Shown here piece after piece: positions 1-64,000 of a stretch of DNA of 64,000 bases. The position numbers were made by a program, and so were the translations under genes. Each line of letters begins with the position of its first letter. Within the stretch, counting starts at the first letter, position 1. Location of the stretch: the NCBI RefSeq assembly GCF_007896895.1, contig NZ_VOGW01000187.1, positions 114,590 to 178,589 of the forward strand. Reading direction: 5' to 3'. The notes below the pieces were generated by a model. The model ran no database searches, was not told the DNA's origin, and saw nothing but the letters and a program-made list of their open reading frames with translations. Source of the stretch: Streptomyces misionensis (GTDB taxonomy: Bacteria; Actinomycetota; Actinomycetes; Streptomycetales; Streptomycetaceae).

Positions 1-16
1 CCCGTAAGGAACCCGG

Positions 17-1144
17 ATGACGGCACCCACCGCCCCCGAAACGGCGGTCGAGCACTCCCCCGTCCTCGTCGACCACGCGAGGCTGCGCACCGCGCTCACC
101 GATCTGTTCGCCGGCCACGGCATCCCGGCCGCGCGGGCCCGGCTCGCCGCGGACGCCCTCTGCCACGGCGATCTGACCGGCCTCGACTCCCACGGTTTGT
201 TCAACCTCGGCCGGCTCTACCTGCCGTTGCTCGCCTCGGGTCGCTGCGACCCGCGCGCCGAGCCACGTACCCTCACCGATCTGGGTGCCTGCGCGGTCGT
301 CGACGCCCGCCGCGCCCTGGGCCTGTGGGCCGCCGCCGAGGCCATGGACGACGCCGTGGCACGTGCCGGCCGGCACGGTGTCGGCCTGGTCTCGGTGCGC
401 GGGGCGACCCACTTCGGGTGCGCCGGCTTCCACGCCGCGCGCGCCGCCGAGGCCGGGATGATCGGCGTGGTGGCGAGCAACTGCGGCGGGCAGCGCATCG
501 CGCGGCCCCCGGGCGGCGCGCTGGCGATGCTCGGCACCAACCCGCTCAGCGTCGCGGCGCCCGCCCTCGACGGACATCCCTTCCTGCTGGACATGAGCAC
601 CACCGTCGCGCCCACCGGCAAGGTCCGTGTCGCCGCCCGCCGCGGCACCTCGGTGCCCGCGGGCTGGCTGGAGGACACGGCGGGCGCCCCGGTGACCGAC
701 CCGTCCGCCTTCGACCGCGGCGAGGCCTTCCTGCGCTGGCTGGGCGGCAGCCCCGAGACCGGTGTCCACAAGGGCTACGGGCTCGGCATCGCCGTGGAAC
801 TGCTGGCCGCCGTGGTCTCCGGCGCGGCCCTGGGGCCCGCGCCCGCCGCGCTGGAAGGCGACGGCCGGCCGCACGGCAGCGACGACGACATCGGCTTCTT
901 CCTGCTCGCCATCGCCCCCCAGGTGCTGCGTCCCGGCGCGGACGTGGCCGGCACGGCCCGGTCCCTGTTCGGGACGCTCGTCGACTGCCCGCCGCTGCGC
1001 GAGGGCGAACCGGTGCGCTATCCGGGCTGGTGGGAGGCGGAACTCGCGGCCGAGCGGCGCCGCGACGGCATCCCGCTGCCGCCGCACCTGTACGAGGAAC
1101 TGACCGCCCTCGGTCTCCTCGACGGCTCCGGGAGCGGCCGATGA
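17..1144 (+). CDS. Ldh2-family (malate/L-lactate/ureidoglycolate-type) NAD(P)-dependent dehydrogenase
   Basis: Oxidoreductase of the Ldh2/MDH2 fold (not the classical lactate dehydrogenase fold), expected to interconvert a 2-hydroxy acid and its 2-oxo acid with NAD(P)H in the cytoplasm. Visible family marks are LDSHG at residues 56-60, GATHFG near 129-134, GTNPLS at 173-178, DMSTT at 192-196 and HKGYGL at 251-256. The 375-residue length fits the family. AAGGA lies just upstream of the ATG. Its stop overlaps the next ATG (ATGA), so it is translationally coupled to the Gfo/Idh/MocA gene and probably acts in the same pathway. The substrate cannot be read from the sequence. Confidence 0.88.
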   Translation: MTAPTAPETAVEHSPVLVDHARLRTALTDLFAGHGIPAARARLAADALCHGDLTGLDSHGLFNLGRLYLPLLASGRCDPRAEPRTLTDLGACAVVDARRALGLWAAAEAMDDAVARAGRHGVGLVSVRGATHFGCAGFHAARAAEAGMIGVVASNCGGQRIARPPGGALAMLGTNPLSVAAPALDGHPFLLDMSTTVAPTGKVRVAARRGTSVPAGWLEDTAGAPVTDPSAFDRGEAFLRWLGGSPETGVHKGYGLGIAVELLAAVVSGAALGPAPAALEGDGRPHGSDDDIGFFLLAIAPQVLRPGADVAGTARSLFGTLVDCPPLREGEPVRYPGWWEAELAAERRRDGIPLPPHLYEELTALGLLDGSGSGR

Positions 1145-2091
1145 CCGGGCCCCTGCGCCTCGGGGTGGTCGGCCTCGGCGCCATCTCCCCCTACTACCTC
1201 GCCGCCGCCGAGCGGCTGCCCGAGTGGGAGCTGGCCGCCGTGTGCGACGCCCGCGCCCAGACCCTGGACGGGTTCGGTGGCACGGCGGCACGCTTTCGCG
1301 ACCACCGGACGCTGCTGGCCGACGCCCGGCCGGACGCCCTGGTGGTGGCGGTGCCCAACGACGTCCATCTGCCGGTGTGCCGGGACGCCCTGGCCGCCGG
1401 CGTCCCGGTGTGCGTCGAGAAACCCCTCGCCCTGACCGCCGCCGAGGGGCGCCTGCTGGTGGAACTGGCGCGGCGTCACGACGTCCCGCTGATGACGGCC
1501 TTCCACCGCCGGTACAACACCGCCGTCCGTGACCTCGCGCGCCGGACGGCGGGCCGGGAGATCCGCTCGGTGCGGGTGCGGTATCTGGAGCGCATCGAGG
1601 AGCATCTCGGCGGCGAGGACTGGTACTTGGATCCGGGACGCTGCGGTGGCGGCTGTGTGGCCGACAACGGCCCCAACGCCCTCGACGTGGTCCGGCTGCT
1701 GCTCGGCGACCTCACCCTGACCGGCTGCGAGATCCGGCGCGACGGCTTCGGCGTGGACCGCCACGCCGTGCTCCGGCTGCGCGGGCGCACCGGGGCGACG
1801 GCGTCGGTCGAGCTGGACTGGTCGTATCCGGGTGAGCGCAAGGACGTCGAGGTGGAGCTGGCCGACGGGGAGGTGCTGGACGCGGACATGCTGGCCGGGC
1901 ATACCGCCTTCAAGGGGTCGCTGTGGCACGAGTACGAGGCGATCCTGCGGGAGTTCGCCGTGCTGGCGGGGACCCGGGCGCCGGCCGGTCCGGGGGCGCA
2001 CGGTGGCCTTCAGGCACTGGAGCTGGTGGAGGAGGCCTATCGTCGCGCCCGGCCCGCGGTCGGTACGGCGATGACGGAGGCGGACCGGTGA
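1141..2091 (+). CDS. Gfo/Idh/MocA-family oxidoreductase
   Basis: 316-residue NAD(P)-dependent sugar or cyclitol dehydrogenase. The N-terminal Rossmann fold has GVVGLGAIS near residues 8-16, and the family signature EKP is at 93-95 within VCVEKPLAL. The C-terminal half has the usual substrate-binding sheet domain. Start chosen at the ATG overlapping the upstream stop (ATGA); its own stop overlaps the downstream GTG (GTGA), so the three genes are one coupled operon. The pairing with an Ldh2 enzyme suggests successive redox steps on a polyol, sugar acid or aminocyclitol-like substrate, which is inference. Confidence 0.88.
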   Translation: MTGPLRLGVVGLGAISPYYLAAAERLPEWELAAVCDARAQTLDGFGGTAARFRDHRTLLADARPDALVVAVPNDVHLPVCRDALAAGVPVCVEKPLALTAAEGRLLVELARRHDVPLMTAFHRRYNTAVRDLARRTAGREIRSVRVRYLERIEEHLGGEDWYLDPGRCGGGCVADNGPNALDVVRLLLGDLTLTGCEIRRDGFGVDRHAVLRLRGRTGATASVELDWSYPGERKDVEVELADGEVLDADMLAGHTAFKGSLWHEYEAILREFAVLAGTRAPAGPGAHGGLQALELVEEAYRRARPAVGTAMTEADR

Positions 2092-2519
2092 ATCCGGCGG
2101 AGGACGGCACCAAGCGCCTGGTGCGCGGTGCGCTGGTGAAGGTGCTGGTGCACCGGCGCACGGACCGCGGCATGCGGCTGGAGGAGCACGCGGCGCGTTG
2201 TGTGCGCCGGGGTGAGGTGCACGAGCTGGTCACCACCGACCAGTGGGAGCCCCGCCCTGGTGCGCGGATCGACCGGGTGGGCTTTCTCGGCTTTGTCGAG
2301 CTGGGGTGCGGCGGCGTGATCGACCGGGGGGACGTGGTGCGGATCGGGGATGCGGTGGTCGGCACCGTTCTCGGCTTCGACGCCTGCCATCTGCCGAATC
2401 ACCACAACATCCTGATTCATGCCGAACACCCGGTCACCGGGCGGGACCTGGGCCTGCGGCCGGAGCTTCCCGTCTCCTTCGCCCAGGGGCGGCACGGCGA
2501 GGACCGTACGGCTCGCTGA
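2088..2519 (+). CDS. Small conserved protein of unknown function, third gene of the operon
   Basis: 143 residues starting at a GTG that overlaps the upstream TGA (GTGA). No motif of a known enzyme is evident. The sequence has several short beta-rich stretches, including VGFLGFVELGCGGVIDRGDVV and VGTVLGFDACHLPNHHNILIH split by Gly, and a His-rich segment (HLPNHHNILIHAEHP) that could bind metal or be catalytic. I think it belongs to a streptomycete domain of unknown function (possibly the DUF6917 family, recalled and not verified). Coupling to two dehydrogenases implies a role in the same pathway. Confidence 0.75.
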   Translation: MNPAEDGTKRLVRGALVKVLVHRRTDRGMRLEEHAARCVRRGEVHELVTTDQWEPRPGARIDRVGFLGFVELGCGGVIDRGDVVRIGDAVVGTVLGFDACHLPNHHNILIHAEHPVTGRDLGLRPELPVSFAQGRHGEDRTAR

Positions 2520-2536
2520 TCCCGGGCAACGGCGCG

Positions 2537-2568
2537 GGGCCCATGGACCTGGCGGGGTCCATGGGCCC
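2537..2568. terminator. Perfect hairpin between convergent genes
   Basis: Arms of 13 bp (GGGCCCATGGACC and its exact complement) flank a 6-base loop, 18 bp after the operon stop and 33 bp before the stop of the convergent EF-hand gene. It has no U-tract, as usual in streptomycetes, and can serve both directions. Confidence 0.8.
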
Positions 2569-2600
2569 GTGTGTCGCCGGACCCGTGCGGGTCGGGCGGG

Positions 2601-3134
2601 TCAGCCGAGCAGTTCGACCTCCAGCTGGCCGAAGTGGAACTCCCGGACGACCTGGAGGAGTTCGTCCTCGGACAGCTGGCCGTCGTCGTTCTTGTCCACC
2701 TTCTGGAACGACTCGCCGGCCTGGGAGACCGGGACGCCGACGGCGGACAGCCAGGCCTGGAACTCGCGGGCGTTGATCTGGCCGTCGTGGTCGTCGTCGC
2801 ACAGGCGGATGAGCGCCTTCACGATGGGCGACAGGGCGCGGTTGAAGCTGGCCTCGCCCTCCTTGAACAGCATGTCCCCGGTGGCGTCGAGGAACTGCTG
2901 CCGGCTGATGGCGCCGCCGGCCTCGACGCCGGCCTTCTGGGCCAGGTACTCGTACAGGCCCCTGAAGGCGTTGTTGAGTTCCTGTACTTCGGGCGAGTCG
3001 GCGTTCTTCCCGAGGTTCTGGGCGATCCGCTCGGCCTCGCTCTCGAAGTCACCGGCGTCGAGGACACCGTTGCCGTCGGTGTCCCACTTGTCGAAACGCT
3101 TGGCCAGACGCTCGTTGGCGACAGAAGTGCTCAT
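2601..3134 (-). CDS. Calerythrin-like EF-hand calcium-binding protein
   Basis: 177 residues, the same length as calerythrin of Saccharopolyspora erythraea. Three well formed EF-hand loops are visible: residues 18-29 (DTDGNGVLDAGD, with Asp rather than Glu at position 12), 113-124 (DDDHDGQINARE) and 147-158 (DKNDDGQLSEDE). The second hand, around residues 70-82, is degenerate. The family acts as a cytosolic calcium buffer or sensor. The ATG was chosen because the reading frame upstream overlaps the next gene and only this start gives the canonical N-terminus; GGAGAAA lies just upstream. It stands alone, with no obvious target gene nearby. Confidence 0.9.
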   Translation of the reverse strand: MSTSVANERLAKRFDKWDTDGNGVLDAGDFESEAERIAQNLGKNADSPEVQELNNAFRGLYEYLAQKAGVEAGGAISRQQFLDATGDMLFKEGEASFNRALSPIVKALIRLCDDDHDGQINAREFQAWLSAVGVPVSQAGESFQKVDKNDDGQLSEDELLQVVREFHFGQLEVELLG

Positions 3135-3291
3135 GTGTTTCTCCTTGATCCGGATGGTTGCACAGCGATGACGGACCGCGGCACTTGGGCAGGGCCGCGA
3201 CCGCGCAGGGCGGTGCCCTTGCGCGGGCTCTGGGGGCCGGCGACGGGCCGGCCGAAGGGTGCGCCGGACGGGACCGGCGGGAGAGAAGAGA

Positions 3292-4551
3292 TCAGAGAAG
3301 GGTGACTCTGCTGCCCACGGCCTTGCCGCGGGTGTCCAGCAGGGCGCAGCGGGCCTGGCCGAGCGCTTGGCCGGCGTAACAGGCGTGGTCTTGCAGGAGG
3401 ACGGCCACATCGGCGTGGGCCATGGCGTCCTGGAGGTTCTCGGCCCGTGGCAGGGTCCGGCCGCCGACGGTGAACTCGGCGACGTAGGGGTCGTGGTACC
3501 GCACGTCCGCGCCCGCGGCCAGCAGTCCGGCGGCGATCCGGCGTGCCGGTGTCTCGCGGATGTCGGCCACATCGGGTTTGTAGGTGACGCCGAGCAGCAG
3601 GACCCGCGCTCCCTCGGGGCGGCCGTGCGCCTCTGTGAGCAGGGTCAGGGCGCGGTTCACGACATGGTCCGGCATGCGACTCAGTACGTCCTGGGCGGCT
3701 GCCAGCGTGCGGAAGGCGAAGCCCTGGGATTCGGCCCGGGTGGCCAGATAGCGGGGGTCGACGGGGATGCAGTGCCCGCCGATGCCGGGTCCGGGACTGA
3801 ACGGTGCGAAGCCGAAGGGTTTCGAGGCGGCGCAGTGGAGTACGTCCCAGATGTCGATGCCCGTCTGGTGGCAGAACAGGGCCACCTCGTCGACCAGGGC
3901 GATGTTGACGTAGCGGTAGGTGTTCTCCAGGAGTTTGGCCATCTCGGCCTCGCGGGTGCCCCGGGCGACGACGAGCTGGTCGACGAACCGGGAGTAGAAC
4001 GCGACGGCGTGCTTGGCGCACAGTGCGGTGCAACCGCTCACGATCTTGGGGGTGTTGTGGATGTTCCAGGTGGTGTTGCCGGGGTCGATGCGCTGGGGGG
4101 AGAACGCCAGGTGGAAGTCCTCGCCGGCCCGCAGTCCGCTGCCGCGCTCCAGCAGGGGTCGTACGACGTCCTCGGTGGTACCCGGATAGCTGGTGGACTC
4201 CAGGACGACGAGCATGCCGGGGTGCAGCCAGGCGGCGACGGCCTCGGCCGCGGCCTCGACGGCGGACAGGTCGGGCAGGCCACCTTCGGTGAGTCCGGTG
4301 GGTACGCAGATCACCACGGTCTGCGCGCCCTCCAGTACGGCGGGGTCGTCCGTGGCGCGGAAGCCGACGTCCAGCATGGCCGCGACCTCGGCGTCGCAGA
4401 CCCCGCCGACGTGGGAACGGCCGTTGGACAGGCCCTTCACCACCGTCTCGGACACGTCGTACCCGGCCGTCGCCAGGCCGGCCGAGACCGCGGCTCGGGA
4501 GAGCGGCAGCCCGACGTGCCCCAGCCCCATGACGACGAGTTCGGCGGCCAT
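3292..4551 (-). CDS. Nucleotide-sugar dehydrogenase (UDP-GlcNAc/UDP-ManNAc 6-dehydrogenase type)
   Basis: 419 residues. NAD-dependent oxidation of a UDP-sugar C6 hydroxyl to the uronic acid. The N-terminal Rossmann motif is GLGHVG at residues 9-14; the family hallmark SPQRIDPG is near 151-158; the catalytic Cys261 sits in GGHCIPVDP. This pattern is closer to WbpA/WecC enzymes than to UDP-glucose dehydrogenase. No glycosyltransferase or polysaccharide export gene is nearby, so it probably feeds a pathway encoded elsewhere. It follows the small secreted-protein gene on the same strand with a 57-bp gap. Confidence 0.88.
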   Translation of the reverse strand: MAAELVVMGLGHVGLPLSRAAVSAGLATAGYDVSETVVKGLSNGRSHVGGVCDAEVAAMLDVGFRATDDPAVLEGAQTVVICVPTGLTEGGLPDLSAVEAAAEAVAAWLHPGMLVVLESTSYPGTTEDVVRPLLERGSGLRAGEDFHLAFSPQRIDPGNTTWNIHNTPKIVSGCTALCAKHAVAFYSRFVDQLVVARGTREAEMAKLLENTYRYVNIALVDEVALFCHQTGIDIWDVLHCAASKPFGFAPFSPGPGIGGHCIPVDPRYLATRAESQGFAFRTLAAAQDVLSRMPDHVVNRALTLLTEAHGRPEGARVLLLGVTYKPDVADIRETPARRIAAGLLAAGADVRYHDPYVAEFTVGGRTLPRAENLQDAMAHADVAVLLQDHACYAGQALGQARCALLDTRGKAVGSRVTLL

Positions 4552-4608
4552 CTGTGCAGGTTCTCCAGGGTGTGGAAGCGGGTGTGCGACGAGCGGGGCG
4601 GGCGGGGC

Positions 4609-4917
4609 TCAGGCGGAGAAGCTGCCACTGCCGGGCGCCACGTGGGAGCCGTGCCCGGGGGGCACGACGAGGCCGGGCGTCAGGCAGAAGGGGTCCCCGT
4701 AGACGGTGACCGGCCGGTCGGTGCGATTCGCCAGCACATGGGCGTCCAGCGGGAGTTTGTGGCACCCGTTCGGGTCGTGATAGACGGTCAACGGCGTCAG
4801 TTCCGTCCTGAACACCACGACGTCGCCCTCTTCCGCCGCGCCGGCGGTGCCGGCGGTGGCGCATACCGCGAACAGAGCACTGGCCGCGGCGAGCAGGGCG
4901 ATACGGGTACGGCGCAT
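4609..4917 (-). CDS. Small secreted protein of unknown function
   Basis: 102 residues with a clear Sec signal peptide: RRTR, a hydrophobic core (IALLAAASALFAVCATAG) and a likely AGAA-type cleavage site near residue 28. The mature part of about 74 residues has two cysteines (in NGCHKLP and DPFCLTP) that could form a disulfide, and a high content of Val, Pro and Gly suggesting a small beta fold. GGAG precedes the ATG by a normal spacing. It lies upstream of, and co-oriented with, the nucleotide-sugar dehydrogenase. I do not recognise a family. Confidence 0.72.
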   Translation of the reverse strand: MRRTRIALLAAASALFAVCATAGTAGAAEEGDVVVFRTELTPLTVYHDPNGCHKLPLDAHVLANRTDRPVTVYGDPFCLTPGLVVPPGHGSHVAPGSGSFSA

Positions 4918-5053
4918 CTATTACTCCATTTCAGTGGCGTCGTTGAGTTGATTATTTCTGGTGAGGCACCGGATAAGCACGGGACGACGTGCATGCACCT
5001 GAACCGGCGACACGGTCAAACGAAATTGACGAAAAGGGGATCGTGGTGACGGA

Positions 5054-5887
5054 TCAGCGCGCGCACAACCGGTCCAGTGCCGCCTTGCTCTCGTCGTCCG
5101 CGGCGCGGAAGATCACCAGTCGCTGGTCCGGGTCCTGGAGCGGCGTCAGCACCTCGAAGCGGACCGTGAGCACCCCGGCGTCCGGATGCCGCAGCACCTT
5201 GTCACCGCGGCCGTTCACCTCGATGTCCCGTTCGTTCCACAGGCGCGCGAACTCCTCATCGGCCGCGATGAGTTCGGCGATGAGGCCGGTCAGCGCCGGG
5301 TCGTCCGGATGCGCGGCCCACGCGGCGCGCAGGTGGGCGATCCCGTCGCGCACGACGCGTCCCCGGTCGACGTACAGCTCGCGTGTCTCCGGGTGCGTCA
5401 GGCAGACCCGTATCGCGTTGCGCCGCGCCGGGGGCAGGGTGCCGAAGTCCACGAGCAGCCGTGTCATTTCGTGGTTCCAGGCCAGGATGTCGTAGCGGTG
5501 GTTCAGCAGCATGGCCGGCAGCGGCGACAGATCGGCGACCAGCCGGGCCAGGGTCGGTGCCGCGGTGGTCGTGGGCTCGTCGGGGTTGCGGGGGCGCTGC
5601 CCGGCCAGGCCGAAGAGGTAGGCGCGTTCGGCGGGGGCCAGGCGCAGCGCCCGGGCCAGCGCGTCCACCACGTCCGCCGAGGGCCGCGGGCCGCGCCCCT
5701 GTTCCAGCCGCACGACGTAGTCGACGCTGACGCCTGCCAGGTCCGCGACCTCCTCGCGGCGCAGTCCCGGGGTCCGCCGGGCCCGCCGGGGCGAGGGCAG
5801 ACCGAGTGCGCGCGGGTCGAGCCGTTCGCGGCGGGTCCGCAGGAACGCGGCGAGTTCCTGTGTGGTGTCCACGGTGTGGGTCGTCAT
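5054..5887 (-). CDS. XRE-type HTH regulator with MmyB-like ligand-binding domain
   Basis: 277 residues. The N-terminal helix-turn-helix holds the family core TPGLRREEVADLAGVSVDYV followed by RLEQGRGPRPS (residues about 39-70). The remainder matches the MmyB-like ligand-binding domain, including the AWNHEMTRLL stretch and a C-terminal DPDQRLVIF strand. Such proteins usually regulate an adjacent divergent gene. Here that is the aldo/keto reductase, with 116 bp between the two starts, so the reductase is the likely target. The effector is unknown. Confidence 0.88.
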   Translation of the reverse strand: MTTHTVDTTQELAAFLRTRRERLDPRALGLPSPRRARRTPGLRREEVADLAGVSVDYVVRLEQGRGPRPSADVVDALARALRLAPAERAYLFGLAGQRPRNPDEPTTTAAPTLARLVADLSPLPAMLLNHRYDILAWNHEMTRLLVDFGTLPPARRNAIRVCLTHPETRELYVDRGRVVRDGIAHLRAAWAAHPDDPALTGLIAELIAADEEFARLWNERDIEVNGRGDKVLRHPDAGVLTVRFEVLTPLQDPDQRLVIFRAADDESKAALDRLCAR

Positions 5888-6003
5888 GTCCGTTGCAACC
5901 GCCAGGGTGGGACCGGCGTTCCCAGGATCCTCTCTCCCTTACCCGCCGCCCGCCGCGGTCACAGTCTTGTTCCCGGCAACCGATCACGAACACGGAGGAC
6001 ACG

Positions 6004-7059
6004 ATGTCGCTCACCCTCGACACCTACCGGCTGCTGGGCCGCTCGGGCCTGCGGGTCTCACCGCTGGCGCTGGGCACGGCGACCTTCGGCACCGACTGGG
6101 GCTGGGGAGCCGAACAGGACGAGGCACGCAAGCTGTTCGACCTCTACGTCGAGCGGGGCGGCAACTTCGTCGACACCGCCGGCACCTACACCGACGGCAG
6201 CTCCGAGCGTCTGCTGGGCGCCTTCTCCCGCGGCAGGCGCGAGCGCCTGGTGCTGGCGACGAAGTACACGACGCTGCGCCGGAGCGACGACCCGAATTCC
6301 GGGGGCGGTCACCGCAAGAGCCTGTTCGGCTCGGTGCACGCGAGCCTGCGGCAGCTCGGCACGGACTACATCGATCTGCTCTACCTGCACGTGTGGGACT
6401 TCACGACGCCGGTCGAGGAGATCCTGCGCGGCATGGACGATCTGGTCCGGCAGGGCAAGGTCCTGTACACGGCGATCTCCAACGCCCCGGCCTGGCAGGT
6501 GTCGCGCATGCAGACGATCGCCGATCTGCGCGGCTGGTCACCGCTGGTCGCGCTGCAGATCGAGTACAACCTGGCCGAACGCGCCGGGGAACGCGAACTG
6601 ATCCCGATGGCCCGCGAGATGGGGCTCGGGGTGATCCCCTATTCGCCGCTGGCCGGCGGGGTGCTCACCGGCAAGTACCGCCGCGCCGACCTGGCCACGC
6701 CGGACGCGGCGTCCGGCCGCAAGAGCCTCAACCTCGCCCTGGGCACGCTCACCGAACGCAGCCTCGCCGTCGCCGACGTCGTGAAAGAGGTCGCCGCCGA
6801 GCTGGGCCGCACACCCGCCCAGGTAGGTCTGGCCTGGACCCTGCGGAATCCGGGCGTGACCGCTCCGGTCATCGGCGCCCGCACCCCCGCCCAACTGGAG
6901 GAGAACCTGGGTGCGTTGGAGGTCGAGTTCACCGCCTCCCAACTGGCCCGCCTCGACGCGGCCGGCGCCGTCGCACTCGGCTACCCGCACGACATGCTCG
7001 CCAGCGCCCACATCCGGGAGGTGACCGCGGGCGGTCTGAAGATCGAAACCCGCCGCTGA
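6004..7059 (+). CDS. Aldo/keto reductase
   Basis: 351-residue cytosolic NADPH-dependent carbonyl reductase of the (beta/alpha)8 barrel type, closest in look to the YajO/Tas-like group. Visible marks are LGTATFG near the N-terminus, NFVDTAGTYTDG with the catalytic Asp and Tyr, LATKYT with the Lys, and YLHVWD with the His, plus the NADPH-binding end GARTPAQLEENL. The ATG was chosen because GGAGG sits about 6 bases upstream and the fold starts directly after it. Divergent from the XRE regulator above. Substrate unknown. Confidence 0.9.
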   Translation: MSLTLDTYRLLGRSGLRVSPLALGTATFGTDWGWGAEQDEARKLFDLYVERGGNFVDTAGTYTDGSSERLLGAFSRGRRERLVLATKYTTLRRSDDPNSGGGHRKSLFGSVHASLRQLGTDYIDLLYLHVWDFTTPVEEILRGMDDLVRQGKVLYTAISNAPAWQVSRMQTIADLRGWSPLVALQIEYNLAERAGERELIPMAREMGLGVIPYSPLAGGVLTGKYRRADLATPDAASGRKSLNLALGTLTERSLAVADVVKEVAAELGRTPAQVGLAWTLRNPGVTAPVIGARTPAQLEENLGALEVEFTASQLARLDAAGAVALGYPHDMLASAHIREVTAGGLKIETRR

Positions 7060-7233
7060 CGCGGGCCCCCGGGACGCGTACGGCGCCGCGGCGGTGGCCC
7101 GGTTCCGACACCTCTGGACCGGGAGCCGCGAGCCTGGTGACCCTCACGGTGCGCTGACGCGCGGAAGCCGGGGCACCGGGTCCCCGGCCCGCGGGTACGC
7201 GGCGGCCCCGTGGTCCGCCGTCAGCTTGTTTTT

Positions 7234-7247
7234 CAACCAGGTGGTTG
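7234..7247. promoter_or_regulatory. Operator-like palindrome CAACCA-GG-TGGTTG
   Basis: A perfect 6-bp inverted repeat with 2-bp spacer, extended by another GGTTG, of the kind bound by TetR-family regulators. No TetR gene is adjacent in this window, so it may be a relic of a regulator displaced in this rearranged 290-bp stretch (7060-7349), which otherwise holds nothing I can identify. Confidence 0.3.
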
Positions 7248-7349
7248 GTTGAGCGACGGGTTGAGTGTCGGTGCTGACCCGTAGTTTGAGCAGATGAGCC
7301 GGGACGTCTCGACGCCCATCGCTCTTGCTGCGGTATTGGAGCAGGCGAC

Positions 7350-7871
7350 TTACTGCTGCTGGGGCGGATGGGGGTCCCAGCCGACCGCAAACGACCACGT
7401 GACGTTGGGCTCGGAAATGAAGCGCAGCGAACTGGTGGAATGATCCTTGGACATATGGATTTCGTTCATCGCGGGCAGAACCCTGCCCTTTTCGCACAGC
7501 AGCGGAAAGGAGATACCGGTTGGCTGCACCTGGACGGTCAGTCGACCCGGACTTTGGCAATTGATCGCGATCGCCAGAGTCTTTCCCGCCTTGATCCCAC
7601 CTGGAATCGGATAGATGGCACTTCCCTTGACTGAAGTGGCGCCGGTCAGGGGAGTGATGCCGTCCGATCCGATCGCCGGGGCCTTGTGGACGGAAGGACT
7701 GCGAGGATCAGTAGTTGCACTGGTCGTCGAGGGGGTTGCCGGTGGCGCGGTGTGGTGGGCAGATCGGGTTGCCGATGGCGTGTCGTGATGACCGGAGCCG
7801 CAGCCGGCCACCCCCAGGGCGCCAGTAAACACGCAAACGGCTATGCGGGCGGCCCGCCATGTGATCGCCAT
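7350..7871 (-). CDS. Putative lipoprotein of unknown function
   Basis: 173 residues. The N-terminus MAITWRAARI with a hydrophobic stretch ending in GVAGC places a lipobox cysteine at residue 24, so the protein should be anchored on the outer face of the membrane. A Ser/Thr/Pro-rich linker (residues about 27-60) leads to a beta-rich domain of about 110 residues with two cysteines (INCQS and LLCEK). The longer frame upstream lacks a signal sequence, so the ATG at 7871 was preferred. Composition is less GC-biased than the neighbours, and it lies beside the insertion-sequence cluster, hinting at lateral arrival. Confidence 0.68.
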   Translation of the reverse strand: MAITWRAARIAVCVFTGALGVAGCGSGHHDTPSATRSAHHTAPPATPSTTSATTDPRSPSVHKAPAIGSDGITPLTGATSVKGSAIYPIPGGIKAGKTLAIAINCQSPGRLTVQVQPTGISFPLLCEKGRVLPAMNEIHMSKDHSTSSLRFISEPNVTWSFAVGWDPHPPQQQ

Positions 7872-8074
7872 CAAGCGTTCAACTCCCGGATGTACCAGCC
7901 GACGTAATGAGGGGTGTAGCTCGCAGCAGGCTCTTCGATGCGGTTGAGCAGTTTGGGGAAATAATGTAGCTCGCACCCTGGTTCCGCGGTCGGTGGACAT
8001 GGAATTACCCAGCTTCGCACGGCCAAAGCCCGCCGGACGTCGGGAGGTTGGCGCGATCGTTGTCCGGTAGGGGC

Positions 8075-9303
8075 CAGGGCTTCGGCGTAGTCGGCTGATG
8101 TCCGTTTTGTGATCACCCGAGGCCGAGGAGGGTGAGCGGGCGTCGTGGGTCGCGGGCGTTGCGGCGAAGGGCGGCGGCGATGTTGGTGACACCGTCAAGC
8201 TTCAGCGCGCCGATGGCCAGGTTGCGCCAGGCCGCCATCGCGCGGGGCGCGTTGCCGGTCCGCAGCTGGGAGGCGTCCTCCGCGAACGTAGTGTCCCGGA
8301 CATGGTGCAGCGCCTCCACGTTCCAGTGGCGGCGAACCGACTCCGCAAGCTGGGCCGCACTGGCCTGATCGGCGGTGAGGCTCGTGACCGCGTAGACGGT
8401 CTTGATGGTGGTCTTGCCGGTCTTTCGGTCGGTGCGGCGGCGCTTGATCTGGATAGCCTGGCCGGCGCCAGGGAACAGCAGGTTGTCCACCGTGGCGACC
8501 TTGATCCGGCGGATCTCGGAGCGTCCGTGGCCGTTCTCCTTCGTGCGGCCCAGGAGCGGGATATCCCTCCAGGGAAGGGACGTGAGCTGCTTGCGCAGGT
8601 TCTTCTGATTGCCCTTCACGATCACGATGTAGTGGGCCTTCCGCCCAAGGAGGTACTCGGCGTGCTCGCGCTGGGTGTGCATGGCGTCGCTGGTGATGAC
8701 CACACCGGCGAGGTCGGCGACGGTGTTCAGCAGGGGCTGGAAGCAGGTGATCTCGTTCGTCTTCTCGCCGACGTCCATCTGGGCCAGGACCAGACCGGTG
8801 GTGTGCTCGACGGCGGCGAGAAGGTGGATCTTGCGGCCTTTCGCCTTGGCGGCGCCACGCAGGCTCTTGCCGTCCACCGATACCCCGCGCAGGTCAGTGG
8901 CACCGGTTGCTTTCGGGCGGCGGTCGGCGAGCCAGCGACCCACCGCCTGGTCCAGCGCGTCGCCGTCGATGCGGGTCAGCAGCCGGCGGACCGTCGACTC
9001 GGCGGGTACCAGCCGCCTGGGCATCAGCGGAGCCGGCCGAACACCGAGACGTTCCAGCACGTGGGCCGGGGCATCGGCGATCCACTCACCGACCGCCAAC
9101 AGCGAGGTCGCGCCGGTCAGCACCGCGCACGCGGTCAGCGCCAGTACGACGGCCAAGGCATGGCGCACTCCGCGGGGGTGGCGCGGGTCCGGCACCTCGG
9201 CCAGCCGCTCCAGCAGCCCTGGGATCTCGTCGGGGCTGGGCGCGGGCTGCTCGCGGAGCTGGTCAAGGGCAGGTGGGATCGGTGATGATGCGTCGGCAGG
9301 CAC
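8075..9303 (-). mobile_element. ISAs1-family insertion sequence (right end undefined)
   Basis: Contains the complete-looking transposase and, just beyond its stop, a likely terminal sequence beginning CAGGGC at 8075. A 31-bp segment here (8075-8105) recurs with 27 matches at 15394-15424, which fits an element end. I could not find a matching inverted repeat on the right, so the right end may have been removed by the adjacent ISL3-type element. Confidence 0.55.
8113..9303 (-). CDS. ISAs1-family transposase
   Basis: 396 residues, normal length for the H-repeat/ISAs1 group. N-terminal DDE_Tnp_1-associated domain ([20 protein letters not shown]), then the DDE core: first Asp in [10 protein letters not shown], second in [10 protein letters not shown], and the Glu region [20 protein letters not shown]. 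No frameshift or internal stop is visible, so it may still be active. It is followed downstream by the lipoprotein gene on the same strand and preceded by the ISL3-type transposase in the opposite direction. Confidence 0.92.
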
Positions 9304-9463
9304 GGTCTTCCACTCGGATCACAGGGCGTAGAGACTCCATGATCTTGGAAGCCGTGCCTGTCGTGTTCTGGGAGGTAGCCGTCCGACTGGCTCTGGCCAC
9401 GAGACCGGGTTCTGGCTCGCTTTCCGTGAAGACGGCACGCTGAGTGACGACTGACGCTCGGAT

Positions 9464-11180
9464 CAACCTCCCGGAGGTTGCCTGAAAATGATCAGTACCA
9501 ACCTTGGGGTGGCCGACAGTTCAGCGTCGTGGAAGAGACACCGCTCCGACTGGAGGGGCTGTTATTCCCGGCGATCGCGGACCTGGCGGTGCTGTCGGTG
9601 AACGTGAACAGCGAAGCTGTACACGTCGAGGCCCGCAGTACGGCGGCCGAGGCGGGGTGTCCGGGCTGCGGGAGCCAGTCGAGCCGAATACACAGCTCCT
9701 ATTTGCGCTTTCCCGCCGATGTCCCCAGCGCGGGGCGGCGGGTGGTTCTCTGCCTGCGGGTCCGCCGGTTCTTCTGCCGGAACGCTGCGTGCGGACGACG
9801 GACGTTTGTCGAGCAACTACCGGGCCTGACCCGGCGGCACAGCCGGTGGACCGAGCGCCTGCGTTCGACGCTGGCCGCGGTCGGCCTCGCCCTGGCCGGC
9901 CGGGCCGGCGCCCGGATGGCACGAGTCTTCGAGGTGTCCGTCAGCCGCAGCACGGTGTTGCGGCTGCTCACGGCCTTGCCGAAGCCGGAGGCACCGTCCC
10001 CACGGGTGGTCGGCGTCGATGAGTACGCGACGCGCAAGGGCCGCGTCTACGGCACGGTTCTGGTCGATTGCGATACCCGCCGGCCGGTGGACCTGCTGCC
10101 CGACCGGGAGGCATCCAGCCTGGCCGAGTGGCTGGCGAAGCGCCCCGGGATCGAGGTGATCTGCCGGGACCGGGCTCCGTTCTTCGCGGAAGGCGCCACG
10201 GCCGGGGCACCCCAGGCGATCCAGGTCGCGGACCGATGGCACCTGTGGCACAACCTCGGCGAGGCCGCCGAGCGGGCCGTTTCGCACCACCGCCAGTGCC
10301 TGCGCGCCCTCGTCCCCGAACCGGCCGGAAAGGAAACCGATGACCCCACTTCGCCCGAGGAAGCACCCACCTCGCCGTGGAAGAGCGACCGGTTCGCCAG
10401 CCGCATCCGGGCCAGACACGCCACCGTCCACGCCCTGCTGGAAGCCGGTCACAGCCGCCGCTCCATCGGGCGCCGGCTCCACATGACCCACCGCACCGTC
10501 AAGAGCCTCGCCGACGCGGCCAGGCCGGAAGACCTCTTCCGCGGCCAGTGGCAGCACAACCGAACCTCCGTCCTCGACGAGTACAAGCCCTACCTGGACG
10601 AGCGCTGGGACGAGGGCTGCACCAACGCCTGGAAGCTCTGGGAAGAGATCGCTCCCTTGGGTTACCGAGGAAGCTACGGCCGGGTCAGCGCCTACCTGCG
10701 GGAAAAGCGCACCTCACCGCAACCGGTCACCGCACAGCCGCCGGCACCCCGCGTGGTGACGAGATGGATTCTCAGTCGCCCGGAATCCCTCACCGAGAGC
10801 GAACAGCTCCGGCTCAAGGCCGTCCTGGCCAACTGCCCCGAACTCGACGCCCTGACCGGTCACGTCCGGTCCTTCGCCCGGATGCTCACCGAGCGCCAGG
10901 GCGAACGGCTCCCGCAATGGCTCGACGCCGTCCGCCAGGACGACCTGCCCAGCCTCCACACTCTCGCGGCAGGCATCGACCGAGACCGCGACGCGGTCAT
11001 CGCCGGACTCACCCTGCCCTGGAACTCCGGCGTCGTCGAAGGACACGTCAACAGGATCAAGATGCTCAAGCGCCAGATGTTCGGACGTGCCGGCTTCGCA
11101 CTGCTCCGTAAGCGAGTCCTCCTCGCCCCATGACCGATGTCAGACGCGCCTGGAATCCTGCCTCCATCCGAGACAGCCAT
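9464..11180 (+). mobile_element. ISL3-family insertion sequence (ends approximate)
   Basis: The region holds an intact ISL3-type transposase. On the left is a perfect hairpin CAACCTCC-C-GGAGGTTG at 9464-9480. A loosely matching inverted sequence (CTCGGAT plus a G-CTGA-A-GTCA-like stretch) occurs on both sides, near 9457-9495 and 11137-11175, and may be the decayed terminal repeats. Limits are therefore estimates. Confidence 0.45.
9529..11133 (+). CDS. ISL3-family transposase
   Basis: About 534 residues from a GTG start; a TTG at 9478 in the same frame is an alternative. The N-terminal zinc-finger region shows CPGCG and FCRNAACGR. The DDE catalytic core is recognisable: VGVDEYATRKG with the first Asp, VADRWHLWHNL in the middle, and the C-terminal signature NSGVVEGHVNRIKMLKRQ followed by GRAGFALLRKRVL. 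An HTH of the HRSIGRR type lies mid-protein. Length and C-terminus look complete, so the gene appears intact. Confidence 0.9.
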   Translation: MEETPLRLEGLLFPAIADLAVLSVNVNSEAVHVEARSTAAEAGCPGCGSQSSRIHSSYLRFPADVPSAGRRVVLCLRVRRFFCRNAACGRRTFVEQLPGLTRRHSRWTERLRSTLAAVGLALAGRAGARMARVFEVSVSRSTVLRLLTALPKPEAPSPRVVGVDEYATRKGRVYGTVLVDCDTRRPVDLLPDREASSLAEWLAKRPGIEVICRDRAPFFAEGATAGAPQAIQVADRWHLWHNLGEAAERAVSHHRQCLRALVPEPAGKETDDPTSPEEAPTSPWKSDRFASRIRARHATVHALLEAGHSRRSIGRRLHMTHRTVKSLADAARPEDLFRGQWQHNRTSVLDEYKPYLDERWDEGCTNAWKLWEEIAPLGYRGSYGRVSAYLREKRTSPQPVTAQPPAPRVVTRWILSRPESLTESEQLRLKAVLANCPELDALTGHVRSFARMLTERQGERLPQWLDAVRQDDLPSLHTLAAGIDRDRDAVIAGLTLPWNSGVVEGHVNRIKMLKRQMFGRAGFALLRKRVLLAP

Positions 11181-11194
11181 ACCAGGAGCCATGC

Positions 11195-11611
11195 ATGGGA
11201 ACGTGGGGAACCGGCCCGTTCGACAGCGACCTCGCCGCAGACTTCGTCGATGAACTTGAGGGGCTCACCCACCAGCAGGTCATCGACGTGCTTGAGCGGG
11301 CATTCCAACGAGTCACCAGCTCAGGAGCACGCGTCGATGGTGGAGACGGCGCCGAAGCCGTTGCTGCTGGTGCCCTCGTCGCCAGCACCATCCCGGACAG
11401 CCCCATCACGATCGATCCAGAGGACGGTCCGAGGGAACCGCTGCCCAAACTACCGGCATCACTCCGCGCGTTGGCCAGGCTCGCACTGGACCGGGTACTC
11501 CAGGACGGATCAGAAATGGCGACGGGGTGGGTGGACAGTACCGACGCCGACCAGTGGCGTCAGGAAGTGCAACGGATCCTCCAGGCACTCGAAGTACCCA
11601 CTGGTCACTAA
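11195..11611 (+). CDS. DUF4259-domain protein
   Basis: 138 residues that begin with the hallmark MGTWGTGPFDSDLAADF of the DUF4259 family, small acidic proteins of unknown function found widely in actinomycetes. The ATG at 11195 was chosen because the family always begins with this motif; CAGGAG lies upstream. A second ATG four bases earlier is out of frame. It sits directly at the right edge of the ISL3-type element, and the 218 bp following it hold nothing recognisable. Confidence 0.85.
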   Translation: MGTWGTGPFDSDLAADFVDELEGLTHQQVIDVLERAFQRVTSSGARVDGGDGAEAVAAGALVASTIPDSPITIDPEDGPREPLPKLPASLRALARLALDRVLQDGSEMATGWVDSTDADQWRQEVQRILQALEVPTGH

Positions 11612-11829
11612 TCGTGACCACGTCACGGAAAGCGAGCCAGAACCCCAGACCGGACGGCGTTTGTGCATCGGTTCGGGAGGCATCTGGCCGCCGTGAGCGA
11701 GTCGAAATGTTCACCGGGTTCGACGGCGCCAGGGCGCTCGGCAGGGACGCCGAGCAGCCGCTGGCGACAGTGGCTGACGAGATTTGGGAACGAAGCAGCG
11801 GTTCGCGCGTGGTGCCGGCCGGCCGTGTC

Positions 11830-14280
11830 CTATTCGCGGATGCCTGCGGCTTCGATCGCCCGTCGGCGGGTTGCCCGTGCGGTCGCTTGCGACGCGGTGA
11901 CCAGGATGACGAGGGCGCAGAGCGCGATGGTCCCCCCGATCTGGGTCCCCGGGATCACCGTCGGTGCTGCGGTTACGAGTTTGCTCAGCGAGGCGTGCTG
12001 GGTGACCGCGGCGAGGCCGGTCGCCACGGCGGCGAGGACGGTGCCGACGACTACCGCGATGGCCGACTCGGCCGCGGCCACCTTCACGATCTGGCTGCGC
12101 ACCGTACCGGCCAGCCCGAGCAGGGCGAACTCCCGCCGTCGTCCGGCTATCGCCATGATCAGGGTGTTGGCGACGGCGATCAGCGAGTAGGCCAGCGCGA
12201 TTCCGAGGATGATCACGGCGGCGTTGTTCGTCTGCTCGGCGGCGTGCGCGCGCTGGGCCTGCAGGTAGGCGTCGTAGGTCGTGACGTGTGCGCCGGAGTC
12301 GGCCAGCGCCTGGTTCACCGCCACCGTCTGTTGCTCGTCGAGCGGCTGGCTCGTGCCCGTCTGGGAGTCGAGGTAGACCCGGCTGGGCATCACCGCGCCG
12401 GTCAGCGACGCGGACAGGTAGGTGTCGTCGCCATTCAGGCCGCGTGCGACGATGGCAGCGATGACGGCCGTCACCCGCGTGCCGGTCGGCAGCAGGGTGA
12501 CCACCTGGTCCCCGACCGAGAGACTGTCGGACTGGGCCGCGTGCTCGTCGATGACCAGGAAGTTCTCCGGCAGTGAGGTGAGCGAGCCGGAGAGCACGGG
12601 CGGCGTGACGGTGGTGCCCAGCGTGGACGCGGGCACCGCGTTCGTGCTCAGCGAGTCGATCTGCTCGCCCTTCGCGGTGCCGATCCGGATGTTCATCGAG
12701 GTGACCGGGGTGACCCGCACTCCGGGCACGGCCGCCAGCTTCTCCAGCGTCCGCGCGTCGATCCCCGTGCCGCCGGGCACCACCACGCTGGCCGCGTGGA
12801 TCTCCTGCTGCTGGCGGGCGAGCACCACGGCGTCACCGGACTCCTGCATCGTCAGCAGGGTGGCGACCAGTCCGACGGCCACCACGATCGGCGCCACCGT
12901 GGCGGCCGTACGCCGCCGGGAGGTGAGGATGTTCTCGCGCACCAGCAGCGGGCCGGCCTTGGCCGAGCCGCGCAGCGGGCCGATCAGCAGCCGGGTGATC
13001 GGCCGCAGCAGGATTGGGGCCAGCAGGGTGACCGCGCCGACGTATAGGACCGGGACCACCTCGTACTTGCGGGCGCTGGCCGCCAGGTACGGCTCGCTGC
13101 GGGCAATGACGGTCCCCGCGACGACGGCGCCGATCAGCATCCCGATCCCCAGCAGCCAGCGGATCGGCGTCATCACGCGGCGCTCCACCACGCTCTCGCG
13201 CAGCACCTCGATCGGCCGGATCACCGAGACCCGGACCAGGGTGGCGGCCGAGCCGGCCAGCGCCGCGGCCACGCCGATGACGAAGGAGATCAGCAGCGGC
13301 AGGGGGTTGAAGGGGATGGTGAACCAGGACGGGGCCACGTTGTGGTCGAGCATCCAGGAGCGCAGCGGCACGGTGCACAGCGGGGCGAGGACGCAGCCGG
13401 CGACCGCGGCCGCTAGGCCGATCAGCAGTGCCTCGCCGAGGACCATGCGCCGCACCTGGCGGGGTGCGGCGCCCACCAGCCGCATCAGGGCCAGTTCGCG
13501 GCGGCGCTGCTCGGTGGCGAAGGCGAAGGTCGCAATGACGACGAACACCGCGACGAACACCGCGAGTCCGGTCGTGCTGCCTGCCATCGCCTGGGCGTTG
13601 GCCAGGGCCTGGGCGCCGCCGGTGGAGTCGGTGTCGAGGCGGGTCAGGTCGTCGCCGGTGAGGACCACGGCCTGGCCGCCCACGAGGGCGGACAGCTGCT
13701 TGGTGTTCTGGTCGGTGACCAGGGCGTTGACGCCGGGCGACAGGCGCTCGGCCTCGGTGTCGCTGAAGAAGACCGCGCTCTCGAACCGGAGCGCGCCGGT
13801 GACCCCCACCACCCGGTAGTGGCCGGCGCCGTCGGAGGTGGCGGCCTGGACCTGACGCCCGATCAGTGCCTGATCACCGCCGACGACGATCTCGTCCGCG
13901 GCCTGCGGCGCGCGCCCGGCCACCAGGTGGTAGCCCGCGAAGGCGGCCGAGGACCACGGGTGACCGGTCGCCCCTGAACCGGGGTTCAGCCGCACCGGGA
14001 AACTGCGGTCGGGCGTGGCCTTGCCCGCCGCGCTCACCTTCGCCACGACCTCGGCCGGCAGCACCGCCGGGGCCTTCATCGCACGCCCCTCGAAGCCCTG
14101 CGGCGCGACCACGACCTGGGCTTCCCTGAACCGCTGCGGCCCCGGATGCGGCGTGCCGAAGGTGGCCGCCAGGGTCAGCGTCATCATGCCGATCATCGTC
14201 GTGCCGAGCGCGAGGGCGAGGAAGGCGCCCACGAAACCCATCAAACGGTGACGCAGCGTGGCTACCGCGATCCTCAGCAC
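11830..14280 (-). CDS. FtsX-type ABC transporter permease
   Basis: 816 residues with two MacB/FtsX modules. Each has one N-proximal transmembrane helix, a large extracytoplasmic domain and three C-terminal helices: segments near residues 14-38, about 255-280, 300-330 and 355-375, then a helix near 460-480 and three more in the last 130 residues. Its start overlaps the end of the ATPase gene by 7 bp, so the two are coupled and form one exporter, most likely for a lipid, peptide or drug. The last residues RATRRRAIEAAGIRE are typical of streptomycete members. Confidence 0.9.
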   Translation of the reverse strand: MLRIAVATLRHRLMGFVGAFLALALGTTMIGMMTLTLAATFGTPHPGPQRFREAQVVVAPQGFEGRAMKAPAVLPAEVVAKVSAAGKATPDRSFPVRLNPGSGATGHPWSSAAFAGYHLVAGRAPQAADEIVVGGDQALIGRQVQAATSDGAGHYRVVGVTGALRFESAVFFSDTEAERLSPGVNALVTDQNTKQLSALVGGQAVVLTGDDLTRLDTDSTGGAQALANAQAMAGSTTGLAVFVAVFVVIATFAFATEQRRRELALMRLVGAAPRQVRRMVLGEALLIGLAAAVAGCVLAPLCTVPLRSWMLDHNVAPSWFTIPFNPLPLLISFVIGVAAALAGSAATLVRVSVIRPIEVLRESVVERRVMTPIRWLLGIGMLIGAVVAGTVIARSEPYLAASARKYEVVPVLYVGAVTLLAPILLRPITRLLIGPLRGSAKAGPLLVRENILTSRRRTAATVAPIVVAVGLVATLLTMQESGDAVVLARQQQEIHAASVVVPGGTGIDARTLEKLAAVPGVRVTPVTSMNIRIGTAKGEQIDSLSTNAVPASTLGTTVTPPVLSGSLTSLPENFLVIDEHAAQSDSLSVGDQVVTLLPTGTRVTAVIAAIVARGLNGDDTYLSASLTGAVMPSRVYLDSQTGTSQPLDEQQTVAVNQALADSGAHVTTYDAYLQAQRAHAAEQTNNAAVIILGIALAYSLIAVANTLIMAIAGRRREFALLGLAGTVRSQIVKVAAAESAIAVVVGTVLAAVATGLAAVTQHASLSKLVTAAPTVIPGTQIGGTIALCALVILVTASQATARATRRRAIEAAGIRE

Positions 14281-15023
14281 GGATTCGCCTCGCTCCCGCC
14301 GGGCTCCAGCGAGGCCATCCGCAGGGCCACGGTCTCAGCCGTCGGCTCGAACAGCTCGCCGATCACCCTGCCATCGGCGAGGAAGACCACCCGTTGCGAG
14401 TACGAAGCGGCCACAGGGTCGTGCGTGACCATGATCACCGTCTGCCCGTGCTCCTCGACGACACCGCGCAGCAGCGCCAGAACCTCCCGCGCGGTACGCG
14501 AGTCCAGCGCGCCGGTCGGCTCGTCCCCGAAGATCACCTTGGGCCTGGTCACCAGCGCACGCGCGATGGCGACCCGCTGCTGCTGACCACCCGACAGCTC
14601 GGCGGGCCGGTGCCCGCCACGCTCGGCCAGACCGACCTCGGCCAGCCCCCGGTCGATCGCCTCCGAGTCGATCTCCCTCCCGGCCAACCGCAGCGGCAGC
14701 TCGACGTTCTGCCGGGCCGTCAGTGCCGGGATCAGGTTGAAGGACTGGAAGATGAAGCCCATGTGCTCACGGCGCAGCTCGGTCAGGGCGCGCTCGGACA
14801 GGTCGTGCAGCGGCGCGCCGTCGAGCAGGACCTGGCCCGCGTCGACCCGGTCGAGGCCCGCCGCACACTGCAGCAGCGTCGACTTACCCGAACCCGAAGG
14901 GCCCATGATGGCGGTGAAAGTGCCCGCCTCGAAGTCGACGTCCACCCCGTCGAGCGCCTGCACCCGATTGTCGCCACGACCGTACGTCTTGTGCACGGCG
15001 GCCAGGCGGACAATGTCGCCCAC
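14274..15023 (-). CDS. ABC transporter ATP-binding protein (MacB/LolD type)
   Basis: About 249 residues from the GTG at 15023; a GTG at 15086 preceded by AAGG would add 21 residues. Walker A is GPSGSGKST, the signature LSGGQQQRVAIARAL, Walker B VIFGDEPTGALDS, and the H-loop MVTHD. All are intact. It powers the FtsX-type permease encoded by the overlapping downstream gene. No two-component system or response regulator lies next to it, although such pairs are often so accompanied. Confidence 0.9.
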   Translation of the reverse strand: MGDIVRLAAVHKTYGRGDNRVQALDGVDVDFEAGTFTAIMGPSGSGKSTLLQCAAGLDRVDAGQVLLDGAPLHDLSERALTELRREHMGFIFQSFNLIPALTARQNVELPLRLAGREIDSEAIDRGLAEVGLAERGGHRPAELSGGQQQRVAIARALVTRPKVIFGDEPTGALDSRTAREVLALLRGVVEEHGQTVIMVTHDPVAASYSQRVVFLADGRVIGELFEPTAETVALRMASLEPGGSEANPC

Positions 15024-15164
15024 CCTCTCCGCACCGACGAAGGCCGGGCTCGAAGCCCGTGCCGGTAGAACCTTGTTCCGGAACACTCGCTCGCCTTTTC
15101 CATAGGGGCATCGGTCGGGGGCATCGGTCACCCGCCGCACCGACGCTAGGGCTGTTCGCGGCAT

Positions 15165-15393
15165 CCACGCCTCCGGACTGCCCCTGATCTCGACCCTGAG
15201 GAACCCCTGACTCGGAGCTCCTCACTCGAGTAGGTGGCGGCCGTGCGGCGCAGACACCCGCAGCCCGCCACCGGCGGCCGGGTGCTGTTCGCTCTCATGG
15301 ACATCGAACGCGGCCCGGTTCGAGTGTCGGCGAAGTGTTGAACTACTGCTGCCGGATCTCGTGAAGAGAACCAGTCCGACAGATCAGCATGAA
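15165..15393. other. Intergenic stretch upstream of the ABC exporter
   Basis: About 230 bp with no supported gene. It must hold the exporter's promoter but I see no convincing operator. It runs into a zone of gene debris on the right. Confidence 0.4.
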
Positions 15394-15424
15394 CCGGACG
15401 TCATCTGACTACGCCGAAGCCCTG
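15394..15424. repeat. Solo copy of the ISAs1-element end
   Basis: 31 bp matching the reverse complement of 8075-8105 at 27 positions, including an 18-bp exact core GACTACGCCGAAGCCCTG. Most easily read as a leftover end of an ISAs1-like element lost from this place. Confidence 0.45.
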
Positions 15425-15494
15425 CGGTAGGGGCCGGGGCGCGCAGGTCCGACTCCCGTGAGTGCAGCTCACTGCTGGATCGGGCCTACGCTCC

Positions 15495-15595
15495 TCAAGC
15501 TCGGGCTCGGAACGCGGTCGGTGTCTCCGCGGTGCGGTGGCGGAAGAATCTGGCGAAGGCCGTCGCACTGGGGAAGCCGTGCCCGTTCGAGGCCG
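15495..15595 (-). pseudogene. C-terminal fragment of an AraC-family regulator
   Basis: The minus-strand frame reads GFPSATAFARFFRHRTAETP and then TAFRARA-stop, the usual second helix-turn-helix and end of an AraC/GlxA-type activator. Nothing upstream in the frame resembles the rest of such a protein. The fragment abuts a UbiD fragment on the opposite strand, so this is a fusion point of unrelated debris. Confidence 0.55.
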
Positions 15596-15596
15596 C

Positions 15597-15756
15597 GACC
15601 TGCTGGATGGTGGTGTCCATCGACCGCGAGAAGCTGGTGGCTTCGCGGACCACACAGGACGAACTCGTGCGGGAGGTGGCCGAAGCGCTCTTCGACTCGC
15701 ACGCCGGATGGCTGGTGCCCAAGGTGATCCTGGTCGGCGACGACATCGGCCGTCCC
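15597..15756 (+). pseudogene. C-terminal fragment of a UbiD-type decarboxylase
   Basis: The plus-strand frame reads CWMVVSIDREKL, then DELVREVAEALFDSHAGW, LVPKVILVGDDI, which is the conserved C-terminal end of UbiD/phenolic-acid decarboxylases. The expected continuation (a D-D-V-WALATR stretch) is lost after DDI, and no N-terminal part exists upstream. It is a short relic without function. Confidence 0.55.
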
Positions 15757-15938
15757 GGCGCAGTGATCGGCCGCTCTGGCGGCGGCCCGCTGTCGCATCC
15801 GCACCACGAAGACGAGGCACGTGCCGGGCAGCGCGCCCGCGGGGCCGGGCCGACTGGCACCTTCGTACGGACCGACTGCGTGAGCGAGGCGGCTGCCGGA
15901 CCGGACAACCGCCTCGCTCTACACTCTCTCCCGCCCGC

Positions 15939-16142
15939 TCAGCCGCGGACGATGTTCTGCGCCTGCGGGCCCTTCGGGCCCTGGCCTATGTCGAACGTGA
16001 CGTGCTCGCCCTCGGTCAGCTCGCGATACCCGCTGCCCTTGATCTCGGAGTAGTGCGCGAAGACGTCCGGACCCCCGCCGTCCTGCTGGATGAAGCCGAA
16101 GCCCTTCTCGGCGTTGAACCACTTCACGGTGCCGCTGGCCAT
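15939..16142 (-). CDS. Cold-shock protein (CspA family)
   Basis: 67 residues, the standard length of a single cold-shock domain. RNP1 is visible as KGFGFIQQ and RNP2 as DVFAHYSEI. Such proteins bind single-stranded RNA/DNA and melt secondary structure. AAGGA lies upstream of the ATG. Relative to the common form, RNP1 ends FIQQDGG and the loop is GSGYREL, so it is a divergent paralogue rather than a main housekeeping Csp. It stands alone between gene debris and the CGNR gene. Confidence 0.93.
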
Positions 16143-16299
16143 ACCTGTTGATCCTTCATTCACGCCCGGGAACAGCCCTTCACCCGGGCAAGCTCCGGCT
16201 CGCGCAACCGCACGAACCAACACCCGTACTACCCCGCAACGGGACACTCATACGGCCGACGGCACGGCCAGGCAGTCCACGGTCCGACACTGCGCCACG

Positions 16300-16959
16300 T
16301 CAGCTTCCGGGGCTCGGGTGATGTCGCGGCGGATCCTGAGCGCCCTGCTTGATGTCGTTCGACTGCTTGATGTCGTTCGACCGCTTGGCGGAGCGGGAGC
16401 GTCGATGGGCTGCGACTCGTTCGCGGGTCGCGCACCGGCGGGAGCAGTAGCGGCGTTCCGGACCGCTGCCCTGGGTGATGAAGACGTTCTCGCAGCTGGG
16501 TGATGCGCAGATCCTGCCGGGCGGGCGCTGGCGGTCCCAGACGAGGACGGCCAGGGCCATGCAGGACGAGGCGAGGAGCCACTCAGCCCAGGGGGCGTTG
16601 TCGTCGCGGTCGAGGTGGGGATGCCAGGAGGTGCTGCCGCCGTGGGAGGTCAGGCGGAGAGGTCCGGTGTGGTCCTGCAGGAGGCGGTTGAGGGTGGCCG
16701 CGGCGTCATCGGCGTGCTCGGCGGCGAAGACTTGCCGCAGCAGGGTGGCGGCCGCGCGCATCCCGGCAACGTCGCTGGTGGTGAGGTCGATGGGGTCGGT
16801 CTCGCCGTAGTCGCGGAGCACGTCGGCGACGTCGGCCGGGTCGGGGTGGTCGTCGGCGAGGGCGTTGATCAGGGCGGCGGTCCGTCGAGCCGTGGTCAGC
16901 ACGGAGTGCCGGGTGGCCCAGTCGTCGCGGTGGGAGAGCACCTGTGGAATGTAACGCAT
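16300..16959 (-). CDS. CGNR zinc-finger (ABATE-domain) regulator
   Basis: 219 residues. The N-terminal two thirds match the ABATE helical domain, and the C-terminal zinc finger shows CASPSCENVF and RRYCSRRCATRERVAAHRRR. The eponymous CGNR tetrad is CATR here, but the four zinc-ligand cysteines are present. A short duplication adds a repeated SNDIKQ near the C-terminus. It is divergent from an MFS exporter with only 38 bp between the starts, so it probably controls that transporter and itself. Confidence 0.85.
   Translation of the reverse strand: MRYIPQVLSHRDDWATRHSVLTTARRTAALINALADDHPDPADVADVLRDYGETDPIDLTTSDVAGMRAAATLLRQVFAAEHADDAAATLNRLLQDHTGPLRLTSHGGSTSWHPHLDRDDNAPWAEWLLASSCMALAVLVWDRQRPPGRICASPSCENVFITQGSGPERRYCSRRCATRERVAAHRRSRSAKRSNDIKQSNDIKQGAQDPPRHHPSPGS
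16352..16388. repeat. Two tandem 18-bp direct repeats inside the CGNR gene
   Basis: TGCTTGATGTCGTTCGAC occurs twice in a row (second copy ends GACC), encoding the doubled SNDIKQ near the protein's C-terminus. In frame, so it does not break the gene. Confidence 0.7.
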
Positions 16960-16997
16960 CTTGCTGAGTTTTGAGTTATCTACGTAACGTCTCGCTG

Positions 16998-18194
16998 ATG
17001 ACTAGGCGTTACTCACTCAGCTTGTATCTCGCTGGAGCAGTGGCAGCTCGTGCCGGGGACGAGATGTCGGGACCGGCACTGATGCTGGCGGGATTCGCCC
17101 TGACCGGGTCGACCGTTGAAGCGTCGTCGCTGCTTGCGGGCATCACGATCGCTGCCGCGGTGGGAGGGCCGGTGCTCGGGGTGCTCCTCGACAGATCGGG
17201 ACGACCGGGACGCCTGCTGGCCGGGGCTCTTGTCCTGTATGCGGCGGGGCTGGGGGTGATTCTCGTGGGACTCGGCCGGTTGCCGTTCGGTGTCACCATC
17301 CTGACCGCCGTGGTGACGGGACTGCTGGGGCCGGCGCTGTCAGGGGGGTGGACGGCCCAACTGCCGCGTGTGGTGCCTGGCGACCGCCTGCCGCGGGCGA
17401 ATGCGCTCGACGCCATGACGTTCAGCGTGGCGAGTCTGGCCGGTCCGGCTCTCGCCGGCGGTGCGGCGGAGGTGTTGGGAGCCCCGTCGGCCGTGGTGAT
17501 CTCCGTGGTGCTCATCGCTTCGGCGCTGCCCGCCGCGTGGATGCTGCCTGCCCGTCCGGGGCGGGCGCGGGGCGCCCGGAGGGCCTCGGTGATCAGCGAC
17601 CTTACTGCCGGAATACGGCTCATCGCCGGAAGGCCGCCTCTGGCCCGGGCGACCCTCGCCTCCGTCGTCTCCTGCGTCTCCCAGGGCATGCTGACGGCGT
17701 GCGTCCCGCTCCTGGGCGAGCGTGCCCTGGGCGGAGCCGGCCGCGGCGCGGTGCTGCTCTCCTGCACGGCGACCTCCGCCCTGGTGGCCAATGCCGTACT
17801 CGCCCGGTTTCCGCGTTCCGTCGCCCCCGACACGATCATCTGGGCCGGCGTCTTGGTCCAGGCTGTCGCGTTGGCCTTGGCCGCCGTGGGGCCACCCGTA
17901 GTGCTCATCGTGGCCGTACTCGCAGCGGGGGTCGGTGAAGGTCCCCAGCTGGCCGCCTTGTTCGCCATCCGCCACCGGGAGGCTCCGGAGCAACTGCGCG
18001 GCCAGATCTTCACCACCGGCGCCAGCTTGAAAATCACCGGATTCGCCCTGGGGGCAGCGGTCACCGGACCGCTCGTGGCCTGGTCCCTGCCAGGCGCTTT
18101 GGCCCTCGCAGCGAGTGTGGCGGTCCTCGCAGCGCTGGCTTTCCTCGCGATCCCGTCGGAAACCATCGACTCGTCCGAGCGCCACGTTTGTTGA
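16998..18194 (+). CDS. MFS transporter
   Basis: 398 residues with 12 predicted membrane helices; a 17-residue longer TTG form (16971) is possible. The cytoplasmic loop after helix 2 reads LDRSGRPGRLL, the MFS motif A region. The N-terminus RRYSLSLYLAGAVAARAGDE and the overall pattern fit drug or metabolite exporters of the MFS_1 group. It shares a 38-bp divergent promoter with the CGNR regulator; that stretch contains GTTA-N6-TAAC (around 16975-16988), a candidate operator half-site pair. Substrate unknown. Confidence 0.86.
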   Translation: MTRRYSLSLYLAGAVAARAGDEMSGPALMLAGFALTGSTVEASSLLAGITIAAAVGGPVLGVLLDRSGRPGRLLAGALVLYAAGLGVILVGLGRLPFGVTILTAVVTGLLGPALSGGWTAQLPRVVPGDRLPRANALDAMTFSVASLAGPALAGGAAEVLGAPSAVVISVVLIASALPAAWMLPARPGRARGARRASVISDLTAGIRLIAGRPPLARATLASVVSCVSQGMLTACVPLLGERALGGAGRGAVLLSCTATSALVANAVLARFPRSVAPDTIIWAGVLVQAVALALAAVGPPVVLIVAVLAAGVGEGPQLAALFAIRHREAPEQLRGQIFTTGASLKITGFALGAAVTGPLVAWSLPGALALAASVAVLAALAFLAIPSETIDSSERHVC

Positions 18195-18377
18195 GTTCAG
18201 CCGGGCCGTCCTCTTCAGGAGGGCCCCGAGGACGCCGTCCGGGACCGGCACCGGCACCGGCAGGAGGGGCGCGCCGGCCGCGCCGTGGCGCGGGCGGGGT
18301 CGGCGTACGGCGACGCCCTTTCGCGCAGGACATCCGGCCGCCCGGGGGGCGAGGATGGGGAACGGAAGGGTCGCGTC

Positions 18378-18848
18378 ATGGCACGGATGCTGGTCGACGG
18401 TGACGACGTGGTCGTGCGCCTGGCACTGCGCGAGCGGGCGGCCGCACGCCGGCGCGAGGTACGGGTGCCGCTGGCGGCGGTACGCCGGGTGACGGTCGAA
18501 GCCGATTGGTGGCGTGCGCTGCGCGGGGTCCCCCGGCGCGGCGTCTCGGTTCCCGGCGCCCGCAGCACCGGCACCCGACGCCACCAGGCGGGGGTGGACT
18601 TCGTGGTCGTACGGCCCGGCGAACCCGTCGTGTGCGTCGAACTCCGGCCGCCCGCTCCCTTCCGCCTCCTCGCCGTCCGCGCACCGACCCCCGCGGCGGC
18701 CAGGGCCGTGGCCCGCGACCTCGTCCGGGCCGCACCGGGTCTCGACACCTCCACGCCGTGCCGCCAGCCGCTCCCGGTGCCCGAGGAGGATCCGGGCGGG
18801 GCCACCACCCCGCTGCCGGAAGCCGCGCCGCTCCCCCGGGGCCGCTGA
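18378..18848 (+). CDS. Conserved hypothetical protein (PH-like)
   Basis: 156 residues from an ATG preceded by GGAAGGG. The protein is rich in beta-strand-forming segments (VRLALRERAAARRREVRVPLAAVRRV, written here in two runs; VVVRPGEPVVCVEL) followed by a helix with PTPAAARAVARDLVRAAPG, an arrangement like bacterial pleckstrin-homology domains, and a disordered Pro-rich tail. I have no firm family. It is a single gene between the MFS transporter and a secreted protein gene. Confidence 0.65.
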   Translation: MARMLVDGDDVVVRLALRERAAARRREVRVPLAAVRRVTVEADWWRALRGVPRRGVSVPGARSTGTRRHQAGVDFVVVRPGEPVVCVELRPPAPFRLLAVRAPTPAAARAVARDLVRAAPGLDTSTPCRQPLPVPEEDPGGATTPLPEAAPLPRGR

Positions 18849-18995
18849 GCCGACGGCGCCCGGACCACCACGACCGGACCGGTGTGTCACCCCTTCGGGC
18901 GGTTTGCTCCTCACCGCTCCGCCCGGTGGGCCGCGGTGCCCCATGCTCCCTGCGGACCGTGGCCTGCGGTCCGCAGGAGCGAGAGAGGCACTTCG

Positions 18996-19637
18996 ATGAG
19001 CGCAACGCGACGTTCGGTGCTGGGCGCGGCCATGGCCGCGCCGTTACTGGCGCAGTTCACGGGTACGGCGGCCGCCGACACCGCCGGGCTGGGCACGGTG
19101 TCCGACGGCTGGATCGAGGTCCGCTGGACCGAGCGGGCCCAGGCGCTGCTCGACCGCTTCCAGGCGGTGGTGGAGCCGGTGGCCCCCGCCCGGTTGGTCG
19201 AGGACGCCAAGGGCAAGGCCATCCGGTTCCCCGTGCGCTCCGGGCAGGGCGACCCGGCACTGGCCGACCCGCAGCGGGCGCACGGCGACGCGCGGCTCGG
19301 CGGCGGGGTCCAGGTGCGCACGCCGGACGCGACCGTGCGGGTGACCGATCTGGAGGGCGTGCTGCGGGACGGACTGGCGTCCGGCAAGGCCGTGGCGAAC
19401 GGAGTCGAGGTCGGGCACCGCGCGGTGGTCCGGCCGGAGTGGCACGAGGGGGTGCTGAGGACGGAGAGCGTGCCGCTGGGCGAGCCGATGAGGGTCCGGA
19501 TCGCCGATGTGCCGCTGCGGCCCACACCGGAGATGGTGGAGGCGTTCGCCGGCACCTTCGGCAAGGCGGACTTCACGACCGCCACGGTGCTGGGGCATGT
19601 GACGGCCGAGGGCGTGTACACCCCGCCGAAGGCGTGA
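18996..19637 (+). CDS. Tat-exported protein of unknown function
   Basis: 213 residues. The N-terminus has a twin-arginine motif (TRRSVLGAAM) followed by a short hydrophobic core and an AAADT cleavage region near residue 28, so the protein should be exported folded through the Tat system. The mature domain has regularly spaced beta-like segments (WIEVRWTERA, AIRFPVRSG, GVQVRTPDATVRVTDLEG) but no catalytic motif I recognise. GAGAGAGG lies upstream of the ATG. Monocistronic. Confidence 0.72.
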   Translation: MSATRRSVLGAAMAAPLLAQFTGTAAADTAGLGTVSDGWIEVRWTERAQALLDRFQAVVEPVAPARLVEDAKGKAIRFPVRSGQGDPALADPQRAHGDARLGGGVQVRTPDATVRVTDLEGVLRDGLASGKAVANGVEVGHRAVVRPEWHEGVLRTESVPLGEPMRVRIADVPLRPTPEMVEAFAGTFGKADFTTATVLGHVTAEGVYTPPKA

Positions 19638-19773
19638 CGGCCGGACGACCGTGAGAACCGGAAGACCGTGACGACCGGACGAACGAACGGGCGGACGAAC
19701 AGACCGGCGGACGAACGGACGGCCGGAATACCGTGATCGGGACGCTGGGCCCGATGTCCGCCGGCCCGGCCGG
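19638..19773. repeat. Imperfect short tandem repeats (GGACGAAC-like)
   Basis: The gap after the Tat protein gene is built of repeated purine-rich units such as GGACGAAC, GGCGGACGAAC and GACCGTGA. No hairpin stands out. Nothing else is seen here. Confidence 0.4.
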
Positions 19774-21399
19774 TCAGCCGGTGTGCGCCCGCTTCCCGTG
19801 TCCGGTCTGAACGGGCAGGGTGCCGTCGCCGCCGAAGCGGCGCGCGCGTGCCGCGTAGGCGGTGACGGCCTCCCGCAGCCGCGCCAGGTCGTAGTCCGGC
19901 CACGGGACGGGGTCGAAGACCATTTCCGCGTAGGCGAGGTGCCAGGGCAGGAAGTTGCTGATCCGCAGTTCGCCTGAGGTACGCACCAGCAGATCGACGT
20001 CGGGCAGTTCCGGCACGTACAGGTGCCGGGCGAGATCCGCGGGGCCGATGTCCTCGGGCCGGATCGCGCCGGACACCGCCTCGGCGGCCAGCGCGCGGGC
20101 GGCGGCGGTCAGTTCCTCCCGGCCGCCGTAGTCCACGCAGACGGTCAGCATGAGCACGTCGTTGTGGCAGGTCATGCTCTCCAGCAGCGCGATCGAGGAC
20201 GCCAGCGAGGGGTCGATCCGGTCGCGCCGCCCGCACCAGCGCACCTGAACACCGAGGCCGTGCAGCCACCGCGCGTCCCGGGCGATCCCCTCGGCGAGCG
20301 CCTCGAACAGCGCGGTCAGCTCGTCCTGTGAGCGGTCCCAGTTCTCCGTGGAGAACGCGTAGACGCTCAGGTGCCGGATGCCCAGCCGCAGGGCCGCGTT
20401 GACCAGCCGCAGGGTGGCGCGCTCGCCCGCCCGGTGGCCCTGCGCCGGCGGCAGCCCGCGGGCCCGGGCCCAGCGCCGGTTGCCGTCCATGATCACCGCG
20501 ACATGCCCCGGTACCGCTCCCGGAACCGGCCGGGCCCGGCGCCGGCCGGGCTCGCCGTCGAGCCGCACCGGTTCGATGCCGGCCGTCAGCACCTCGGAGC
20601 GCAGCAGGGTGACCTCGTCGTAGTACGTCTGCGCGCCGAGCAGCAGGGAGTGCACGAACGGCTGGTACGCCTTCCCCACCATCCCGGTGACCGGCACCAC
20701 CTCGTCCAGCAACGCGCGCCAGTGGGCGAGCTGGACGTCCACGAACGCGTCCAGCCTCTCGCGGGGCGCGCCGCGCCGCAGATCGCCGGGCTCCAGCCCG
20801 AACCGGCGCAGATCGCCCCGGGGCAGATAGCAGCGGCCCGCCGCCAGATCGGCCGGCAGGTCCTCGAACAGGTCCCCCAGCTGACAGGCTTCGGCGAGCA
20901 CCGAAACCAGCCGCAGGGCCTCCGGCCCCCGCGGCTCCGCCAGGGCGGCCCACAGCTCGGCCGTGGCCCCCGAGCATCCCCGCAGATGGCGTCGCAGGTC
21001 GGCGAAGGACTCGAAGTCCGGTACCGCCGCACAGTCCGCGGCGACCGTCTCCAGGTGCTCCTCGACCAGGGCGCGGTCGAGGTCCCATCGGCGCACGGTG
21101 TCCACGAACGCGCGCCGCACCGGATGCCCGCTGTGCCCGCAGCTCAGATCGGCCATGGTGCCGGCCCGCCAGCGGGCGAACCGCTCCACACGGTCCCCGG
21201 GCGAGCCCTCGTCGGCGATCCGGTCCGTGCGCACCGCCCAGCCGGCGATCGCGTACACGAACGGGCGGACCGCTTCGGGCAGGAGTGCCCCGATCGCCGT
21301 CCACAGCCGGCCGAGGTGCCGCCGCACCTCGGCCTCGCACACCTCGTACGCCTCGCGTAACTCCGGTGTGTCCCCGAACCCCTCTGCACTCCCGCGCAT
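19774..21399 (-). CDS. Fused squalene/phytoene synthase-like + cis-prenyltransferase (UppS-like) enzyme
   Basis: 541 residues joining two prenyl-processing domains. Residues about 10-270 look like the head-to-head synthase fold (squalene/phytoene synthase): first Asp-rich motif D59-x-x-x-D63 in TDRIADEG, second D176-x-x-x-D180 in GDLFEDLPAD followed by GRCYLP. After a Pro/Arg linker (285-297), residues 298-540 are a complete cis-prenyltransferase: catalytic Asp305 in IMDGNRRW, STENW at 350-354, and RTSGELRISNFL at 473-484. Both active sites appear intact. The ATG was chosen for its GGAGGGGAGG site and because the fold begins there. It likely makes and further condenses isoprenoid diphosphates; products cannot be predicted. 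Confidence 0.87.
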   Translation of the reverse strand: MRGSAEGFGDTPELREAYEVCEAEVRRHLGRLWTAIGALLPEAVRPFVYAIAGWAVRTDRIADEGSPGDRVERFARWRAGTMADLSCGHSGHPVRRAFVDTVRRWDLDRALVEEHLETVAADCAAVPDFESFADLRRHLRGCSGATAELWAALAEPRGPEALRLVSVLAEACQLGDLFEDLPADLAAGRCYLPRGDLRRFGLEPGDLRRGAPRERLDAFVDVQLAHWRALLDEVVPVTGMVGKAYQPFVHSLLLGAQTYYDEVTLLRSEVLTAGIEPVRLDGEPGRRRARPVPGAVPGHVAVIMDGNRRWARARGLPPAQGHRAGERATLRLVNAALRLGIRHLSVYAFSTENWDRSQDELTALFEALAEGIARDARWLHGLGVQVRWCGRRDRIDPSLASSIALLESMTCHNDVLMLTVCVDYGGREELTAAARALAAEAVSGAIRPEDIGPADLARHLYVPELPDVDLLVRTSGELRISNFLPWHLAYAEMVFDPVPWPDYDLARLREAVTAYAARARRFGGDGTLPVQTGHGKRAHTG

Positions 21400-21734
21400 G
21401 TGCGGGCCTCCCCTCCGGCCGCCTCGGGCGGCGGCCTCCGAAGTGCCAACGACCCACGGGCCCCTTGGTGGCGTACCGGCCGGCCCCGCTCCGCGGCGGA
21501 CGCGGGGCGGGCGGTGCGCCGGGCCGGCCGGGAGACGCGCTCGGCGCGCGCACCGGCGGCCGGGCTTCGGCCCTTCGAGTATCCGGTCCGCCCGCACCCG
21601 GGCCCGCGGAGTGTCGTACCCGCTCGGGACGGCCGTCGGCGGTGCATGGTGGACACCGCCCCCGCGGCCGGCCGCACGGGGCACGGGGGTGCAGACACGA
21701 GTGGTCGACCGCGGCATCCGAGGAGGCGAACGGG

Positions 21735-22841
21735 GTGAGCACCGACCGGGCCGATGCCGCGGCACAGCGGCTGATGCGCGCGGCGCAGTACTTCTTCCCC
21801 GGCACCCGGCCGGCCGACCGGCGGGTGCTGTTCCGGGAGGGAGGGCGGGCCGCGGAGGAGTTCTGCCGGGAGCGGTGGCGCCACGACCGGGACGTGCGCT
21901 CCACCCACGGGGTGAACTGCACCGGGTCGCGCTCGTGGCGGGTCGTCGAGGACGTCCTGTCCACCGGGGAGACGCAGGCGGCCGACTACCCGTCGGTCGG
22001 GCCGGATTCCCCCGAGCACGAGCCCCGGGGCTGCCCGCGCGGCGCGTCCTTCTCCTGGTACACCTACTCGCCCACCCGCGTCCGCTCCCCGTATGTGCGC
22101 GGCCCGCTGCTCGACCTGTGGCGGCGGGCGAAGGGGCGGCACGCGGACCCGGTCGAGGCGTGGGAGTGGCCGACGGCCGATCCCGCGCGGTGTGCCGCCC
22201 ACAAACGGGCGCGGGGCAGGGGCGGGTTCGTGCGCTGCGACTGGCGGGAGGTCACCGAGCCGGTGATGGCGGCGCAGGTGCACACCGTGCAGCGGTACGG
22301 TCCCGACCGGATCGTGGGGTTCCCGCCGATCCCGGCGATGTCCATGGCGTCGTACGCGGCCGGGACAAGGTGCCTGTCGGTGATCGGCGGCACGATCTCC
22401 TCGTTCTACCGCCGCCCATCCCACCGAACCCGGCACCAGCGGACGCCGCCGGCGCCGCATCGGCGTCCGCCACTGACGTCCGCCACCGACACGGAAACGG
22501 CACCCGCCATGCAGCAGCTGTCCCTCGACGCCCGCGCCCGCGAACACCTGGAACGGGCCGCCGCTTCCTCCACCGGCCGCAGCGCCGAGACCCTTTACGG
22601 CGGCCATGACCACTCCCTGCGCCGGACCCTCGTCGCCCTGCGCGCCGGCACCGCGCCGGCCGACCACGAGAACCCCGGCGAGGCCACCGTGGTCGTCCTG
22701 CGCGGACGGGTACGGCCGCACCGCGGGGACGAGGTGTGGGAGGGCATGGCCGGTGATCCGCTCGTCGTGCCCCCGGCCCGGCACGGCCTGGCGGCCCTCG
22801 AGGACTACGCCGTGCTGCCGACCGTCGTCAAGGCCGCCTGA
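21735..22841 (+). pseudogene. narG: narG N-terminal remnant running in frame into a cupin gene
   Basis: From a GTG preceded by AGGAGG, the first about 225 residues match the start of the respiratory nitrate reductase alpha subunit: DRDVRSTHGVNCTGS, ETQAADYPSVGPD, EPRGCPRGASFSWYTYSPTR, RYGPDRIVGFPPIPAMSM and a final IGGTISSFY. Everything after that (about 1,000 residues, including the molybdenum domain) is gone. The motif CTGSCSW is CTGSRSW here, losing an iron-sulfur ligand. The frame stays open through a Pro/Arg-rich junction into the cupin gene, giving a 368-residue open frame. No narH, narJ or narI follows. Confidence 0.8.
22509..22841 (+). CDS. Small cupin-domain protein
   Basis: 110 residues from an internal ATG of the open frame above. 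A cupin-like barrel is suggested by [21 protein letters not shown] followed by [21 protein letters not shown], with the His of PPARHG at the usual metal-ligand position; the first motif has HEN rather than HxH. Many actinomycete proteins of this length sit near nitrate reductase or dormancy genes. The upstream narG relic is in the same frame, so the gene could be expressed alone from this ATG or as a fusion. Confidence 0.72.
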
Positions 22842-22863
22842 CCCCGGCGCGTGGAGGGCGTTC

Positions 22864-24582
22864 ATGACACAGACACGTTCAGGGCCGGGTGGCCCGGATG
22901 TCACCACCCGTGAACCCCGGGTGCCCTCGGGTCAGCGGATCCGGGACTATCTGACGACCACCGACCACAAGAAGATCGCCCACCTGTATTTCGTCACCTC
23001 GTTCGCGTTCTTCCTGTTCGCCGGCGTCCTCGCGATGATCATGCGCGCCGAACTGGCCCGGCCGGGGCTCCAGTTCGTCACCAATCAGCAGTACAACGAG
23101 CTGTTCACGATCCACGGCACGATCATGATGCTGCTGTTCGCCACCCCGACGTTCGCCGGGTTCGCGAACGCCGTCATGCCGCTGCAGATCGGGGCCCCCG
23201 ACGTCGCCTTCCCGCGGTTGAACGCGCTGTCGTACTGGCTCTTCCTCTTCGGGGGGCTGATCGTCCTCTCCGGCTTCCTCGTCGACCAGGGCCCGGCGCC
23301 GTTCGGCTGGTTCGCCTACGCGCCCCTGAACAACGCGGTGCACTCCCCCGGCCACGGCGGCGATCTGTGGGCCATGGGACTGGCGGTCGCGGGGGTGAGC
23401 ACCACGCTCGGCGCCGTCAACTTCATCGCCACGATCGTGTGTCTGCGGGTGCCGGGGATGACCATGTTCCGGATGCCGATCTTCACCTGGAACATCATGT
23501 TCACCTCGATCCTCGTGCTGCTGGCCTTCCCGGTGTTCACCGCGATCCTGCTGGCGCTGGTGGCCGATCGCGCCTACGGCGCCCACATCTTCGACTCGGC
23601 CTCCGGCGGGGCGCTGCTGTGGCAGCACCTGTTCTGGTTCTTCGGCCATCCGGAGGTGTACATCGTGGCGCTGCCGTTCTTCGGTGTCGTCACGGAGATC
23701 ATCCCCGTGTTCAGCCGCAAGCCGGTCTTCGGATACGTCGGCATGGTGGGCGCCACGATCGCGATCACGATGCTGTCGGCCGCCGTGTGGGCCCACCACA
23801 TGTTCGCCACGGGCGCGGTGCTGCTGCCCTTCTTCTCCCTGATGTCCTTCCTGATCGCGGTCCCGACCGGCGTGAAGTTCTTCAACTGGATCGGCACCAT
23901 GTGGCAGGGCAGCGTCTCCTTCGAGACGCCGATGCTGTGGTCGGCCGGCTTCCTGGTGACGTTCCTGCTCGGCGGGCTCAGCGGCGTCGTCATCGCCTCG
24001 CCGGCCCTGGACTTCCATCTGACCGACACGTACTTCATCGTCGCGCACCTGCACTACGTGCTGTTCGGCACGATCGTCTTCGCCATGTTCGGCGGGTTCT
24101 ACTTCTGGTGGCCCAAGATGACGGGGCGGATGCTCGACGAACGCCTGGGCAAGATCCAGTTCTGGTCCCTGTTCATCGGCTTCCAGACCACCTTCCTCGT
24201 CCAGCACTGGCTGGGCGAGATCGGGATGCCCCGCCGGTACGCCGACTACCTGCCGGCCGACGGCTTCACCGCCCTGAACACCATCTCGTCCATCGGTTCC
24301 TTCCTCATCGGGCTGTCCACCCTGCCCTTCCTCTACAACGTGTGGAAGACCGCCTACTACGGGCGCAAGGTCGACGTGGACGATCCCTGGGGCTGGGGCC
24401 GCTCCCTCGAATGGGCGACGTCGTGCCCGCCGCCCCGGCACAACTTCACCTCGCTGCCCCGCGTACGCTCCGACTCCCCCGCGTTCGACCTGCACCACCC
24501 CGAAGTGCGGCAGGAACTGCCGGAGCCGGGCCACGGCACGGTGGAGCCGACCCCCGACACGCTGGGAGAGCAGAGCGAATGA
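22864..24582 (+). CDS. ctaD: Cytochrome c oxidase subunit I (paralogue)
   Basis: 572 residues, catalytic subunit of the aa3 oxidase, 12 membrane helices. Key residues are in place: heme ligand region FTIHGTIMM, CuB ligands in [10 protein letters not shown] and AHHMF, K-channel Lys in TGVKFFNW, and the final heme ligands in HLHYVLFG. It is coupled to ctaF by an ATGA overlap, but no subunit II (ctaC) or III (ctaE) gene is nearby, so this is a second copy that must borrow partners encoded elsewhere. The start is just 22 bp after the cupin gene. Confidence 0.95.
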
Positions 24583-24971
24583 AACACGAGGCGTACCTGT
24601 TCGCCGGGGTGGCCCTCTTCTTCCTCCTCACCGACGCCGCCTACATCTGGTTCGCGCGCGAACCAGCGGGCATCGCCGCGCTGACCGTCGCCTTCTGCAT
24701 GTCGTCGGTGATCTCGTTCTTCTGCCTGATCAACTACCGGCGCAAGGGCGGGCGCCCCGAGGACCGGAAGGACTCCGACATCCGTGAGCGCAGCGGCATC
24801 GTCGACTTCTTCCCGCCCTCCAGCGGCTACCCGGTCGTCACCGCGCTCGGCGCCGCCGTGATCGCCGTCGGCATCGTCTACGGGGTGTGGGTCGTCCTCA
24901 TCGGTTTCGGCCTGCTGTGGCCGGGCGTCTTCGGCCTGGTCTTCCAGTTCGGGAACCGGGAGATCCGGTGA
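24579..24971 (+). CDS. ctaF: Cytochrome c oxidase subunit IV, actinobacterial type
   Basis: 130 residues with four membrane helices, the normal length and layout of actinobacterial CtaF, which stabilises the aa3 oxidase. The conserved cytoplasmic segment after helix 2 reads [15 protein letters not shown], and helix 3 is preceded by [10 protein letters not shown]. The ATG overlaps the ctaD stop (ATGA), so the two subunits are co-translated. Confidence 0.92.
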
Positions 24972-25024
24972 GGCGGACGCGGCCGCTCCCGGCCCGGTGA
25001 CCGGCCGCGGCGGGCCGGTGCCGC

Positions 25025-26665
25025 TCACTGCTCGCCGCCGGCCCCGCCCGCCACCGGGTCCGCCGTGCGGCCCGTGACCTGAAGCCGTTCCTCCGCCGTC
25101 GTGGGCAGCTCGACCCGGTCACGGTAGTACCAGGAACTCAGCGACGCCCGAAGGCGGCGACGCAGCGGAGCCGCGGGCCCGGGGGCCGGCAGGGGCAGGG
25201 GGCGCTCCCTGACCAGCAGGCGGTAGCGCCGCTCCGGGTCGAGCCCGGTGTGACTCTCCCCCATACCGCCGGCGAGGTCCTGGCGCACCACCCCGGTCTC
25301 CTCGCCCTCCCGGTACACCTGCCGTTCGTGCAGTTGCAGCGCGAGGCAGACACGCCGGGTGAGCAGGTGGGCGACGACCGGGCCGACGACGAGGGCGATG
25401 CGGAAGAGCCAGGTGAGGGAGTTGACGGAGAAGCCGAACTCGTAGGCCATCACGTCGTTGCCGCCCGCCATCAGCAGCACGGCGTAGGCGACGATGCCCG
25501 CCACCCCGAGCCCCGTGCGCACCGGCCGGTCGCGGGGCCGGTCGCACAGATGGTGCTCCACCAGGTCCCCGGTCACCCACCGCTCGAAGACGGGGTAGGC
25601 GTACAGCACGGCGAACAGCAGCGCGGGCAGCACGATCGCGGGCAGGAAGACGTTCCACATGAGGGTGTGCCCGGCGACGACGGTCTCCGCGGCCGGCATC
25701 AGCCGCAGCGCCCCTTCGAGGAAGCCGACGTACCAGTCGGGCTGGGCGTCGGTGGAGACCTGGTCGGGGATGTAGGGGCCGTAGTTCCACACGGGGTTGA
25801 TCTGGGCCACCGCGGCCAGCAGCGCGGTGACGCCGAAGGCGATCAGGAACAGCCCGGTCGACCTGGCCGTGAACGAGGGGTACATCGGCTGTCCCACCAC
25901 GTTCCGGTTGGTCTTGCCCCTCCCCGCCCACTGGGTGTGCTTCAGATAGACGACCAGGACCAGGTGCACCGCGATCAGGGCGATCAGCAGGCCGGGGACG
26001 AAGAGCACGTGCAGGATGTAGAGCCGCTGGCCGAGCAGCGTGCCGGGGTAGGCGCCGCCCCAGACGAAGTAGGCCAGGGAGGTCCCGACGACCGGGATCG
26101 ACATCACGATGGTGTTGGCGGTGCGCAGACCCGTGCCGGACAGCAGGTCGTCCGGGAGCGAGTAGCCGCAGAAGCCCTCCAGGAGGGCGAGCATGAACAG
26201 GGTCACCCCGATGGCCCAGTTCAGTTCCCTGGGTCTGCGGAAGGCGCCGGTGAAGAAGATCCTGAGCATGTGGACGCCGATGGCGGCGACGAAGACGAGT
26301 GCGGCCCAGTGGTGCATCTGGCGGATCAGCAGGCCGCCGCGCACCTCGAAACTCACGTGCAGCGTCGACGCGAACGCCTTCGACACCAGCAGTCCGTGCA
26401 ACGGCGCGTACGAACCGGTGTAGGGCACCTGGACCAGGCTGGGGTCGAAGTAGAGCGTCAGATAGCTGCCGGTGAGGACGAGGACGACGAAACTGTAGAG
26501 GGCGATCTCGCCGAGCAGGAACGACCAGTGGTCGGGGAACGCCTTGCGCATCAGCTGCCGGGCGAGCTCCGAGACCGGCGCGCGCCGGTCCGCCACCACG
26601 TAGGCCTGGAACGCGGTCTGTCGCGCCTTCGCCTCGAGTACCGCCCTGCGCCGTCCCGTCGGCAT
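25025..26665 (-). CDS. qcrB: Cytochrome bc1 complex cytochrome b subunit (paralogue)
   Basis: 546 residues from the ATG, or 553 from a GTG at 26686; GGAGGAG lies between them. The four heme-ligating histidines are in the segments QMHHWAALVFVAAIGVHML and YILHVLFV...IAVHLVLV. The quinol-site motif is PDWYVGFLEG, the actinobacterial version of PEWY. The long hydrophilic C-terminal tail is typical of actinobacterial QcrB. qcrA and qcrC are absent here. It is convergent with ctaD-ctaF, so the window holds an incomplete second bc1-aa3 set. Confidence 0.93.
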   Translation of the reverse strand: MPTGRRRAVLEAKARQTAFQAYVVADRRAPVSELARQLMRKAFPDHWSFLLGEIALYSFVVLVLTGSYLTLYFDPSLVQVPYTGSYAPLHGLLVSKAFASTLHVSFEVRGGLLIRQMHHWAALVFVAAIGVHMLRIFFTGAFRRPRELNWAIGVTLFMLALLEGFCGYSLPDDLLSGTGLRTANTIVMSIPVVGTSLAYFVWGGAYPGTLLGQRLYILHVLFVPGLLIALIAVHLVLVVYLKHTQWAGRGKTNRNVVGQPMYPSFTARSTGLFLIAFGVTALLAAVAQINPVWNYGPYIPDQVSTDAQPDWYVGFLEGALRLMPAAETVVAGHTLMWNVFLPAIVLPALLFAVLYAYPVFERWVTGDLVEHHLCDRPRDRPVRTGLGVAGIVAYAVLLMAGGNDVMAYEFGFSVNSLTWLFRIALVVGPVVAHLLTRRVCLALQLHERQVYREGEETGVVRQDLAGGMGESHTGLDPERRYRLLVRERPLPLPAPGPAAPLRRRLRASLSSWYYRDRVELPTTAEERLQVTGRTADPVAGGAGGEQ

Positions 26666-26704
26666 GCCCGCACCACGCTCCTCCACGTCCCGGCCGGCGC
26701 CGTG

Positions 26705-26735
26705 GTGCCGCGCGGCTCGATCGGCCGCGCGGCAC
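26705..26735. promoter_or_regulatory. Perfect GC hairpin between divergent genes
   Basis: 12-bp arms (GTGCCGCGCGGC and its exact complement) with a 7-base loop TCGATCG. It lies 18-40 bp upstream of the qcrB start, between two divergent genes, so it cannot be a terminator for either. It could act in the qcrB leader or as a protein-binding site. Confidence 0.45.
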
Positions 26736-26843
26736 AGCCAGAGCGCCGAGTGCCGCGTGATTCAATCTTGGGCATGATCCACCGGCCTGTTGCGCAGGCA
26801 TGCCGAGGGCACACGCATTTCGACGGCGGTCGAGGGAGCGGCA

Positions 26844-27404
26844 GTGGGCAGTCGGAGCGGCATCATCGAGGTACTGACGGCGGACCACCGCGAGATCCAG
26901 CGTCTGTTCGACCGTATCCGTTCCTCGTCGCCCGGCGGCGACGAACGCGGGGCGCTGGTCGAGCAGGTGAGCATCCGCCTGGTCCGCCACTTCACGGTGG
27001 AGCGGGAATGCCTGTACCCGGCCCTGCGCCGGTATCTGCCCGACGGCGGTGCCCGGGCGGAGCGGCGGATCGGCGGGCAGCGCCGGATCGAGGAGTTGCT
27101 GACGTCCCTGGAATCCCTGGAGGCGGACAGCGAGCGGTTCGGTCATCTGCTGCTGTCCCTGCTGACCCGGGTCACGGAACACGTCGTCGAGGAGGAACAG
27201 CTCCTGCTGCCGCGCCTCCAGGCCCTGTGTCCCGCCGATGTCCTGCGGGATCTCGGCGACAAGGCCCGCAGGGCCGAGGCGTCCGCGCCGACCCGCCCCC
27301 GGCCGGGCGCGCCCGGCTCGGCTCCGCTGACGAGGGCCACCGCGCAGGTGTGGGGCCCCTGGGACCGCCTGCGCGATCTCGTCACGCGCCGCGGCCGGCC
27401 CTGA
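26844..27404 (+). CDS. Hemerythrin-like (HHE) domain protein
   Basis: 186 residues from a GTG preceded by GAGGGAG. The HHE four-helix domain shows metal-ligand positions in TADHREIQRLFD, LVRHFTVERECLYPAL and EHVVEEEQLLLPRL. Such proteins bind a di-iron centre and are linked to oxygen, NO or redox sensing. The C-terminal tail is Pro/Arg-rich and probably disordered. It is divergent from qcrB, which fits a respiration- or stress-related setting. Confidence 0.88.
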   Translation: MGSRSGIIEVLTADHREIQRLFDRIRSSSPGGDERGALVEQVSIRLVRHFTVERECLYPALRRYLPDGGARAERRIGGQRRIEELLTSLESLEADSERFGHLLLSLLTRVTEHVVEEEQLLLPRLQALCPADVLRDLGDKARRAEASAPTRPRPGAPGSAPLTRATAQVWGPWDRLRDLVTRRGRP

Positions 27405-27476
27405 GGCGGGAGCCGGGGTTCCCGTGCCGTCGCGGGTCGCCGGCCCGCGGGAGCGCTCGGGGGACGTCGTCCTCGG

Positions 27477-28190
27477 TCACCAGGGCACGGGGGTTCCGTC
27501 CCAGGAGAAGAACGCCCCGCTCGGACCGTCGTCCGGCAGGAGGGCCAGCCGTACGGCGCCCTGGGCGGCCTCCGCCGGATCGCCGCCCGAGGCCGCCCGG
27601 TGGCTGAGGTCGGTGGCGCGGCGGCCGGGGGCGAGCGCGTTGACCTTGACGCCGTCATCGGCCAGCGTCTGGGCGTACAGGACGGTGAGGGCGTTGAGCG
27701 CGGCCTTCGACGACCGGTACGCGGCCGAGCCGCCGCTGCCGGGGGTGAACTGGGGGTTCGGGTGCGTGCTCCAGGTCAGTGATCCGGTGCCGCTGGAGAT
27801 GTTGACGATCCGGGGGTGCGGGGAGCGGCGCAGGGCGGGCAGGAAGGCGTTGGTGACCGCGGCGACCGCGAACACGTTGGTCTCGTACGCGCGCCGGAAG
27901 TCGTCCATGGTGGTCTCGGTGGGCGGGGCGAGCGAGGGCAGGACGCCCGCGTTGTTGACCAGGACGTCGAGGCGGTCCAGCGTCGCCGCCGCGGCCGCGA
28001 CGCTGTCGGGGTCCGTCACGTCGAGGACCAGCGGACGCGCGGCGCCGCCGATCTCCTCGGCGGCCCGCCGCCCGCGCCCGGCGTCGCGGGAGCCCACGTG
28101 CACGACGAACCCCTCCGCCACGAGCAGGCGGGCGATGTGCTTGCCAATACCCTTGTTGGCACCGGTGACCAGTGCTGTGCGATCGTTCAT
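27477..28190 (-). CDS. Short-chain dehydrogenase/reductase
   Basis: 237 residues, classical SDR. Cofactor motif TGANKGIGK near residues 9-17, NNAG near 85, catalytic Ser in NISSGTG, and YRSSKAA with the Tyr and Lys. The start is the ATG that directly precedes the first beta strand. It is divergent from an MmyB-like XRE regulator 76 bp away, its probable regulator. Substrate unknown. Confidence 0.9.
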   Translation of the reverse strand: MNDRTALVTGANKGIGKHIARLLVAEGFVVHVGSRDAGRGRRAAEEIGGAARPLVLDVTDPDSVAAAAATLDRLDVLVNNAGVLPSLAPPTETTMDDFRRAYETNVFAVAAVTNAFLPALRRSPHPRIVNISSGTGSLTWSTHPNPQFTPGSGGSAAYRSSKAALNALTVLYAQTLADDGVKVNALAPGRRATDLSHRAASGGDPAEAAQGAVRLALLPDDGPSGAFFSWDGTPVPW

Positions 28191-28266
28191 GACAGCCACG
28201 GTCCCCTGGCGCCGACGCCCCTGCCAGGGATCACCTGTACCAGGCAACGGGAAGAGGCGAGGCGGC

Positions 28267-29154
28267 ATGGCGCGGCAGGAACTGGCCCGCTTCCTGCGGG
28301 AGCGGCGCGCGGCCCTGCGTCCGCGCGAACTGGGCCTGCCCACGGGCGTCCCGCGCCGCACTCCGGGCCTGCGCCGCGAAGAGGTGGCCGAACTGGCCCA
28401 CATGTCCGTCGACTACTACGTGCGCCTGGAGCAGGCCCGTGGCCCCCGGCCGTCGCCCCGTGTCCTGGACGCGCTGGCCGGGGCGCTTTGCCTGACACCG
28501 GCCGAGCGCAGCCATCTGTTCCGCCTGGCCGGCACGAGTGCGCCGCCGCCCGCCACCGGCGCCGTCCGGCGGGTGCGCCCGCACGTGGCCGGGATGCTGC
28601 GGCGCCTGCCGGAGACCGGTGCGATCGTCACCGACGCGACCTACGGCATCGTCGCCTGGAACCCACTGGCCCAGGCCCTGCTGGGCGGTGACCTCGGACA
28701 GGGGACGACGAACCTGGCCCGGCGCCGGTTCCTCGGCGAAGGACGGATGTACGAGAGCTCCGGCGCCGAGGAGTTCGGGGCCATCGTGGTGGCGCGGCTG
28801 CGCCGGGCCGCCGACCGTTATCCGCACGATGCCGGGCTCGCCGCCCTGCTGGCCGAACTGCGCGCCGGGAGCGAGGAGTTCCGCCTGCTCTGGGAGACCC
28901 GGCCGGTCCACGCCCCCGGGCACCGCGTCAAGACGCTCGCCCACCCGACGGCCGGCGGTCTCCGGCTGAACTGCGACGTTCTCCTCGTCCCCGAGGACGA
29001 CCAGGAGGTCGTCCTGATCACGGCCGATCCCGGGACCCCCTCGGCCAGGGCCCTGCGCGGGCTGGCGGCGACGGCCCAGGGTCCGCTCGGATCGCCGTCC
29101 GGGCGGCCGTCGGTCCCGGCCGGGGTCGCTCAGTTCCGGACCGGCGGGCAGTAG
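28267..29154 (+). CDS. XRE-type HTH regulator with MmyB-like ligand-binding domain
   Basis: 295 residues. The N-terminal HTH holds RRTPGLRREEVAELAHMSVD and YYVRLEQARGPRPS; the rest is the MmyB-like domain with IVAWNPLAQALLG and HPTAGGLRLNCDVL. The C-terminal 25 residues are a low-complexity Pro/Ser/Gly extension. It ends 24 bp inside the convergent repeat lipoprotein gene. Divergent from the SDR gene, which it likely controls. Confidence 0.88.
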   Translation: MARQELARFLRERRAALRPRELGLPTGVPRRTPGLRREEVAELAHMSVDYYVRLEQARGPRPSPRVLDALAGALCLTPAERSHLFRLAGTSAPPPATGAVRRVRPHVAGMLRRLPETGAIVTDATYGIVAWNPLAQALLGGDLGQGTTNLARRRFLGEGRMYESSGAEEFGAIVVARLRRAADRYPHDAGLAALLAELRAGSEEFRLLWETRPVHAPGHRVKTLAHPTAGGLRLNCDVLLVPEDDQEVVLITADPGTPSARALRGLAATAQGPLGSPSGRPSVPAGVAQFRTGGQ

Positions 29155-29762
29155 CCGGTCTGGTCGCCGATGCTGTTGATCTCGGCGTTGGACCGCGGGT
29201 CACCGGCGTAGTCGATCTGGTTGGTGCAGCTCACCCCGGGCTTCTTCGGCGTGCCGGCCGGCTTGCTGCCCTTCTCCGGCGTGGGGCAGTAACCCGTCTG
29301 CTCGCCAACCGAGTTGATCTCGGCGTTGGACCGGGGGTCGCCCGCGTAGTCGATCTGGTTGGTGCAGCTCACCCCGGGCTTCTTCGGCGTGCCGGCCGGC
29401 TTGCTACCCTTCTCCGGCGCCGGGCAGTGACCCGTCTGCTCGCCGATGCTGTTGATCTCCGCGTTGGACCGCGGGTCGCCGGCGTAATCGATCTGGTTGG
29501 TGCAGCTGACGCCGGACTTCTTCGCGGTGCCCGAGCCCGTGGTCCTGGCCGAGCCCGCGCCGGACTTGGCCGAGCCTTCACCGGACTTGCCGGCCGAGGA
29601 GCCGGGCTGGGCGCTGCTCGCGGAGCCGGCCGAGGAACTGGCGGTGGCGGACGGGCCGGAGGAGGACGAGGCGCTGTCCGAGCCGCTGCCGCTGCACGCC
29701 GTGAGCGACAGACCGACGGCCACACCGGCGACAGCGAGCATCGAGACCTTGCGAACGCGCAT
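29130..29762 (-). CDS. Lipoprotein with three 46-residue cysteine-pair repeats
   Basis: 210 residues. A signal peptide ends in the lipobox LTAC (Cys23), so it should be membrane-anchored outside the cell. A Ser/Gly/Ala-rich linker (24-80) is followed by three near-identical repeats of exactly 46 residues (138 bp). Each repeat has CTNQIDYAGDPRSNAEINS and ends TGxCP, with cysteine pairs at 87/113, 133/159 and 179/205, and repeats are joined by PEKGSKPAGTPKKPG. Each unit probably forms a disulfide-closed mini-domain. I do not recognise the family. It overlaps the convergent regulator gene by 25 bp. Confidence 0.82.
   Translation of the reverse strand: MRVRKVSMLAVAGVAVGLSLTACSGSGSDSASSSSGPSATASSSAGSASSAQPGSSAGKSGEGSAKSGAGSARTTGSGTAKKSGVSCTNQIDYAGDPRSNAEINSIGEQTGHCPAPEKGSKPAGTPKKPGVSCTNQIDYAGDPRSNAEINSVGEQTGYCPTPEKGSKPAGTPKKPGVSCTNQIDYAGDPRSNAEINSIGDQTGYCPPVRN
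29169..29510. repeat. Three tandem 138-bp coding repeats
   Basis: The segment GTTGATCTCGGCGTTGGACC starts at 29175 and 29313, with a close copy at 29451, a constant spacing of 138 bp. The high nucleotide identity, not just protein identity, suggests recent duplication or gene conversion. Confidence 0.8.
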
Positions 29763-30031
29763 CAGATTCCCCCTTGGGACGGGTCCCGCTCCTGGTGAGC
29801 GGGCCTTGCGACTATCCAGACAGAGCCGTCGCGTCCCCGGTTGCGCGGCATCCGGCGCTGAGACATTCCTGTGACAGACGGGCCCGATGCGCGGACCGAA
29901 CGGGCCGCGGCCGAGCGCGAGCAGAGGCCCGGGCGGGACACGACGCCGGGCCCGTCAGCGCCGTGTCAGCGCCGCCTGGCAGTCTCTTCCCCGTGAACGG
30001 CTCCAGGGCACCGCCCCGGAGCCCGGAGCGA

Positions 30032-30126
30032 GGAGAGGTGCCCGGAGTGGTTGATCGGGGACCGGCGAGCACGCCTCGGGGTCGGATCCGCAAGGGTCCA
30101 CGCAGGTTCGAATCCTGCCCTCTCCG
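30032..30126 (+). tRNA. tRNA-Ser-like sequence, probably a non-functional relic
   Basis: Acceptor arms GGAGAGG (30032-30038) and CCTCTCC (30119-30125) pair perfectly; the T arm GCAGG-TTCGAAT-CCTGC (30102-30118) is perfect; a 5-bp variable arm GGATC/GGTCC fits a class II tRNA; the D arm has CCC/GGG with one extra base. The anticodon region (30061-30083) does not fold into a 5+7 arm: it forms GGCG-AGCA-CGCC instead and lacks U33. It is either a tRNA pseudogene or an integration-site relic. The 3' end lacks an encoded CCA (GCA follows). Confidence 0.5.
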
Positions 30127-30370
30127 CAGATCCGTCATGCGCGGGACCTGCGCACCGTGGCGACGCGTCGCCACCGTGCGCCGCCGCGGGACGCCGCCGC
30201 GGGACCCGGGGGTCGGTGCCGCCCGTCCGGGTGGAACCGGACGGCCGCCGGCCGTCGAAGAGTGGCGCGGACTCCTGAAGGTCGTTCGGTCGCCGCAGGT
30301 CACGGCGTAGCCGCCGGTCTCCCGACGGTCGATGTCAGGCCGGCTCCTCGCCCACATCGCGAGACGCTTC

Positions 30371-31180
30371 CTACCTGCCCGCCTCGCCGAGGAACGCGAG
30401 GAAGTCCGCGGCGGCCTTCGCGACGGCCGCGGGGGCTTCGACGGGGAGCAAGTGGCCGCTGCCGGGAACGGTGGTCAGGGAGGCGTGCGGGATGTGGGGC
30501 AGGAGGTGGTCGCGCAGGACCCGCGGCGGTTCCACCACGTCGTGCTCGCCGGCCAGCACCGCCACCGGTACGTCGATCCGCCGGGCGGCGTCCGTGACGT
30601 CCCGTGCGATGCCGTGGAGGGGCCACTCGCGCGCGGCACCGGGGGCCGCGGCGAGGCTGTCGCGCAGCGCCGTGGTCCGCGCCGGCTCGGTCAGCGGTGC
30701 GGCGGTGAGGACGTGGTCGAGGGCGTGGCGCACCGTCTCGGGCGAGTCGTAGGCGTGCGACAGGCCCTGCCGGTACTCCTCGGTCACCGTGGCGGGCGGC
30801 CGCGGCGGCGCGGGGGCGACGAGCAGCAGACCGGCGAGTCCGGCCGGCCGGCGGGCGGCGAGGAGCTGGCTCACCTTGCCGCCCATGGAGTGGCCGACGA
30901 GGACGAACGGCCCGGACACAGTCTCGGCCACCCGGCCGAGGTCGTCGGCGAGCCGGTCGAGGTCGAAGGGGCCGGGCAGCACGCGCGAACGTCCCCAGCC
31001 GCGCTGGTCGAAACGCACCGTCGCCCGCGCGGGCGGCAGGTGGTCCAGCACGCGGTCCCAGGTGTTCGCGGAGCCGCCCCAGTAGTGGACGAACACCAGG
31101 GCCGGCCCGGCATGGCCCGCCGTTCGCACGTCGAGGTTCCCTCCCGCGACAGCAATCGTCCTTGTGGTTTCCGTCATCAT
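30371..31180 (-). CDS. Alpha/beta hydrolase
   Basis: 269 residues from the first of two adjacent ATG codons, preceded by GGGAAGGG. The alpha/beta-hydrolase marks are FVHYWGG near the oxyanion hole, RFDQRGWGRS, the nucleophile elbow GHSMGG with the catalytic Ser, Asp in LAGEHDVV and His in PGSGHLLPVE. A cytoplasmic esterase, haloperoxidase-like or C-C hydrolase; substrate not predictable. Divergent from an AraC-family regulator 142 bp away, which may regulate it. Confidence 0.9.
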   Translation of the reverse strand: MMTETTRTIAVAGGNLDVRTAGHAGPALVFVHYWGGSANTWDRVLDHLPPARATVRFDQRGWGRSRVLPGPFDLDRLADDLGRVAETVSGPFVLVGHSMGGKVSQLLAARRPAGLAGLLLVAPAPPRPPATVTEEYRQGLSHAYDSPETVRHALDHVLTAAPLTEPARTTALRDSLAAAPGAAREWPLHGIARDVTDAARRIDVPVAVLAGEHDVVEPPRVLRDHLLPHIPHASLTTVPGSGHLLPVEAPAAVAKAAADFLAFLGEAGR

Positions 31181-31322
31181 CGTGCCCTTCCCGGCAGCCG
31201 CGGGGAGCGGCTTCCGCCGTCCCGCCGCCACCACGCACCGGTAGTCTGGCCTGCGTTTCAGGCCCGCCCTTGACCGTAGGCGGCGGGCCGTCCGCGCGGT
31301 CGTCGAAAGGAACCCGGTTCTT

Positions 31323-32207
31323 GTGGAAAACGGACACAGTGCCGTACGGCAGCTGCGCTACCTGCCCGCGGTCGGGTCCGCGTACGGGGTGGAGGTCCTC
31401 GACTTCGCCGGGCTGCGTGCCATGGACCCGTACCGGCGGCGCGTCCGGCCACAGCGTCCCGACTTCCACGTCTTCGCACTGGTCGGTTCCGGAACCGGCG
31501 CGCACGAGGCCGACTTCCGCGCCTATCCGCTGGCCGAGGGCAGCGTCGTATGGATCCGGCCCGGCATGGTGCACCGCTGGAGCGACGTCGACGCCTGCGA
31601 GGGCCCGCTGATCCTCTTCCGGCCCGGCTTCCTGCCGGGCTTCACCTCGGCGGAGGTCACGGCACCGGTGTGCTGGGAACTGGACGGGCCGCGCCTGCCG
31701 CTCGCCCTCCTCGCGGCCGAACACCTCGGGCGTGAGCACGGCGCGGCCGCGCGCACACCACGGCTGGCGTCCCCCGCGCTGCTCTCCCACCTGCTGGCGG
31801 CGCTGATCCTGCGCACGCTCCCCGACGCCCCCGCGTCACCCCGCCCGACGCCGTCCGAAGACCGCCACACCGAGGTGTTCCGCGCCTACCGGGCAGCCGT
31901 CGAAGAGCACTTCGCCCACTGGCACCAGGTGAGCGACTACGCGCGGGCGCTGGGGTACGACGTCCGCACCCTCACCCGGGCGACCCGTGCCGCCACCGGC
32001 ACGGGCGCCAAGACGTTCCTCGACCAACGCGTCCTGCTGGAAGCCCGCCGTCTCCTCGCCCACACCGGCCTGCCGGTCGGCACCTGCGCCCGCCGCCTCG
32101 GATTCCGGGACCTGGCGAACTTCACCACCTTCTTCCGCCGGCAGACCGGCACACCTCCTACGATCTGGCGCACGACGTACGCCGCGACCGGCGTGCACCC
32201 CACCTGA
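31323..32207 (+). CDS. AraC-family transcriptional regulator
   Basis: 294 residues from a GTG. The N-terminal cupin-like sensor domain (about residues 30-110) contains DFHVFALVGSGTGAHEADFR and GSVVWIRPGMVHRW. The C-terminal double helix-turn-helix includes LLEARRLLAHTGLPVGTCA and FRDLANFTTFFRRQTGTPP, the conserved AraC end. Divergent from the alpha/beta hydrolase, its likely target. Downstream it is followed closely by a small unknown gene on the same strand. Confidence 0.9.
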   Translation: MENGHSAVRQLRYLPAVGSAYGVEVLDFAGLRAMDPYRRRVRPQRPDFHVFALVGSGTGAHEADFRAYPLAEGSVVWIRPGMVHRWSDVDACEGPLILFRPGFLPGFTSAEVTAPVCWELDGPRLPLALLAAEHLGREHGAAARTPRLASPALLSHLLAALILRTLPDAPASPRPTPSEDRHTEVFRAYRAAVEEHFAHWHQVSDYARALGYDVRTLTRATRAATGTGAKTFLDQRVLLEARRLLAHTGLPVGTCARRLGFRDLANFTTFFRRQTGTPPTIWRTTYAATGVHPT

Positions 32208-32227
32208 CCCGACCGACGGAGCCCCCC

Positions 32228-32641
32228 GTGCCACTCCCGATCCCTTCCGAGCAGGCCGAGCTGATAGAGATCGTCCGCATCCTCGATCCGCTGCGGCATT
32301 ACCGCGCCGAGGACGTCAGCGGCGAGGAAACCGGTGTCTGGGAGGGGGCGGAGGCCGTGCGGGCCCTGGCTCTGATCGCCGACCTGCCGGACGGCGACCT
32401 GCACCGCTGTTTCAACCCCGGCTGGGGCGTCCGCGTGCACGGCACCGACGGCCCGCTCTTTCGGCTGGCCTTCTGCTTCGAATGCCACGGGGTACGGCTG
32501 TGGGGTCCCGCCGTACCGGCCGGGCAGGAGGGCATCCACGGCTTCGACGCGGACAGCGCCCCCGCCCGCGAGCTGCTCCGCCGGTTCCGTGCCACCCGGT
32601 CCGGTGCGCCGGGGTCTTCCGGCCCGGTCGGGGATCAGTAG
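32228..32641 (+). CDS. Conserved hypothetical protein
   Basis: 137 residues from a GTG 20 bp after the AraC gene, so probably co-transcribed with it. The middle part (GWGVRVHGTDGPLFRLAFCFECHGVRLWGP) resembles small streptomycete proteins in which a FECH-like Cys-x2-Cys-His motif (here CFECHG) could bind metal. I do not know a function. Its last 7 bp overlap the convergent mycothiol-type isomerase gene. Confidence 0.65.
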   Translation: MPLPIPSEQAELIEIVRILDPLRHYRAEDVSGEETGVWEGAEAVRALALIADLPDGDLHRCFNPGWGVRVHGTDGPLFRLAFCFECHGVRLWGPAVPAGQEGIHGFDADSAPARELLRRFRATRSGAPGSSGPVGDQ

Positions 32642-33369
32642 AGGAAGGGCGGCTCGGGCAGGGTCCGGGCGCCGTGCACGGCCAGGTCGGCGCCCGGGGA
32701 ACGGCCCATCAGCCAGGCCAGCAGGGAGCTTTGCGGCCCGTGGACGGCGGGTGCCGTCCGCTCGGTGCCGATGACGTAGCCGGTGCCGGTGTCGGTGGCG
32801 CGCAGCCGCAGGGCGGGGGCGTCGGCGCGGGCGCCGAAGGAGGCGACGACCCGGCCGAGCATCGTACGGACGAAGTCCGCCGGCCAGTCGGCGGGTGTGT
32901 ACCCGGCGTCGAGATCGGCGTGGTGGACCAGGACCTCGCACAGGCGGGATTCGGCGGCGCGGGCGGCGGGGCGTTCCTGTCCGCGGGTCCAGCGGACGAT
33001 CCGGTGCCAGGCCTCGGGCGGCATCCGCCGGTACTCGGCCTCGAACGCGGTGGCGCTCTCCCTCAGGTCGGCGAGGAGCCCCGCGGCGCCGCGGCCCGCT
33101 CCGCTCTCGATCTGCTCGGCACGTGCGGCCAGGCTCGGGTACTCCGGTGTCTCGGTGCCGGTCCGGGCCCAGGTCAGCAGGTGCCGGCCGCCGTCGGCGT
33201 TGCGGGCCAGGTGTGTCAGCACGTGCCCGCGCGACCAGTCGGGCAGCAGCGACGGCGCGCGTACGTCGGCGTCGGTGAACCGGGACGCCGTGCGCAGGAG
33301 GTGGTCGGTCGCGGCGGTGATCCGCGCCAGGACCGCCGCGGGGTCGAAGTCCGTACGGCCGGTCGTCAC
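32635..33369 (-). CDS. Maleylpyruvate isomerase-like, mycothiol-dependent DinB-fold protein
   Basis: 244 residues from a GTG. The N-terminal DinB-type four-helix bundle shows DWSRGHVLTHLARNADG, the typical metal-binding His motif of mycothiol-dependent maleylpyruvate isomerases, with the second ligand region in CEVLVHHADLDAG. The C-terminal domain continues to PEPPFLY. Members detoxify or isomerise using mycothiol in the cytoplasm. No gentisate-pathway genes are nearby, so the substrate is probably not maleylpyruvate. Confidence 0.85.
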   Translation of the reverse strand: MTTGRTDFDPAAVLARITAATDHLLRTASRFTDADVRAPSLLPDWSRGHVLTHLARNADGGRHLLTWARTGTETPEYPSLAARAEQIESGAGRGAAGLLADLRESATAFEAEYRRMPPEAWHRIVRWTRGQERPAARAAESRLCEVLVHHADLDAGYTPADWPADFVRTMLGRVVASFGARADAPALRLRATDTGTGYVIGTERTAPAVHGPQSSLLAWLMGRSPGADLAVHGARTLPEPPFLY

Positions 33370-33530
33370 GCTGTCGCCTCCCACGCCCGCTCGCCCTGCC
33401 CCGACGATACGCCTTCGCGCCGGGGCACGGATCACGCGTGCGCGAGCGGTCGAGGACCGCGGCGGCCGCTTCGAACACCCCCCTCGGCCCGGGGAAATCG
33501 GCTGGCGGACCCGGGCCGTCGCGGGCGAGC

Positions 33531-34100
33531 ATGAGCACCATGACCGACGAACCCGCGCGCTGGAGCCAGGCAACCGTCTTTCCCGACATGTGGGTCGACC
33601 CGGACGACGACCCTCGGGACAGCTCAGGGCCGGGCCCGGAAGGCGAACTCGCGACGCTGGACGGCTATCTGGCCGACTACCGCATCACCTTGCGGATGAA
33701 GTGCGAGGGCCTGGACCCGGAGCAGTTGGCGCGGCGGTCGGTTCCGCCGTCGACGATGTCGCTGCTCGGCCTGGTCCGGCACCTCGCCGAGGTGGAGAGG
33801 AACTGGCGCAACTGGATCAGCGACGACGAACCGCTCCCGAAGCTGTACGGCAGGCGTGACGCGGACTTCGACGGAGCCGTCGCCGAACAGGCCGCGGTCG
33901 ACGCCGCGTTCGCCGACCTGGCGCGCGAACAGGCGGCCACGGACGCCGCGTTGGCCGCGCACGCGGATCTCGGTGAACGTCTGGGGAGGGACCGGATCAC
34001 CGTCCGGGAACTGCTGGTGCACCGGGTCGAGGAGTACGCCCGTCACTGCGGTCACGCCGACCTGCTGCGTGAGTGCATCGACGGACGGGTGGGGCAGTGA
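33531..34100 (+). CDS. DUF664 DinB-family protein
   Basis: 189 residues; an ATG 9 bp further in is equally possible. DinB-fold motifs are STMSLLGLVRHLAEVERNWRNW and VRELLVHRVEEYARHCGHADLLRE, with His positions suited to bind a divalent metal. This DUF664 group is common in mycothiol-containing bacteria. It lies opposite another DinB-fold gene in divergent orientation, 161 bp apart. Function not known. Confidence 0.85.
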   Translation: MSTMTDEPARWSQATVFPDMWVDPDDDPRDSSGPGPEGELATLDGYLADYRITLRMKCEGLDPEQLARRSVPPSTMSLLGLVRHLAEVERNWRNWISDDEPLPKLYGRRDADFDGAVAEQAAVDAAFADLAREQAATDAALAAHADLGERLGRDRITVRELLVHRVEEYARHCGHADLLRECIDGRVGQ

Positions 34101-34130
34101 GTTTTCGCCGATGTGCAGGCGCGGGCCGCC

Positions 34131-34706
34131 TCAGCGGGCGGGAACCGGCGCCGACGACGGCCACTCCCGTCTGATCAGCCCGTAGACCCACGAGTCGGAG
34201 ACCTCGCCGTCGACCACGCAGTCTTCCCGCAAGGTCCCTTCACGCACGAAGCCGAGCTTCTCCAGCACACGGGCGGAAGCCAGGTTGCGGGTATCGGTCT
34301 CGGCCTGGACGCGATTCAGGTCCAGCGTGTCGAACGCCCACCGCAGCAGGGCGCGCGCGGCCTCGGTCGCGTAGCCGTGGCCCCACGCCGCGTCGTCGAA
34401 GCAGTAGCCGAGCGACGCGCTGCGGTAGTCCGGATTCCACCTGGTCAGGCTGCACCAGCCGATGAACGCCCCGTCGGAGGAGCGATCCACGGCCAGCCGC
34501 GCTCCGGTGCCCTCCTGTGCCATCCGCCGGCAAGCCGTGATGAAATTCTCGGCGCGCACGCGTTCGCTCCACGGGGGCGCGTCCCAGTAGCGCAGCACGT
34601 GGGCGCTGCTGTGCAGTGCGAAGAGGTCGTTCGCATCCGTGTCGTCGAAGGCGCGCAGCCGAAGGCGAGTGGTGTGCAACGAGGGGGTGGGCAGCGGCCC
34701 GCTCAT
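34131..34706 (-). CDS. GNAT acetyltransferase (RimJ/RimL type)
   Basis: 191 residues. N-terminus LHTTRLRLRAFDDTDANDL is typical of RimJ/RimL-like acetyltransferases; acetyl-CoA-binding region is GYATEAARALLRWAF followed by N...ASARVLEKLGFVREG. The ATG was chosen for its GGAGGGAAC site. Likely acetylates a protein N-terminus or a small amine. It ends 30 bp from the convergent DUF664 gene. Confidence 0.9.
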   Translation of the reverse strand: MSGPLPTPSLHTTRLRLRAFDDTDANDLFALHSSAHVLRYWDAPPWSERVRAENFITACRRMAQEGTGARLAVDRSSDGAFIGWCSLTRWNPDYRSASLGYCFDDAAWGHGYATEAARALLRWAFDTLDLNRVQAETDTRNLASARVLEKLGFVREGTLREDCVVDGEVSDSWVYGLIRREWPSSAPVPAR

Positions 34707-34775
34707 GTTCCCTCCGCTGATCGGTGGGTGATCCATCAGACATCCGATGCGGCTCGCCCGCAACGGGTTTCCCGC

Positions 34776-35210
34776 CTACCGAGGTGCCGCGAGGACGTCC
34801 CGGAGGACGTCCGCGAGCGTGACGCGGGCCAGCTCGTGCCTCAAGGTCCGCTCGATGCCCTCGTAGATGCCCTGCATCGCCGGCTGGATGCCGTGGCCCA
34901 CCACGCATCCCTGGTCCGGGGTGGCGCGGTGCATCGCGAACAAGGGGCCGGGTTCCACCGCCTCGTACACGTCGAGGAGGGTCATCGACTCCAGCTCGCG
35001 CGCCAGTGACCAGCCCGCGCCGACGCCTCGCCGGGACTCCACGAGCCCGGCCCTGCGCAACTCGCCGAGCAGCCGTCTGATCACCACGGGGTTGGTGTTC
35101 GCGCTGGCCGCGATCTGCTCGGAGGTGGCGACCTCGTGGCCCTGGCGCTGGTAGAGGCCGATCCAGGCCAGCGCGTGGGCGGCGATGGTCAGCCTGCTGT
35201 TGGCGCTCAT
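34776..35210 (-). CDS. Rrf2-family transcriptional regulator
   Basis: 144 residues. Winged HTH at the N-terminus with SEQIAASANTNPVVIRRLL and GLVESRRGVGAGWSLAR, matching the YwnA/Rrf2 group. The three-cysteine iron-sulfur cluster of IscR/NsrR is absent: only one Cys (DQGCVVGHG) is present, so it is more likely a thiol- or small-molecule-sensing repressor. It is divergent from an SDR gene, with two palindromes in the 126-bp intergenic region that are its likely operators. Confidence 0.9.
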   Translation of the reverse strand: MSANSRLTIAAHALAWIGLYQRQGHEVATSEQIAASANTNPVVIRRLLGELRRAGLVESRRGVGAGWSLARELESMTLLDVYEAVEPGPLFAMHRATPDQGCVVGHGIQPAMQGIYEGIERTLRHELARVTLADVLRDVLAAPR

Positions 35211-35237
35211 GACCCTCCTCTCGGCCGCAACGCTTCA

Positions 35238-35261
35238 TGTTACGACGGCCTAGTCGTAACA
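35238..35261. promoter_or_regulatory. Operator palindrome 1 of the Rrf2/SDR promoter
   Basis: TGTTACGAC-N6-GTCGTAACA, a perfect 9-bp inverted repeat, located 28 bp upstream of the Rrf2 start. Likely autoregulatory site of the Rrf2 protein. Confidence 0.7.
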
Positions 35262-35278
35262 GCTAAGGTTGCAACAGT

Positions 35279-35305
35279 CAGTCGTAACAATTAACGTTGC
35301 GACTG
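35279..35305. promoter_or_regulatory. Operator palindrome 2 of the Rrf2/SDR promoter
   Basis: CAGTCGTAAC-N7-GTTGCGACTG, 10-bp arms with one mismatch, sharing the core GTCGTAAC with site 1 and lying just upstream of the SDR gene. A further 8-bp palindrome GTTGCAAC is at 35268-35275. Confidence 0.65.
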
Positions 35306-35336
35306 CCGGAAAGGGTCAATCAACGAGGTGGGAAGA

Positions 35337-36092
35337 ATGAGCAAGCCACTGACGGGCAAGGTCGCCCTGGTCACCGGAGGGTCGCGTGGACTGGGCGCCG
35401 CGACCGTGCGACTGCTGGCCGAACAGGGCGCTGACGTCGCCTTCACCTACGTCAGCTCCGAGAAGCAGGCGCAGGCCGTCGTCGACGAGGTGCGCGGCAA
35501 GGGAGCGAAGGCCGTCGCCTTCAGGTCCGACCAGGCGGACACGAGTCAAGCGCCGGCGCTGATCGACGACGTGGTCGCGCACTTCGGCGGCCTGGACATC
35601 CTCGTCAACAACGCCGCGATCTCGGTGGAGCAGGGCCGCAGGGTGGACGACCCGGACGCCGACACCGCCGCGCTGGACCGGATGCACGCCACCAACTATC
35701 TCGGCGTGATCGCCGTCATCCGGGCCGCCTCCCGAGTGCTGCGCGCGGGCGGCCGCATCATCACGGTGAGTTCCGGACTGGGCTCCCGGGTCGGCGCCCC
35801 GGGCCTCGCCGACTACTCGGCGACCAAGTCGGGGATCGAGAGGTACACCATGGGGGTCGCACGGGACCTCGGGCCCCGGAACATCACGGCCAACGTCGTG
35901 GAGGCCGGACTGATGGAGGGCGGCATGGAAGGGCCGGACCCCGAGACCCTCAAGGCCCTGATCGGCTCGCTGTCCCTGCAACGTGTGGGCCGCCCCGAGG
36001 AGATCGCCGCGGCCATCGCCTTCCTGGCGAGCCCCGCCGCGTCGTACATCACGGGCGCGGTACTGGACGCCCACGGCGGCTACAACGCCTGA
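35337..36092 (+). CDS. Short-chain dehydrogenase/reductase
   Basis: 251 residues. Cofactor motif TGGSRGLG, NNAA at the usual place, catalytic Ser in TVSSGLG, YSATKSG with Tyr and Lys, and the C-terminal RVGRPEEIAAAIAFLAS typical of FabG-like enzymes. Start ATG preceded by GAGGTGGGAAG. It shares the palindrome-bearing promoter with the Rrf2 regulator and is probably repressed by it, as seen for many thiol- or electrophile-responsive oxidoreductases. The DD and NAD specificity residues suggest NADPH use. Confidence 0.92.
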   Translation: MSKPLTGKVALVTGGSRGLGAATVRLLAEQGADVAFTYVSSEKQAQAVVDEVRGKGAKAVAFRSDQADTSQAPALIDDVVAHFGGLDILVNNAAISVEQGRRVDDPDADTAALDRMHATNYLGVIAVIRAASRVLRAGGRIITVSSGLGSRVGAPGLADYSATKSGIERYTMGVARDLGPRNITANVVEAGLMEGGMEGPDPETLKALIGSLSLQRVGRPEEIAAAIAFLASPAASYITGAVLDAHGGYNA

Positions 36093-36148
36093 ACCAAAAT
36101 CCCTGCCGCCCGCCGCGGGCAAGCGCCGGCCGGCGACGGCAAGGGGTG

Positions 36149-36173
36149 CCGCGCCCCTCGTGGGGGGGCGCGG
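36149..36173. terminator. Hairpin after the SDR gene
   Basis: CCGCGCCCC and GGGGCGCGG, perfect 9-bp arms with a 7-base loop, 57 bp after the SDR stop. Confidence 0.6.
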
Positions 36174-36269
36174 GCCGTCCGGGGCCCGCAGCGTGAACCG
36201 CGGAAGACCCCGCATAGCTGACCGATTTCGAGGTCAGTGGCTGTAGGCGGTCAGTGAGACCACGCATCC

Positions 36270-36372
36270 CCGCTCGCCAGCCGCTGCCCCTCGGAATGGG
36301 CGCACAGACCGCGCTCGGCCGCGTAGGCGAACCGCAGGAGATCGGCGACACCGTCGCCGCGCCCAACTCCCA
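36270..36372 (+). pseudogene. C-terminal scrap of a second SDR
   Basis: The frame reads LGRVGEPQEIGDTVAA, a standard C-terminal SDR motif (compare RVGRPEEIAAAIAF in the neighbour), with no N-terminal part and the end scrambled. It probably remains from a deleted SDR gene. Confidence 0.5.
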
Positions 36373-36584
36373 GTCTCAAGGCGTCCACGATCAGGGGGAA
36401 GCATCATCCCTGGCCCAGGTGAGGTCATCGGGCTGACCGCCTGCGGCAACCAAGGCGGTCGGCCCCGCGCCGCATGCAGGAGCCCAAGGTGAGGTGCGGG
36501 ACCGACCTTTGTCGTCGACGGGCACGGCGTCACCCCGCCGGGGACGCCGGCCCGCTTCGCCCAAGGCTCCTCGACACGCTCGAC

Positions 36585-37979
36585 TTGACAAGAGCACGCT
36601 GCTCGCCCTGCGCCGGGTCATCGTCGAACCGCTCGGCGTCGTACGCGCCGGCCGGCCGCCGGCTGTGGTGGCGGCTGCTGCCGCCCGCCGCCGGATTCGC
36701 CCTGCTGCTGCCCGAGTCGGCTCGCGGCACCGGGCAGAGCTTCCACAAGCCGTACGTCGTCACCGCGAGCGTGCTCGTCCTCCTCGGGGTCACCGCGCTG
36801 CTGCCGTGGGCCCTCGACCGGGTCGTCGGGCGGCTGGGCGCCGGCCCCGTCTCCTGGCACCTGGCCGTACGGCGGCTCCAGTCGGGCAGCGACTCGGCCG
36901 GGCGCGGGGCCGCGGGCATCACGGTCGCGGTGGCCGGGGCCATCGCGTTGCAGATGCTCTTCGCCGCCGTGGACGGCGATTACGTCGAGACCACCGGCAA
37001 CGACCTCTCGCGTGCCCAGATGGTCGTCATGCTGCCGCCCGGCACCTCCCTGTCCGAGGGCAGCGCGCGGCTCGCCCACGTCCGGGGCGTACGGGGGACC
37101 GACGCCCTCTACAGCGCCGCCGTCGGCGACTTGGCGAAGGACCCCCGCGTCAGCGCGGAGCTGACCGTGGGCACGTGCGCAGCCCTGCGCGAGGTGGCCC
37201 GGCTGGACTCCTGCCGCGACGGCGACGTCTTCGCCGCACCGGCCCCCTCCGCCGAATCCGCCGCCACGACGCTGGGCCGCGCGGGAACGCTGTACATCGA
37301 CTCCTCCTACGGCAGCTACACCGGACTCCAGATCCCCTTCCGGATGCCGGCCGGGAGTGCGAAGCCGGCGTCGGCCCGGCCCGACCCCGCCGGCTCGCTG
37401 CACGGCGGCATCCTCGCCACCCCCGGCGCCCTGCCCGGCGCGGCCTCCGCCGCCCTCCAGGGCACCGTCTACGTCCGGCTCGACGAGGCCGTACCCGACG
37501 CCCGTGACGAGGTCCGCACCGCGGCGGCGGCCCTCGGCCCGCTGACGGACGCGGTCACCATGGTCGCCACCCGGGAGTCGGCGCGTTACGCCTCCATCCG
37601 CACCGCGCTGTTCATCGGCGCCGCCCTGGTGTCCGCGCTGATCGGAGCCGGGCTGCTCGTCTCCCTGCTGGAGCGGATGCAGGACCGCGGACGGCTCCTG
37701 GCGTTCCTCGGTGCCCTGGGCGCACCCCGGCGCGCCCTCGGCCTGTTCGTGCTCTGGCAGACGGCGCTGCCGGTGGCCGTCGGTCTGCTCCCGGCCACGG
37801 CCACCGGACTCGCTCTCGGGTCGGCGCTCCAGCGCATGAGCGGTGGTCCGGTGCGTGCGGACTGGGCGAGCCTGGTCGTCGTCGGCGGCATCGGAGTCTC
37901 GCTCACGCTGCTGGTGGCCGCCCTCGGCGTCCCGGCTCTGCTGCGGCTGGTGCGCGCCGAGGGGCTGCGAACCGAGTAG
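36585..37979 (+). pseudogene. FtsX-type ABC permease, truncated and frameshifted
   Basis: Only the C-terminal module remains. One frame carries LDKSTLLALRRVIVEPLGVVR (about 36585-36650); the rest continues in another frame from RRLWWRLLPPAAGFALLLP (about 36655), so a frameshift lies near 36650. After it come one membrane helix, an extracellular domain with five cysteines absent from typical members, and three closing helices ending LRLVRAEGLRTE. About 400 residues of the N-terminal half and the partner ATPase are missing. Non-functional unless expressed as a half transporter. Confidence 0.75.
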
Positions 37980-38097
37980 CCGGCGATCCGCCGGGCCCGG
38001 CTCCGCGCGACTCCCGCCGCGGCGCGCAAGGAGGGTTAATGGTGGTGTCGGGCAGCGCACGAGCCCGGCACCACGGCCCCGGAGGGAGGCTGCCGAC

Positions 38098-38526
38098 ATG
38101 GACGAGGATCGCGCCCGGCGCGTGGTGGCCGCGTTGCGGGAACGCGGAGTCATGGCCCATCTCGTCGAAGCAGGGGTGTACGAGTTCGGGATCAGGGTCG
38201 TCCTGGACTACGACATCGAGGCGCTGTGGGACACCGACGGCGTGTCGGGGCTGGACGCGGAGGTGGTCAGCGACGGTGTGCTCATCGGCTTCGTGCCCCA
38301 TGTGCCCGGATCGGAGGACTTCGGCGACGAGCAGATCATCGACACCATCGCCGGCACCGAGTACTCCACCGAGGGACTGCATCCGCCCGCCGAGGGGCCG
38401 CCGCCGGCCGAGCCCGCGCCGCCCGCCGCCCCGCCGCGGGACGCGGAACCGGCTCCCGAGCAGGGTCCGCCGTCCCGTCGCCATCAGCGCTGGGCGCACT
38501 GGACGCGCCACGGCAAGGATCGATAG
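38098..38526 (+). CDS. Conserved streptomycete protein of unknown function
   Basis: 142 residues from an ATG preceded by GGAGGGAGG. The first 90 residues are acidic and well ordered (VVAALRERGVMAHLVEAGVYEFGI, then VVLDYDIEALWDTDG and VSDGVLIGFVPHVPGSEDF); the final 50 are Pro/Ala-rich and end in a basic RRHQRWAHWTRHGKDR, written here only in part. It looks like a small cytoplasmic protein with a disordered, perhaps nucleic-acid- or membrane-associated tail. Monocistronic. Confidence 0.72.
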   Translation: MDEDRARRVVAALRERGVMAHLVEAGVYEFGIRVVLDYDIEALWDTDGVSGLDAEVVSDGVLIGFVPHVPGSEDFGDEQIIDTIAGTEYSTEGLHPPAEGPPPAEPAPPAAPPRDAEPAPEQGPPSRRHQRWAHWTRHGKDR

Positions 38527-38753
38527 GCGTCGGGGTCCGGGTCAACTCCCCCTCCCGCCGCCTCCCCAGGACCGCGTCGGCCGCGGTTTCCGGAACTGCG
38601 TGCAGAATCCACGCAGGTGGACACTGCCCGGGAATCACATGACAGTTCACCGTTCGAACCTTTCTTCAGGCCGGTGATCGAGATGCGCGCCGCGCGGACC
38701 GCACCCAAGAATCGAGAAGAGGTACTGACGCCGACTACGGAAAGGTGCCGATC

Positions 38754-38981
38754 ATGCGGAGCAAGATCGTACGTGCGCTGGTCGCCAGCGTCGCCGCGGG
38801 CACTCTCGCCAGCGGAGCAGCGGTGGCCTCGACAGGGACGGCCCTGGCGATGCCGGTGACCACCCACACGACCACCGCCAAGCACGCATCGACCCCCCAC
38901 CCGAAGCCGACCCACAAGAAGTGCCCCAAGGGCGAGCACCTCAAGAAGGTCAACGGCAAGTGGAGCTGCCACAAGAAGTGA
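38754..38981 (+). CDS. Small secreted His/Lys/Thr-rich protein
   Basis: 75 residues from an ATG preceded by GGAAAGG. A signal peptide ends near ALAMPV (about residue 34). The mature part of some 40 residues has a TTHTTTAKHAST linker and a basic end, HKKCPKGEHLKKVNGKWSCHKK in part, with two cysteines probably joined. It resembles small secreted streptomycete proteins of unknown role. A GTG 9 bp earlier is an alternative start. Confidence 0.72.
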   Translation: MRSKIVRALVASVAAGTLASGAAVASTGTALAMPVTTHTTTAKHASTPHPKPTHKKCPKGEHLKKVNGKWSCHKK

Positions 38982-38999
38982 CCGGCGGCAGCCGCACCG

Positions 39000-39025
39000 G
39001 GCGCCGGGACGACAGTCCCGGCGCC
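39000..39025. terminator. Perfect hairpin between convergent genes
   Basis: GGCGCCGGGAC-GACA-GTCCCGGCGCC, 11-bp arms, 18 bp after the small secreted gene stop and before the convergent XRE gene. Confidence 0.8.
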
Positions 39026-39082
39026 ACGCCCTGTGCGGGGCCGGACGCCGTACCCGCCGTCCGGGGGCGCGTCGCCGGCCCG

Positions 39083-39979
39083 TCAGCCGTTCAGGCTCAG
39101 CAGCGGGGCGGACGCCTGTTCGCACCCGGCGTCGACGGCGTCCAGGCGGAACATGGCCTCCTCGTCGGCGGAGCCCGGAGCCGCCTGATAGACCACCATG
39201 CGCTGGCCGCCGGTCCGGGCCAGCCGCATCACCTCGTACGTCAGGGTCATCGCCCCGACCTGCGGGTGCCGGAAGCACTTTTGGCCGCCGCCGCGCTCGC
39301 ACACGTCGTACCGCTCCCACAGCCGGGCGAACTCCGGTGACTTCAGGACCAGTTCGCCGACGAGCGCCGTGAGTTCGGGGTCGTCGGGACCGGCGCCGGC
39401 GACCGCCCGCAGATGCGCCACCGAGAGTGCGACCGTCTCCCCCCAGGGCTCGTAGAGCGTCCGCCCCACCGGGTGGAGAAAGAGGTAGCGGGTCAGGTTG
39501 CGCTGGTTCTCCGGCCAGTCCCAGAGCCCGGGCAGCAGCCGCCGGCCCGGCGGGTTCGCCGCCAGTACCCGGTTGAAGCGGCTCACCACGTAGGCGGGCA
39601 GCGGCCGTACCGATTCCAGCATGCGCAGCACCGAGTCGCGGACCGTGTGGTCGGAGCAGGCCGGCAGTTCGGCGGCCCGGCCGGAGGCCAACTCCGCGAG
39701 TTCGTGCAGGCGTTCGTAGGCGTCCCCGCGCAGACGCAGGGCGCGGCCGAGGGCGTCCACGACGGCGGGCGAGGGGTTGGTCTCCCGGCCGCGTTCGAGG
39801 CGGATGTAGTAGTCCACGCTCACCCCGGCGACCGCCGCCAGTTCCTCGCGGCGCAGTCCCGGGGTGCGGCGCAGGCCGGCGCCGGCCGGGAGGCCCACGT
39901 CCTCCGGGCGCACCTGCGCCCTGCGTGCCTTCAGGTATCGGCCGAGTTCGGTTCCGCGCGCGTCGGTTGCTGCTCCCAT
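39083..39979 (-). CDS. XRE-type HTH regulator with MmyB-like ligand-binding domain
   Basis: 298 residues, same architecture as the two others in this window. HTH core LRRTPGLRREELAAVAGVSV and YYIRLERGRETNPSP; MmyB domain with VVSRFNRVLAANPPG, WPENQRNLTRYLFL and HPQVGAMTLTYEVM. Divergent from a DHA2-type MFS exporter with 247 bp between starts, so likely regulates it. The ATG at 39979 gives the standard N-terminus GTELGRYLKARRAQV. Confidence 0.9.
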   Translation of the reverse strand: MGAATDARGTELGRYLKARRAQVRPEDVGLPAGAGLRRTPGLRREELAAVAGVSVDYYIRLERGRETNPSPAVVDALGRALRLRGDAYERLHELAELASGRAAELPACSDHTVRDSVLRMLESVRPLPAYVVSRFNRVLAANPPGRRLLPGLWDWPENQRNLTRYLFLHPVGRTLYEPWGETVALSVAHLRAVAGAGPDDPELTALVGELVLKSPEFARLWERYDVCERGGGQKCFRHPQVGAMTLTYEVMRLARTGGQRMVVYQAAPGSADEEAMFRLDAVDAGCEQASAPLLSLNG

Positions 39980-40226
39980 TCGGTCGATTGTGTCAGCAGC
40001 GCAAGGGGGTTGGGGGGCCGTGTCAGGGCCAGGAACGCGGCACCCCGGGTACGGCGCGGTCTGCCGGGCGACCGCGCGCGGGCGCACAGTTGACCCGGAG
40101 CGGGCGGCCCGGCCGCCGGGACCCAGGGGGTGCACGACACCGGTCCGCGGTCCCGACTGTCCTGTGGCCGCCCGCCCGTCCCCGACGGACACCGTCGATC
40201 CCGCCAGACCGGTCCAGGAGGCCACC

Positions 40227-41699
40227 ATGCCCGGCACCCCGTCCGCACCACCGTCCGCCGCCCCCGGGTGCGCGCCCGGGACCCGGGAGCCGACGCCAGG
40301 GCGGCACGGACGGGAGCGGGCCCGGCCGGCCACGCCGTCCGGCCCGGCCGCCGTCGCGGACCGGCGGGCGGGGGTGGCGCTGGTCGCCTCGCTCCTCGGG
40401 TTCAGCGTGATCACCATCGACGTGTCGGCGGTGAACATCGCGCTGCCCGCGATCCGCGGGTCGCTCAGCGGCGGGATGGCCGGGCTCCAGTGGGTGGTGG
40501 ACGCCTACACCCTGATGTTCGCCGCCCTGATGCTCTCCGCCGGTGCCATCGCCGACCGGGCGGGCGCCCGTCGCGCCTACGCCTGGGGCGTGGCCCTGTT
40601 CACCCTGGCGTCCCTCGGCTGCGCGCTGGCGCCCGGCATGGGTGTGCTGGTCGCCGCGCGGGTCGCGCAGGGCGGGGCCGCCGCGGTCGTGATGCCGGCC
40701 TCGCTGGCGCTGATCCGGCAGACCCATGAGGACAGCAGGGGGCGTGCCCGGGCCATCGCGCTGTGGACGGTCGGCGGCTCGTTGGCGATGGCCGCGGGTC
40801 CGGTGCTGGGCGGGCTGCTCACCGAGTGGGCCGGGTGGCGGGCGGTCTTCCTGCTCAACCTCCCGGTGGGCGCGGTGATCCTCGCTCTGCTGGTGCGCGT
40901 GCCACGCTCACCGCGGCGGCCGGCCGCGCTGGACGCCCTGGGCCAGCTCACCGCCGTACTGGCCCTGGCCGGGCTGGCGGTCTCGGTGATCGAGGGCGGC
41001 CACCTGGGCTGGACCGACCCCCTCGTGCTGGCCTCGGCGGTCCTCGCCGTCGTCTGCGGGGCCGTCTTCGGCGTCGTGGAGTCCCGGCACCGTCAGCCGA
41101 TGATCCCGCCCGCTGTGCTGGCCGACCGTCAGGTGTCGGTTCCGCTCGCGGTCGGGTTCGCCGTCAACGCCGCCTTCTACGGCGGGATCTTCCTGCTCGG
41201 GCTGTACTACCAGCAGTTGCGCGGGATGACGGCGGTGGCCGCGGGGCTGATGTTCGTGCCGCTGTCGGCGGTGGTGACGGCGACCAACCTTCTCTCGCCG
41301 CGCCTCGCGGAGCGGATCGGGCGGCGGCCGGTGATCGTCACCGGCCAGCTGGTCTTCACCGCCGCCATGCTGGCCATGCTGCCGCTGGCGGCGCACACCC
41401 CGGTCTGGCTGGTGCTGGTCCTGCTGGTGCCGCTGAGTGTGGGCGGGGCGCTCGCGGTGCCCGCGCTGACCGCGCTGCTGATCGACGCGGTGCCGGCGGA
41501 GCGTGCGGGGACGGTGTCGGGGCTGCTCAACTCCCTGCGCCAGCTGGGCGGTGCGCTGGCGGTGGCCCTCTTCGGCAGCCTGCTGTCCGCCTCCGACGGC
41601 ACCTTCTCCCTTCCGGGGATGCGGCTCGGACTCCTCGTCGTCGCCGCCCTTCTGCTCGCCACGGCCGCGCTGTCCCGGCTCTTCCTGCCACGCGGCTGA
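40227..41699 (+). CDS. MFS transporter, DHA2 (14-TM drug:H+ antiporter) family
   Basis: 490 residues with 14 predicted helices after a 45-residue Pro-rich cytoplasmic leader. Motif A is GAIADRAGARRAYAWG, motif C-like GGSLAMAAGPVLGGLL. Helix 1 contains DVSAVNIALPAI, the DHA2 motif D1. The ATG follows CAGGAGG. Probably exports toxic compounds; regulated by the divergent MmyB-like protein. Confidence 0.92.
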   Translation: MPGTPSAPPSAAPGCAPGTREPTPGRHGRERARPATPSGPAAVADRRAGVALVASLLGFSVITIDVSAVNIALPAIRGSLSGGMAGLQWVVDAYTLMFAALMLSAGAIADRAGARRAYAWGVALFTLASLGCALAPGMGVLVAARVAQGGAAAVVMPASLALIRQTHEDSRGRARAIALWTVGGSLAMAAGPVLGGLLTEWAGWRAVFLLNLPVGAVILALLVRVPRSPRRPAALDALGQLTAVLALAGLAVSVIEGGHLGWTDPLVLASAVLAVVCGAVFGVVESRHRQPMIPPAVLADRQVSVPLAVGFAVNAAFYGGIFLLGLYYQQLRGMTAVAAGLMFVPLSAVVTATNLLSPRLAERIGRRPVIVTGQLVFTAAMLAMLPLAAHTPVWLVLVLLVPLSVGGALAVPALTALLIDAVPAERAGTVSGLLNSLRQLGGALAVALFGSLLSASDGTFSLPGMRLGLLVVAALLLATAALSRLFLPRG

Positions 41700-41788
41700 C
41701 GCCCGCCCGGCCGCCCGGCTCACCGTGGCCAGGGGGGCGGTCCCGTGCGGTGGCCCCTCCACGGACCCGTGACCCCGCCGAGGAGCGC

Positions 41789-42460
41789 TCACCCCGCCGC
41801 GGCCCGCACGGCGCAGTGGACGGCGCGGGCCAGGCGGGCGCCCCAGAGCGAGCGGGGGCCGGCGAAGGAGTCGGGCTGGTCGCCGGGGCGAGGGGTGCGC
41901 GCGGCCACGCAGATCGCGTCGGTGGGGGTGCCGGAGCAGTCGTGGCCGGCGTCGAGCAGTGCCTGGACCTTGGCCTCGGTGGCGGTGCTCACGGCGTTGA
42001 CCAGGGCGGCGTCGGTCAGCGGGGCGGGGACGGCGACGACGATGTTGATCGTGCCGGGCTCGGGCGGCGCGGCACTGCCCGGCGCGGGAGCGGCGGCCCA
42101 GCCGCGCACCCCGAGCCCCGCGGTGGCCACGGCTTCGACTCCGCCGTCGTGCGCGTGGCCGTACCGTCGCACGTCGGCGGCGGTCATCAGGCCGACGCCC
42201 GGCCCCCGCATCCCGGCGTCGTGGGCGAGGCCGGCGAGGTGGGCCTCGGGGTCGGTCCTGCGGTAACCGTGCGAGACCTGGGCGTTGAGGACCCAGGTCC
42301 GTTCCCCGATGCCGCCGCCGAGCACCGCGCTGCTGATCATCCGCCAGCCGGCGCCCGCCCGCCACACCAGGGCCGGCAGTTCCTCGCCGCACTCGACGCG
42401 GGTCAGCAGGCGCACCGGGAGCACGCCGGTGGTGGCGCGGGGCGGCGGGAGAACGGTCAC
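41789..42460 (-). CDS. cbiZ: Adenosylcobinamide amidohydrolase
   Basis: 223 residues from a GTG preceded by GGAGGAG. Family marks are WRMISSAVLGGGIGERTWVLN, written in part, then AQVSHGY, GLMTAADVRRY, and TINIVVAVPAPLTDAALVNAVSTATEAK, in part, with the end GHDCSGTPTDAICVA. CbiZ cleaves the aminopropanol arm of adenosylcobinamide to salvage cobinamides as cobyric acid. No other cobalamin gene is near, so it serves salvage together with genes elsewhere. Confidence 0.85.
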   Translation of the reverse strand: MTVLPPPRATTGVLPVRLLTRVECGEELPALVWRAGAGWRMISSAVLGGGIGERTWVLNAQVSHGYRRTDPEAHLAGLAHDAGMRGPGVGLMTAADVRRYGHAHDGGVEAVATAGLGVRGWAAAPAPGSAAPPEPGTINIVVAVPAPLTDAALVNAVSTATEAKVQALLDAGHDCSGTPTDAICVAARTPRPGDQPDSFAGPRSLWGARLARAVHCAVRAAAG

Positions 42461-42815
42461 TGAGCTGGGCTCCTCCGGGAAGATGATCTGGATGATCGTA
42501 CGCGGGGCGCGGCGGCGGGCCGGCGCGGGAGCCGGACCCCTCGACGGCGCACCGCGTGGCCGGGCGGCCGTTCGGAGCGGATACAGCCGGTCACCGGTCG
42601 GCGGGGGCGTGCGCCGCTCGGCGGCGGTCATTGTCGGCGGGGGCGTGCGCCGCTCGGCGGCGGTCATTAGGGTGGGAACGCAGGTTGGTGGCGAAGCACG
42701 AGGACGCGCGCGACAGCGCCCAGCCCGCTTCAGGCCCGGCCGCGAGGAGCGGCGGGCGGTGCGGACCGCGCGCATGGCGCGGGCGTTGGGGATGGACCGA
42801 GGGTGGTTCTGAACC
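42461..42815. other. Divergent intergenic region with a 36-bp tandem duplication
   Basis: 355 bp separating cbiZ from the GAF-LytTR regulator gene. It contains the duplicated 36-bp unit described separately. I see no gene; it must hold promoters for both neighbours. Confidence 0.5.
42597..42668. repeat. Two perfect tandem 36-bp repeats
   Basis: The unit starting GTCGGCGGGGGCGTGC and ending GGCGGCGGTCATT occurs at 42597-42632 and 42633-42668 with no change. It lies 150-220 bp upstream of the regulator gene and might duplicate a binding site. Confidence 0.85.
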
Positions 42816-44210
42816 ATGAGGGATGGAACGCGGCTCGCCGAGCCGGTCTCGGCGGACCTGGGCGACGGAAGCGTGCTGGCGGCGTGGGAGCGGTTCGTCC
42901 AGGGCGACGACCAGGTCCTGGGGGTCCGGCCCCTGGTGGCGATCTCCTGGCACCGCTGCCGGGAGCAGTACCGGGTCGATCCGCACCTCACCGAGGCGCC
43001 GGTGGCCGTCGCGGAGGCCGGTCATCCGCCCGAGCACGACGTCGTCTTCACCGAGCTGGGGTTCCGTGCCGCCACGGTGGCGCACGAGGTGGGCGGCGTC
43101 GGCGGCGTCGTCACCGTCACCGACGCCGCCGGCCGGATCCTGGCCGAATGGGGTGACCAGGCCACCCTCGCCAGGGCGTACGACTCCCGGCTGGCCCCCT
43201 GGTTCTGCTGGTCCGAGTCCGCGGCCGGCACGAACGGCATGGGCACCGCGCTGGAGGCGCACGGCCCGGTGCCGATCCGCGGCCCGGAGCACTGGTGCCG
43301 GGCGTTCCACGACTGGTGCTGCGCGGGCATCGCGGTGCGGGACGTGGTGAACAGGGAGCCGATCGCGGTCCTGGGCCTGTGCTGCTGGCGCGGCCGGCTC
43401 CCCGCGTCCGCGGAGAGCTGGCTGGCGCACGCGGCCGCCCTGGCCCAGTACCCGCTGCGCCGGCGCGCCCGGGCCAGCGGCGCCGAGCTGGTCGCGGCCT
43501 ACGCCCGGACGAGGTCCCGCTCCGGTGCGCCGCTCGCCGCGGTGGACACGGCGGGCAAGGTGGTGATCGCCGACGAGCTGGCGAGCGCGCTGCTGGGCGT
43601 TCCGGCGTCCACCCCCGCGGTCGACCCGACGCTGCGCTGGAACCCGGGGCTGCCGGAGTTCATCGCGGCCTCCCGGTACGCCACCGGGCAGGCGGCCCAC
43701 GACCCCGGCTGGGTGGGTTCGACGCAGATCACCGGCCACCCCTGCGCGGAGCCGACGTCCATCAGCATCCGGCCCGTCTTCTCCAGCGGGCACCTGATCG
43801 GAAGCCTGGTCTCGTTCGGCGCCCTCGACGGGGAGCCGGTGCCCCGCGCCCAGGTGCCCGCGCACCCCGCGCGGCCGCCGCGCCGGCTGGTCGCCGTGCG
43901 GGGCAACCGGATGGTGCTGCTGGGCCTCGCGGAGGTCTCCTTCGCCGAGTCGCGGGGGAACGACGTGTGGCTCCGCACGGATCAGGGGTGGCTGCGGGCC
44001 GCCGCCACGAGTCTCGACAAGCTCGACGGCGAGCTGGCGGGTTCCGGATTCCTCCGGGTGCACCGCCGGTACGTCGTCAACCTCGGCCGGGTCCGGGAGA
44101 TCGAGCGCGGGTCCAAGGGCGAGCTGTCCCTCGTCATGGACCGGGCGCGGGAGACGCTGCCGGTCTCCCGGCGGAACGCGGCCGCCGTACGCCGCGCGCT
44201 GGGCGTCTGA
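42816..44210 (+). CDS. GAF-domain sensor regulator with LytTR DNA-binding domain
   Basis: 464 residues. The N-terminus (LGVRPLVAISWHRCREQY) matches the AcoR/DhaR-type sensor region, and the GAF domain shows SAAGTNGMGTALEAHGPVP and FHDWCCAGIAVRD. The C-terminal about 100 residues are a LytTR domain: EVSFAESRGNDVWLRT, LDGELAGSGFLRVHRRYVVN, REIERGSKGELSL. AcoR-like GAF domains often sense alcohols, ketones or acetoin, but they normally join sigma-54 modules, so the LytTR output is unusual. It precedes katG by 48 bp, and the PQQ alcohol dehydrogenase cluster follows, which suggests control of both. The likely regulon is inference. Confidence 0.85.
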   Translation: MRDGTRLAEPVSADLGDGSVLAAWERFVQGDDQVLGVRPLVAISWHRCREQYRVDPHLTEAPVAVAEAGHPPEHDVVFTELGFRAATVAHEVGGVGGVVTVTDAAGRILAEWGDQATLARAYDSRLAPWFCWSESAAGTNGMGTALEAHGPVPIRGPEHWCRAFHDWCCAGIAVRDVVNREPIAVLGLCCWRGRLPASAESWLAHAAALAQYPLRRRARASGAELVAAYARTRSRSGAPLAAVDTAGKVVIADELASALLGVPASTPAVDPTLRWNPGLPEFIAASRYATGQAAHDPGWVGSTQITGHPCAEPTSISIRPVFSSGHLIGSLVSFGALDGEPVPRAQVPAHPARPPRRLVAVRGNRMVLLGLAEVSFAESRGNDVWLRTDQGWLRAAATSLDKLDGELAGSGFLRVHRRYVVNLGRVREIERGSKGELSLVMDRARETLPVSRRNAAAVRRALGV

Positions 44211-46529
<2,319 letters not shown>

Positions 46530-46556
46530 GCCCGCGCGAGCGGCGCCGCACCGGCG

Positions 46557-46575
46557 GCGAACGGCGGCCGTTCGC
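46557..46575. terminator. Hairpin after katG
   Basis: GCGAACGG-CGG-CCGTTCGC, perfect 8-bp arms, 28 bp after the katG stop, separating katG from the PQQ transcription unit. Confidence 0.6.
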
Positions 46576-46613
46576 GGGTGAACGGTATGTCCCGGCCCCG
46601 CTTCGGCTCGCCC

Positions 46614-46642
46614 TTGTCGGTGTGATCCCTGCGGCGTAGCGT
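46614..46642 (+). promoter_or_regulatory. Predicted promoter of the PQQ operon
   Basis: TTGTCG and TAGCGT with a 17-bp spacer, followed by an unusually AT-rich leader of about 150 bp (46643-46797) that includes CCTTTTTCCTG...CAGGAAA, a possible inverted site. Confidence 0.45.
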
Positions 46643-46797
46643 TGTGTAAAGACCATCCATTCATCCCTTTTCCCGTTCACCCTTTTTCCTGTCGGAGTGA
46701 AAAAACAAACAGGAAACGTGATGCAGAAAATGCGACACGGGAAAGAGAAACGAGGTCAATTCGACCAGCGGCTCTGGACGAGGAGAGTGAAACCCCG

Positions 46798-47259
46798 ATG
46801 ACGACCACGCGGGAACGCACCGACCTGCTGGACCAGATCGGGTTGAACGCGCAGAACAAGGCGGCGCTGGGACAGGTGTTGGGCACCGGGACCATTGGCC
46901 GGGCCACCGAGGAACCGGACGGCCGCATGCGGGCCACCATCCGCATCCACCCGGACGAGCTTTCCTGGGACCCCTCCATTCTGGTCATGCCGCACGGCGG
47001 CGATATCGAGCTGGAACTGGTCAACGACGACCGGAACACCCACTGTGCGCTGCTGCCGAGCAACGGCGACCGGAAATTCATCTGGCTGGTGAACCATTCG
47101 CGCGGACGGGCACACCTGAATCTCGACGGACCGGGCTATTACTGGTTCGGTTCCCCCACGGGGAACGACGAGGGCCGGGGGCTGACCGGGGCCATCGTCG
47201 TACTGGGGGACGCCCCGCCGGAGGCCCGCCTCGACCGTCCCGCACAGCCGCGACCGTAA
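46798..47259 (+). CDS. MSMEG_3727-type PQQ-associated cupredoxin-like protein
   Basis: 153 residues from an ATG preceded by GGAGAG. It matches the actinobacterial PQQ-associated family typified by MSMEG_3727, always next to a PQQ alcohol dehydrogenase. The cupredoxin-like domain runs from about residue 45 (IRIHPDELSWDPS) to GAIVVLGDA. The copper-loop region reads GPGYYWFGSPTGNDEGRGLTG in part, where blue copper proteins have Cys, His and Met ligands; these are missing, so it probably does not carry type-1 copper. There is no signal peptide. The next gene starts 21 bp on, so they form one operon. Role unproven; a chaperone or electron-transfer partner is likely. Confidence 0.82.
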   Translation: MTTTRERTDLLDQIGLNAQNKAALGQVLGTGTIGRATEEPDGRMRATIRIHPDELSWDPSILVMPHGGDIELELVNDDRNTHCALLPSNGDRKFIWLVNHSRGRAHLNLDGPGYYWFGSPTGNDEGRGLTGAIVVLGDAPPEARLDRPAQPRP

Positions 47260-47280
47260 GAGGAAGGAGGCGGAGCCCGG

Positions 47281-48984
47281 ATGACCACCGTCGACTACGT
47301 GGACGCGGGCGAGGCCGTCGACCAGGGCAACCTGAGCGGCAAGGTGGCGGGTGGCGAGGTCGCACCGCCGGTGACGGCCGGCATCGACTACGAACGCATC
47401 CTCCACGCCCGTGAGGAACCCCAGAACTGGCTCACCTACTACGGCGCCTACGACGGTCAGCGCTACAGCCCGCTGGACCAGATCAACACCGAGAACGTCA
47501 AGCGCCTCGTTCCCGCGTGGGTCTTCCAGGCCGGCACGACCGGGCTGATCGCCGGCGCGTCGACGTACTCGTTCGAGGCCGCCCCGATCGTCGTGGACGG
47601 AATCATGTTCCTGTCCGGCTGGGACGGCTGGGTGTGGGCCCTCGACGCGAAGACCGGCGTGGAGATCTGGCGGTACAAGCACGCCGTGCCCTTCGATGTG
47701 TCCCTGTGCTGCGGCAACGTGAACCGCGGGGTCGCGGTCGCCCAGGGGAAGGTCTTCTTCGTCACGGCGAACGCGCGGATGCTCGCGCTCGACGCCCGGA
47801 CCGGCAAACGGGTGTGGGACCGCACCTACGGCGACGTCCGGGCCGGGGAGAGCGCCACGGTCGCCCCGCTGATCGTGAAGAACATGGTGATCGTGGGCAG
47901 TTCGGGCGGCGAGTTCGGCGTGCGCGGGCACCTCGACGCGTTCGACCTCGAGAGCGGCGAACACCAGTGGCGCTGCTACACCGTGCCGAAGCCCGGGGAG
48001 CCCGGCGCCGAGACCTGGCCGGCCGACGGCGAGGCATGGGCGCGCGGCGGGGCGAACTGCTGGCTCACCGGCACCTTCGACCCGGAGACGAACCTGCTGT
48101 ACGTCGGCACCGGCAACCCGGCGCCCGACTTCGACGGAGAGGTCCGCGAGGGCGACAACCTCTTCACGGACTGCATCATCGCCGTCGACGTGGACAGCGG
48201 CCGCATCCGCTGGCACTACCAGTGCACCCCGCACGACCTGTGGGACTACGACAGCATCGGCGAGTGCATCCTGTTCGAGCAGGACGGGCGCAAACTGCTG
48301 GGCCACTTCGACAAGAACGGCTACTTCTTCGTGCTCGACCGCACGAACGGCGAGCGGGTCGGGATCACGCCCTTCGTGGACCGCATCACCTGGGGCGCGA
48401 TCACACGGGACGGCCAGGTGACGGCCAAGCTCTACCCCGACAAGGAGGGCGAGCCGGTCCACTTCTACCCGGGTCCGGCCGGCGCCAAGGAGTGGACGCA
48501 CGCGGCCTACAGCCCCAAGACCGGGCTGTTCTACGTCCCGGTCCAGGACACGGGCGCCACGGCGACCCGGCGGCGCCGGGAGTTCAAGGAGTCCATCCCG
48601 TACTGGGGCGCGGGCGTTCAGGTGGACATCGAGGACATGGCGGGATCCGTGAGCGCGTTCGACGCGAACGGCGAGGAGAAATGGCGCTGGCGCAACGAAC
48701 TGCCCATGTGCGCCTCGGTGCTGGCCACCGGAGGCGACCTGGTGTTCGCCGGTGAGCCGTCCGGCGAGTTCGACGCGTTCGACGCCCGCACCGGGGAGCT
48801 GCTGTGGCAGTTCCAGTGCGGCAGCGGCCACCACAGCAGCCCGACCACCTACATGGTCGACGGCAGGCAGTACGTCGCCGTGCCGGTCGGCTGGGGCGGC
48901 TGGGCCGAGGGGTTCCTGCCCGGCATGCTCGGCGCGGGCCACGGCAGCGCCCTGATGGTCTTCGCCCTTCCGGAACCGGTCTAG
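47281..48984 (+). CDS. PQQ-dependent alcohol dehydrogenase with lanthanide-type (DYD) active site
   Basis: 567 residues, eight-bladed propeller quinoprotein of the methanol/ethanol dehydrogenase type. PQQ-site features: vicinal cysteines 143-144 in SLCCGN, Glu211 in SSGGEFGV, Asn279 in GTGNPAPDF, and catalytic Asp322 in TPHDLWDYDS. The residue two after the catalytic Asp is Asp324; this Asp-Tyr-Asp pattern is the recognised mark of lanthanide-dependent XoxF/PedH-like enzymes, whereas calcium enzymes such as MxaF have Ala there. No signal peptide is visible, odd for an enzyme class that normally works outside the cytoplasmic membrane. No cytochrome gene is nearby. Confidence 0.92.
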   Translation: MTTVDYVDAGEAVDQGNLSGKVAGGEVAPPVTAGIDYERILHAREEPQNWLTYYGAYDGQRYSPLDQINTENVKRLVPAWVFQAGTTGLIAGASTYSFEAAPIVVDGIMFLSGWDGWVWALDAKTGVEIWRYKHAVPFDVSLCCGNVNRGVAVAQGKVFFVTANARMLALDARTGKRVWDRTYGDVRAGESATVAPLIVKNMVIVGSSGGEFGVRGHLDAFDLESGEHQWRCYTVPKPGEPGAETWPADGEAWARGGANCWLTGTFDPETNLLYVGTGNPAPDFDGEVREGDNLFTDCIIAVDVDSGRIRWHYQCTPHDLWDYDSIGECILFEQDGRKLLGHFDKNGYFFVLDRTNGERVGITPFVDRITWGAITRDGQVTAKLYPDKEGEPVHFYPGPAGAKEWTHAAYSPKTGLFYVPVQDTGATATRRRREFKESIPYWGAGVQVDIEDMAGSVSAFDANGEEKWRWRNELPMCASVLATGGDLVFAGEPSGEFDAFDARTGELLWQFQCGSGHHSSPTTYMVDGRQYVAVPVGWGGWAEGFLPGMLGAGHGSALMVFALPEPV

Positions 48985-49031
48985 CACCCGTCCGGAGACT
49001 GCCGCGTCGCAGGCGGAGAGGAGGTGGATCC

Positions 49032-49127
49032 ATGGAGTGCGAGCTCGCTGTGTGGGAGACACCCGACTTCGACGAGATCGTGGTCGCGGCCGAGGTGACC
49101 ATGTACCTCGCCCGGCTGGAGGAGTAG
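49032..49127 (+). CDS. pqqA: PQQ precursor peptide PqqA
   Basis: 31 residues. The conserved pattern WETPDFDEI...E-V-T-M-Y is present, with the Glu and Tyr that PqqE cross-links to form PQQ. An AGGAGG-like site (GAGAGGAGG) precedes the ATG. It lies between the dehydrogenase and pqqB, on the same strand. Confidence 0.93.
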   Translation: MECELAVWETPDFDEIVVAAEVTMYLARLEE

Positions 49128-49209
49128 CGAACGGGAGGACCGGCCGCATCGGGCGGCGCCGGAGCCGATCCGGCGCCGCCGCACGCCCCGGACCGAGGGA
49201 GGTGGCGAC

Positions 49210-50097
49210 GTGTTGCTGCGGGTACTGGGCTCGGCGGCGGGGGGCGGCTCCCCGCAGTGGAACTGCGGCTGCCCGGTGTGCGCCGCGGTGCGCTCCGGGG
49301 CCGGTCCCCCGCGCACCCAGTCGTCGGTCGCGGTGAGCGCCGACGGCCGCCGGTGGTTCCTGCTCAACGCCTCGCCCGACGTGCGCGCCCAGATCGAGGA
49401 GTTCCCCGCGCTGCGTCCGCACGACGGCCGGACGACGCCCCTGGAGGCGGTGCTGGTCACCGACGCCGAACTGGACCACACGCTCGGCCTGCTGCTGCTG
49501 CGCGAGGCGCGCGCCCTGCGGCTGTACGCCACGCCCGCCGTGCACAAGGTCCTGTGGGACGGCACCGGGGTCCTGCGGACGCTGGAGCGCTACTGCCCGG
49601 TGGAGTGGCGCGCGGTGCTGCCCGGCGCCGATCTCGCCCTGGCGGACGGGCTGTCCTGCCGGGCGTTCGACGTCCCCACCACCAAGCGCGCCCGGTTCGG
49701 GGCGAGGGCCGACCACGGGCGGGTGGTGGGCTACCGGCTCACCGACGAGCGCGGCGGCGGGACGCTGGTGTACCTGCCGGGCGTACAGGCGCTGACGCGG
49801 GCGCTGCGCCGGGAGATCGAGGGCTGCGGCTGTCTGCTGGTCGACGGGACCTGCTGGCGCGACGACGAACTCCTGCGGCTCGGGCTCGCCGGCAAGACGT
49901 CCCGGGAGATGGGCCACCTGCCCATGGACGGCCCCGACGGCAGCCTGGCGCTGCTCTCGCCGCTGGGCGTGGGCCGGGTGGTGTTCCTGCACATGAACAA
50001 CACCAATCCGGTCCTCCTCGACGGCACGCCCGAGCGGCGTACCGTGGAGGAGTACGGCATGGAGGTTGCCATGGACGGCCTTGAGGTCCGGGTGTAG
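49210..50097 (+). CDS. pqqB: PQQ biosynthesis protein PqqB
   Basis: 295 residues, metallo-beta-lactamase-fold hydroxylase that acts on the PQQ precursor. N-terminus [20 protein letters not shown] and CPVCAAVR carry the family's zinc-binding cysteines; [14 protein letters not shown] corresponds to the degenerate metal motif (HxHxDH is DxxxDH-like here), and [11 protein letters not shown] is the conserved end. GTG start preceded by GAGGGAGGTGGCGAC. Near-normal length. Confidence 0.95.
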
Positions 50098-50101
50098 TGC
50101 C

Positions 50102-50803
50102 GTGACGGCGACAGCGACGGCGGTGACGGACGAGGGCGGTTTCGTCGAGGCGTTGCGAGCCCACTCGCGGCGGTACCACGACCAGCATCCGTTCCACGTC
50201 CGGATGAACGCCGGCGAGCTGAGCCGCCGGCAGATCCGGGGCTGGGTGGCCAACCGCTTCTACTACCAGGAGAACATCCCCCGCAAGGACGCCGCGATCC
50301 TGTCCAACTGCCCCGACCCGGAGGTCCGCCGGCGCTGGATCCGGCGGATCCTGGACCATGACGGCACCGCCGCCGGCGAGGGCGGTATCGAGGCGTGGCT
50401 GCGGCTCGCCGAGGCCGCCGGGCTGACCCGTGCGGAGGTGCTGGACCACCGGCATCTGGTGCCCGGGGTGCGGTTCGCCGTCGACGCGTACGTGAACTTC
50501 GCCCGGACCCGGCCGTGGGTGGAGGCGGTGGCCTCCTCGCTCACGGAGATGTTCGCGCCGGATCTGATGGCGGCGCGGCTGGCCGGGTTCGAGCGGTGGT
50601 ACCCGTGGATCGCGCCCGAGGGCCTCGCCTACTTCCGGGCCCGGCTGGAGCAGGCTCCCCGGGACTGCGAGCACGCGCTGGAGGTGGTCACCGCGCACTG
50701 CGTCTCCGCCGAGTCCCGGGCGCGCGCCGTCGACGCGCTGTCGTTCAAGTGCGACGTCCTGTGGAGCCTGATGGACGCCGTCGACCAGGCCTATCCGGAG
50801 TGA
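50102..50803 (+). CDS. pqqC: PQQ synthase PqqC
   Basis: 233 residues, cofactorless oxidase that closes the ring and oxidises the intermediate to PQQ. Family marks: [18 protein letters not shown] in part, [19 protein letters not shown] in part, RILDHDG, and [14 protein letters not shown]. The GTG is four bases after the pqqB stop, indicating coupling. Active-site His and Tyr residues appear conserved. Confidence 0.95.
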
Positions 50804-50807
50804 GATC

Positions 50808-51122
50808 ATGGACCCGACCCCCCTCACCAGGACCCGGCCGAGCACCGCCGAGGTGTCCGGCACGGACCGGCCCAGGCCGGCGCGCCACGTGAGGCTGGAC
50901 TACTCCCGCACCAGGCAGCGCCGGATCCTGCTGCACCCCGAGGCGGTGGTGGTGCTCAACGGAACCGGCGCCGCCATCCTCGAACTGTGCGACGGGCGGC
51001 ACACCGTGGCCGAGATCGTGAGCGAACTGGGCACGCGCTACCGGGGCGTGCCCGAGGAGGAGGTACGGCGGTTCGTGGGGCGGCTCGTCGCCCGGCGCTG
51101 GCTGGAGCTGTCCGATGGATAG
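50808..51122 (+). CDS. pqqD: PqqD, peptide chaperone for PQQ synthesis
   Basis: 104 residues, of which the first 28 are a Pro/Thr-rich extension and the rest the RRE winged fold (HVRLDYSRTRQRRILLHPEA in part, then LCDGRHTVAEIVSEL and FVGRLVARRWLEL). PqqD holds PqqA and presents it to PqqE. Its end overlaps the pqqE start by 8 bp, so the two are coupled. Confidence 0.94.
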   Translation: MDPTPLTRTRPSTAEVSGTDRPRPARHVRLDYSRTRQRRILLHPEAVVVLNGTGAAILELCDGRHTVAEIVSELGTRYRGVPEEEVRRFVGRLVARRWLELSDG

Positions 51123-52227
51123 CCCGTTCGGGCTGCTCGCCGAGCTGACCTACCGCTGCCCGCTGGCCTGCCCGTACTGCTCCAACCCGCTGAACCTGGC
51201 CGACTACGGCGACGAGTTGACGACGGGCGACTGGATGCGGGTGCTGACCGAGGCGGGCGATCTCGGCGTGCTGCAGTGCCATCTGTCCGGCGGGGAGCCG
51301 CTGCTGCGGCGGGACCTGGTGGAGATCGTGGCGCACGCCCATCTGCTGGGCCTCTACACCAATCTGATCACCAGCGCGGTCGGGTTCTCCCGTCCGCGGG
51401 CGGAGCTGCTGCGCACCGCGGGTCTGGACCATGTGCAGATCAGCATCCAGGCCGACGAGCCGGCCCGGTCCGACCGGATCGCCGGGGTGCCGTCCTTCCG
51501 GCGCAAGGTCGAGGCGATGGGGCTGGTCAAGGAGCTGGGCTGGCCGCTCACCATGAACGTGGTGCTGCACCGGTACAACATCGGCCATGTCGCCGAGGTG
51601 CTCGCGCTGGCCGAGGAGGTGGGCGCGGACCGGGTGGAGCTGGCCAACACCCAGTACTACGGCTGGGCCTGGCGCAACCGTGCCGCGCTGCTGCCGAGCC
51701 GGGCGCAGCTCGCGGCGGCCGAGGAGGTCGTACGGGCCGCGGTCGAACGGCTGCGGGACCGCATGGACATCGTCTACGTCATCCCCGACTACTACAGCCG
51801 CTATCCCAAGCCCTGCATGGGCGGCTGGGCCTCCCGGCAGCTGACCGTCACGCCGAACGGGGACGTCCTGCCCTGCCCGGCCGCGCAGTCCCTGCCGCTG
51901 CCGAGGGCCAGTGTGCGGGAGGAGCCGCTGGAGCGGATCTGGGCCGAGGCGCCGGTGATGACCGCGTTCCGGGGCACCGACTGGATGCCGGAGCCCTGCC
52001 GCGGTTGCCCCCGCCGGGAGGTGGACTTCGGCGGCTGCCGCTGCCAGGCCTTCCTGCTCACCGGCGACCCCGCCCGCACCGATCCGGTGTGCCATCTGTC
52101 GCCGGACCACGAGCTGGTCGAACGGGCGGTGACCGCCGCCAACTCCGAACGGCGGCCGCGGGGTTCGGCGCTGGTCCCACGCCCGCACCAGGCGAGGCGA
52201 CCGGTCGGACCGCGGCAGGTCCGTTGA
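51115..52227 (+). CDS. pqqE: Radical SAM PQQ synthase component PqqE
   Basis: 370 residues. The radical SAM cluster motif CPLACPYC (Cys-x3-Cys-x2-Cys) is near residue 15, GGEPLL follows, and the SPASM domain supplies extra cysteines (KPCMGGW, VLPCPAA, CRGCPRR, GGCRCQAF, VCHL). It joins the Glu and Tyr of PqqA. The gene completes an A-B-C-D-E set; no pqqF/G protease gene is here, so PqqA trimming must rely on another protease. Confidence 0.96.
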   Translation: MDSPFGLLAELTYRCPLACPYCSNPLNLADYGDELTTGDWMRVLTEAGDLGVLQCHLSGGEPLLRRDLVEIVAHAHLLGLYTNLITSAVGFSRPRAELLRTAGLDHVQISIQADEPARSDRIAGVPSFRRKVEAMGLVKELGWPLTMNVVLHRYNIGHVAEVLALAEEVGADRVELANTQYYGWAWRNRAALLPSRAQLAAAEEVVRAAVERLRDRMDIVYVIPDYYSRYPKPCMGGWASRQLTVTPNGDVLPCPAAQSLPLPRASVREEPLERIWAEAPVMTAFRGTDWMPEPCRGCPRREVDFGGCRCQAFLLTGDPARTDPVCHLSPDHELVERAVTAANSERRPRGSALVPRPHQARRPVGPRQVR

Positions 52228-52255
52228 TCATGTCCATCGGGCCGGGACCCATGAC

Positions 52256-52795
52256 TTAGCCACCGAACACCAACGGCAGTGCCACCGCGGCGGCGATCAG
52301 GGTGACGCCGCTGAGCAGGTCCGAGCGGATGTGGACGAGGCGGGCGGCGGCGCGGCCGAGGCGCAGGCCGAGCAGGGACATGGCGGCGGTGATGAGGCCG
52401 AAGGTGGCGGCCGACAGCCAGGGGGACAGTCCGAGGATGCCGAGGCTCGCCCCGGCGATCAGATTGTCCAGGCTCAGGGAGAGCGGGATGCCGAACAGCG
52501 CCCAGGGGTGGTCCAGTTCGTCCGGCTCGGGGTTTCGCAGGGACGTGATGACGAGGTAGAGGCCGTAGCCGCCGAGCGCGGCCGCGCCCACCACGTCGGC
52601 GACGGAGCCGATGGTCTCCCCGATCTCATGGCCGATCAGCAGCCCGACCAGGGGCATGATCGCGTCCCACAGGCCGAAGGTCAGCGCGACCTGCACCGCG
52701 CGCCGCAGACCGAAGGGGACGGTGCCGAGCGCGATCGATACCCGGAAATTGTCGAGACTGAGGACGAAACCCAGGCCCAGCATTTCCCAGACCAT
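52256..52795 (-). CDS. MntP-type metal (manganese) efflux pump
   Basis: 179 residues with six membrane helices in two related halves. Each half has the family's Asp-Asn motif, LSLDNFRVSIALG and LSLDNLIAGASLG. The usual role is Mn2+ export. It ends 28 bp from the convergent pqqE gene. Given the metal-dependent enzyme next door it may move another cation, but that is a guess. The ATG at 52795 gives a normal first helix. Confidence 0.82.
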   Translation of the reverse strand: MVWEMLGLGFVLSLDNFRVSIALGTVPFGLRRAVQVALTFGLWDAIMPLVGLLIGHEIGETIGSVADVVGAAALGGYGLYLVITSLRNPEPDELDHPWALFGIPLSLSLDNLIAGASLGILGLSPWLSAATFGLITAAMSLLGLRLGRAAARLVHIRSDLLSGVTLIAAAVALPLVFGG

Positions 52796-52868
52796 ATTCA
52801 ACAGCGTATACCGGACGGCCCGCCGGGTATATTCGGCGGGCCGTCCGCCGGAATTCCGCCGCCACCGG

Positions 52869-53080
52869 TCAGCGCATGGAACCGGTCTTCGGGCAGCGGG
52901 TGTGCCAGGAGAGCGATTCGGCCGGCAGATGCGGGGTGCGGGAGCCGTGCAGGGCCGGTCGCAGCAGTCCCGGAGGGCGGCGCGGAAATAGGGGTGGGCG
53001 CAGTGGTCGACGATGCGGCGGGCGCGCTGTTCGGGGGACGGTCCGCGCAGATCGGCAAGGTGCCGACCGGCGCTCGGCGT
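52869..53080 (-). pseudogene. C-terminal remnant of an acetyl-CoA hydrolase/transferase
   Basis: One frame reads LADLRGPSPEQRARRIVDHC and AHPYFRAALRD; another, after a frameshift near 52965, reads ALHGSRTPHLPAESLSWH and ends TRCPKTGSMR-stop. This is the standard C-terminus of Cat1-like acetyl-CoA hydrolases/CoA transferases. The rest of the gene is gone, replaced by the synthetase gene that starts within 50 bp. Confidence 0.65.
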
Positions 53081-53109
53081 CCCCACGGTGGCACGGATCG
53101 GGTCCGCTG

Positions 53110-54996
53110 TCAGGATCGGTTCTCCTTGCGCAGCGCGAGGCGCAGTGTTTCCAGTACGGCGGGGTCGTCGATGGTGGCCGGCGGTGTGGCGTCGCGCCCG
53201 TTGGCGATGTCGCGCATGGAGGCGCGCAGGATCTTCCCGGAGCGCGTCTTGGGCAGCGCGGCCACGACCGTGACGTCCCGGAGCGCGGCGATCGGGCCGA
53301 TCCGGTCGCGGACCGAGCGGAGGATCTCCGCCTCCAGTTCCGCCGCGTCGCGGGTGGCGGTGGCCTTGAGCACCACGAAGGCCCGGGGCACCTCGCCCTT
53401 GAGCGCGTCGTACACGGCGATGACCGCACACTCGGCGACATCGGGGTGGGCGGCGACGACCTCCTCCATCGCGCCCGTGGACAGCCGGTGCCCGGCGATG
53501 TTGATCACGTCGTCCATGCGTCCCATGACGAACACATAGCCGTCCTCGTCGCGGTAGCCGCCGTCGCCGGTGAGGTAGTGGCCGGGGAACCGGGACAGGT
53601 ACGAGTCGACGTAGCGGTCGTCGTCGCCCCACAGGGTGGTCAGCGTGCCGGGCGGCAGCGGCAGCCGCAGGGCGATGGCGCCCTCCTCACCGGCCGGGCG
53701 TTCCCGTCCCTCGGCGTCGAGGATCCGCAGGTCGTAGCCCGGCATGGGCACGGTCGGGGAGCCGGGCTTGACGGGCATCGGCTCCAGTCCGCGCGGGTTC
53801 GCGGCGATCGGCCAGCCCGTCTCGGTCTGCCACCAGTTGTCGATCACCGGCACGCCGAGCACCGAACGGGCCCAGTCGTAGGTGTCCGGGTCCAGGCGCT
53901 CGCCGGCCAGGAACAGACAACGGAACCGCGTCAGGTCGTGCCCGGCCATCAGCTCCGCGTGCGGGTCCAGCTTCTTGATGGCGCGCAGCGCGGTGGGCGC
54001 GGTCAGCAGTGCCTTCACACCGTGCTCGGCGATGACCCGCCAGAAGGCGCCCGCGTCCGGGGTGCCCACCGGTTTGCCCTCGTAGAGCACGGTGGTGGCA
54101 CCGGCGAGCAGCGGGGCGTAGACGATGTACGAGTGCCCGACGACCCAGCCGACGTCGGAGGCGGCCCACCAGACGTCGCCGGGACCGATGTCGTAGACGT
54201 GCGCCATGCTCCAGGTGAGGGCGACCGCGTGACCGCCGTTGTCGCGCACCACGCCCTTGGGGCGGCCCGTGGTGCCCGAGGTGTACAGGATGTAGAGCGG
54301 GTCGGTGGCGGCGAGGGGCACGCAGTCGGCGGGGGCGGCGGACGCCATCGCGTCGTCCCAGTCGAGGTCGCGCGGGGACAACTCGGCGTGGAGCTCCGGG
54401 CGCTGGACGATCACGCTGGCGTCAGGGACGGAGCGGGCCAGCAGCAGCGCCTGGTCGAGCAGGGGCTTGTAGGGGATGACGCGGGTGCCCTCGATGCCGC
54501 AGGAGGCGGAGACCACGACCTTCGGCCGGGCGTCGTCGATGCGCAGGGCCAGTTCGCGCGGCGCGAATCCGCCGAAGACGACGGAGTGCACCGCGCCCAG
54601 CCGCGCGCAGGCAAGCATCGCCACGACCGCTTCGGGGATCATCGGCATGTAGAGGACCACACGGTCGCCCCGGCCGACGCCCAGGCCGCGCAGCACGCCC
54701 GCGAACCGGGCGGTGAGCCGCTGGAGTCCGGCGTAGCTGTAGGCGGCGCGGGTGCCGGTGACCGGGCTGTCGTGGATCAACGCGGTCCGGTCGCCGTGGC
54801 CGGCGGCGACATGCCGGTCCAGTGCGTTGTGACAGGTGTTGAGGCTCCCGTCCGAAAACCACCGGTAGAACGGCGCCCGTGTGTCGTCCAGGACGCGCGC
54901 CGGCTCCTCGTACCAGGTCAGCGCCTTGGCCGCATCGCCCCAGAAGCCCTCGGGGTCGGTGATGCTGCGCCGGTACCGCTCGCTGTAGACGCCCAT
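53110..54996 (-). CDS. Acyl-CoA (propionyl/acetyl-CoA) synthetase
   Basis: 628 residues, ANL superfamily. N-terminus (SERYRRSITDPEGFWGDAA in part) is that of acetyl/propionyl-CoA synthetases. AMP-binding motif YILYTSGTTGRPKGVV in part, core WWQTETGWPIAAN, TGDGGYRDEDGY, and the acetylation-regulated Lys in PKTRSGKILR. Features such as WAASDVGWVVGHSYIVYAPL in part are typical of PrpE. It activates a short-chain fatty acid with CoA and ATP. GAGGAGTGAGGA precedes the ATG. It is next to a broken acetyl-CoA hydrolase gene, a related step. Confidence 0.92.
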   Translation of the reverse strand: MGVYSERYRRSITDPEGFWGDAAKALTWYEEPARVLDDTRAPFYRWFSDGSLNTCHNALDRHVAAGHGDRTALIHDSPVTGTRAAYSYAGLQRLTARFAGVLRGLGVGRGDRVVLYMPMIPEAVVAMLACARLGAVHSVVFGGFAPRELALRIDDARPKVVVSASCGIEGTRVIPYKPLLDQALLLARSVPDASVIVQRPELHAELSPRDLDWDDAMASAAPADCVPLAATDPLYILYTSGTTGRPKGVVRDNGGHAVALTWSMAHVYDIGPGDVWWAASDVGWVVGHSYIVYAPLLAGATTVLYEGKPVGTPDAGAFWRVIAEHGVKALLTAPTALRAIKKLDPHAELMAGHDLTRFRCLFLAGERLDPDTYDWARSVLGVPVIDNWWQTETGWPIAANPRGLEPMPVKPGSPTVPMPGYDLRILDAEGRERPAGEEGAIALRLPLPPGTLTTLWGDDDRYVDSYLSRFPGHYLTGDGGYRDEDGYVFVMGRMDDVINIAGHRLSTGAMEEVVAAHPDVAECAVIAVYDALKGEVPRAFVVLKATATRDAAELEAEILRSVRDRIGPIAALRDVTVVAALPKTRSGKILRASMRDIANGRDATPPATIDDPAVLETLRLALRKENRS

Positions 54997-55209
54997 CTGC
55001 GTCCTCACTCCTCGGGGTAGCACGCGTGGACAGCCCGCCTGTCCTGCGAAGGGAGCGCGACCGCGCCGGGCCCGGGTGTCGGGCGGCTCGCGTCGTGCCC
55101 GGGTGTCTCGGCCGGTGACTGAAATCATCGGTCCGGGGCGCCGGTCCTGCCACCTCCACCTTGGAGACTCTCCTCGTGTTTTCGCCAGTTTGAGTGCGAC
55201 AGAGTTCAC

Positions 55210-55520
55210 ATGAGCAGGAACAAGCACGGTCCGCCGGGCGACTCCCGGGAGCCCGCCCACCAGGTCGCCCTGCCGGCCCGCGCGGCCGCCTGCGGGAGGC
55301 GGCGCGTCAGGTGTGCGCGCTGACCGGCGCCGATGTCGCCCTGATCGGCGAGAGGGAGGAGGCGGACGTCGCGGTGGTGCGGTCGGTCTGTCGGAACGCT
55401 GCCGGGATCTGGCCGTACCGGGTCTGTGGCTGCTCTGCGCGGAGGTGATGTCGAACCGGTTCCCCGGTGCGGTCGGCAGCGCCTTCGAGATCATCACGGT
55501 GCTGGAGCCGACCGGGCCCG
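55210..55520 (+). pseudogene. Decayed GAF-domain sensor fragment
   Basis: In one frame REAARQVCALTGADVALIGE, then EREEADVAVVRSV; in the next LAVPGLWLLCAEVM. These resemble the GAF domain of streptomycete sensor kinases (a VCxLTGAD motif), but frames shift and both ends are missing. Confidence 0.35.
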
Positions 55521-55599
55521 CCTGGAGCGCGTTCGGGAGGTCGCGGCCGGCCGGCTGCCGGTGTGCTGTCGGACCGGTCCGTACGACGACGGCCGGTGG

Positions 55600-55871
55600 A
55601 CGGGCCCCTCGGCCAGCGGGGCACGCATCGCGGCTCCCGGTTCGGTGAGGAACAACTCGTCCAGGTCGCCGGGGTAGTGGCGCAGGTTCAGGCCGGTACC
55701 GCTGCCGAGTTCCACCGTCCGACCGCCGGCCTGGCCGAGCAGGTCGTGCCGGAGCGCGCCCGGGCCGGCCCGCTCCCCGACCCACAGGAACGGGTCGCAC
55801 ACGATCGAGAACACTCGTGCCCACGCATCGGCGCCTTCTATTTCCGTCCCCCGGGTCGTTTCGCTATACAT
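55600..55871 (-). pseudogene. N-terminal fragment of a SAM-dependent methyltransferase
   Basis: The frame from an ATG at 55871 reads DPFLWVGERAGPGALRHDLL, then RTVELGSGTGLNLRHYPGDL, which holds the SAM-binding motif I (VELGSGTG), and ELFLTEPGAAMRAPLA. After that the sequence becomes unrelated, so two thirds of the gene is lost. It overlaps the debris of the GAF fragment region. Confidence 0.55.
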
Positions 55872-56018
55872 AAATCCGACCGTACGTCGATGGATGGCAT
55901 TTCACATACCAGGCCCGGAGATATCAATAAAGCCTTGATTTTCGAATTGTCACCCGATCGTCGAGGCCGTATCGGTGAAAGGTATTCGACCTTCCGGGGG
56001 TGCCGCTAGGGTGGCCCG
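55860..56018. promoter_or_regulatory. AT-rich promoter region of the double-GNAT gene
   Basis: Unlike the rest of the window, 55880-55975 is AT-rich (for example GATATCAATAAAGCC). It probably carries the promoter of the downstream acetyltransferase gene; no clear operator is seen. Confidence 0.35.
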
Positions 56019-56909
56019 ATGACTGGAATCAGCGTCCTCGGTGACACCACGGCATGGCGGCGGGACTTCGAAGGGCGGCGTCGCGCCCGGTACTTGGCGG
56101 CCGGACTCGGCGAGGCCGCGGCGGAGGAACTGCTCGGCAAGGAACGTGCGGGCCTCGACGACTGGACGGTCGCCGAGGTCACGGCCGCCGGGAGCCGGAT
56201 GGGACATGTGGCCGTGTCCGTGTCCGAGGCCGACGGCATCCCCACCGGGCGGATAGGCGATCTGCATGTCGAGGCGGGGCACGAGCGGGCCGCACTGGAG
56301 TGGGCGCACACATGGTGCGCGGAACGCGGGGCGCGCCGAGTGGACGCCCGGCTCGCCGGGCCGGCGGGCGAGTTGTTCGCCGGGTACGCCCTCCGGGGGC
56401 AGGTGCGGGTGCGGCGCGTCGGCGCGCCGCCGGAGGCGGTGGACGGCGTGACGGCGCGGCCGATGACGCGGGCCGAGTATCCCGGGTGGCTCGCCTCCGA
56501 GCAGGCGTCCTACATCGACGGCATCGTGCGGTCGGGCACCATGAGCCGCGAGCGGGCCCGGCGCAAGTCGGACGACGACTTCGGCACGCTGCTTCCCGAG
56601 GGCCTCGCGACGCCCGGCAACACCCTCCTGGTGCTGGAGGCGGCGGGCGAGCCGATCGGCACCGGGTGGCTCAGGCACGGGCATCTGCCCGGGGTCACCT
56701 ACGGCTACTCGCTGCACGTGTTCGAGGCGCACCGCGGCAAGGGGTACGGGCGGGCGGCGATGGCGGCGGGCGAGCGGGCCACCCTCGCCGCGGGCGACTC
56801 GGTGCTGATGTTCTCCGTGTGGGGCGGCAACGAGGTGGCCATGAACCTGTACACGAGCGCCGGTTACCAGGTCCTGGACGAGGCCCGGTCGATCGACCTG
56901 CCGGACTGA
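56019..56909 (+). CDS. Double-GNAT acetyltransferase
   Basis: 296 residues. The C-terminal GNAT domain is well formed: TLLVLEAAGEPIGTGWLRHG in part, LHVFEAHRGKGYGRAAMAAG in part with the acetyl-CoA motif RGKGYGR, and NLYTSAGYQV. The N-terminal half is a second, degenerate GNAT fold (AEVTAAGSRMGHVAVSVSEA in part). Such tandem GNAT proteins acetylate small molecules or aminoglycosides, but the substrate is unknown. It ends 19 bp from the convergent MFS gene. Confidence 0.86.
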   Translation: MTGISVLGDTTAWRRDFEGRRRARYLAAGLGEAAAEELLGKERAGLDDWTVAEVTAAGSRMGHVAVSVSEADGIPTGRIGDLHVEAGHERAALEWAHTWCAERGARRVDARLAGPAGELFAGYALRGQVRVRRVGAPPEAVDGVTARPMTRAEYPGWLASEQASYIDGIVRSGTMSRERARRKSDDDFGTLLPEGLATPGNTLLVLEAAGEPIGTGWLRHGHLPGVTYGYSLHVFEAHRGKGYGRAAMAAGERATLAAGDSVLMFSVWGGNEVAMNLYTSAGYQVLDEARSIDLPD

Positions 56910-56928
56910 CGGCGGTGCGGGAGGGGTC

Positions 56929-58122
56929 TCAGCGTCGGGTGGCCCGCAAGGCGGCCAGCAGGGCTACGGCGAGGACCTGGACGGCGACGACCACCGTGAC
57001 CAGCAAGGGGATCGAGTAGCCGTACAGTCCGCCGGTCAGGGCGCCGCCGACCAGGCTGCCCGCCCCGACGGCGCCGGCGAACAGGCCGTACGCGGTCGCG
57101 CGGCGCCCGGCGGGCACCAGGTCGGCGACGGTGGCGCGCAGGGTGGACTCCTGGATGCCCATGGCGGCACCCCACACCAGCGATCCGGCGGCCGCGACCG
57201 CGACCGTGCCGGTGAACGCCAGTGCCGCCACCCCGGCGGTCAGCACCGGCAGGGCGACCAGCACCCGGGGGCCGATCCGGTCGTAGAGCCAGCCCGTGGC
57301 CAGTGCCGCGACCGCGTCCACCGCCATCGCCGCCGCGTACAGCACCGGCACCCACGCGGCGCTCAGCAAGTGCCGTTCGACCAGGTGGAAGGAGAGCACG
57401 CCGAAGGGGGCGAAGCCGCTCGTGGTGACCGCGGTGAAGGCGGCGTAGGTCCAGAAGGCCCTCGGCAGCCGCCCGGCCCCCGGCTCCGGCGCCGCGGCCC
57501 GCGCCTCGGGCTCGTAGTCGCGCGGGGACGGAACCCGGGCCCGCAGCCGGACCAGCACCAGCAGGACGGCGATGCCCGGGACGGCGAGCACGCCGAGGGC
57601 CGGCCCGTAGGCGTTCCCGGTCAGCGCGAGGACGCCGGCCACCAGGAGCGGCCCGGCCAGGGCGCCGATCTGGTCCAGTGCCTCGTGGACGGCGAAGCCC
57701 CGGCCCCGGCCGGTCGCCGCGGCGGCGTGCGAGAGCAGGGTGTCCTTCGCGGGCGACCGCACCGCCTTGCCGACCCGCTCGGCGATCACCAGGGCGCAGG
57801 CCGCCCACAGCACCCCGGCGATGCCCAGCAGGGGCACCGAGGCGACCGTCAGGGCGTAGCCGCCGATCGTCAGCCCCCAGAAGCGGCCGGTCCGGTCGGC
57901 CAGCGGCCCAAAGACCAGCCGCAGTCCCAGCGCCGCGGCCTCACCGGCGCCGGTCACCACGCCGACGAGCAGGGCGGACGCGCCCAGCGAGGCCAGCAGC
58001 GGCCCGGTGATCGAACGGGCGCCCTCGTACACGACGTCCGCGAGCAGGCTGACCGTGCCGAACCAGACCACGAACCGCCACGGACTCATCCGTGCCGTCG
58101 ACCGGTCCGCGTCCACGTCCAT
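56929..58122 (-). CDS. MFS transporter
   Basis: 397 residues, 12 helices. N-terminus FVVWFGTVSLLADVVYEGAR in part and GPLLASLGASALLVGVVTGA in part belong to the group of MFS proteins annotated as putative antibiotic or nickel exporters. The loop GPLADRTGRFWGLT is motif A, and KAVRSPAKDTLLSHAA in part is typical of this subgroup. The ATG was chosen at the start of the 13-residue cytoplasmic leader (MDVDADRSTARMS). Substrate unknown. Confidence 0.88.
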   Translation of the reverse strand: MDVDADRSTARMSPWRFVVWFGTVSLLADVVYEGARSITGPLLASLGASALLVGVVTGAGEAAALGLRLVFGPLADRTGRFWGLTIGGYALTVASVPLLGIAGVLWAACALVIAERVGKAVRSPAKDTLLSHAAAATGRGRGFAVHEALDQIGALAGPLLVAGVLALTGNAYGPALGVLAVPGIAVLLVLVRLRARVPSPRDYEPEARAAAPEPGAGRLPRAFWTYAAFTAVTTSGFAPFGVLSFHLVERHLLSAAWVPVLYAAAMAVDAVAALATGWLYDRIGPRVLVALPVLTAGVAALAFTGTVAVAAAGSLVWGAAMGIQESTLRATVADLVPAGRRATAYGLFAGAVGAGSLVGGALTGGLYGYSIPLLVTVVVAVQVLAVALLAALRATRR

Positions 58123-58464
58123 GTGCTGCTCGCCTCCCCGCCTCTGCGACCCTCCCTTGATCTGCCCCTGATGGGCCCGGCGGGAACGTCGGACGGACGG
58201 GACGTCCGGCCCCCGGCGAAACGGGCCCCCGGGCCCGGGCGGCCAGGCTTGCCGTTCATGACGGAGACTTCCGCCTCGTGGTGACTCCCTACGCCGATGA
58301 CGCCGCCGGGGCCCGCGCTCAGGGGCCGACGGACCTCCGCGGCGGACGGGCGGGTCCAGGGCCCGGTGCGCCGGAAGGCGCCCGACGGCACGTTCGGCGA
58401 AGTCGTCACGGCGGGGCCTCGCCGGCGTCCTCACCGTCGCGGACGTCACGCGGGCGCCGTCCTG
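58123..58464. other. Intergenic region without recognisable content
   Basis: About 340 bp between the MFS gene and the NmrA-like gene. A 9-codon frame beginning at 58258 (ATGACGGAGACT) has no support. I see no gene, operator or terminator. Confidence 0.4.
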
Positions 58465-59334
58465 TCACAGCCGGGGGCGGAGCACGTCGTAGGCCCAGGA
58501 CGCCAGCGTGGTCGCGGTGGTGCTGCGCGCGGTGCGCGGCTGCTGCGGCACGAAGCCGTCCCGCAGCCCGGTCGACATGCCGATGACCGCTTCCACCAGG
58601 CCGTCCGTCATGCCGGAGGCGCGCAGCAGGTCGCGCATCGCGTCGTCCCCGACGCGTTCGACGCGCAGGGGGCGGCCGACGGCGGCGGACACGATCCGGG
58701 CGGCCTGCGGCCAGGTGAGGTCGGCCGGGCCATGGACCGCCTGAACATGGCGGCCGGACCAGTGGGTCGTCAGCAGGCGTGTCACCGCCACCTCGGCGAT
58801 GTCGCGCGGCGCGACCCAGGGCATGGGCTGGTCCAGCGGCAGGATGACCGGGATCGTGCCGGCCCGGATGGCGTCGCGGTAGGACTCCAGGTTGCTGAAG
58901 AAGAAGCCACAGCGCAGATGGGTGACCGTGGCGCCGAGCGCGTCCAGGGCCGTCTCGGTGCCGGCGAGACCGTCGATCTCGCCGGCGCCGTGGCGCAGTT
59001 CGGCACCGACGCTGCTCTGGAAGACGGTCCGCTCGATGCCGTTCTTCCTGACCGCGCTCACCACGCTCGCCGTGGCCAGCGCGTAGTCCCCGAGCGGGTC
59101 CTCGCCGGTCGTCGGGGGGTCCACCCAGAAGAGCGCGTCGGCCCCGGCGGTGGCCGCGACGACCGCCTCCGCGTCGCGCTGGTCCACCGCGACGGCGTCG
59201 ACCTCGCGGCGCACTTCCGGGTCGAGCCGGCCGGGGTCGCGGGCGAGGACCAGGGGCCGGAGCCCGGCCCGCACGAGCATGGCGACGACATGCCGTCCCA
59301 CGTTCCCGGTGGGTGTGGTGACCGCGATACGCAT
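58465..59334 (-). CDS. NmrA-like NAD(P)-binding protein
   Basis: 289 residues. The N-terminal Rossmann fold starts IAVTTPTGNVGRHV, the atypical SDR motif GxxGxxG of NmrA/QorB-like proteins. Middle motifs VFQSSVGAEL and LRCGFFFSNL in part and the C-terminal SAAVGRPLRVERV in part fit. Roles include redox sensing and quinone reduction. No HxlR regulator, a common neighbour, is present. Confidence 0.88.
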   Translation of the reverse strand: MRIAVTTPTGNVGRHVVAMLVRAGLRPLVLARDPGRLDPEVRREVDAVAVDQRDAEAVVAATAGADALFWVDPPTTGEDPLGDYALATASVVSAVRKNGIERTVFQSSVGAELRHGAGEIDGLAGTETALDALGATVTHLRCGFFFSNLESYRDAIRAGTIPVILPLDQPMPWVAPRDIAEVAVTRLLTTHWSGRHVQAVHGPADLTWPQAARIVSAAVGRPLRVERVGDDAMRDLLRASGMTDGLVEAVIGMSTGLRDGFVPQQPRTARSTTATTLASWAYDVLRPRL

Positions 59335-59499
59335 GGCCTGGTGTCCTTTCGTCGGCTGACAGCGCGACGCTATGACCCCAACCGGACATCTCCTGTCTCC
59401 TTTGCCCGGGGGTCAGCCGTGCGCGACCACAGCGACCGGCGCGGCGACGTGATGGAGGACGGCATGGGTGCCGCGCGGATCGTGGCGTCCGCGCGCTTC

Positions 59500-60365
59500 T
59501 CACTCGCCGGTGATCAGGTTCTTCACCTCGACCACGTCGGCGATCTTCGCGATCTCGGCCGACAGCCGGGCCGCCGTCGCCGCGGGCATCCGCCCGGTCA
59601 GTTCCACCACGCCGTCGTGCACGGCCACCCGCACGGCCTCGCGGTAGTCCGGCGGGCAGCAGGCCGCGACCGTGGTCTCGACGTCGGCCCGGAGGGCGGC
59701 GTCGTCCCTGAGCAGCGCCCGGAGCAGGGCGTCCCGGCGGACGACTCCGAGCAGCCGGCCCGCGCGGTCGGTGACGGGCATCCGCTTCAGCCGGGACAGC
59801 GCGGCGAGCCAGGCGGCCTCGGCGACGGACGCCCCGGGCAGCACCGTGATCGCGGGGCTCGTCATCAGGTCGGCGGCCGTCTCACCGAGGCCGTGCCGTG
59901 CAGCCGCCGCTCGCGCAGTCTGCCGATGGGGCCGGTGCGGTGCCCGGAGGCCTCGAAGGCGACCTTGGCCAGCAGATCCGACTCCGAGACGACGCCGACC
60001 ACCCGGTCCTGTGCGTCCACGACCGGCAGCGCGCCGACCCGCTCGCGCTCCAGCACCCGTGCGATGTCGCGGTACGGCAGATCCGCGCGGACATGCGCGG
60101 CGGGCACGTCCATCACCTCGCGCACCGCCGGCAGGTCCGCCGCTTCGCGCATCGCCGGCCGGCCGGGTCCGGGTTCCTCGCGCACCGGCTCGGGCCGAGC
60201 GGACCCGGAGGCCGACGGTGCCCGCTCCGCCTCGTCGCGGTGCCTGGCGGCCGCCTCCGCCACGGCGCCCAGACAGCGGAGCAGCGTGTCCCGGCGGGCC
60301 GGCTCGCCGGGGCGCCCGTTCCCGCCTGCCCCGGACCGGGCGAAGTCGTTCTCGTGCCGTTCCAC
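59500..60365 (-). pseudogene. CBS-BON domain protein with a frameshift
   Basis: The first part runs from a GTG at 60365 (AGGAGG upstream) with a first CBS motif (VMDVPAAHVRADLPYRDIAR in part, then VGALPVVDAQDRVVGVVSES in part) in one frame that ends at 59865. The second CBS motif (DLMTSPAITVLPGASVAEAA in part, LKRMPVTDRAGRLLGVV) and the C-terminal BON domain (VAVHDGVVELTGRMP, VVEVKNLITGE) continue in another frame to 59500. The switch lies near 59890-59910. It is either a true lesion or an error in the sequence; intact relatives carry both CBS motifs and BON in one chain. Confidence 0.8.
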
Positions 60366-60626
60366 GGCGGCCTCCTGGGTGCATCGGCTGCCTACCCGTC
60401 CCAGTGTCCCGCGCGCGCCCCACCTGCGAAGTGCCGAACGGCCGGCCGGCGCCTCCGGTGCGCCGCGCGCCTCCCCCACGCCGCCGCGGCCGAACAGCCC
60501 CGGCCCGCACCGTCGGTCCCTTCCGCCCCCGTGCGGCCAGAGGGACCAATGGCCCTGGCAGGTGCGCGCCGCCTGATCTTTCATGGAGTTCCGCGGCGGC
60601 ATCCGTCGCAGGGAGGAGCCGAGGAC

Positions 60627-61520
60627 ATGTCCACTCCCGCACCGGCGGCCAAGGACGACACGCCCAGGATCGTGGTGGGCGTGGACCCCGACCCGGCCCA
60701 CCGCACGGCGCTGGCCTGGGCGGCCGACGAGGCCGCCCGCCGCCGGCTGCCGCTGCGGCTGGTCCACGTCGAGGGCGTGCCGACCCGCGGCGACCGCGGA
60801 GCGTCGGTGCCGCCCTCCTGGGAGGGCTGGAACGAGGCGCTGCACGAGGCGGGGAAGCACGTCCTGGAAGGGGCGGCGGAGTTCGTCGCGGCCCGGCATC
60901 CGGGACTGGTGGCGGACACGCTGCTCGCGGAGGGCGACCCGGTGTGGACGCTGTGCGAGCAGAGCCGTGGGGCCACCTTCACGGTGCTCGGTTCGCGCCA
61001 TCTGAGCCGGCGGCAGGAGGTGTTCGGGTCGGCGTCGATCGCCCTGCCGGTCATGGCCCGTACCCGCTGCCCCCTGGTAGTCGTGCCCGAACCGGAGCAC
61101 CTCGCGCAGGACCGGCCGTACTACGTGGTGGGCGTGGACGGCAGCGAGGACTCCGCGGCGGCGGTCGACCTGGCGTTCCAGGAGGCGGCCCTGCGGGGCG
61201 TGGGGCTGCGGGCCCTGCTCGTGTGGGAGCACGGGCCGCTGCGGGTCTTCGACGAGCACGGCCCGCAGGAGGAGAGCCGCCGACTGCTCTCCGAGATCGT
61301 GGCGGGCCGCGGCGCGCGCTACCCCGAGGTCGAGCTGCGCCACGAACTGGTCGTCGGGCACCCGGTGCAGGCGCTCACCGAGGCGTCGGCCCATGCGCTG
61401 GGCCTGGTGGTGGGGACCCGGGGCCGCGGTGGCTTCACCGGAATGCTGCTGGGTTCGGTGAGCCAGGGCGTGCTGCATCACGCCCGGTGCCCGGTCATCG
61501 CCGTCCCGACCCGCGGGTGA
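60627..61520 (+). CDS. Universal stress protein, two UspA domains
   Basis: 297 residues in two UspA repeats. First: RIVVGVDPDPAHRTALAWAA in part, with an ATP-binding end FTVLGSRHLSRRQE and VFGSASIALPVMAR. Second: YYVVGVDGSEDSAAAV, GLVVGTRGRGGFTGMLLGSV, in part, then SQGVLHHARCPVIAVP, with the nucleotide-binding pattern G-x2-G-x9-G-S/T well kept in the second half. GGAGGAGCCGAGG precedes the ATG. USPs of this type are typical of DosR-like dormancy regulons. Confidence 0.93.
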   Translation: MSTPAPAAKDDTPRIVVGVDPDPAHRTALAWAADEAARRRLPLRLVHVEGVPTRGDRGASVPPSWEGWNEALHEAGKHVLEGAAEFVAARHPGLVADTLLAEGDPVWTLCEQSRGATFTVLGSRHLSRRQEVFGSASIALPVMARTRCPLVVVPEPEHLAQDRPYYVVGVDGSEDSAAAVDLAFQEAALRGVGLRALLVWEHGPLRVFDEHGPQEESRRLLSEIVAGRGARYPEVELRHELVVGHPVQALTEASAHALGLVVGTRGRGGFTGMLLGSVSQGVLHHARCPVIAVPTRG

Positions 61521-61563
61521 GCCGGTACGAAGGAACTCACCCCTGACCGCAGACCCCGTCGCC

Positions 61564-62320
61564 GTGGACACGGTCACGGCACTCGTCGAGGGCGCCGCCC
61601 GGCGCCCTTCCCGGACCGCGCGCGGCCCTGGAGGTTCCGGTACCTGCGGGAGGCGGGCGTTCCGGAGCGCTACGCCGACCTGGAGCGCACGCTGCCGCGC
61701 ACCGACCCGGAGAACCGGGGCCTGCACCTGGGCTGCGGGGCCGCGCCGCCGAACCTGCGGGTGTCCGCCGCCGCGGGGCTCGCGCCGGACGTCCGCCTGC
61801 TGCCCGACCCGGGACGCCCGGACCTCCTCGCCGAGGTGCGCCCGCGCGGCGCCGGGGCACCGGACGGCGCACCGGCCAGGCTGCGCCCGGCGGTCCGCGA
61901 GCGGCACTCCAGCCGCTTCCCCTACCGCGACGAGGACACCCGCCACCGTCAAGGAGCGGTTGTACGACGCGGCCCGTGCGGAGGGCGCCCAACTGCTGTT
62001 CCCGGGGCCCTGGCATGTGCGGTCGATCCTGGAGCCGGCGCGGGACGCCGAGGGCCGGGAAGCGCGGGACCCGCAGCGGCGCGCGGAGACGGCACGCCGG
62101 TCGCGCACGGAGCCGCCCGGGCCCGACGGCCCCTGGAACAGCCGGAAACCCGCTGGGCCGGACGCGACCCCCTCTCCGCGATGGCCGACCCACGTGCACA
62201 TGGTGCTCCGCCTCGGCCACGGCCCGAAGGGCCCCGCGAGCCCCCCGCCGACCGGTGTCCGGACTGCTGGAGGCCTTCCGACCCGACCGGTGCCCGTCCG
62301 CCCCGAGCAGGCCGGCTCAG
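61564..62320 (+). pseudogene. Acg-type nitroreductase, multiply broken
   Basis: Segments in several frames recall Acg/Rv2032-like nitroreductases: DTVTALVEGAARRPS at the start, then LHLGCGAAPPNLRVSAAAGL, LAPDVRLLPDPGRPDLLAEV, RERHSSRFPYRDED in a second frame, KERLYDAARAEGAQLLFPGP in the first frame again, and THVHMVLRLGHGPKGP near the end. At least two frameshifts and a large internal deletion of about 100 residues make it non-functional. Confidence 0.75.
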
Positions 62321-62994
62321 GTACGGCCATCCGGCGCGTCCCGGGTGTCGTCGGTCCGGAAGGTGAGGCTCCCGGAGACCGACACCACACCGTCGACGCC
62401 CCGGCACAACTGCTCGATCACGCGGATCTGGGTCCGGAACTCCACGATGCCCGTGAGGGTGACCCGCCCGTCGCGGACCTCCGCCGTGACGTCCCGTGGA
62501 TCGAGCAGGAGGGTGCCCCGCAGCAGGTCCCGGTTGATCTCCTCGCGAATGGCCTCGTCGCGGCGCAGGAAGACCCGCAGCAGGTCGGCGCGGCTGACGA
62601 TGCCCACGAGCCGGTCCGCCTCGTCCACCACGGGCAGCCGTTTGACGTGCCGCTTCTCCATGAGCCGGGCGGCCTCGACGACGGTCCACCCGGGCCGCGC
62701 GCACACCGCGGGAGCGGACATCACCTCCTCGGCCCGGGCGCCCTCGGCCCTGGCCCGCTCCCTGCTCTCCAGGTGCGGCTCGGGGGCCAGGCCCGCCGGG
62801 TCCGCCTGGTCGGCGCTCTTGCGCAGCAGGTCGGCCTCGGACACCACGCCCACCGGACGGTCCAGCTCGTCCACCACGGGCACGGCGGTGATGTCGTTCT
62901 CCTCCAGCAGCCTCGCGAGCTCCTTGAACGGCGTGTCCTGCCGGGCCCGGACGACGTCCCGGGTCATGAGCTCCTCGACCGTACGGTGGTGCAT
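62317..62994 (-). CDS. CBS-BON domain protein
   Basis: 225 residues from an ATG preceded by GGGAGGCGAC. Two CBS motifs (VEELMTRDVVRARQDTPFKE in part, VPVVDELDRPVGVVSEADLL in part; VMSAPAVCARPGWTVVEAAR in part, RLPVVDEADRLVGIVSRADL in part) followed by a BON domain (VTAEVRDGRVTLTGIVEFRT in part). CBS pairs bind adenosine nucleotides and often sense energy state. It is an intact relative of the frameshifted gene at 59500-60365, and convergent with the broken nitroreductase. Confidence 0.92.
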   Translation of the reverse strand: MHHRTVEELMTRDVVRARQDTPFKELARLLEENDITAVPVVDELDRPVGVVSEADLLRKSADQADPAGLAPEPHLESRERARAEGARAEEVMSAPAVCARPGWTVVEAARLMEKRHVKRLPVVDEADRLVGIVSRADLLRVFLRRDEAIREEINRDLLRGTLLLDPRDVTAEVRDGRVTLTGIVEFRTQIRVIEQLCRGVDGVVSVSGSLTFRTDDTRDAPDGRT

Positions 62995-63192
62995 GTCGCC
63001 TCCCGGATACGGGCGCCCACCTGGCGAATTCCGGGCCGGGGCCCATGCGCGGCGTGGCCCGCGGGGCGGGCCGGATGACAGCACCATTCTGCGGAGCGTA
63101 CGACGATCAGGCGAGCGCGACCGGGCGCGGGCCGCCCGCGTTCCGGCGGGGCGAGGGGTGGCCTGGCGGCGGGCCGGCCGCGGTGCCCGGGC

Positions 63193-63840
63193 TCAGGCCT
63201 GCCACGTGCCCATGCGGTCCAGGCGGCGCAGCTGCTGGCGGGCCGTTGGAGCGTCGAGGCCCCGGGCGCGCTCGGTGAGCCGGTCGGCCACGGTGGTGCG
63301 CAGTTCGGTGGGCTTCTGGTTGTCGTACTTGAACTTGGCGCGTACGTCGAGCACTTCGAGCCGCAGGCCGCGGATGCCGGAGAGCATGCGGCCGTAGGGC
63401 GGCCGGCCGGCCTCGACGGGGGCGTGGTCGCCGTCGGGCTGGAAGTGGGCCAGCTGCCGGCGCAGGAGTTCGGCCTTGGCCTCGGGGTCGTCCAGGATGT
63501 GGGCGCGGCAGGTGAACTGGACGGCCGCGTAGTAGCTGGTCGGGACGCCGTCGGTGGGCGGGACACCGGGGTTGGCGCGCCAGGTGCCCGGGATGAAGGC
63601 GTAGTCGCCGGTCACACCGAACGTGACGTTCGGGTCGCGCTCGATCGCCTGCCACACCGGGTTGGGCCGGGCGAGATGGACCAGCAGGTCCTTGCCGTCG
63701 GTGGCGAAGTGGGTGGGGACGACGGCAGGCGCCTCACCGGGCAGGCCGTTGACGCAGAGGTGCCCGAAGTCGTGGCCGTCGGCGATCCAGGTCTGCCACT
63801 CGGCGTCGTCCAGACTCGCGTCCCAGGGGTGGATGAGCAT
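63193..63840 (-). CDS. PaiB-like FMN-binding regulator
   Basis: 215 residues. It matches FMN-binding negative transcriptional regulators of the PaiB group: MLIHPWDASLDDAEWQTWIA in part, VPTHFATDGKDLLVHLARPN in part, VTGDYAFIPGTW, and KFKYDNQKPTELRTTVADRL in part at the C-terminal half. The fold is the split barrel of pyridoxamine-phosphate-oxidase-like proteins. A perfect palindrome lies 51 bp upstream of its ATG and could be its own or a partner's operator. Confidence 0.85.
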   Translation of the reverse strand: MLIHPWDASLDDAEWQTWIADGHDFGHLCVNGLPGEAPAVVPTHFATDGKDLLVHLARPNPVWQAIERDPNVTFGVTGDYAFIPGTWRANPGVPPTDGVPTSYYAAVQFTCRAHILDDPEAKAELLRRQLAHFQPDGDHAPVEAGRPPYGRMLSGIRGLRLEVLDVRAKFKYDNQKPTELRTTVADRLTERARGLDAPTARQQLRRLDRMGTWQA

Positions 63841-63890
63841 GCGGGGACGGTACAGCAGAGCGGCCGGGCGGCGTCAACCAAGTGACCTTG

Positions 63891-63910
63891 GGGTGCATTG
63901 CATTGCACCC
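63891..63910. promoter_or_regulatory. Perfect palindrome upstream of the PaiB-like gene
   Basis: GGGTGCA-TTGCAT-TGCACCC, 7-bp perfect arms with a 6-bp spacer, in the divergent region between the PaiB-like gene and a probable plus-strand gene at the window edge. Confidence 0.6.
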
Positions 63911-63933
63911 TGGTGAGGTGGTGGCCGGTCGTC

Positions 63934-64000
63934 GTGAATCGGTGTGCCGCCCGGCCCGCCCGGGCCGAGCACTTCGACCTGCTCACCGGCCTGCCGAACC
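63934..64000 (+). CDS. Possible start of a gene cut by the window edge
   Basis: A GTG at 63934 opens a frame reading RAEHFDLLTGLPN at the edge, resembling a segment of a known domain (LTGLPN is common in GGDEF proteins, but position and context are too limited to say). GGTGAGG lies upstream. Only 22 codons are visible, so the existence and identity are uncertain. Confidence 0.25.
   Translation, partial: MNRCAARPARAEHFDLLTGLPN

What the first reader, a model, noticed from the sequence alone, without database searches (positions are those of the whole stretch)
47281..48984. PQQ alcohol dehydrogenase with a lanthanide-type active site and no signal peptide
Seen: catalytic Asp322 is followed by Tyr323 and Asp324; Glu211 and Asn279 complete the metal site; vicinal cysteines at 143-144. 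Known: XoxF/PedH-type enzymes carry this additional Asp and use La3+/Ce3+, while calcium enzymes such as MxaF have Ala there. Inference: this Streptomyces enzyme is lanthanide-dependent. Odd: no signal peptide is visible on it or on its partner, although quinoprotein alcohol dehydrogenases normally act outside the cytoplasmic membrane, where PQQ and acceptors meet.
Basis: partly seen in the sequence, partly recalled or inferred. Interest (0 to 1): 0.75.

Follow-up and report, generated by a model that had tools for sequence, protein, structure and literature searches.

The report
Cytoplasmic lanthanide-type alcohol dehydrogenase gene cassette
A group of soil actinobacteria carries an alcohol-oxidising enzyme of the rare-earth-using kind that appears to stay inside the cell instead of being exported, packed in one gene cassette with its cofactor genes, a peroxidase, a partner protein and a likely metal transporter; if confirmed it would be a rare-earth enzyme working in the cytoplasm.

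Summary
The 567-aa protein is a full-length PQQ alcohol dehydrogenase; its closest solved structure, by sequence and fold, is lanthanide-dependent PedH. Glu211, Asn279, Asp322, Tyr323, Asp324 and Cys143-Cys144 are invariant in 64 of 64 aligned sequences. The missing signal peptide is not a mis-called start: in 80 loci (Streptomyces, Pseudonocardia, Amycolatopsis, Geodermatophilus, Rubrobacter, Solirubrobacterales and others) I found none on the enzyme or its partner by simple tests, and an in-frame stop often lies close upstream. Other actinobacterial quinoproteins do carry Tat or lipoprotein-like signals. The gene sits in a conserved cassette: LytTR regulator, katG, cupredoxin-fold MSMEG_3727-family partner, enzyme, pqqABCDE. 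New here: a cation-transporter gene, MntP-like or Na/Ca-exchanger-like, belongs to it. In 392 Streptomyces genomes the MntP-like gene is in 15 of 19 with the enzyme and 1 of 373 without; the other four have the exchanger. Best reading: a self-contained cytoplasmic lanthanide-type quinoprotein system. Metal, location and electron acceptor are inferred, not shown. The partner family and its PQQ association were already curated; the cytoplasmic lanthanide reading and the transporter link did not appear in my searches of an open-licence library.

The parts
42816..44210 (+). Putative regulator: C-terminal LytTR DNA-binding domain, N-terminal region weakly like DhaR-type sensors
   Evidence: PF04397 LytTR 61 bits, residues 365-462; weak DhaR match, 26.9 bits, residues 38-180; homologue in 63 of 80 loci, 11 of them on the opposite strand
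44259..46529 (+). katG, catalase-peroxidase (GTG start as listed; start uncertain)
   Evidence: NF011635 1197.5 bits; tblastn match in 59 of 80 loci, upstream of the enzyme in 55; one of the 59 (L042) is a weak fragment
46798..47259 (+). MSMEG_3727-family PQQ-associated partner, predicted cupredoxin fold without the usual copper ligand loop; no signal peptide seen
   Evidence: TIGR04339 286.7 bits, PF23509 272.2 bits; directly upstream of the enzyme on the same strand in 80 of 80 loci; AlphaFold2 pLDDT 81.7; cupredoxin matches; 61-row alignment
47281..48984 (+). PQQ alcohol dehydrogenase with lanthanide-type metal site (E211, N279, D322, D324), vicinal Cys143-144, no signal peptide seen
49032..49127 (+). 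pqqA precursor peptide, 31 aa
   Evidence: TIGR02107 33.9 bits, cut-off 20
49210..50097 (+). pqqB
   Evidence: TIGR02108 373.6 bits
50066..50803 (+). pqqC (true start uncertain, probably some 20 codons into this ORF)
   Evidence: TIGR02111 322.5 bits, residues 26-243
50808..51119 (+). pqqD, 103 aa, named from its position between pqqC and pqqE and its conservation; not scanned against family models
   Evidence: sequence; tblastn match in 63 of 80 loci
51115..52227 (+). pqqE, radical SAM/SPASM
   Evidence: TIGR02109 503.5 bits
52256..52795 (-). MntP-like membrane protein, candidate cassette metal transporter, convergent with pqqE
   Evidence: PF02659 96.3 bits, cut-off 24.4, below the MntP equivalog cut-off; 43 of 80 loci; 15 of 19 enzyme-bearing and 1 of 373 other Streptomyces genomes

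Best explanation
This is one member of a monophyletic clade, mostly actinobacterial, of PQQ alcohol dehydrogenases with a lanthanide-type metal site that folds and works in the cytoplasm. The cassette makes it self-sufficient. PqqABCDE make PQQ in the cytoplasm. The apo-enzyme binds PQQ and, most likely, a light lanthanide ion through Glu211, Asn279, Asp322 and Asp324, and oxidises an alcohol to an aldehyde by hydride transfer to PQQ. A cation transporter encoded with the cassette (MntP-like here, a carboxylate-rich Na/Ca-exchanger-like protein elsewhere) sets the intracellular level of that metal. The cupredoxin-fold partner is an obligate subunit or metal-handling protein, not a blue-copper electron carrier. 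KatG removes peroxide formed when electrons reach oxygen, or formed by PqqC. Shown: gene content, conserved metal site, predicted fold, lack of recognisable export signals across the clade, linkage of the transporter. Inferred: cytoplasmic residence, lanthanide as the metal, transport substrate and direction, role of the partner, electron acceptor.
For: PedH is the best solved match by sequence (E 1.3e-117) and by fold. Site residues are invariant in 64 of 64 sequences, and D324 is shared with the six exported proteobacterial relatives aligned. No signal found on enzyme or partner in 80 of 80 loci; 27 of 90 enzyme genes have an in-frame stop 1-11 codons before the start and 22 of 91 partner genes one 2 codons before; 0 of 80 enzymes and 2 of 80 partners have RR in the first 30 residues. 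Contrast: 15 of 17 plasmid-borne relatives have an N-terminal hydropathy maximum of 1.81-2.86 against at most 1.61 in the clade; the other two (L104 1.38, L128 0.70) look to me like shortened annotated starts. Other actinobacterial quinoproteins have Tat-type (L118-L120, L151) or lipoprotein-like (L148, L150) N-termini. Clade monophyly 100/99. Cassette, of 80 loci: partner 80, regulator 63, katG 59, pqqC, pqqD and pqqE 63 each. Transporter: MntP-like or exchanger-like in 57 of 80 loci; in Streptomyces 15 of 19 against 1 of 373, Fisher p 1.3e-22, and 4 of the 4 remaining have the exchanger after pqqE. The exchanger subfamily has FTG(V/I)EFDD in 18 of 18 rows.
Against: No biochemistry. I know of no shown supply route for lanthanides into the cytoplasm of these bacteria. 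The Cys143-Cys144 pair, which I recall as a disulfide in exported relatives, is invariant although the cytoplasm is reducing. Hydropathy alone cannot exclude a Tat-type signal: four Tat-type proteins score 1.22-1.57, so that point rests on the absent twin Arg and the upstream stops. High Cys content (median 8, range 4-12, n=80, against median 2, range 2-6, n=17) fits the cytoplasm, but larger exported actinobacterial quinoproteins also have 5-7 and four Streptomyces clade members have only 4 (L132-L135). No electron acceptor gene is evident. 17 of 80 loci with more than 9 kb from the enzyme start to the end of the stretch lack both transporters, 21 of 80 lack katG and 16 of 80 lack pqqB-E in the stretch held (some are cut by contig ends). 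The MntP and Na/Ca families are best known as exporters (recalled), so the transporter may remove rather than supply a metal. Co-occurrence of an adjacent gene can also reflect joint transfer.
Confidence: 0.52

Rival explanations
1. The enzyme and its partner are exported without a recognisable signal, for example by a non-classical route or carried by another protein, and work outside the membrane like the characterised relatives.
For: All characterised relatives that I know of act outside the cytoplasmic membrane; Cys143-Cys144 is kept; the PedH paper describes PQQ-ADHs as periplasmic systems (PMC5487730, passages).
Against: No signal found on either protein in 80 of 80 loci by the tests used; no other recurring gene in the flanks is an obvious carrier (ORFs of 100 aa or more only; their N-termini were not examined); other actinobacterial quinoproteins have Tat-type or lipoprotein-like signals.
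Confidence: 0.2
2. Cytoplasmic enzyme, but with Ca2+ or another divalent ion at the site; Asp324 is an ancestral leftover.
For: Relatives with the same Asp surround the clade, so it could be inherited; several cassettes carry a Na/Ca-exchanger-like gene.
Against: Asp324 is invariant at 74-95% overall identity. The exchanger-like proteins carry a run of acidic residues, FTGxEFDD, unlike the calcium motif that I recall. PedH, with the same Asp, showed no activity in the calcium assay and was active only with lanthanides (PMC5487730, abstract and passages).
Confidence: 0.22
3. The metal site is sound but electrons go straight to oxygen, so this is functionally an alcohol oxidase whose peroxide is removed, or used, by the cassette's KatG. 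(This is compatible with the best explanation and overlaps it.)
For: katG lies in 59 of 80 stretches, upstream of the enzyme in 55; no cytochrome c gene stood out among recurring neighbours (not a targeted search), unlike around several exported relatives.
Against: Quinoproteins of this type react poorly with oxygen (recalled); katG is absent from the Rubrobacter, Geodermatophilus and Solirubrobacterales stretches held (some are short); PqqC also makes peroxide (recalled), so KatG may serve cofactor synthesis.
Confidence: 0.3
4. The protein is mainly a PQQ or lanthanide sensor, or a storage protein, working with the LytTR regulator.
For: A regulator gene is part of the cassette in 63 of 80 loci. 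PedH itself is reported to act in transcriptional regulation, most likely as a sensory module, besides being an enzyme (PMC5487730, abstract).
Against: The catalytic Asp322, the metal ligands and Trp261 are all invariant, which binding alone would not require.
Confidence: 0.08

Closest known systems
PedH, lanthanide-dependent alcohol dehydrogenase of Pseudomonas putida (6zcv, 6zcw)
   Same: Best sequence and fold match, 41% identity over 521 residues; the extra Asp; vicinal cysteines
   Different: PedH belongs to a periplasmic system; the actinobacterial clade has no recognisable signal, a cupredoxin-fold partner and mostly its own pqqABCDE
XoxF lanthanide methanol dehydrogenases (6dam, 4mae, 6oc5)
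   Same: Same fold (Z about 41, 36-37% identity)
   Different: Periplasmic; lower identity than PedH; not detected in Gram-positive MAGs in the one survey that I read in passages (PMC10875860)
TIGR04339 / PF23509, MSMEG_3727 family PQQ-associated protein
   Same: The partner is a clear member and its association with PQQ genes is already in the family name
   Different: Its predicted cupredoxin fold without the copper ligand loop and the missing export signal are not in the family name; one paper in the library names MSMEG_3727 and its passages say nothing of either
M. smegmatis MSMEG_3721-3727 locus
   Same: Described as genes putatively involved in PQQ biosynthesis and its dependent alcohol dehydrogenases (PMC6529628, passages); probably the same cassette type, not compared here
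   Different: That paper argues that PQQ-dependent reactions do not stand in for mycofactocin in growth on ethanol under its conditions; metal and location were not raised in the passages seen
MntP manganese efflux pump (PF02659) and Na/Ca exchangers (PF01699)
   Same: The transporter genes score over the Pfam cut-offs
   Different: Below the NCBIfam equivalog cut-offs; MntP-like members carry S(L/V)DN twice in 39 of 43 rows, exchanger-like members FTGxEFDD in 18 of 18

Membership tests
PQQ-dependent methanol/ethanol dehydrogenase family (TIGR03075) | Score over curated cut-off, full length | tested here: met
   626.2 bits against 480.05, residues 33-540
Lanthanide-type PQQ-ADH (PedH/XoxF type) | Asp two residues after the catalytic Asp, with Glu and Asn ligands | tested here: met
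   Invariant in 64 of 64 sequences; aligned with PedH and with proteobacterial WD(Y/F)DGVNE
Lanthanide-type PQQ-ADH (PedH/XoxF type) | Activity with La/Ce/Pr/Nd and not with Ca alone | not testable with these tools
   Needs purified enzyme
Lanthanide-type PQQ-ADH (PedH/XoxF type) | Export signal and location outside the cytoplasmic membrane | tested here: not met
   No signal found in 80 of 80 loci by hydropathy, twin-Arg and upstream-stop tests; location itself not measured
XoxF methanol dehydrogenase | xoxG/xoxJ partners nearby | tested here: inconclusive
   No such family stood out within 8 kb of the gene, but XoxG/XoxJ were not searched for by model
MSMEG_3727 family (TIGR04339, PF23509) | Partner scores over curated cut-off | tested here: met
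   286.7 bits against 75 and 272.2 against 27
Blue-copper cupredoxin | Cupredoxin fold | tested here: met
   Foldseek and VIA-align rows dominated by cupredoxin domains; best Z 11.7 over 96 residues
Blue-copper cupredoxin | Cys-His-Met ligand loop before the last strand | tested here: not met
   The loop reads S119-P-T-G-N-D-E-G-R-G-L with S119 and G122-G126 invariant in 61 rows and no Cys, His or Met in the window's loop; ligand pattern recalled
MntP manganese exporter | Pfam Mntp over cut-off | tested here: met
   96.3 bits against 24.4
MntP manganese exporter | NCBIfam MntP equivalog cut-off | tested here: not met
   36.4 bits against 214
Catalase-peroxidase KatG | Score over curated cut-off | tested here: met
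   NF011635 1197.5 bits against 981

The most novel reading that the evidence does not exclude
Actinobacteria have an intracellular lanthanide metabolism: a dedicated transporter (two unrelated families used interchangeably) brings lanthanide into or balances it in the cytosol, a copper-less cupredoxin-fold partner hands it on, and a cytoplasmic quinoprotein alcohol dehydrogenase uses it there, with KatG disposing of peroxide. This would be a lanthanide enzyme of the cytosol and a PQQ enzyme that never leaves the compartment in which PQQ is made.
Probability: 0.27. Interest if true: 0.9.

Novelty: new variant of a known kind. Interest (0 to 1): 0.66.

Why it matters
PQQ alcohol dehydrogenases and lanthanide enzymes are treated as things of the periplasm; one survey explains the absence of XoxF from its Gram-positive genomes by that location (PMC10875860, passages). 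A cytoplasmic clade would break that rule, raise the question of how lanthanides are held safely inside a cell, and point to two transporter families and one partner family that can be tested directly in cultivable soil actinomycetes. It also gives a concrete starting point for asking why actinomycetes respond to rare earths (recalled, not looked up).

Tried and rejected
Mis-called start: rejected. Stops close upstream in the window and in many relatives. Hydropathy as a sufficient export test: not sufficient, since Tat-type controls score 1.22-1.57, inside the clade's range. Cysteine richness as a clean marker of the cytoplasm: dropped as a main argument, because exported actinobacterial quinoproteins have 5-7 Cys and some clade members only 4. 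XoxF as the closest relative: not supported; PedH ranks first in sequence and fold, though Z values within about 2 of each other make the fold alone weak. Blue-copper electron carrier for the partner: rejected on the missing ligand loop. A conserved cytochrome c acceptor: none stood out within about 8 kb. That count used ORFs of 100 aa or more, families in at least 8 loci and an overlap filter, so small proteins would be missed, and cluster identities were read from position and length; the cassette counts quoted are the tblastn ones. Membrane dipeptidase (9 of 80, four of them at 27-30% identity), DUF1232 protein (at most 10 of 80; some matches may be chance) and MFS transporter (12 of 80, some weak) were seen but are too sparse to be part of the cassette. 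The enzyme model has low confidence at residues 139-142 and 280-284, next to the cysteine pair and Asn279, so it supports the fold, not the fine geometry.

Possible exception: G167 (L152) has a 60%-identical piece (residues 309-563, WDFDGNNE, one in-frame TGA in the genome match) without a partner gene in the stretch or over threshold in that genome. It is broken or partial and was not placed in the tree.

Literature: ten searches gave no listing whose title or abstract start concerns a lanthanide-type or cytoplasmic PQQ-ADH of actinobacteria. Three papers were opened, in abstract or passages only (PMC6529628, PMC10875860, PMC5487730); other listed papers, among them PMC8262859 and PMC6544822, were not opened. 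Only an open-licence library was searched; the 2019 ISME J survey of rare-earth alcohol dehydrogenases that I recall is not held, so prior mention cannot be excluded.

Rows dropped: L002, L003 and L084 (not, or only partly, this gene) and L001 (the window itself) before the counts. Alignment A1 took 64 of 81 enzyme sequences (80 loci plus the window) and A2 took 61 of 91 partner sequences, chosen by hand to thin close relatives. L126 was left out of the tree. The exchanger matches in L060 and L080 (28% and 33%) are in the 16 of 80 but not in the 18-row motif alignment. An earlier count said that 7 of the 23 loci without a transporter have under 5 kb downstream; the count is 6.
Full report
What is there. 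The window lies on contig C96 of an 8.3-Mb genome whose only clear PQQ alcohol dehydrogenase is this one; two further weak propeller matches score 27 and 25 bits. The closest named relatives are Streptomyces (95% identity). The gene at 47281-48984 encodes 567 residues and scores 626 bits against TIGR03075 (cut-off 480). Upstream on the same strand lie a LytTR-domain regulator, katG and a small MSMEG_3727-family protein; downstream lie pqqA, pqqB, pqqC, pqqD and pqqE (pqqD by position and conservation only). A MntP-like membrane protein follows on the other strand (52256-52795).

The metal site. In an alignment of 64 sequences (window plus 63 of the 80 loci) Glu211, Asn279, Asp322, Tyr323, Asp324, Cys143 and Cys144 are invariant. 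The PDB search puts lanthanide-dependent PedH first (E 1.3e-117), and the extra Asp aligns with the Asp of PedH, while 1flg, 1kv9 and 1kb0 have Ser, Thr and Thr there. An AlphaFold2 model (pLDDT 78.5) matches PedH best (6zcw Z 43.6, rmsd 2.4 over 521 residues, 41% identity), followed by XoxF and by quinohemoproteins at Z 41-42. The PedH paper states that PedE has a serine and PedH an aspartate at this place, links the aspartate to lanthanides, and reports PedH activity only with lanthanides (PMC5487730, abstract and passages). So the lanthanide inference is well founded on sequence, though untested.

No export signal, and it is a clade trait. In the window an in-frame stop lies 7 codons before the ATG. 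In 27 of 90 enzyme genes examined a stop lies 1-11 codons upstream, and in 22 of 91 partner genes 2 codons upstream, too little for a signal. Across 80 loci the highest 10-residue hydropathy in the first 45 residues is 1.61 for the enzyme and 1.53 for the partner; 0 of 80 enzymes and 2 of 80 partners have RR in the first 30. As controls I read 17 annotated PQQ-ADHs from plasmids: 15 reach 1.81-2.86; the two low ones (L104, L128) look like shortened annotated starts. Quinoprotein-like proteins of the same genus carry plain Tat-type starts such as MDRRSFLATAAAG (L118, L119, L120; L151), and two from the same phylum look like lipoproteins (L148, L150). The Tat-type ones score only 1.22-1.57, so hydropathy alone would not catch them; the missing twin Arg and the close stops carry that part of the argument. 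Nine further full-length enzyme genes from a phylum-wide sample (L140-L147, L153), nine from a genus sample (L108-L111, L113-L117) and five Streptomyces stretches (L132-L136; L136 holds the same gene as L108) also show none. In the tree the 18 clade rows form one group (100/99) apart from 16 plasmid relatives and 3 Tat-type proteins (rooting is for drawing only).

The cassette. The partner stands directly upstream of the enzyme, same strand, matches ending 13-170 bases before the enzyme start, in 80 of 80 loci. In a sample of 396 genomes of the phylum, 11 have the partner over cut-off. Ten of these have the enzyme: nine over cut-off, and G327 as two pieces on two contigs. The eleventh, G290, has only a partial partner match at a contig end and no enzyme match. 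No full-length clade-type enzyme was found there without the partner; a broken 60%-identical piece in G167 has none (see Tried and rejected). By tblastn in the 80 loci the regulator is in 63, katG in 59 (55 of them upstream of the enzyme), pqqA in 68, pqqB in 55 and pqqC, pqqD and pqqE in 63 each; several loci are cut by contig ends. In G426 (L136) the same parts are present in a rearranged order within 19 kb.

The partner. It is modelled with pLDDT 81.7 and matches cupredoxin domains. The best VIA-align rows are a copper-exporting ATPase's metal-binding domain and the copper chaperone CupA (Z 11.7 and 10.9). The loop that would carry the copper Cys, His and Met instead reads S119-P-T-G-N-D-E-G-R-G-L, with S119 and G122-G126 invariant (ligand pattern recalled). 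H82, C83, D77, D78 and D91 are also invariant. I infer a subunit or metal-handling role, not electron transfer by copper.

The transporter link. A homologue of the MntP-like protein lies near the enzyme in 43 of 80 loci and an unrelated Na/Ca-exchanger-like protein in 16 (two of them weak), together 57 of 80. Of the other 23, six have under 5 kb from the enzyme start to the end of the stretch and 17 have more than 9 kb. Position and strand vary: convergent after pqqE in Streptomyces, co-directional after pqqE in Rubrobacter (L072) and Pseudonocardia dioxanivorans (L055), directly after the enzyme in L081, upstream of the partner in L057. In 392 genomes of the genus the enzyme is over cut-off in 19 and the MntP-like protein is in 16 at E 1e-10 (same number and handles, so I take it to be the same set). 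They share 15, and one of 373 genomes without the enzyme has the transporter (Fisher p 1.3e-22). The four enzyme-bearing genomes without it all have the exchanger-like gene right after pqqE. So 19 of 19 have one or the other. The exchanger subfamily has FTG(V/I)EFDD in 18 of 18 rows, and the MntP-like group carries S(L/V)DN twice in 39 of 43 rows. The own genome has one PF02659 gene, this one, and one frame with two PF01699 repeats elsewhere. Joint inheritance of neighbours inflates the p value, but changed order and the swap between two unrelated transporter families argue for a working link.

Mechanism, and what is not known. The simplest account is a cytoplasmic enzyme that gets PQQ from its own operon and its metal through the linked transporter. 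Which metal moves, and in which direction, is open: both families are best known as exporters (recalled). KatG suggests that peroxide is formed, by direct oxygen reduction or by PqqC. No acceptor gene is apparent. The Cys143-Cys144 pair is kept although it could not easily be a disulfide in the cytosol, which is the strongest sequence argument against a cytosolic enzyme.

What was known. The partner family and its link to PQQ genes are curated (TIGR04339, PF23509), and the M. smegmatis locus MSMEG_3721-3727 is mentioned as genes putatively for PQQ biosynthesis and its alcohol dehydrogenases, which that paper argues do not replace mycofactocin in growth on ethanol (PMC6529628, passages). A survey of weathered granite explains the absence of XoxF from its Gram-positive genomes by its periplasmic site (PMC10875860, passages). 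Ten searches of the open library listed no paper that, by title or abstract start, describes a lanthanide-type or cytoplasmic PQQ-ADH in actinobacteria or the transporter link; closed papers were not searched.

Verdict. The finding is real and its main inference stands on sequence. The odd missing signal peptide is a conserved trait. I class it as a new variant of a known kind.

Noticed in passing
L064:4686-5867, also L060, L068, L069, L070, L072, L076, L077, L078: A membrane dipeptidase-like gene (peptidase M19, PF01244 in L064) lies near the cassette in 9 of 80 loci, four of them at 27-30% identity; I saw no pqqF-type protease in the operon, so it may trim the PqqA product.
   Followed up: partly
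window 42816-44210: The regulator joins a weakly DhaR-like N-terminal region to a LytTR DNA-binding domain, which seems an unusual pairing; in 11 of 63 loci it is on the opposite strand.
   Followed up: partly
L018, L032, L038, L039, L051, L056, L058, L059, L061, L062, L063, L081: Twelve loci with over 7 kb downstream of the enzyme where pqqB-E are not found in the stretch held; PQQ genes may lie elsewhere or PQQ may be taken up.
   Followed up: no
L081:10601-11404 and L057: An R2-like ferritin-family protein (PF00268) sits next to the MntP-like gene in two Solirubrobacterales loci; a possible further metal protein of the cassette.
   Followed up: no
G740, G590, G161, G460 and others (L118-L120, L151): 10 of 392 Streptomyces genomes carry a distinct quinoprotein-like family, about 716 aa and Tat-type in the four read (292-311 bits to TIGR03075); L118 and L151 have WDYDGVMS at the metal-site motif.
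   Followed up: partly
L152 (G167): A 60%-identical enzyme piece with WDFDGNNE and an in-frame TGA, no partner gene nearby; a broken or divergent relative between the clade and the exported enzymes.
   Followed up: partly
window 30032-30127 (+): ARAGORN reports one tRNA-like gene with a four-base anticodon (gcac); probably a false positive.
   Followed up: no
L080: A clade member with cassette on a contig of a MAG labelled Bacillota; either wider spread than actinobacteria or a mis-binned contig.
   Followed up: no
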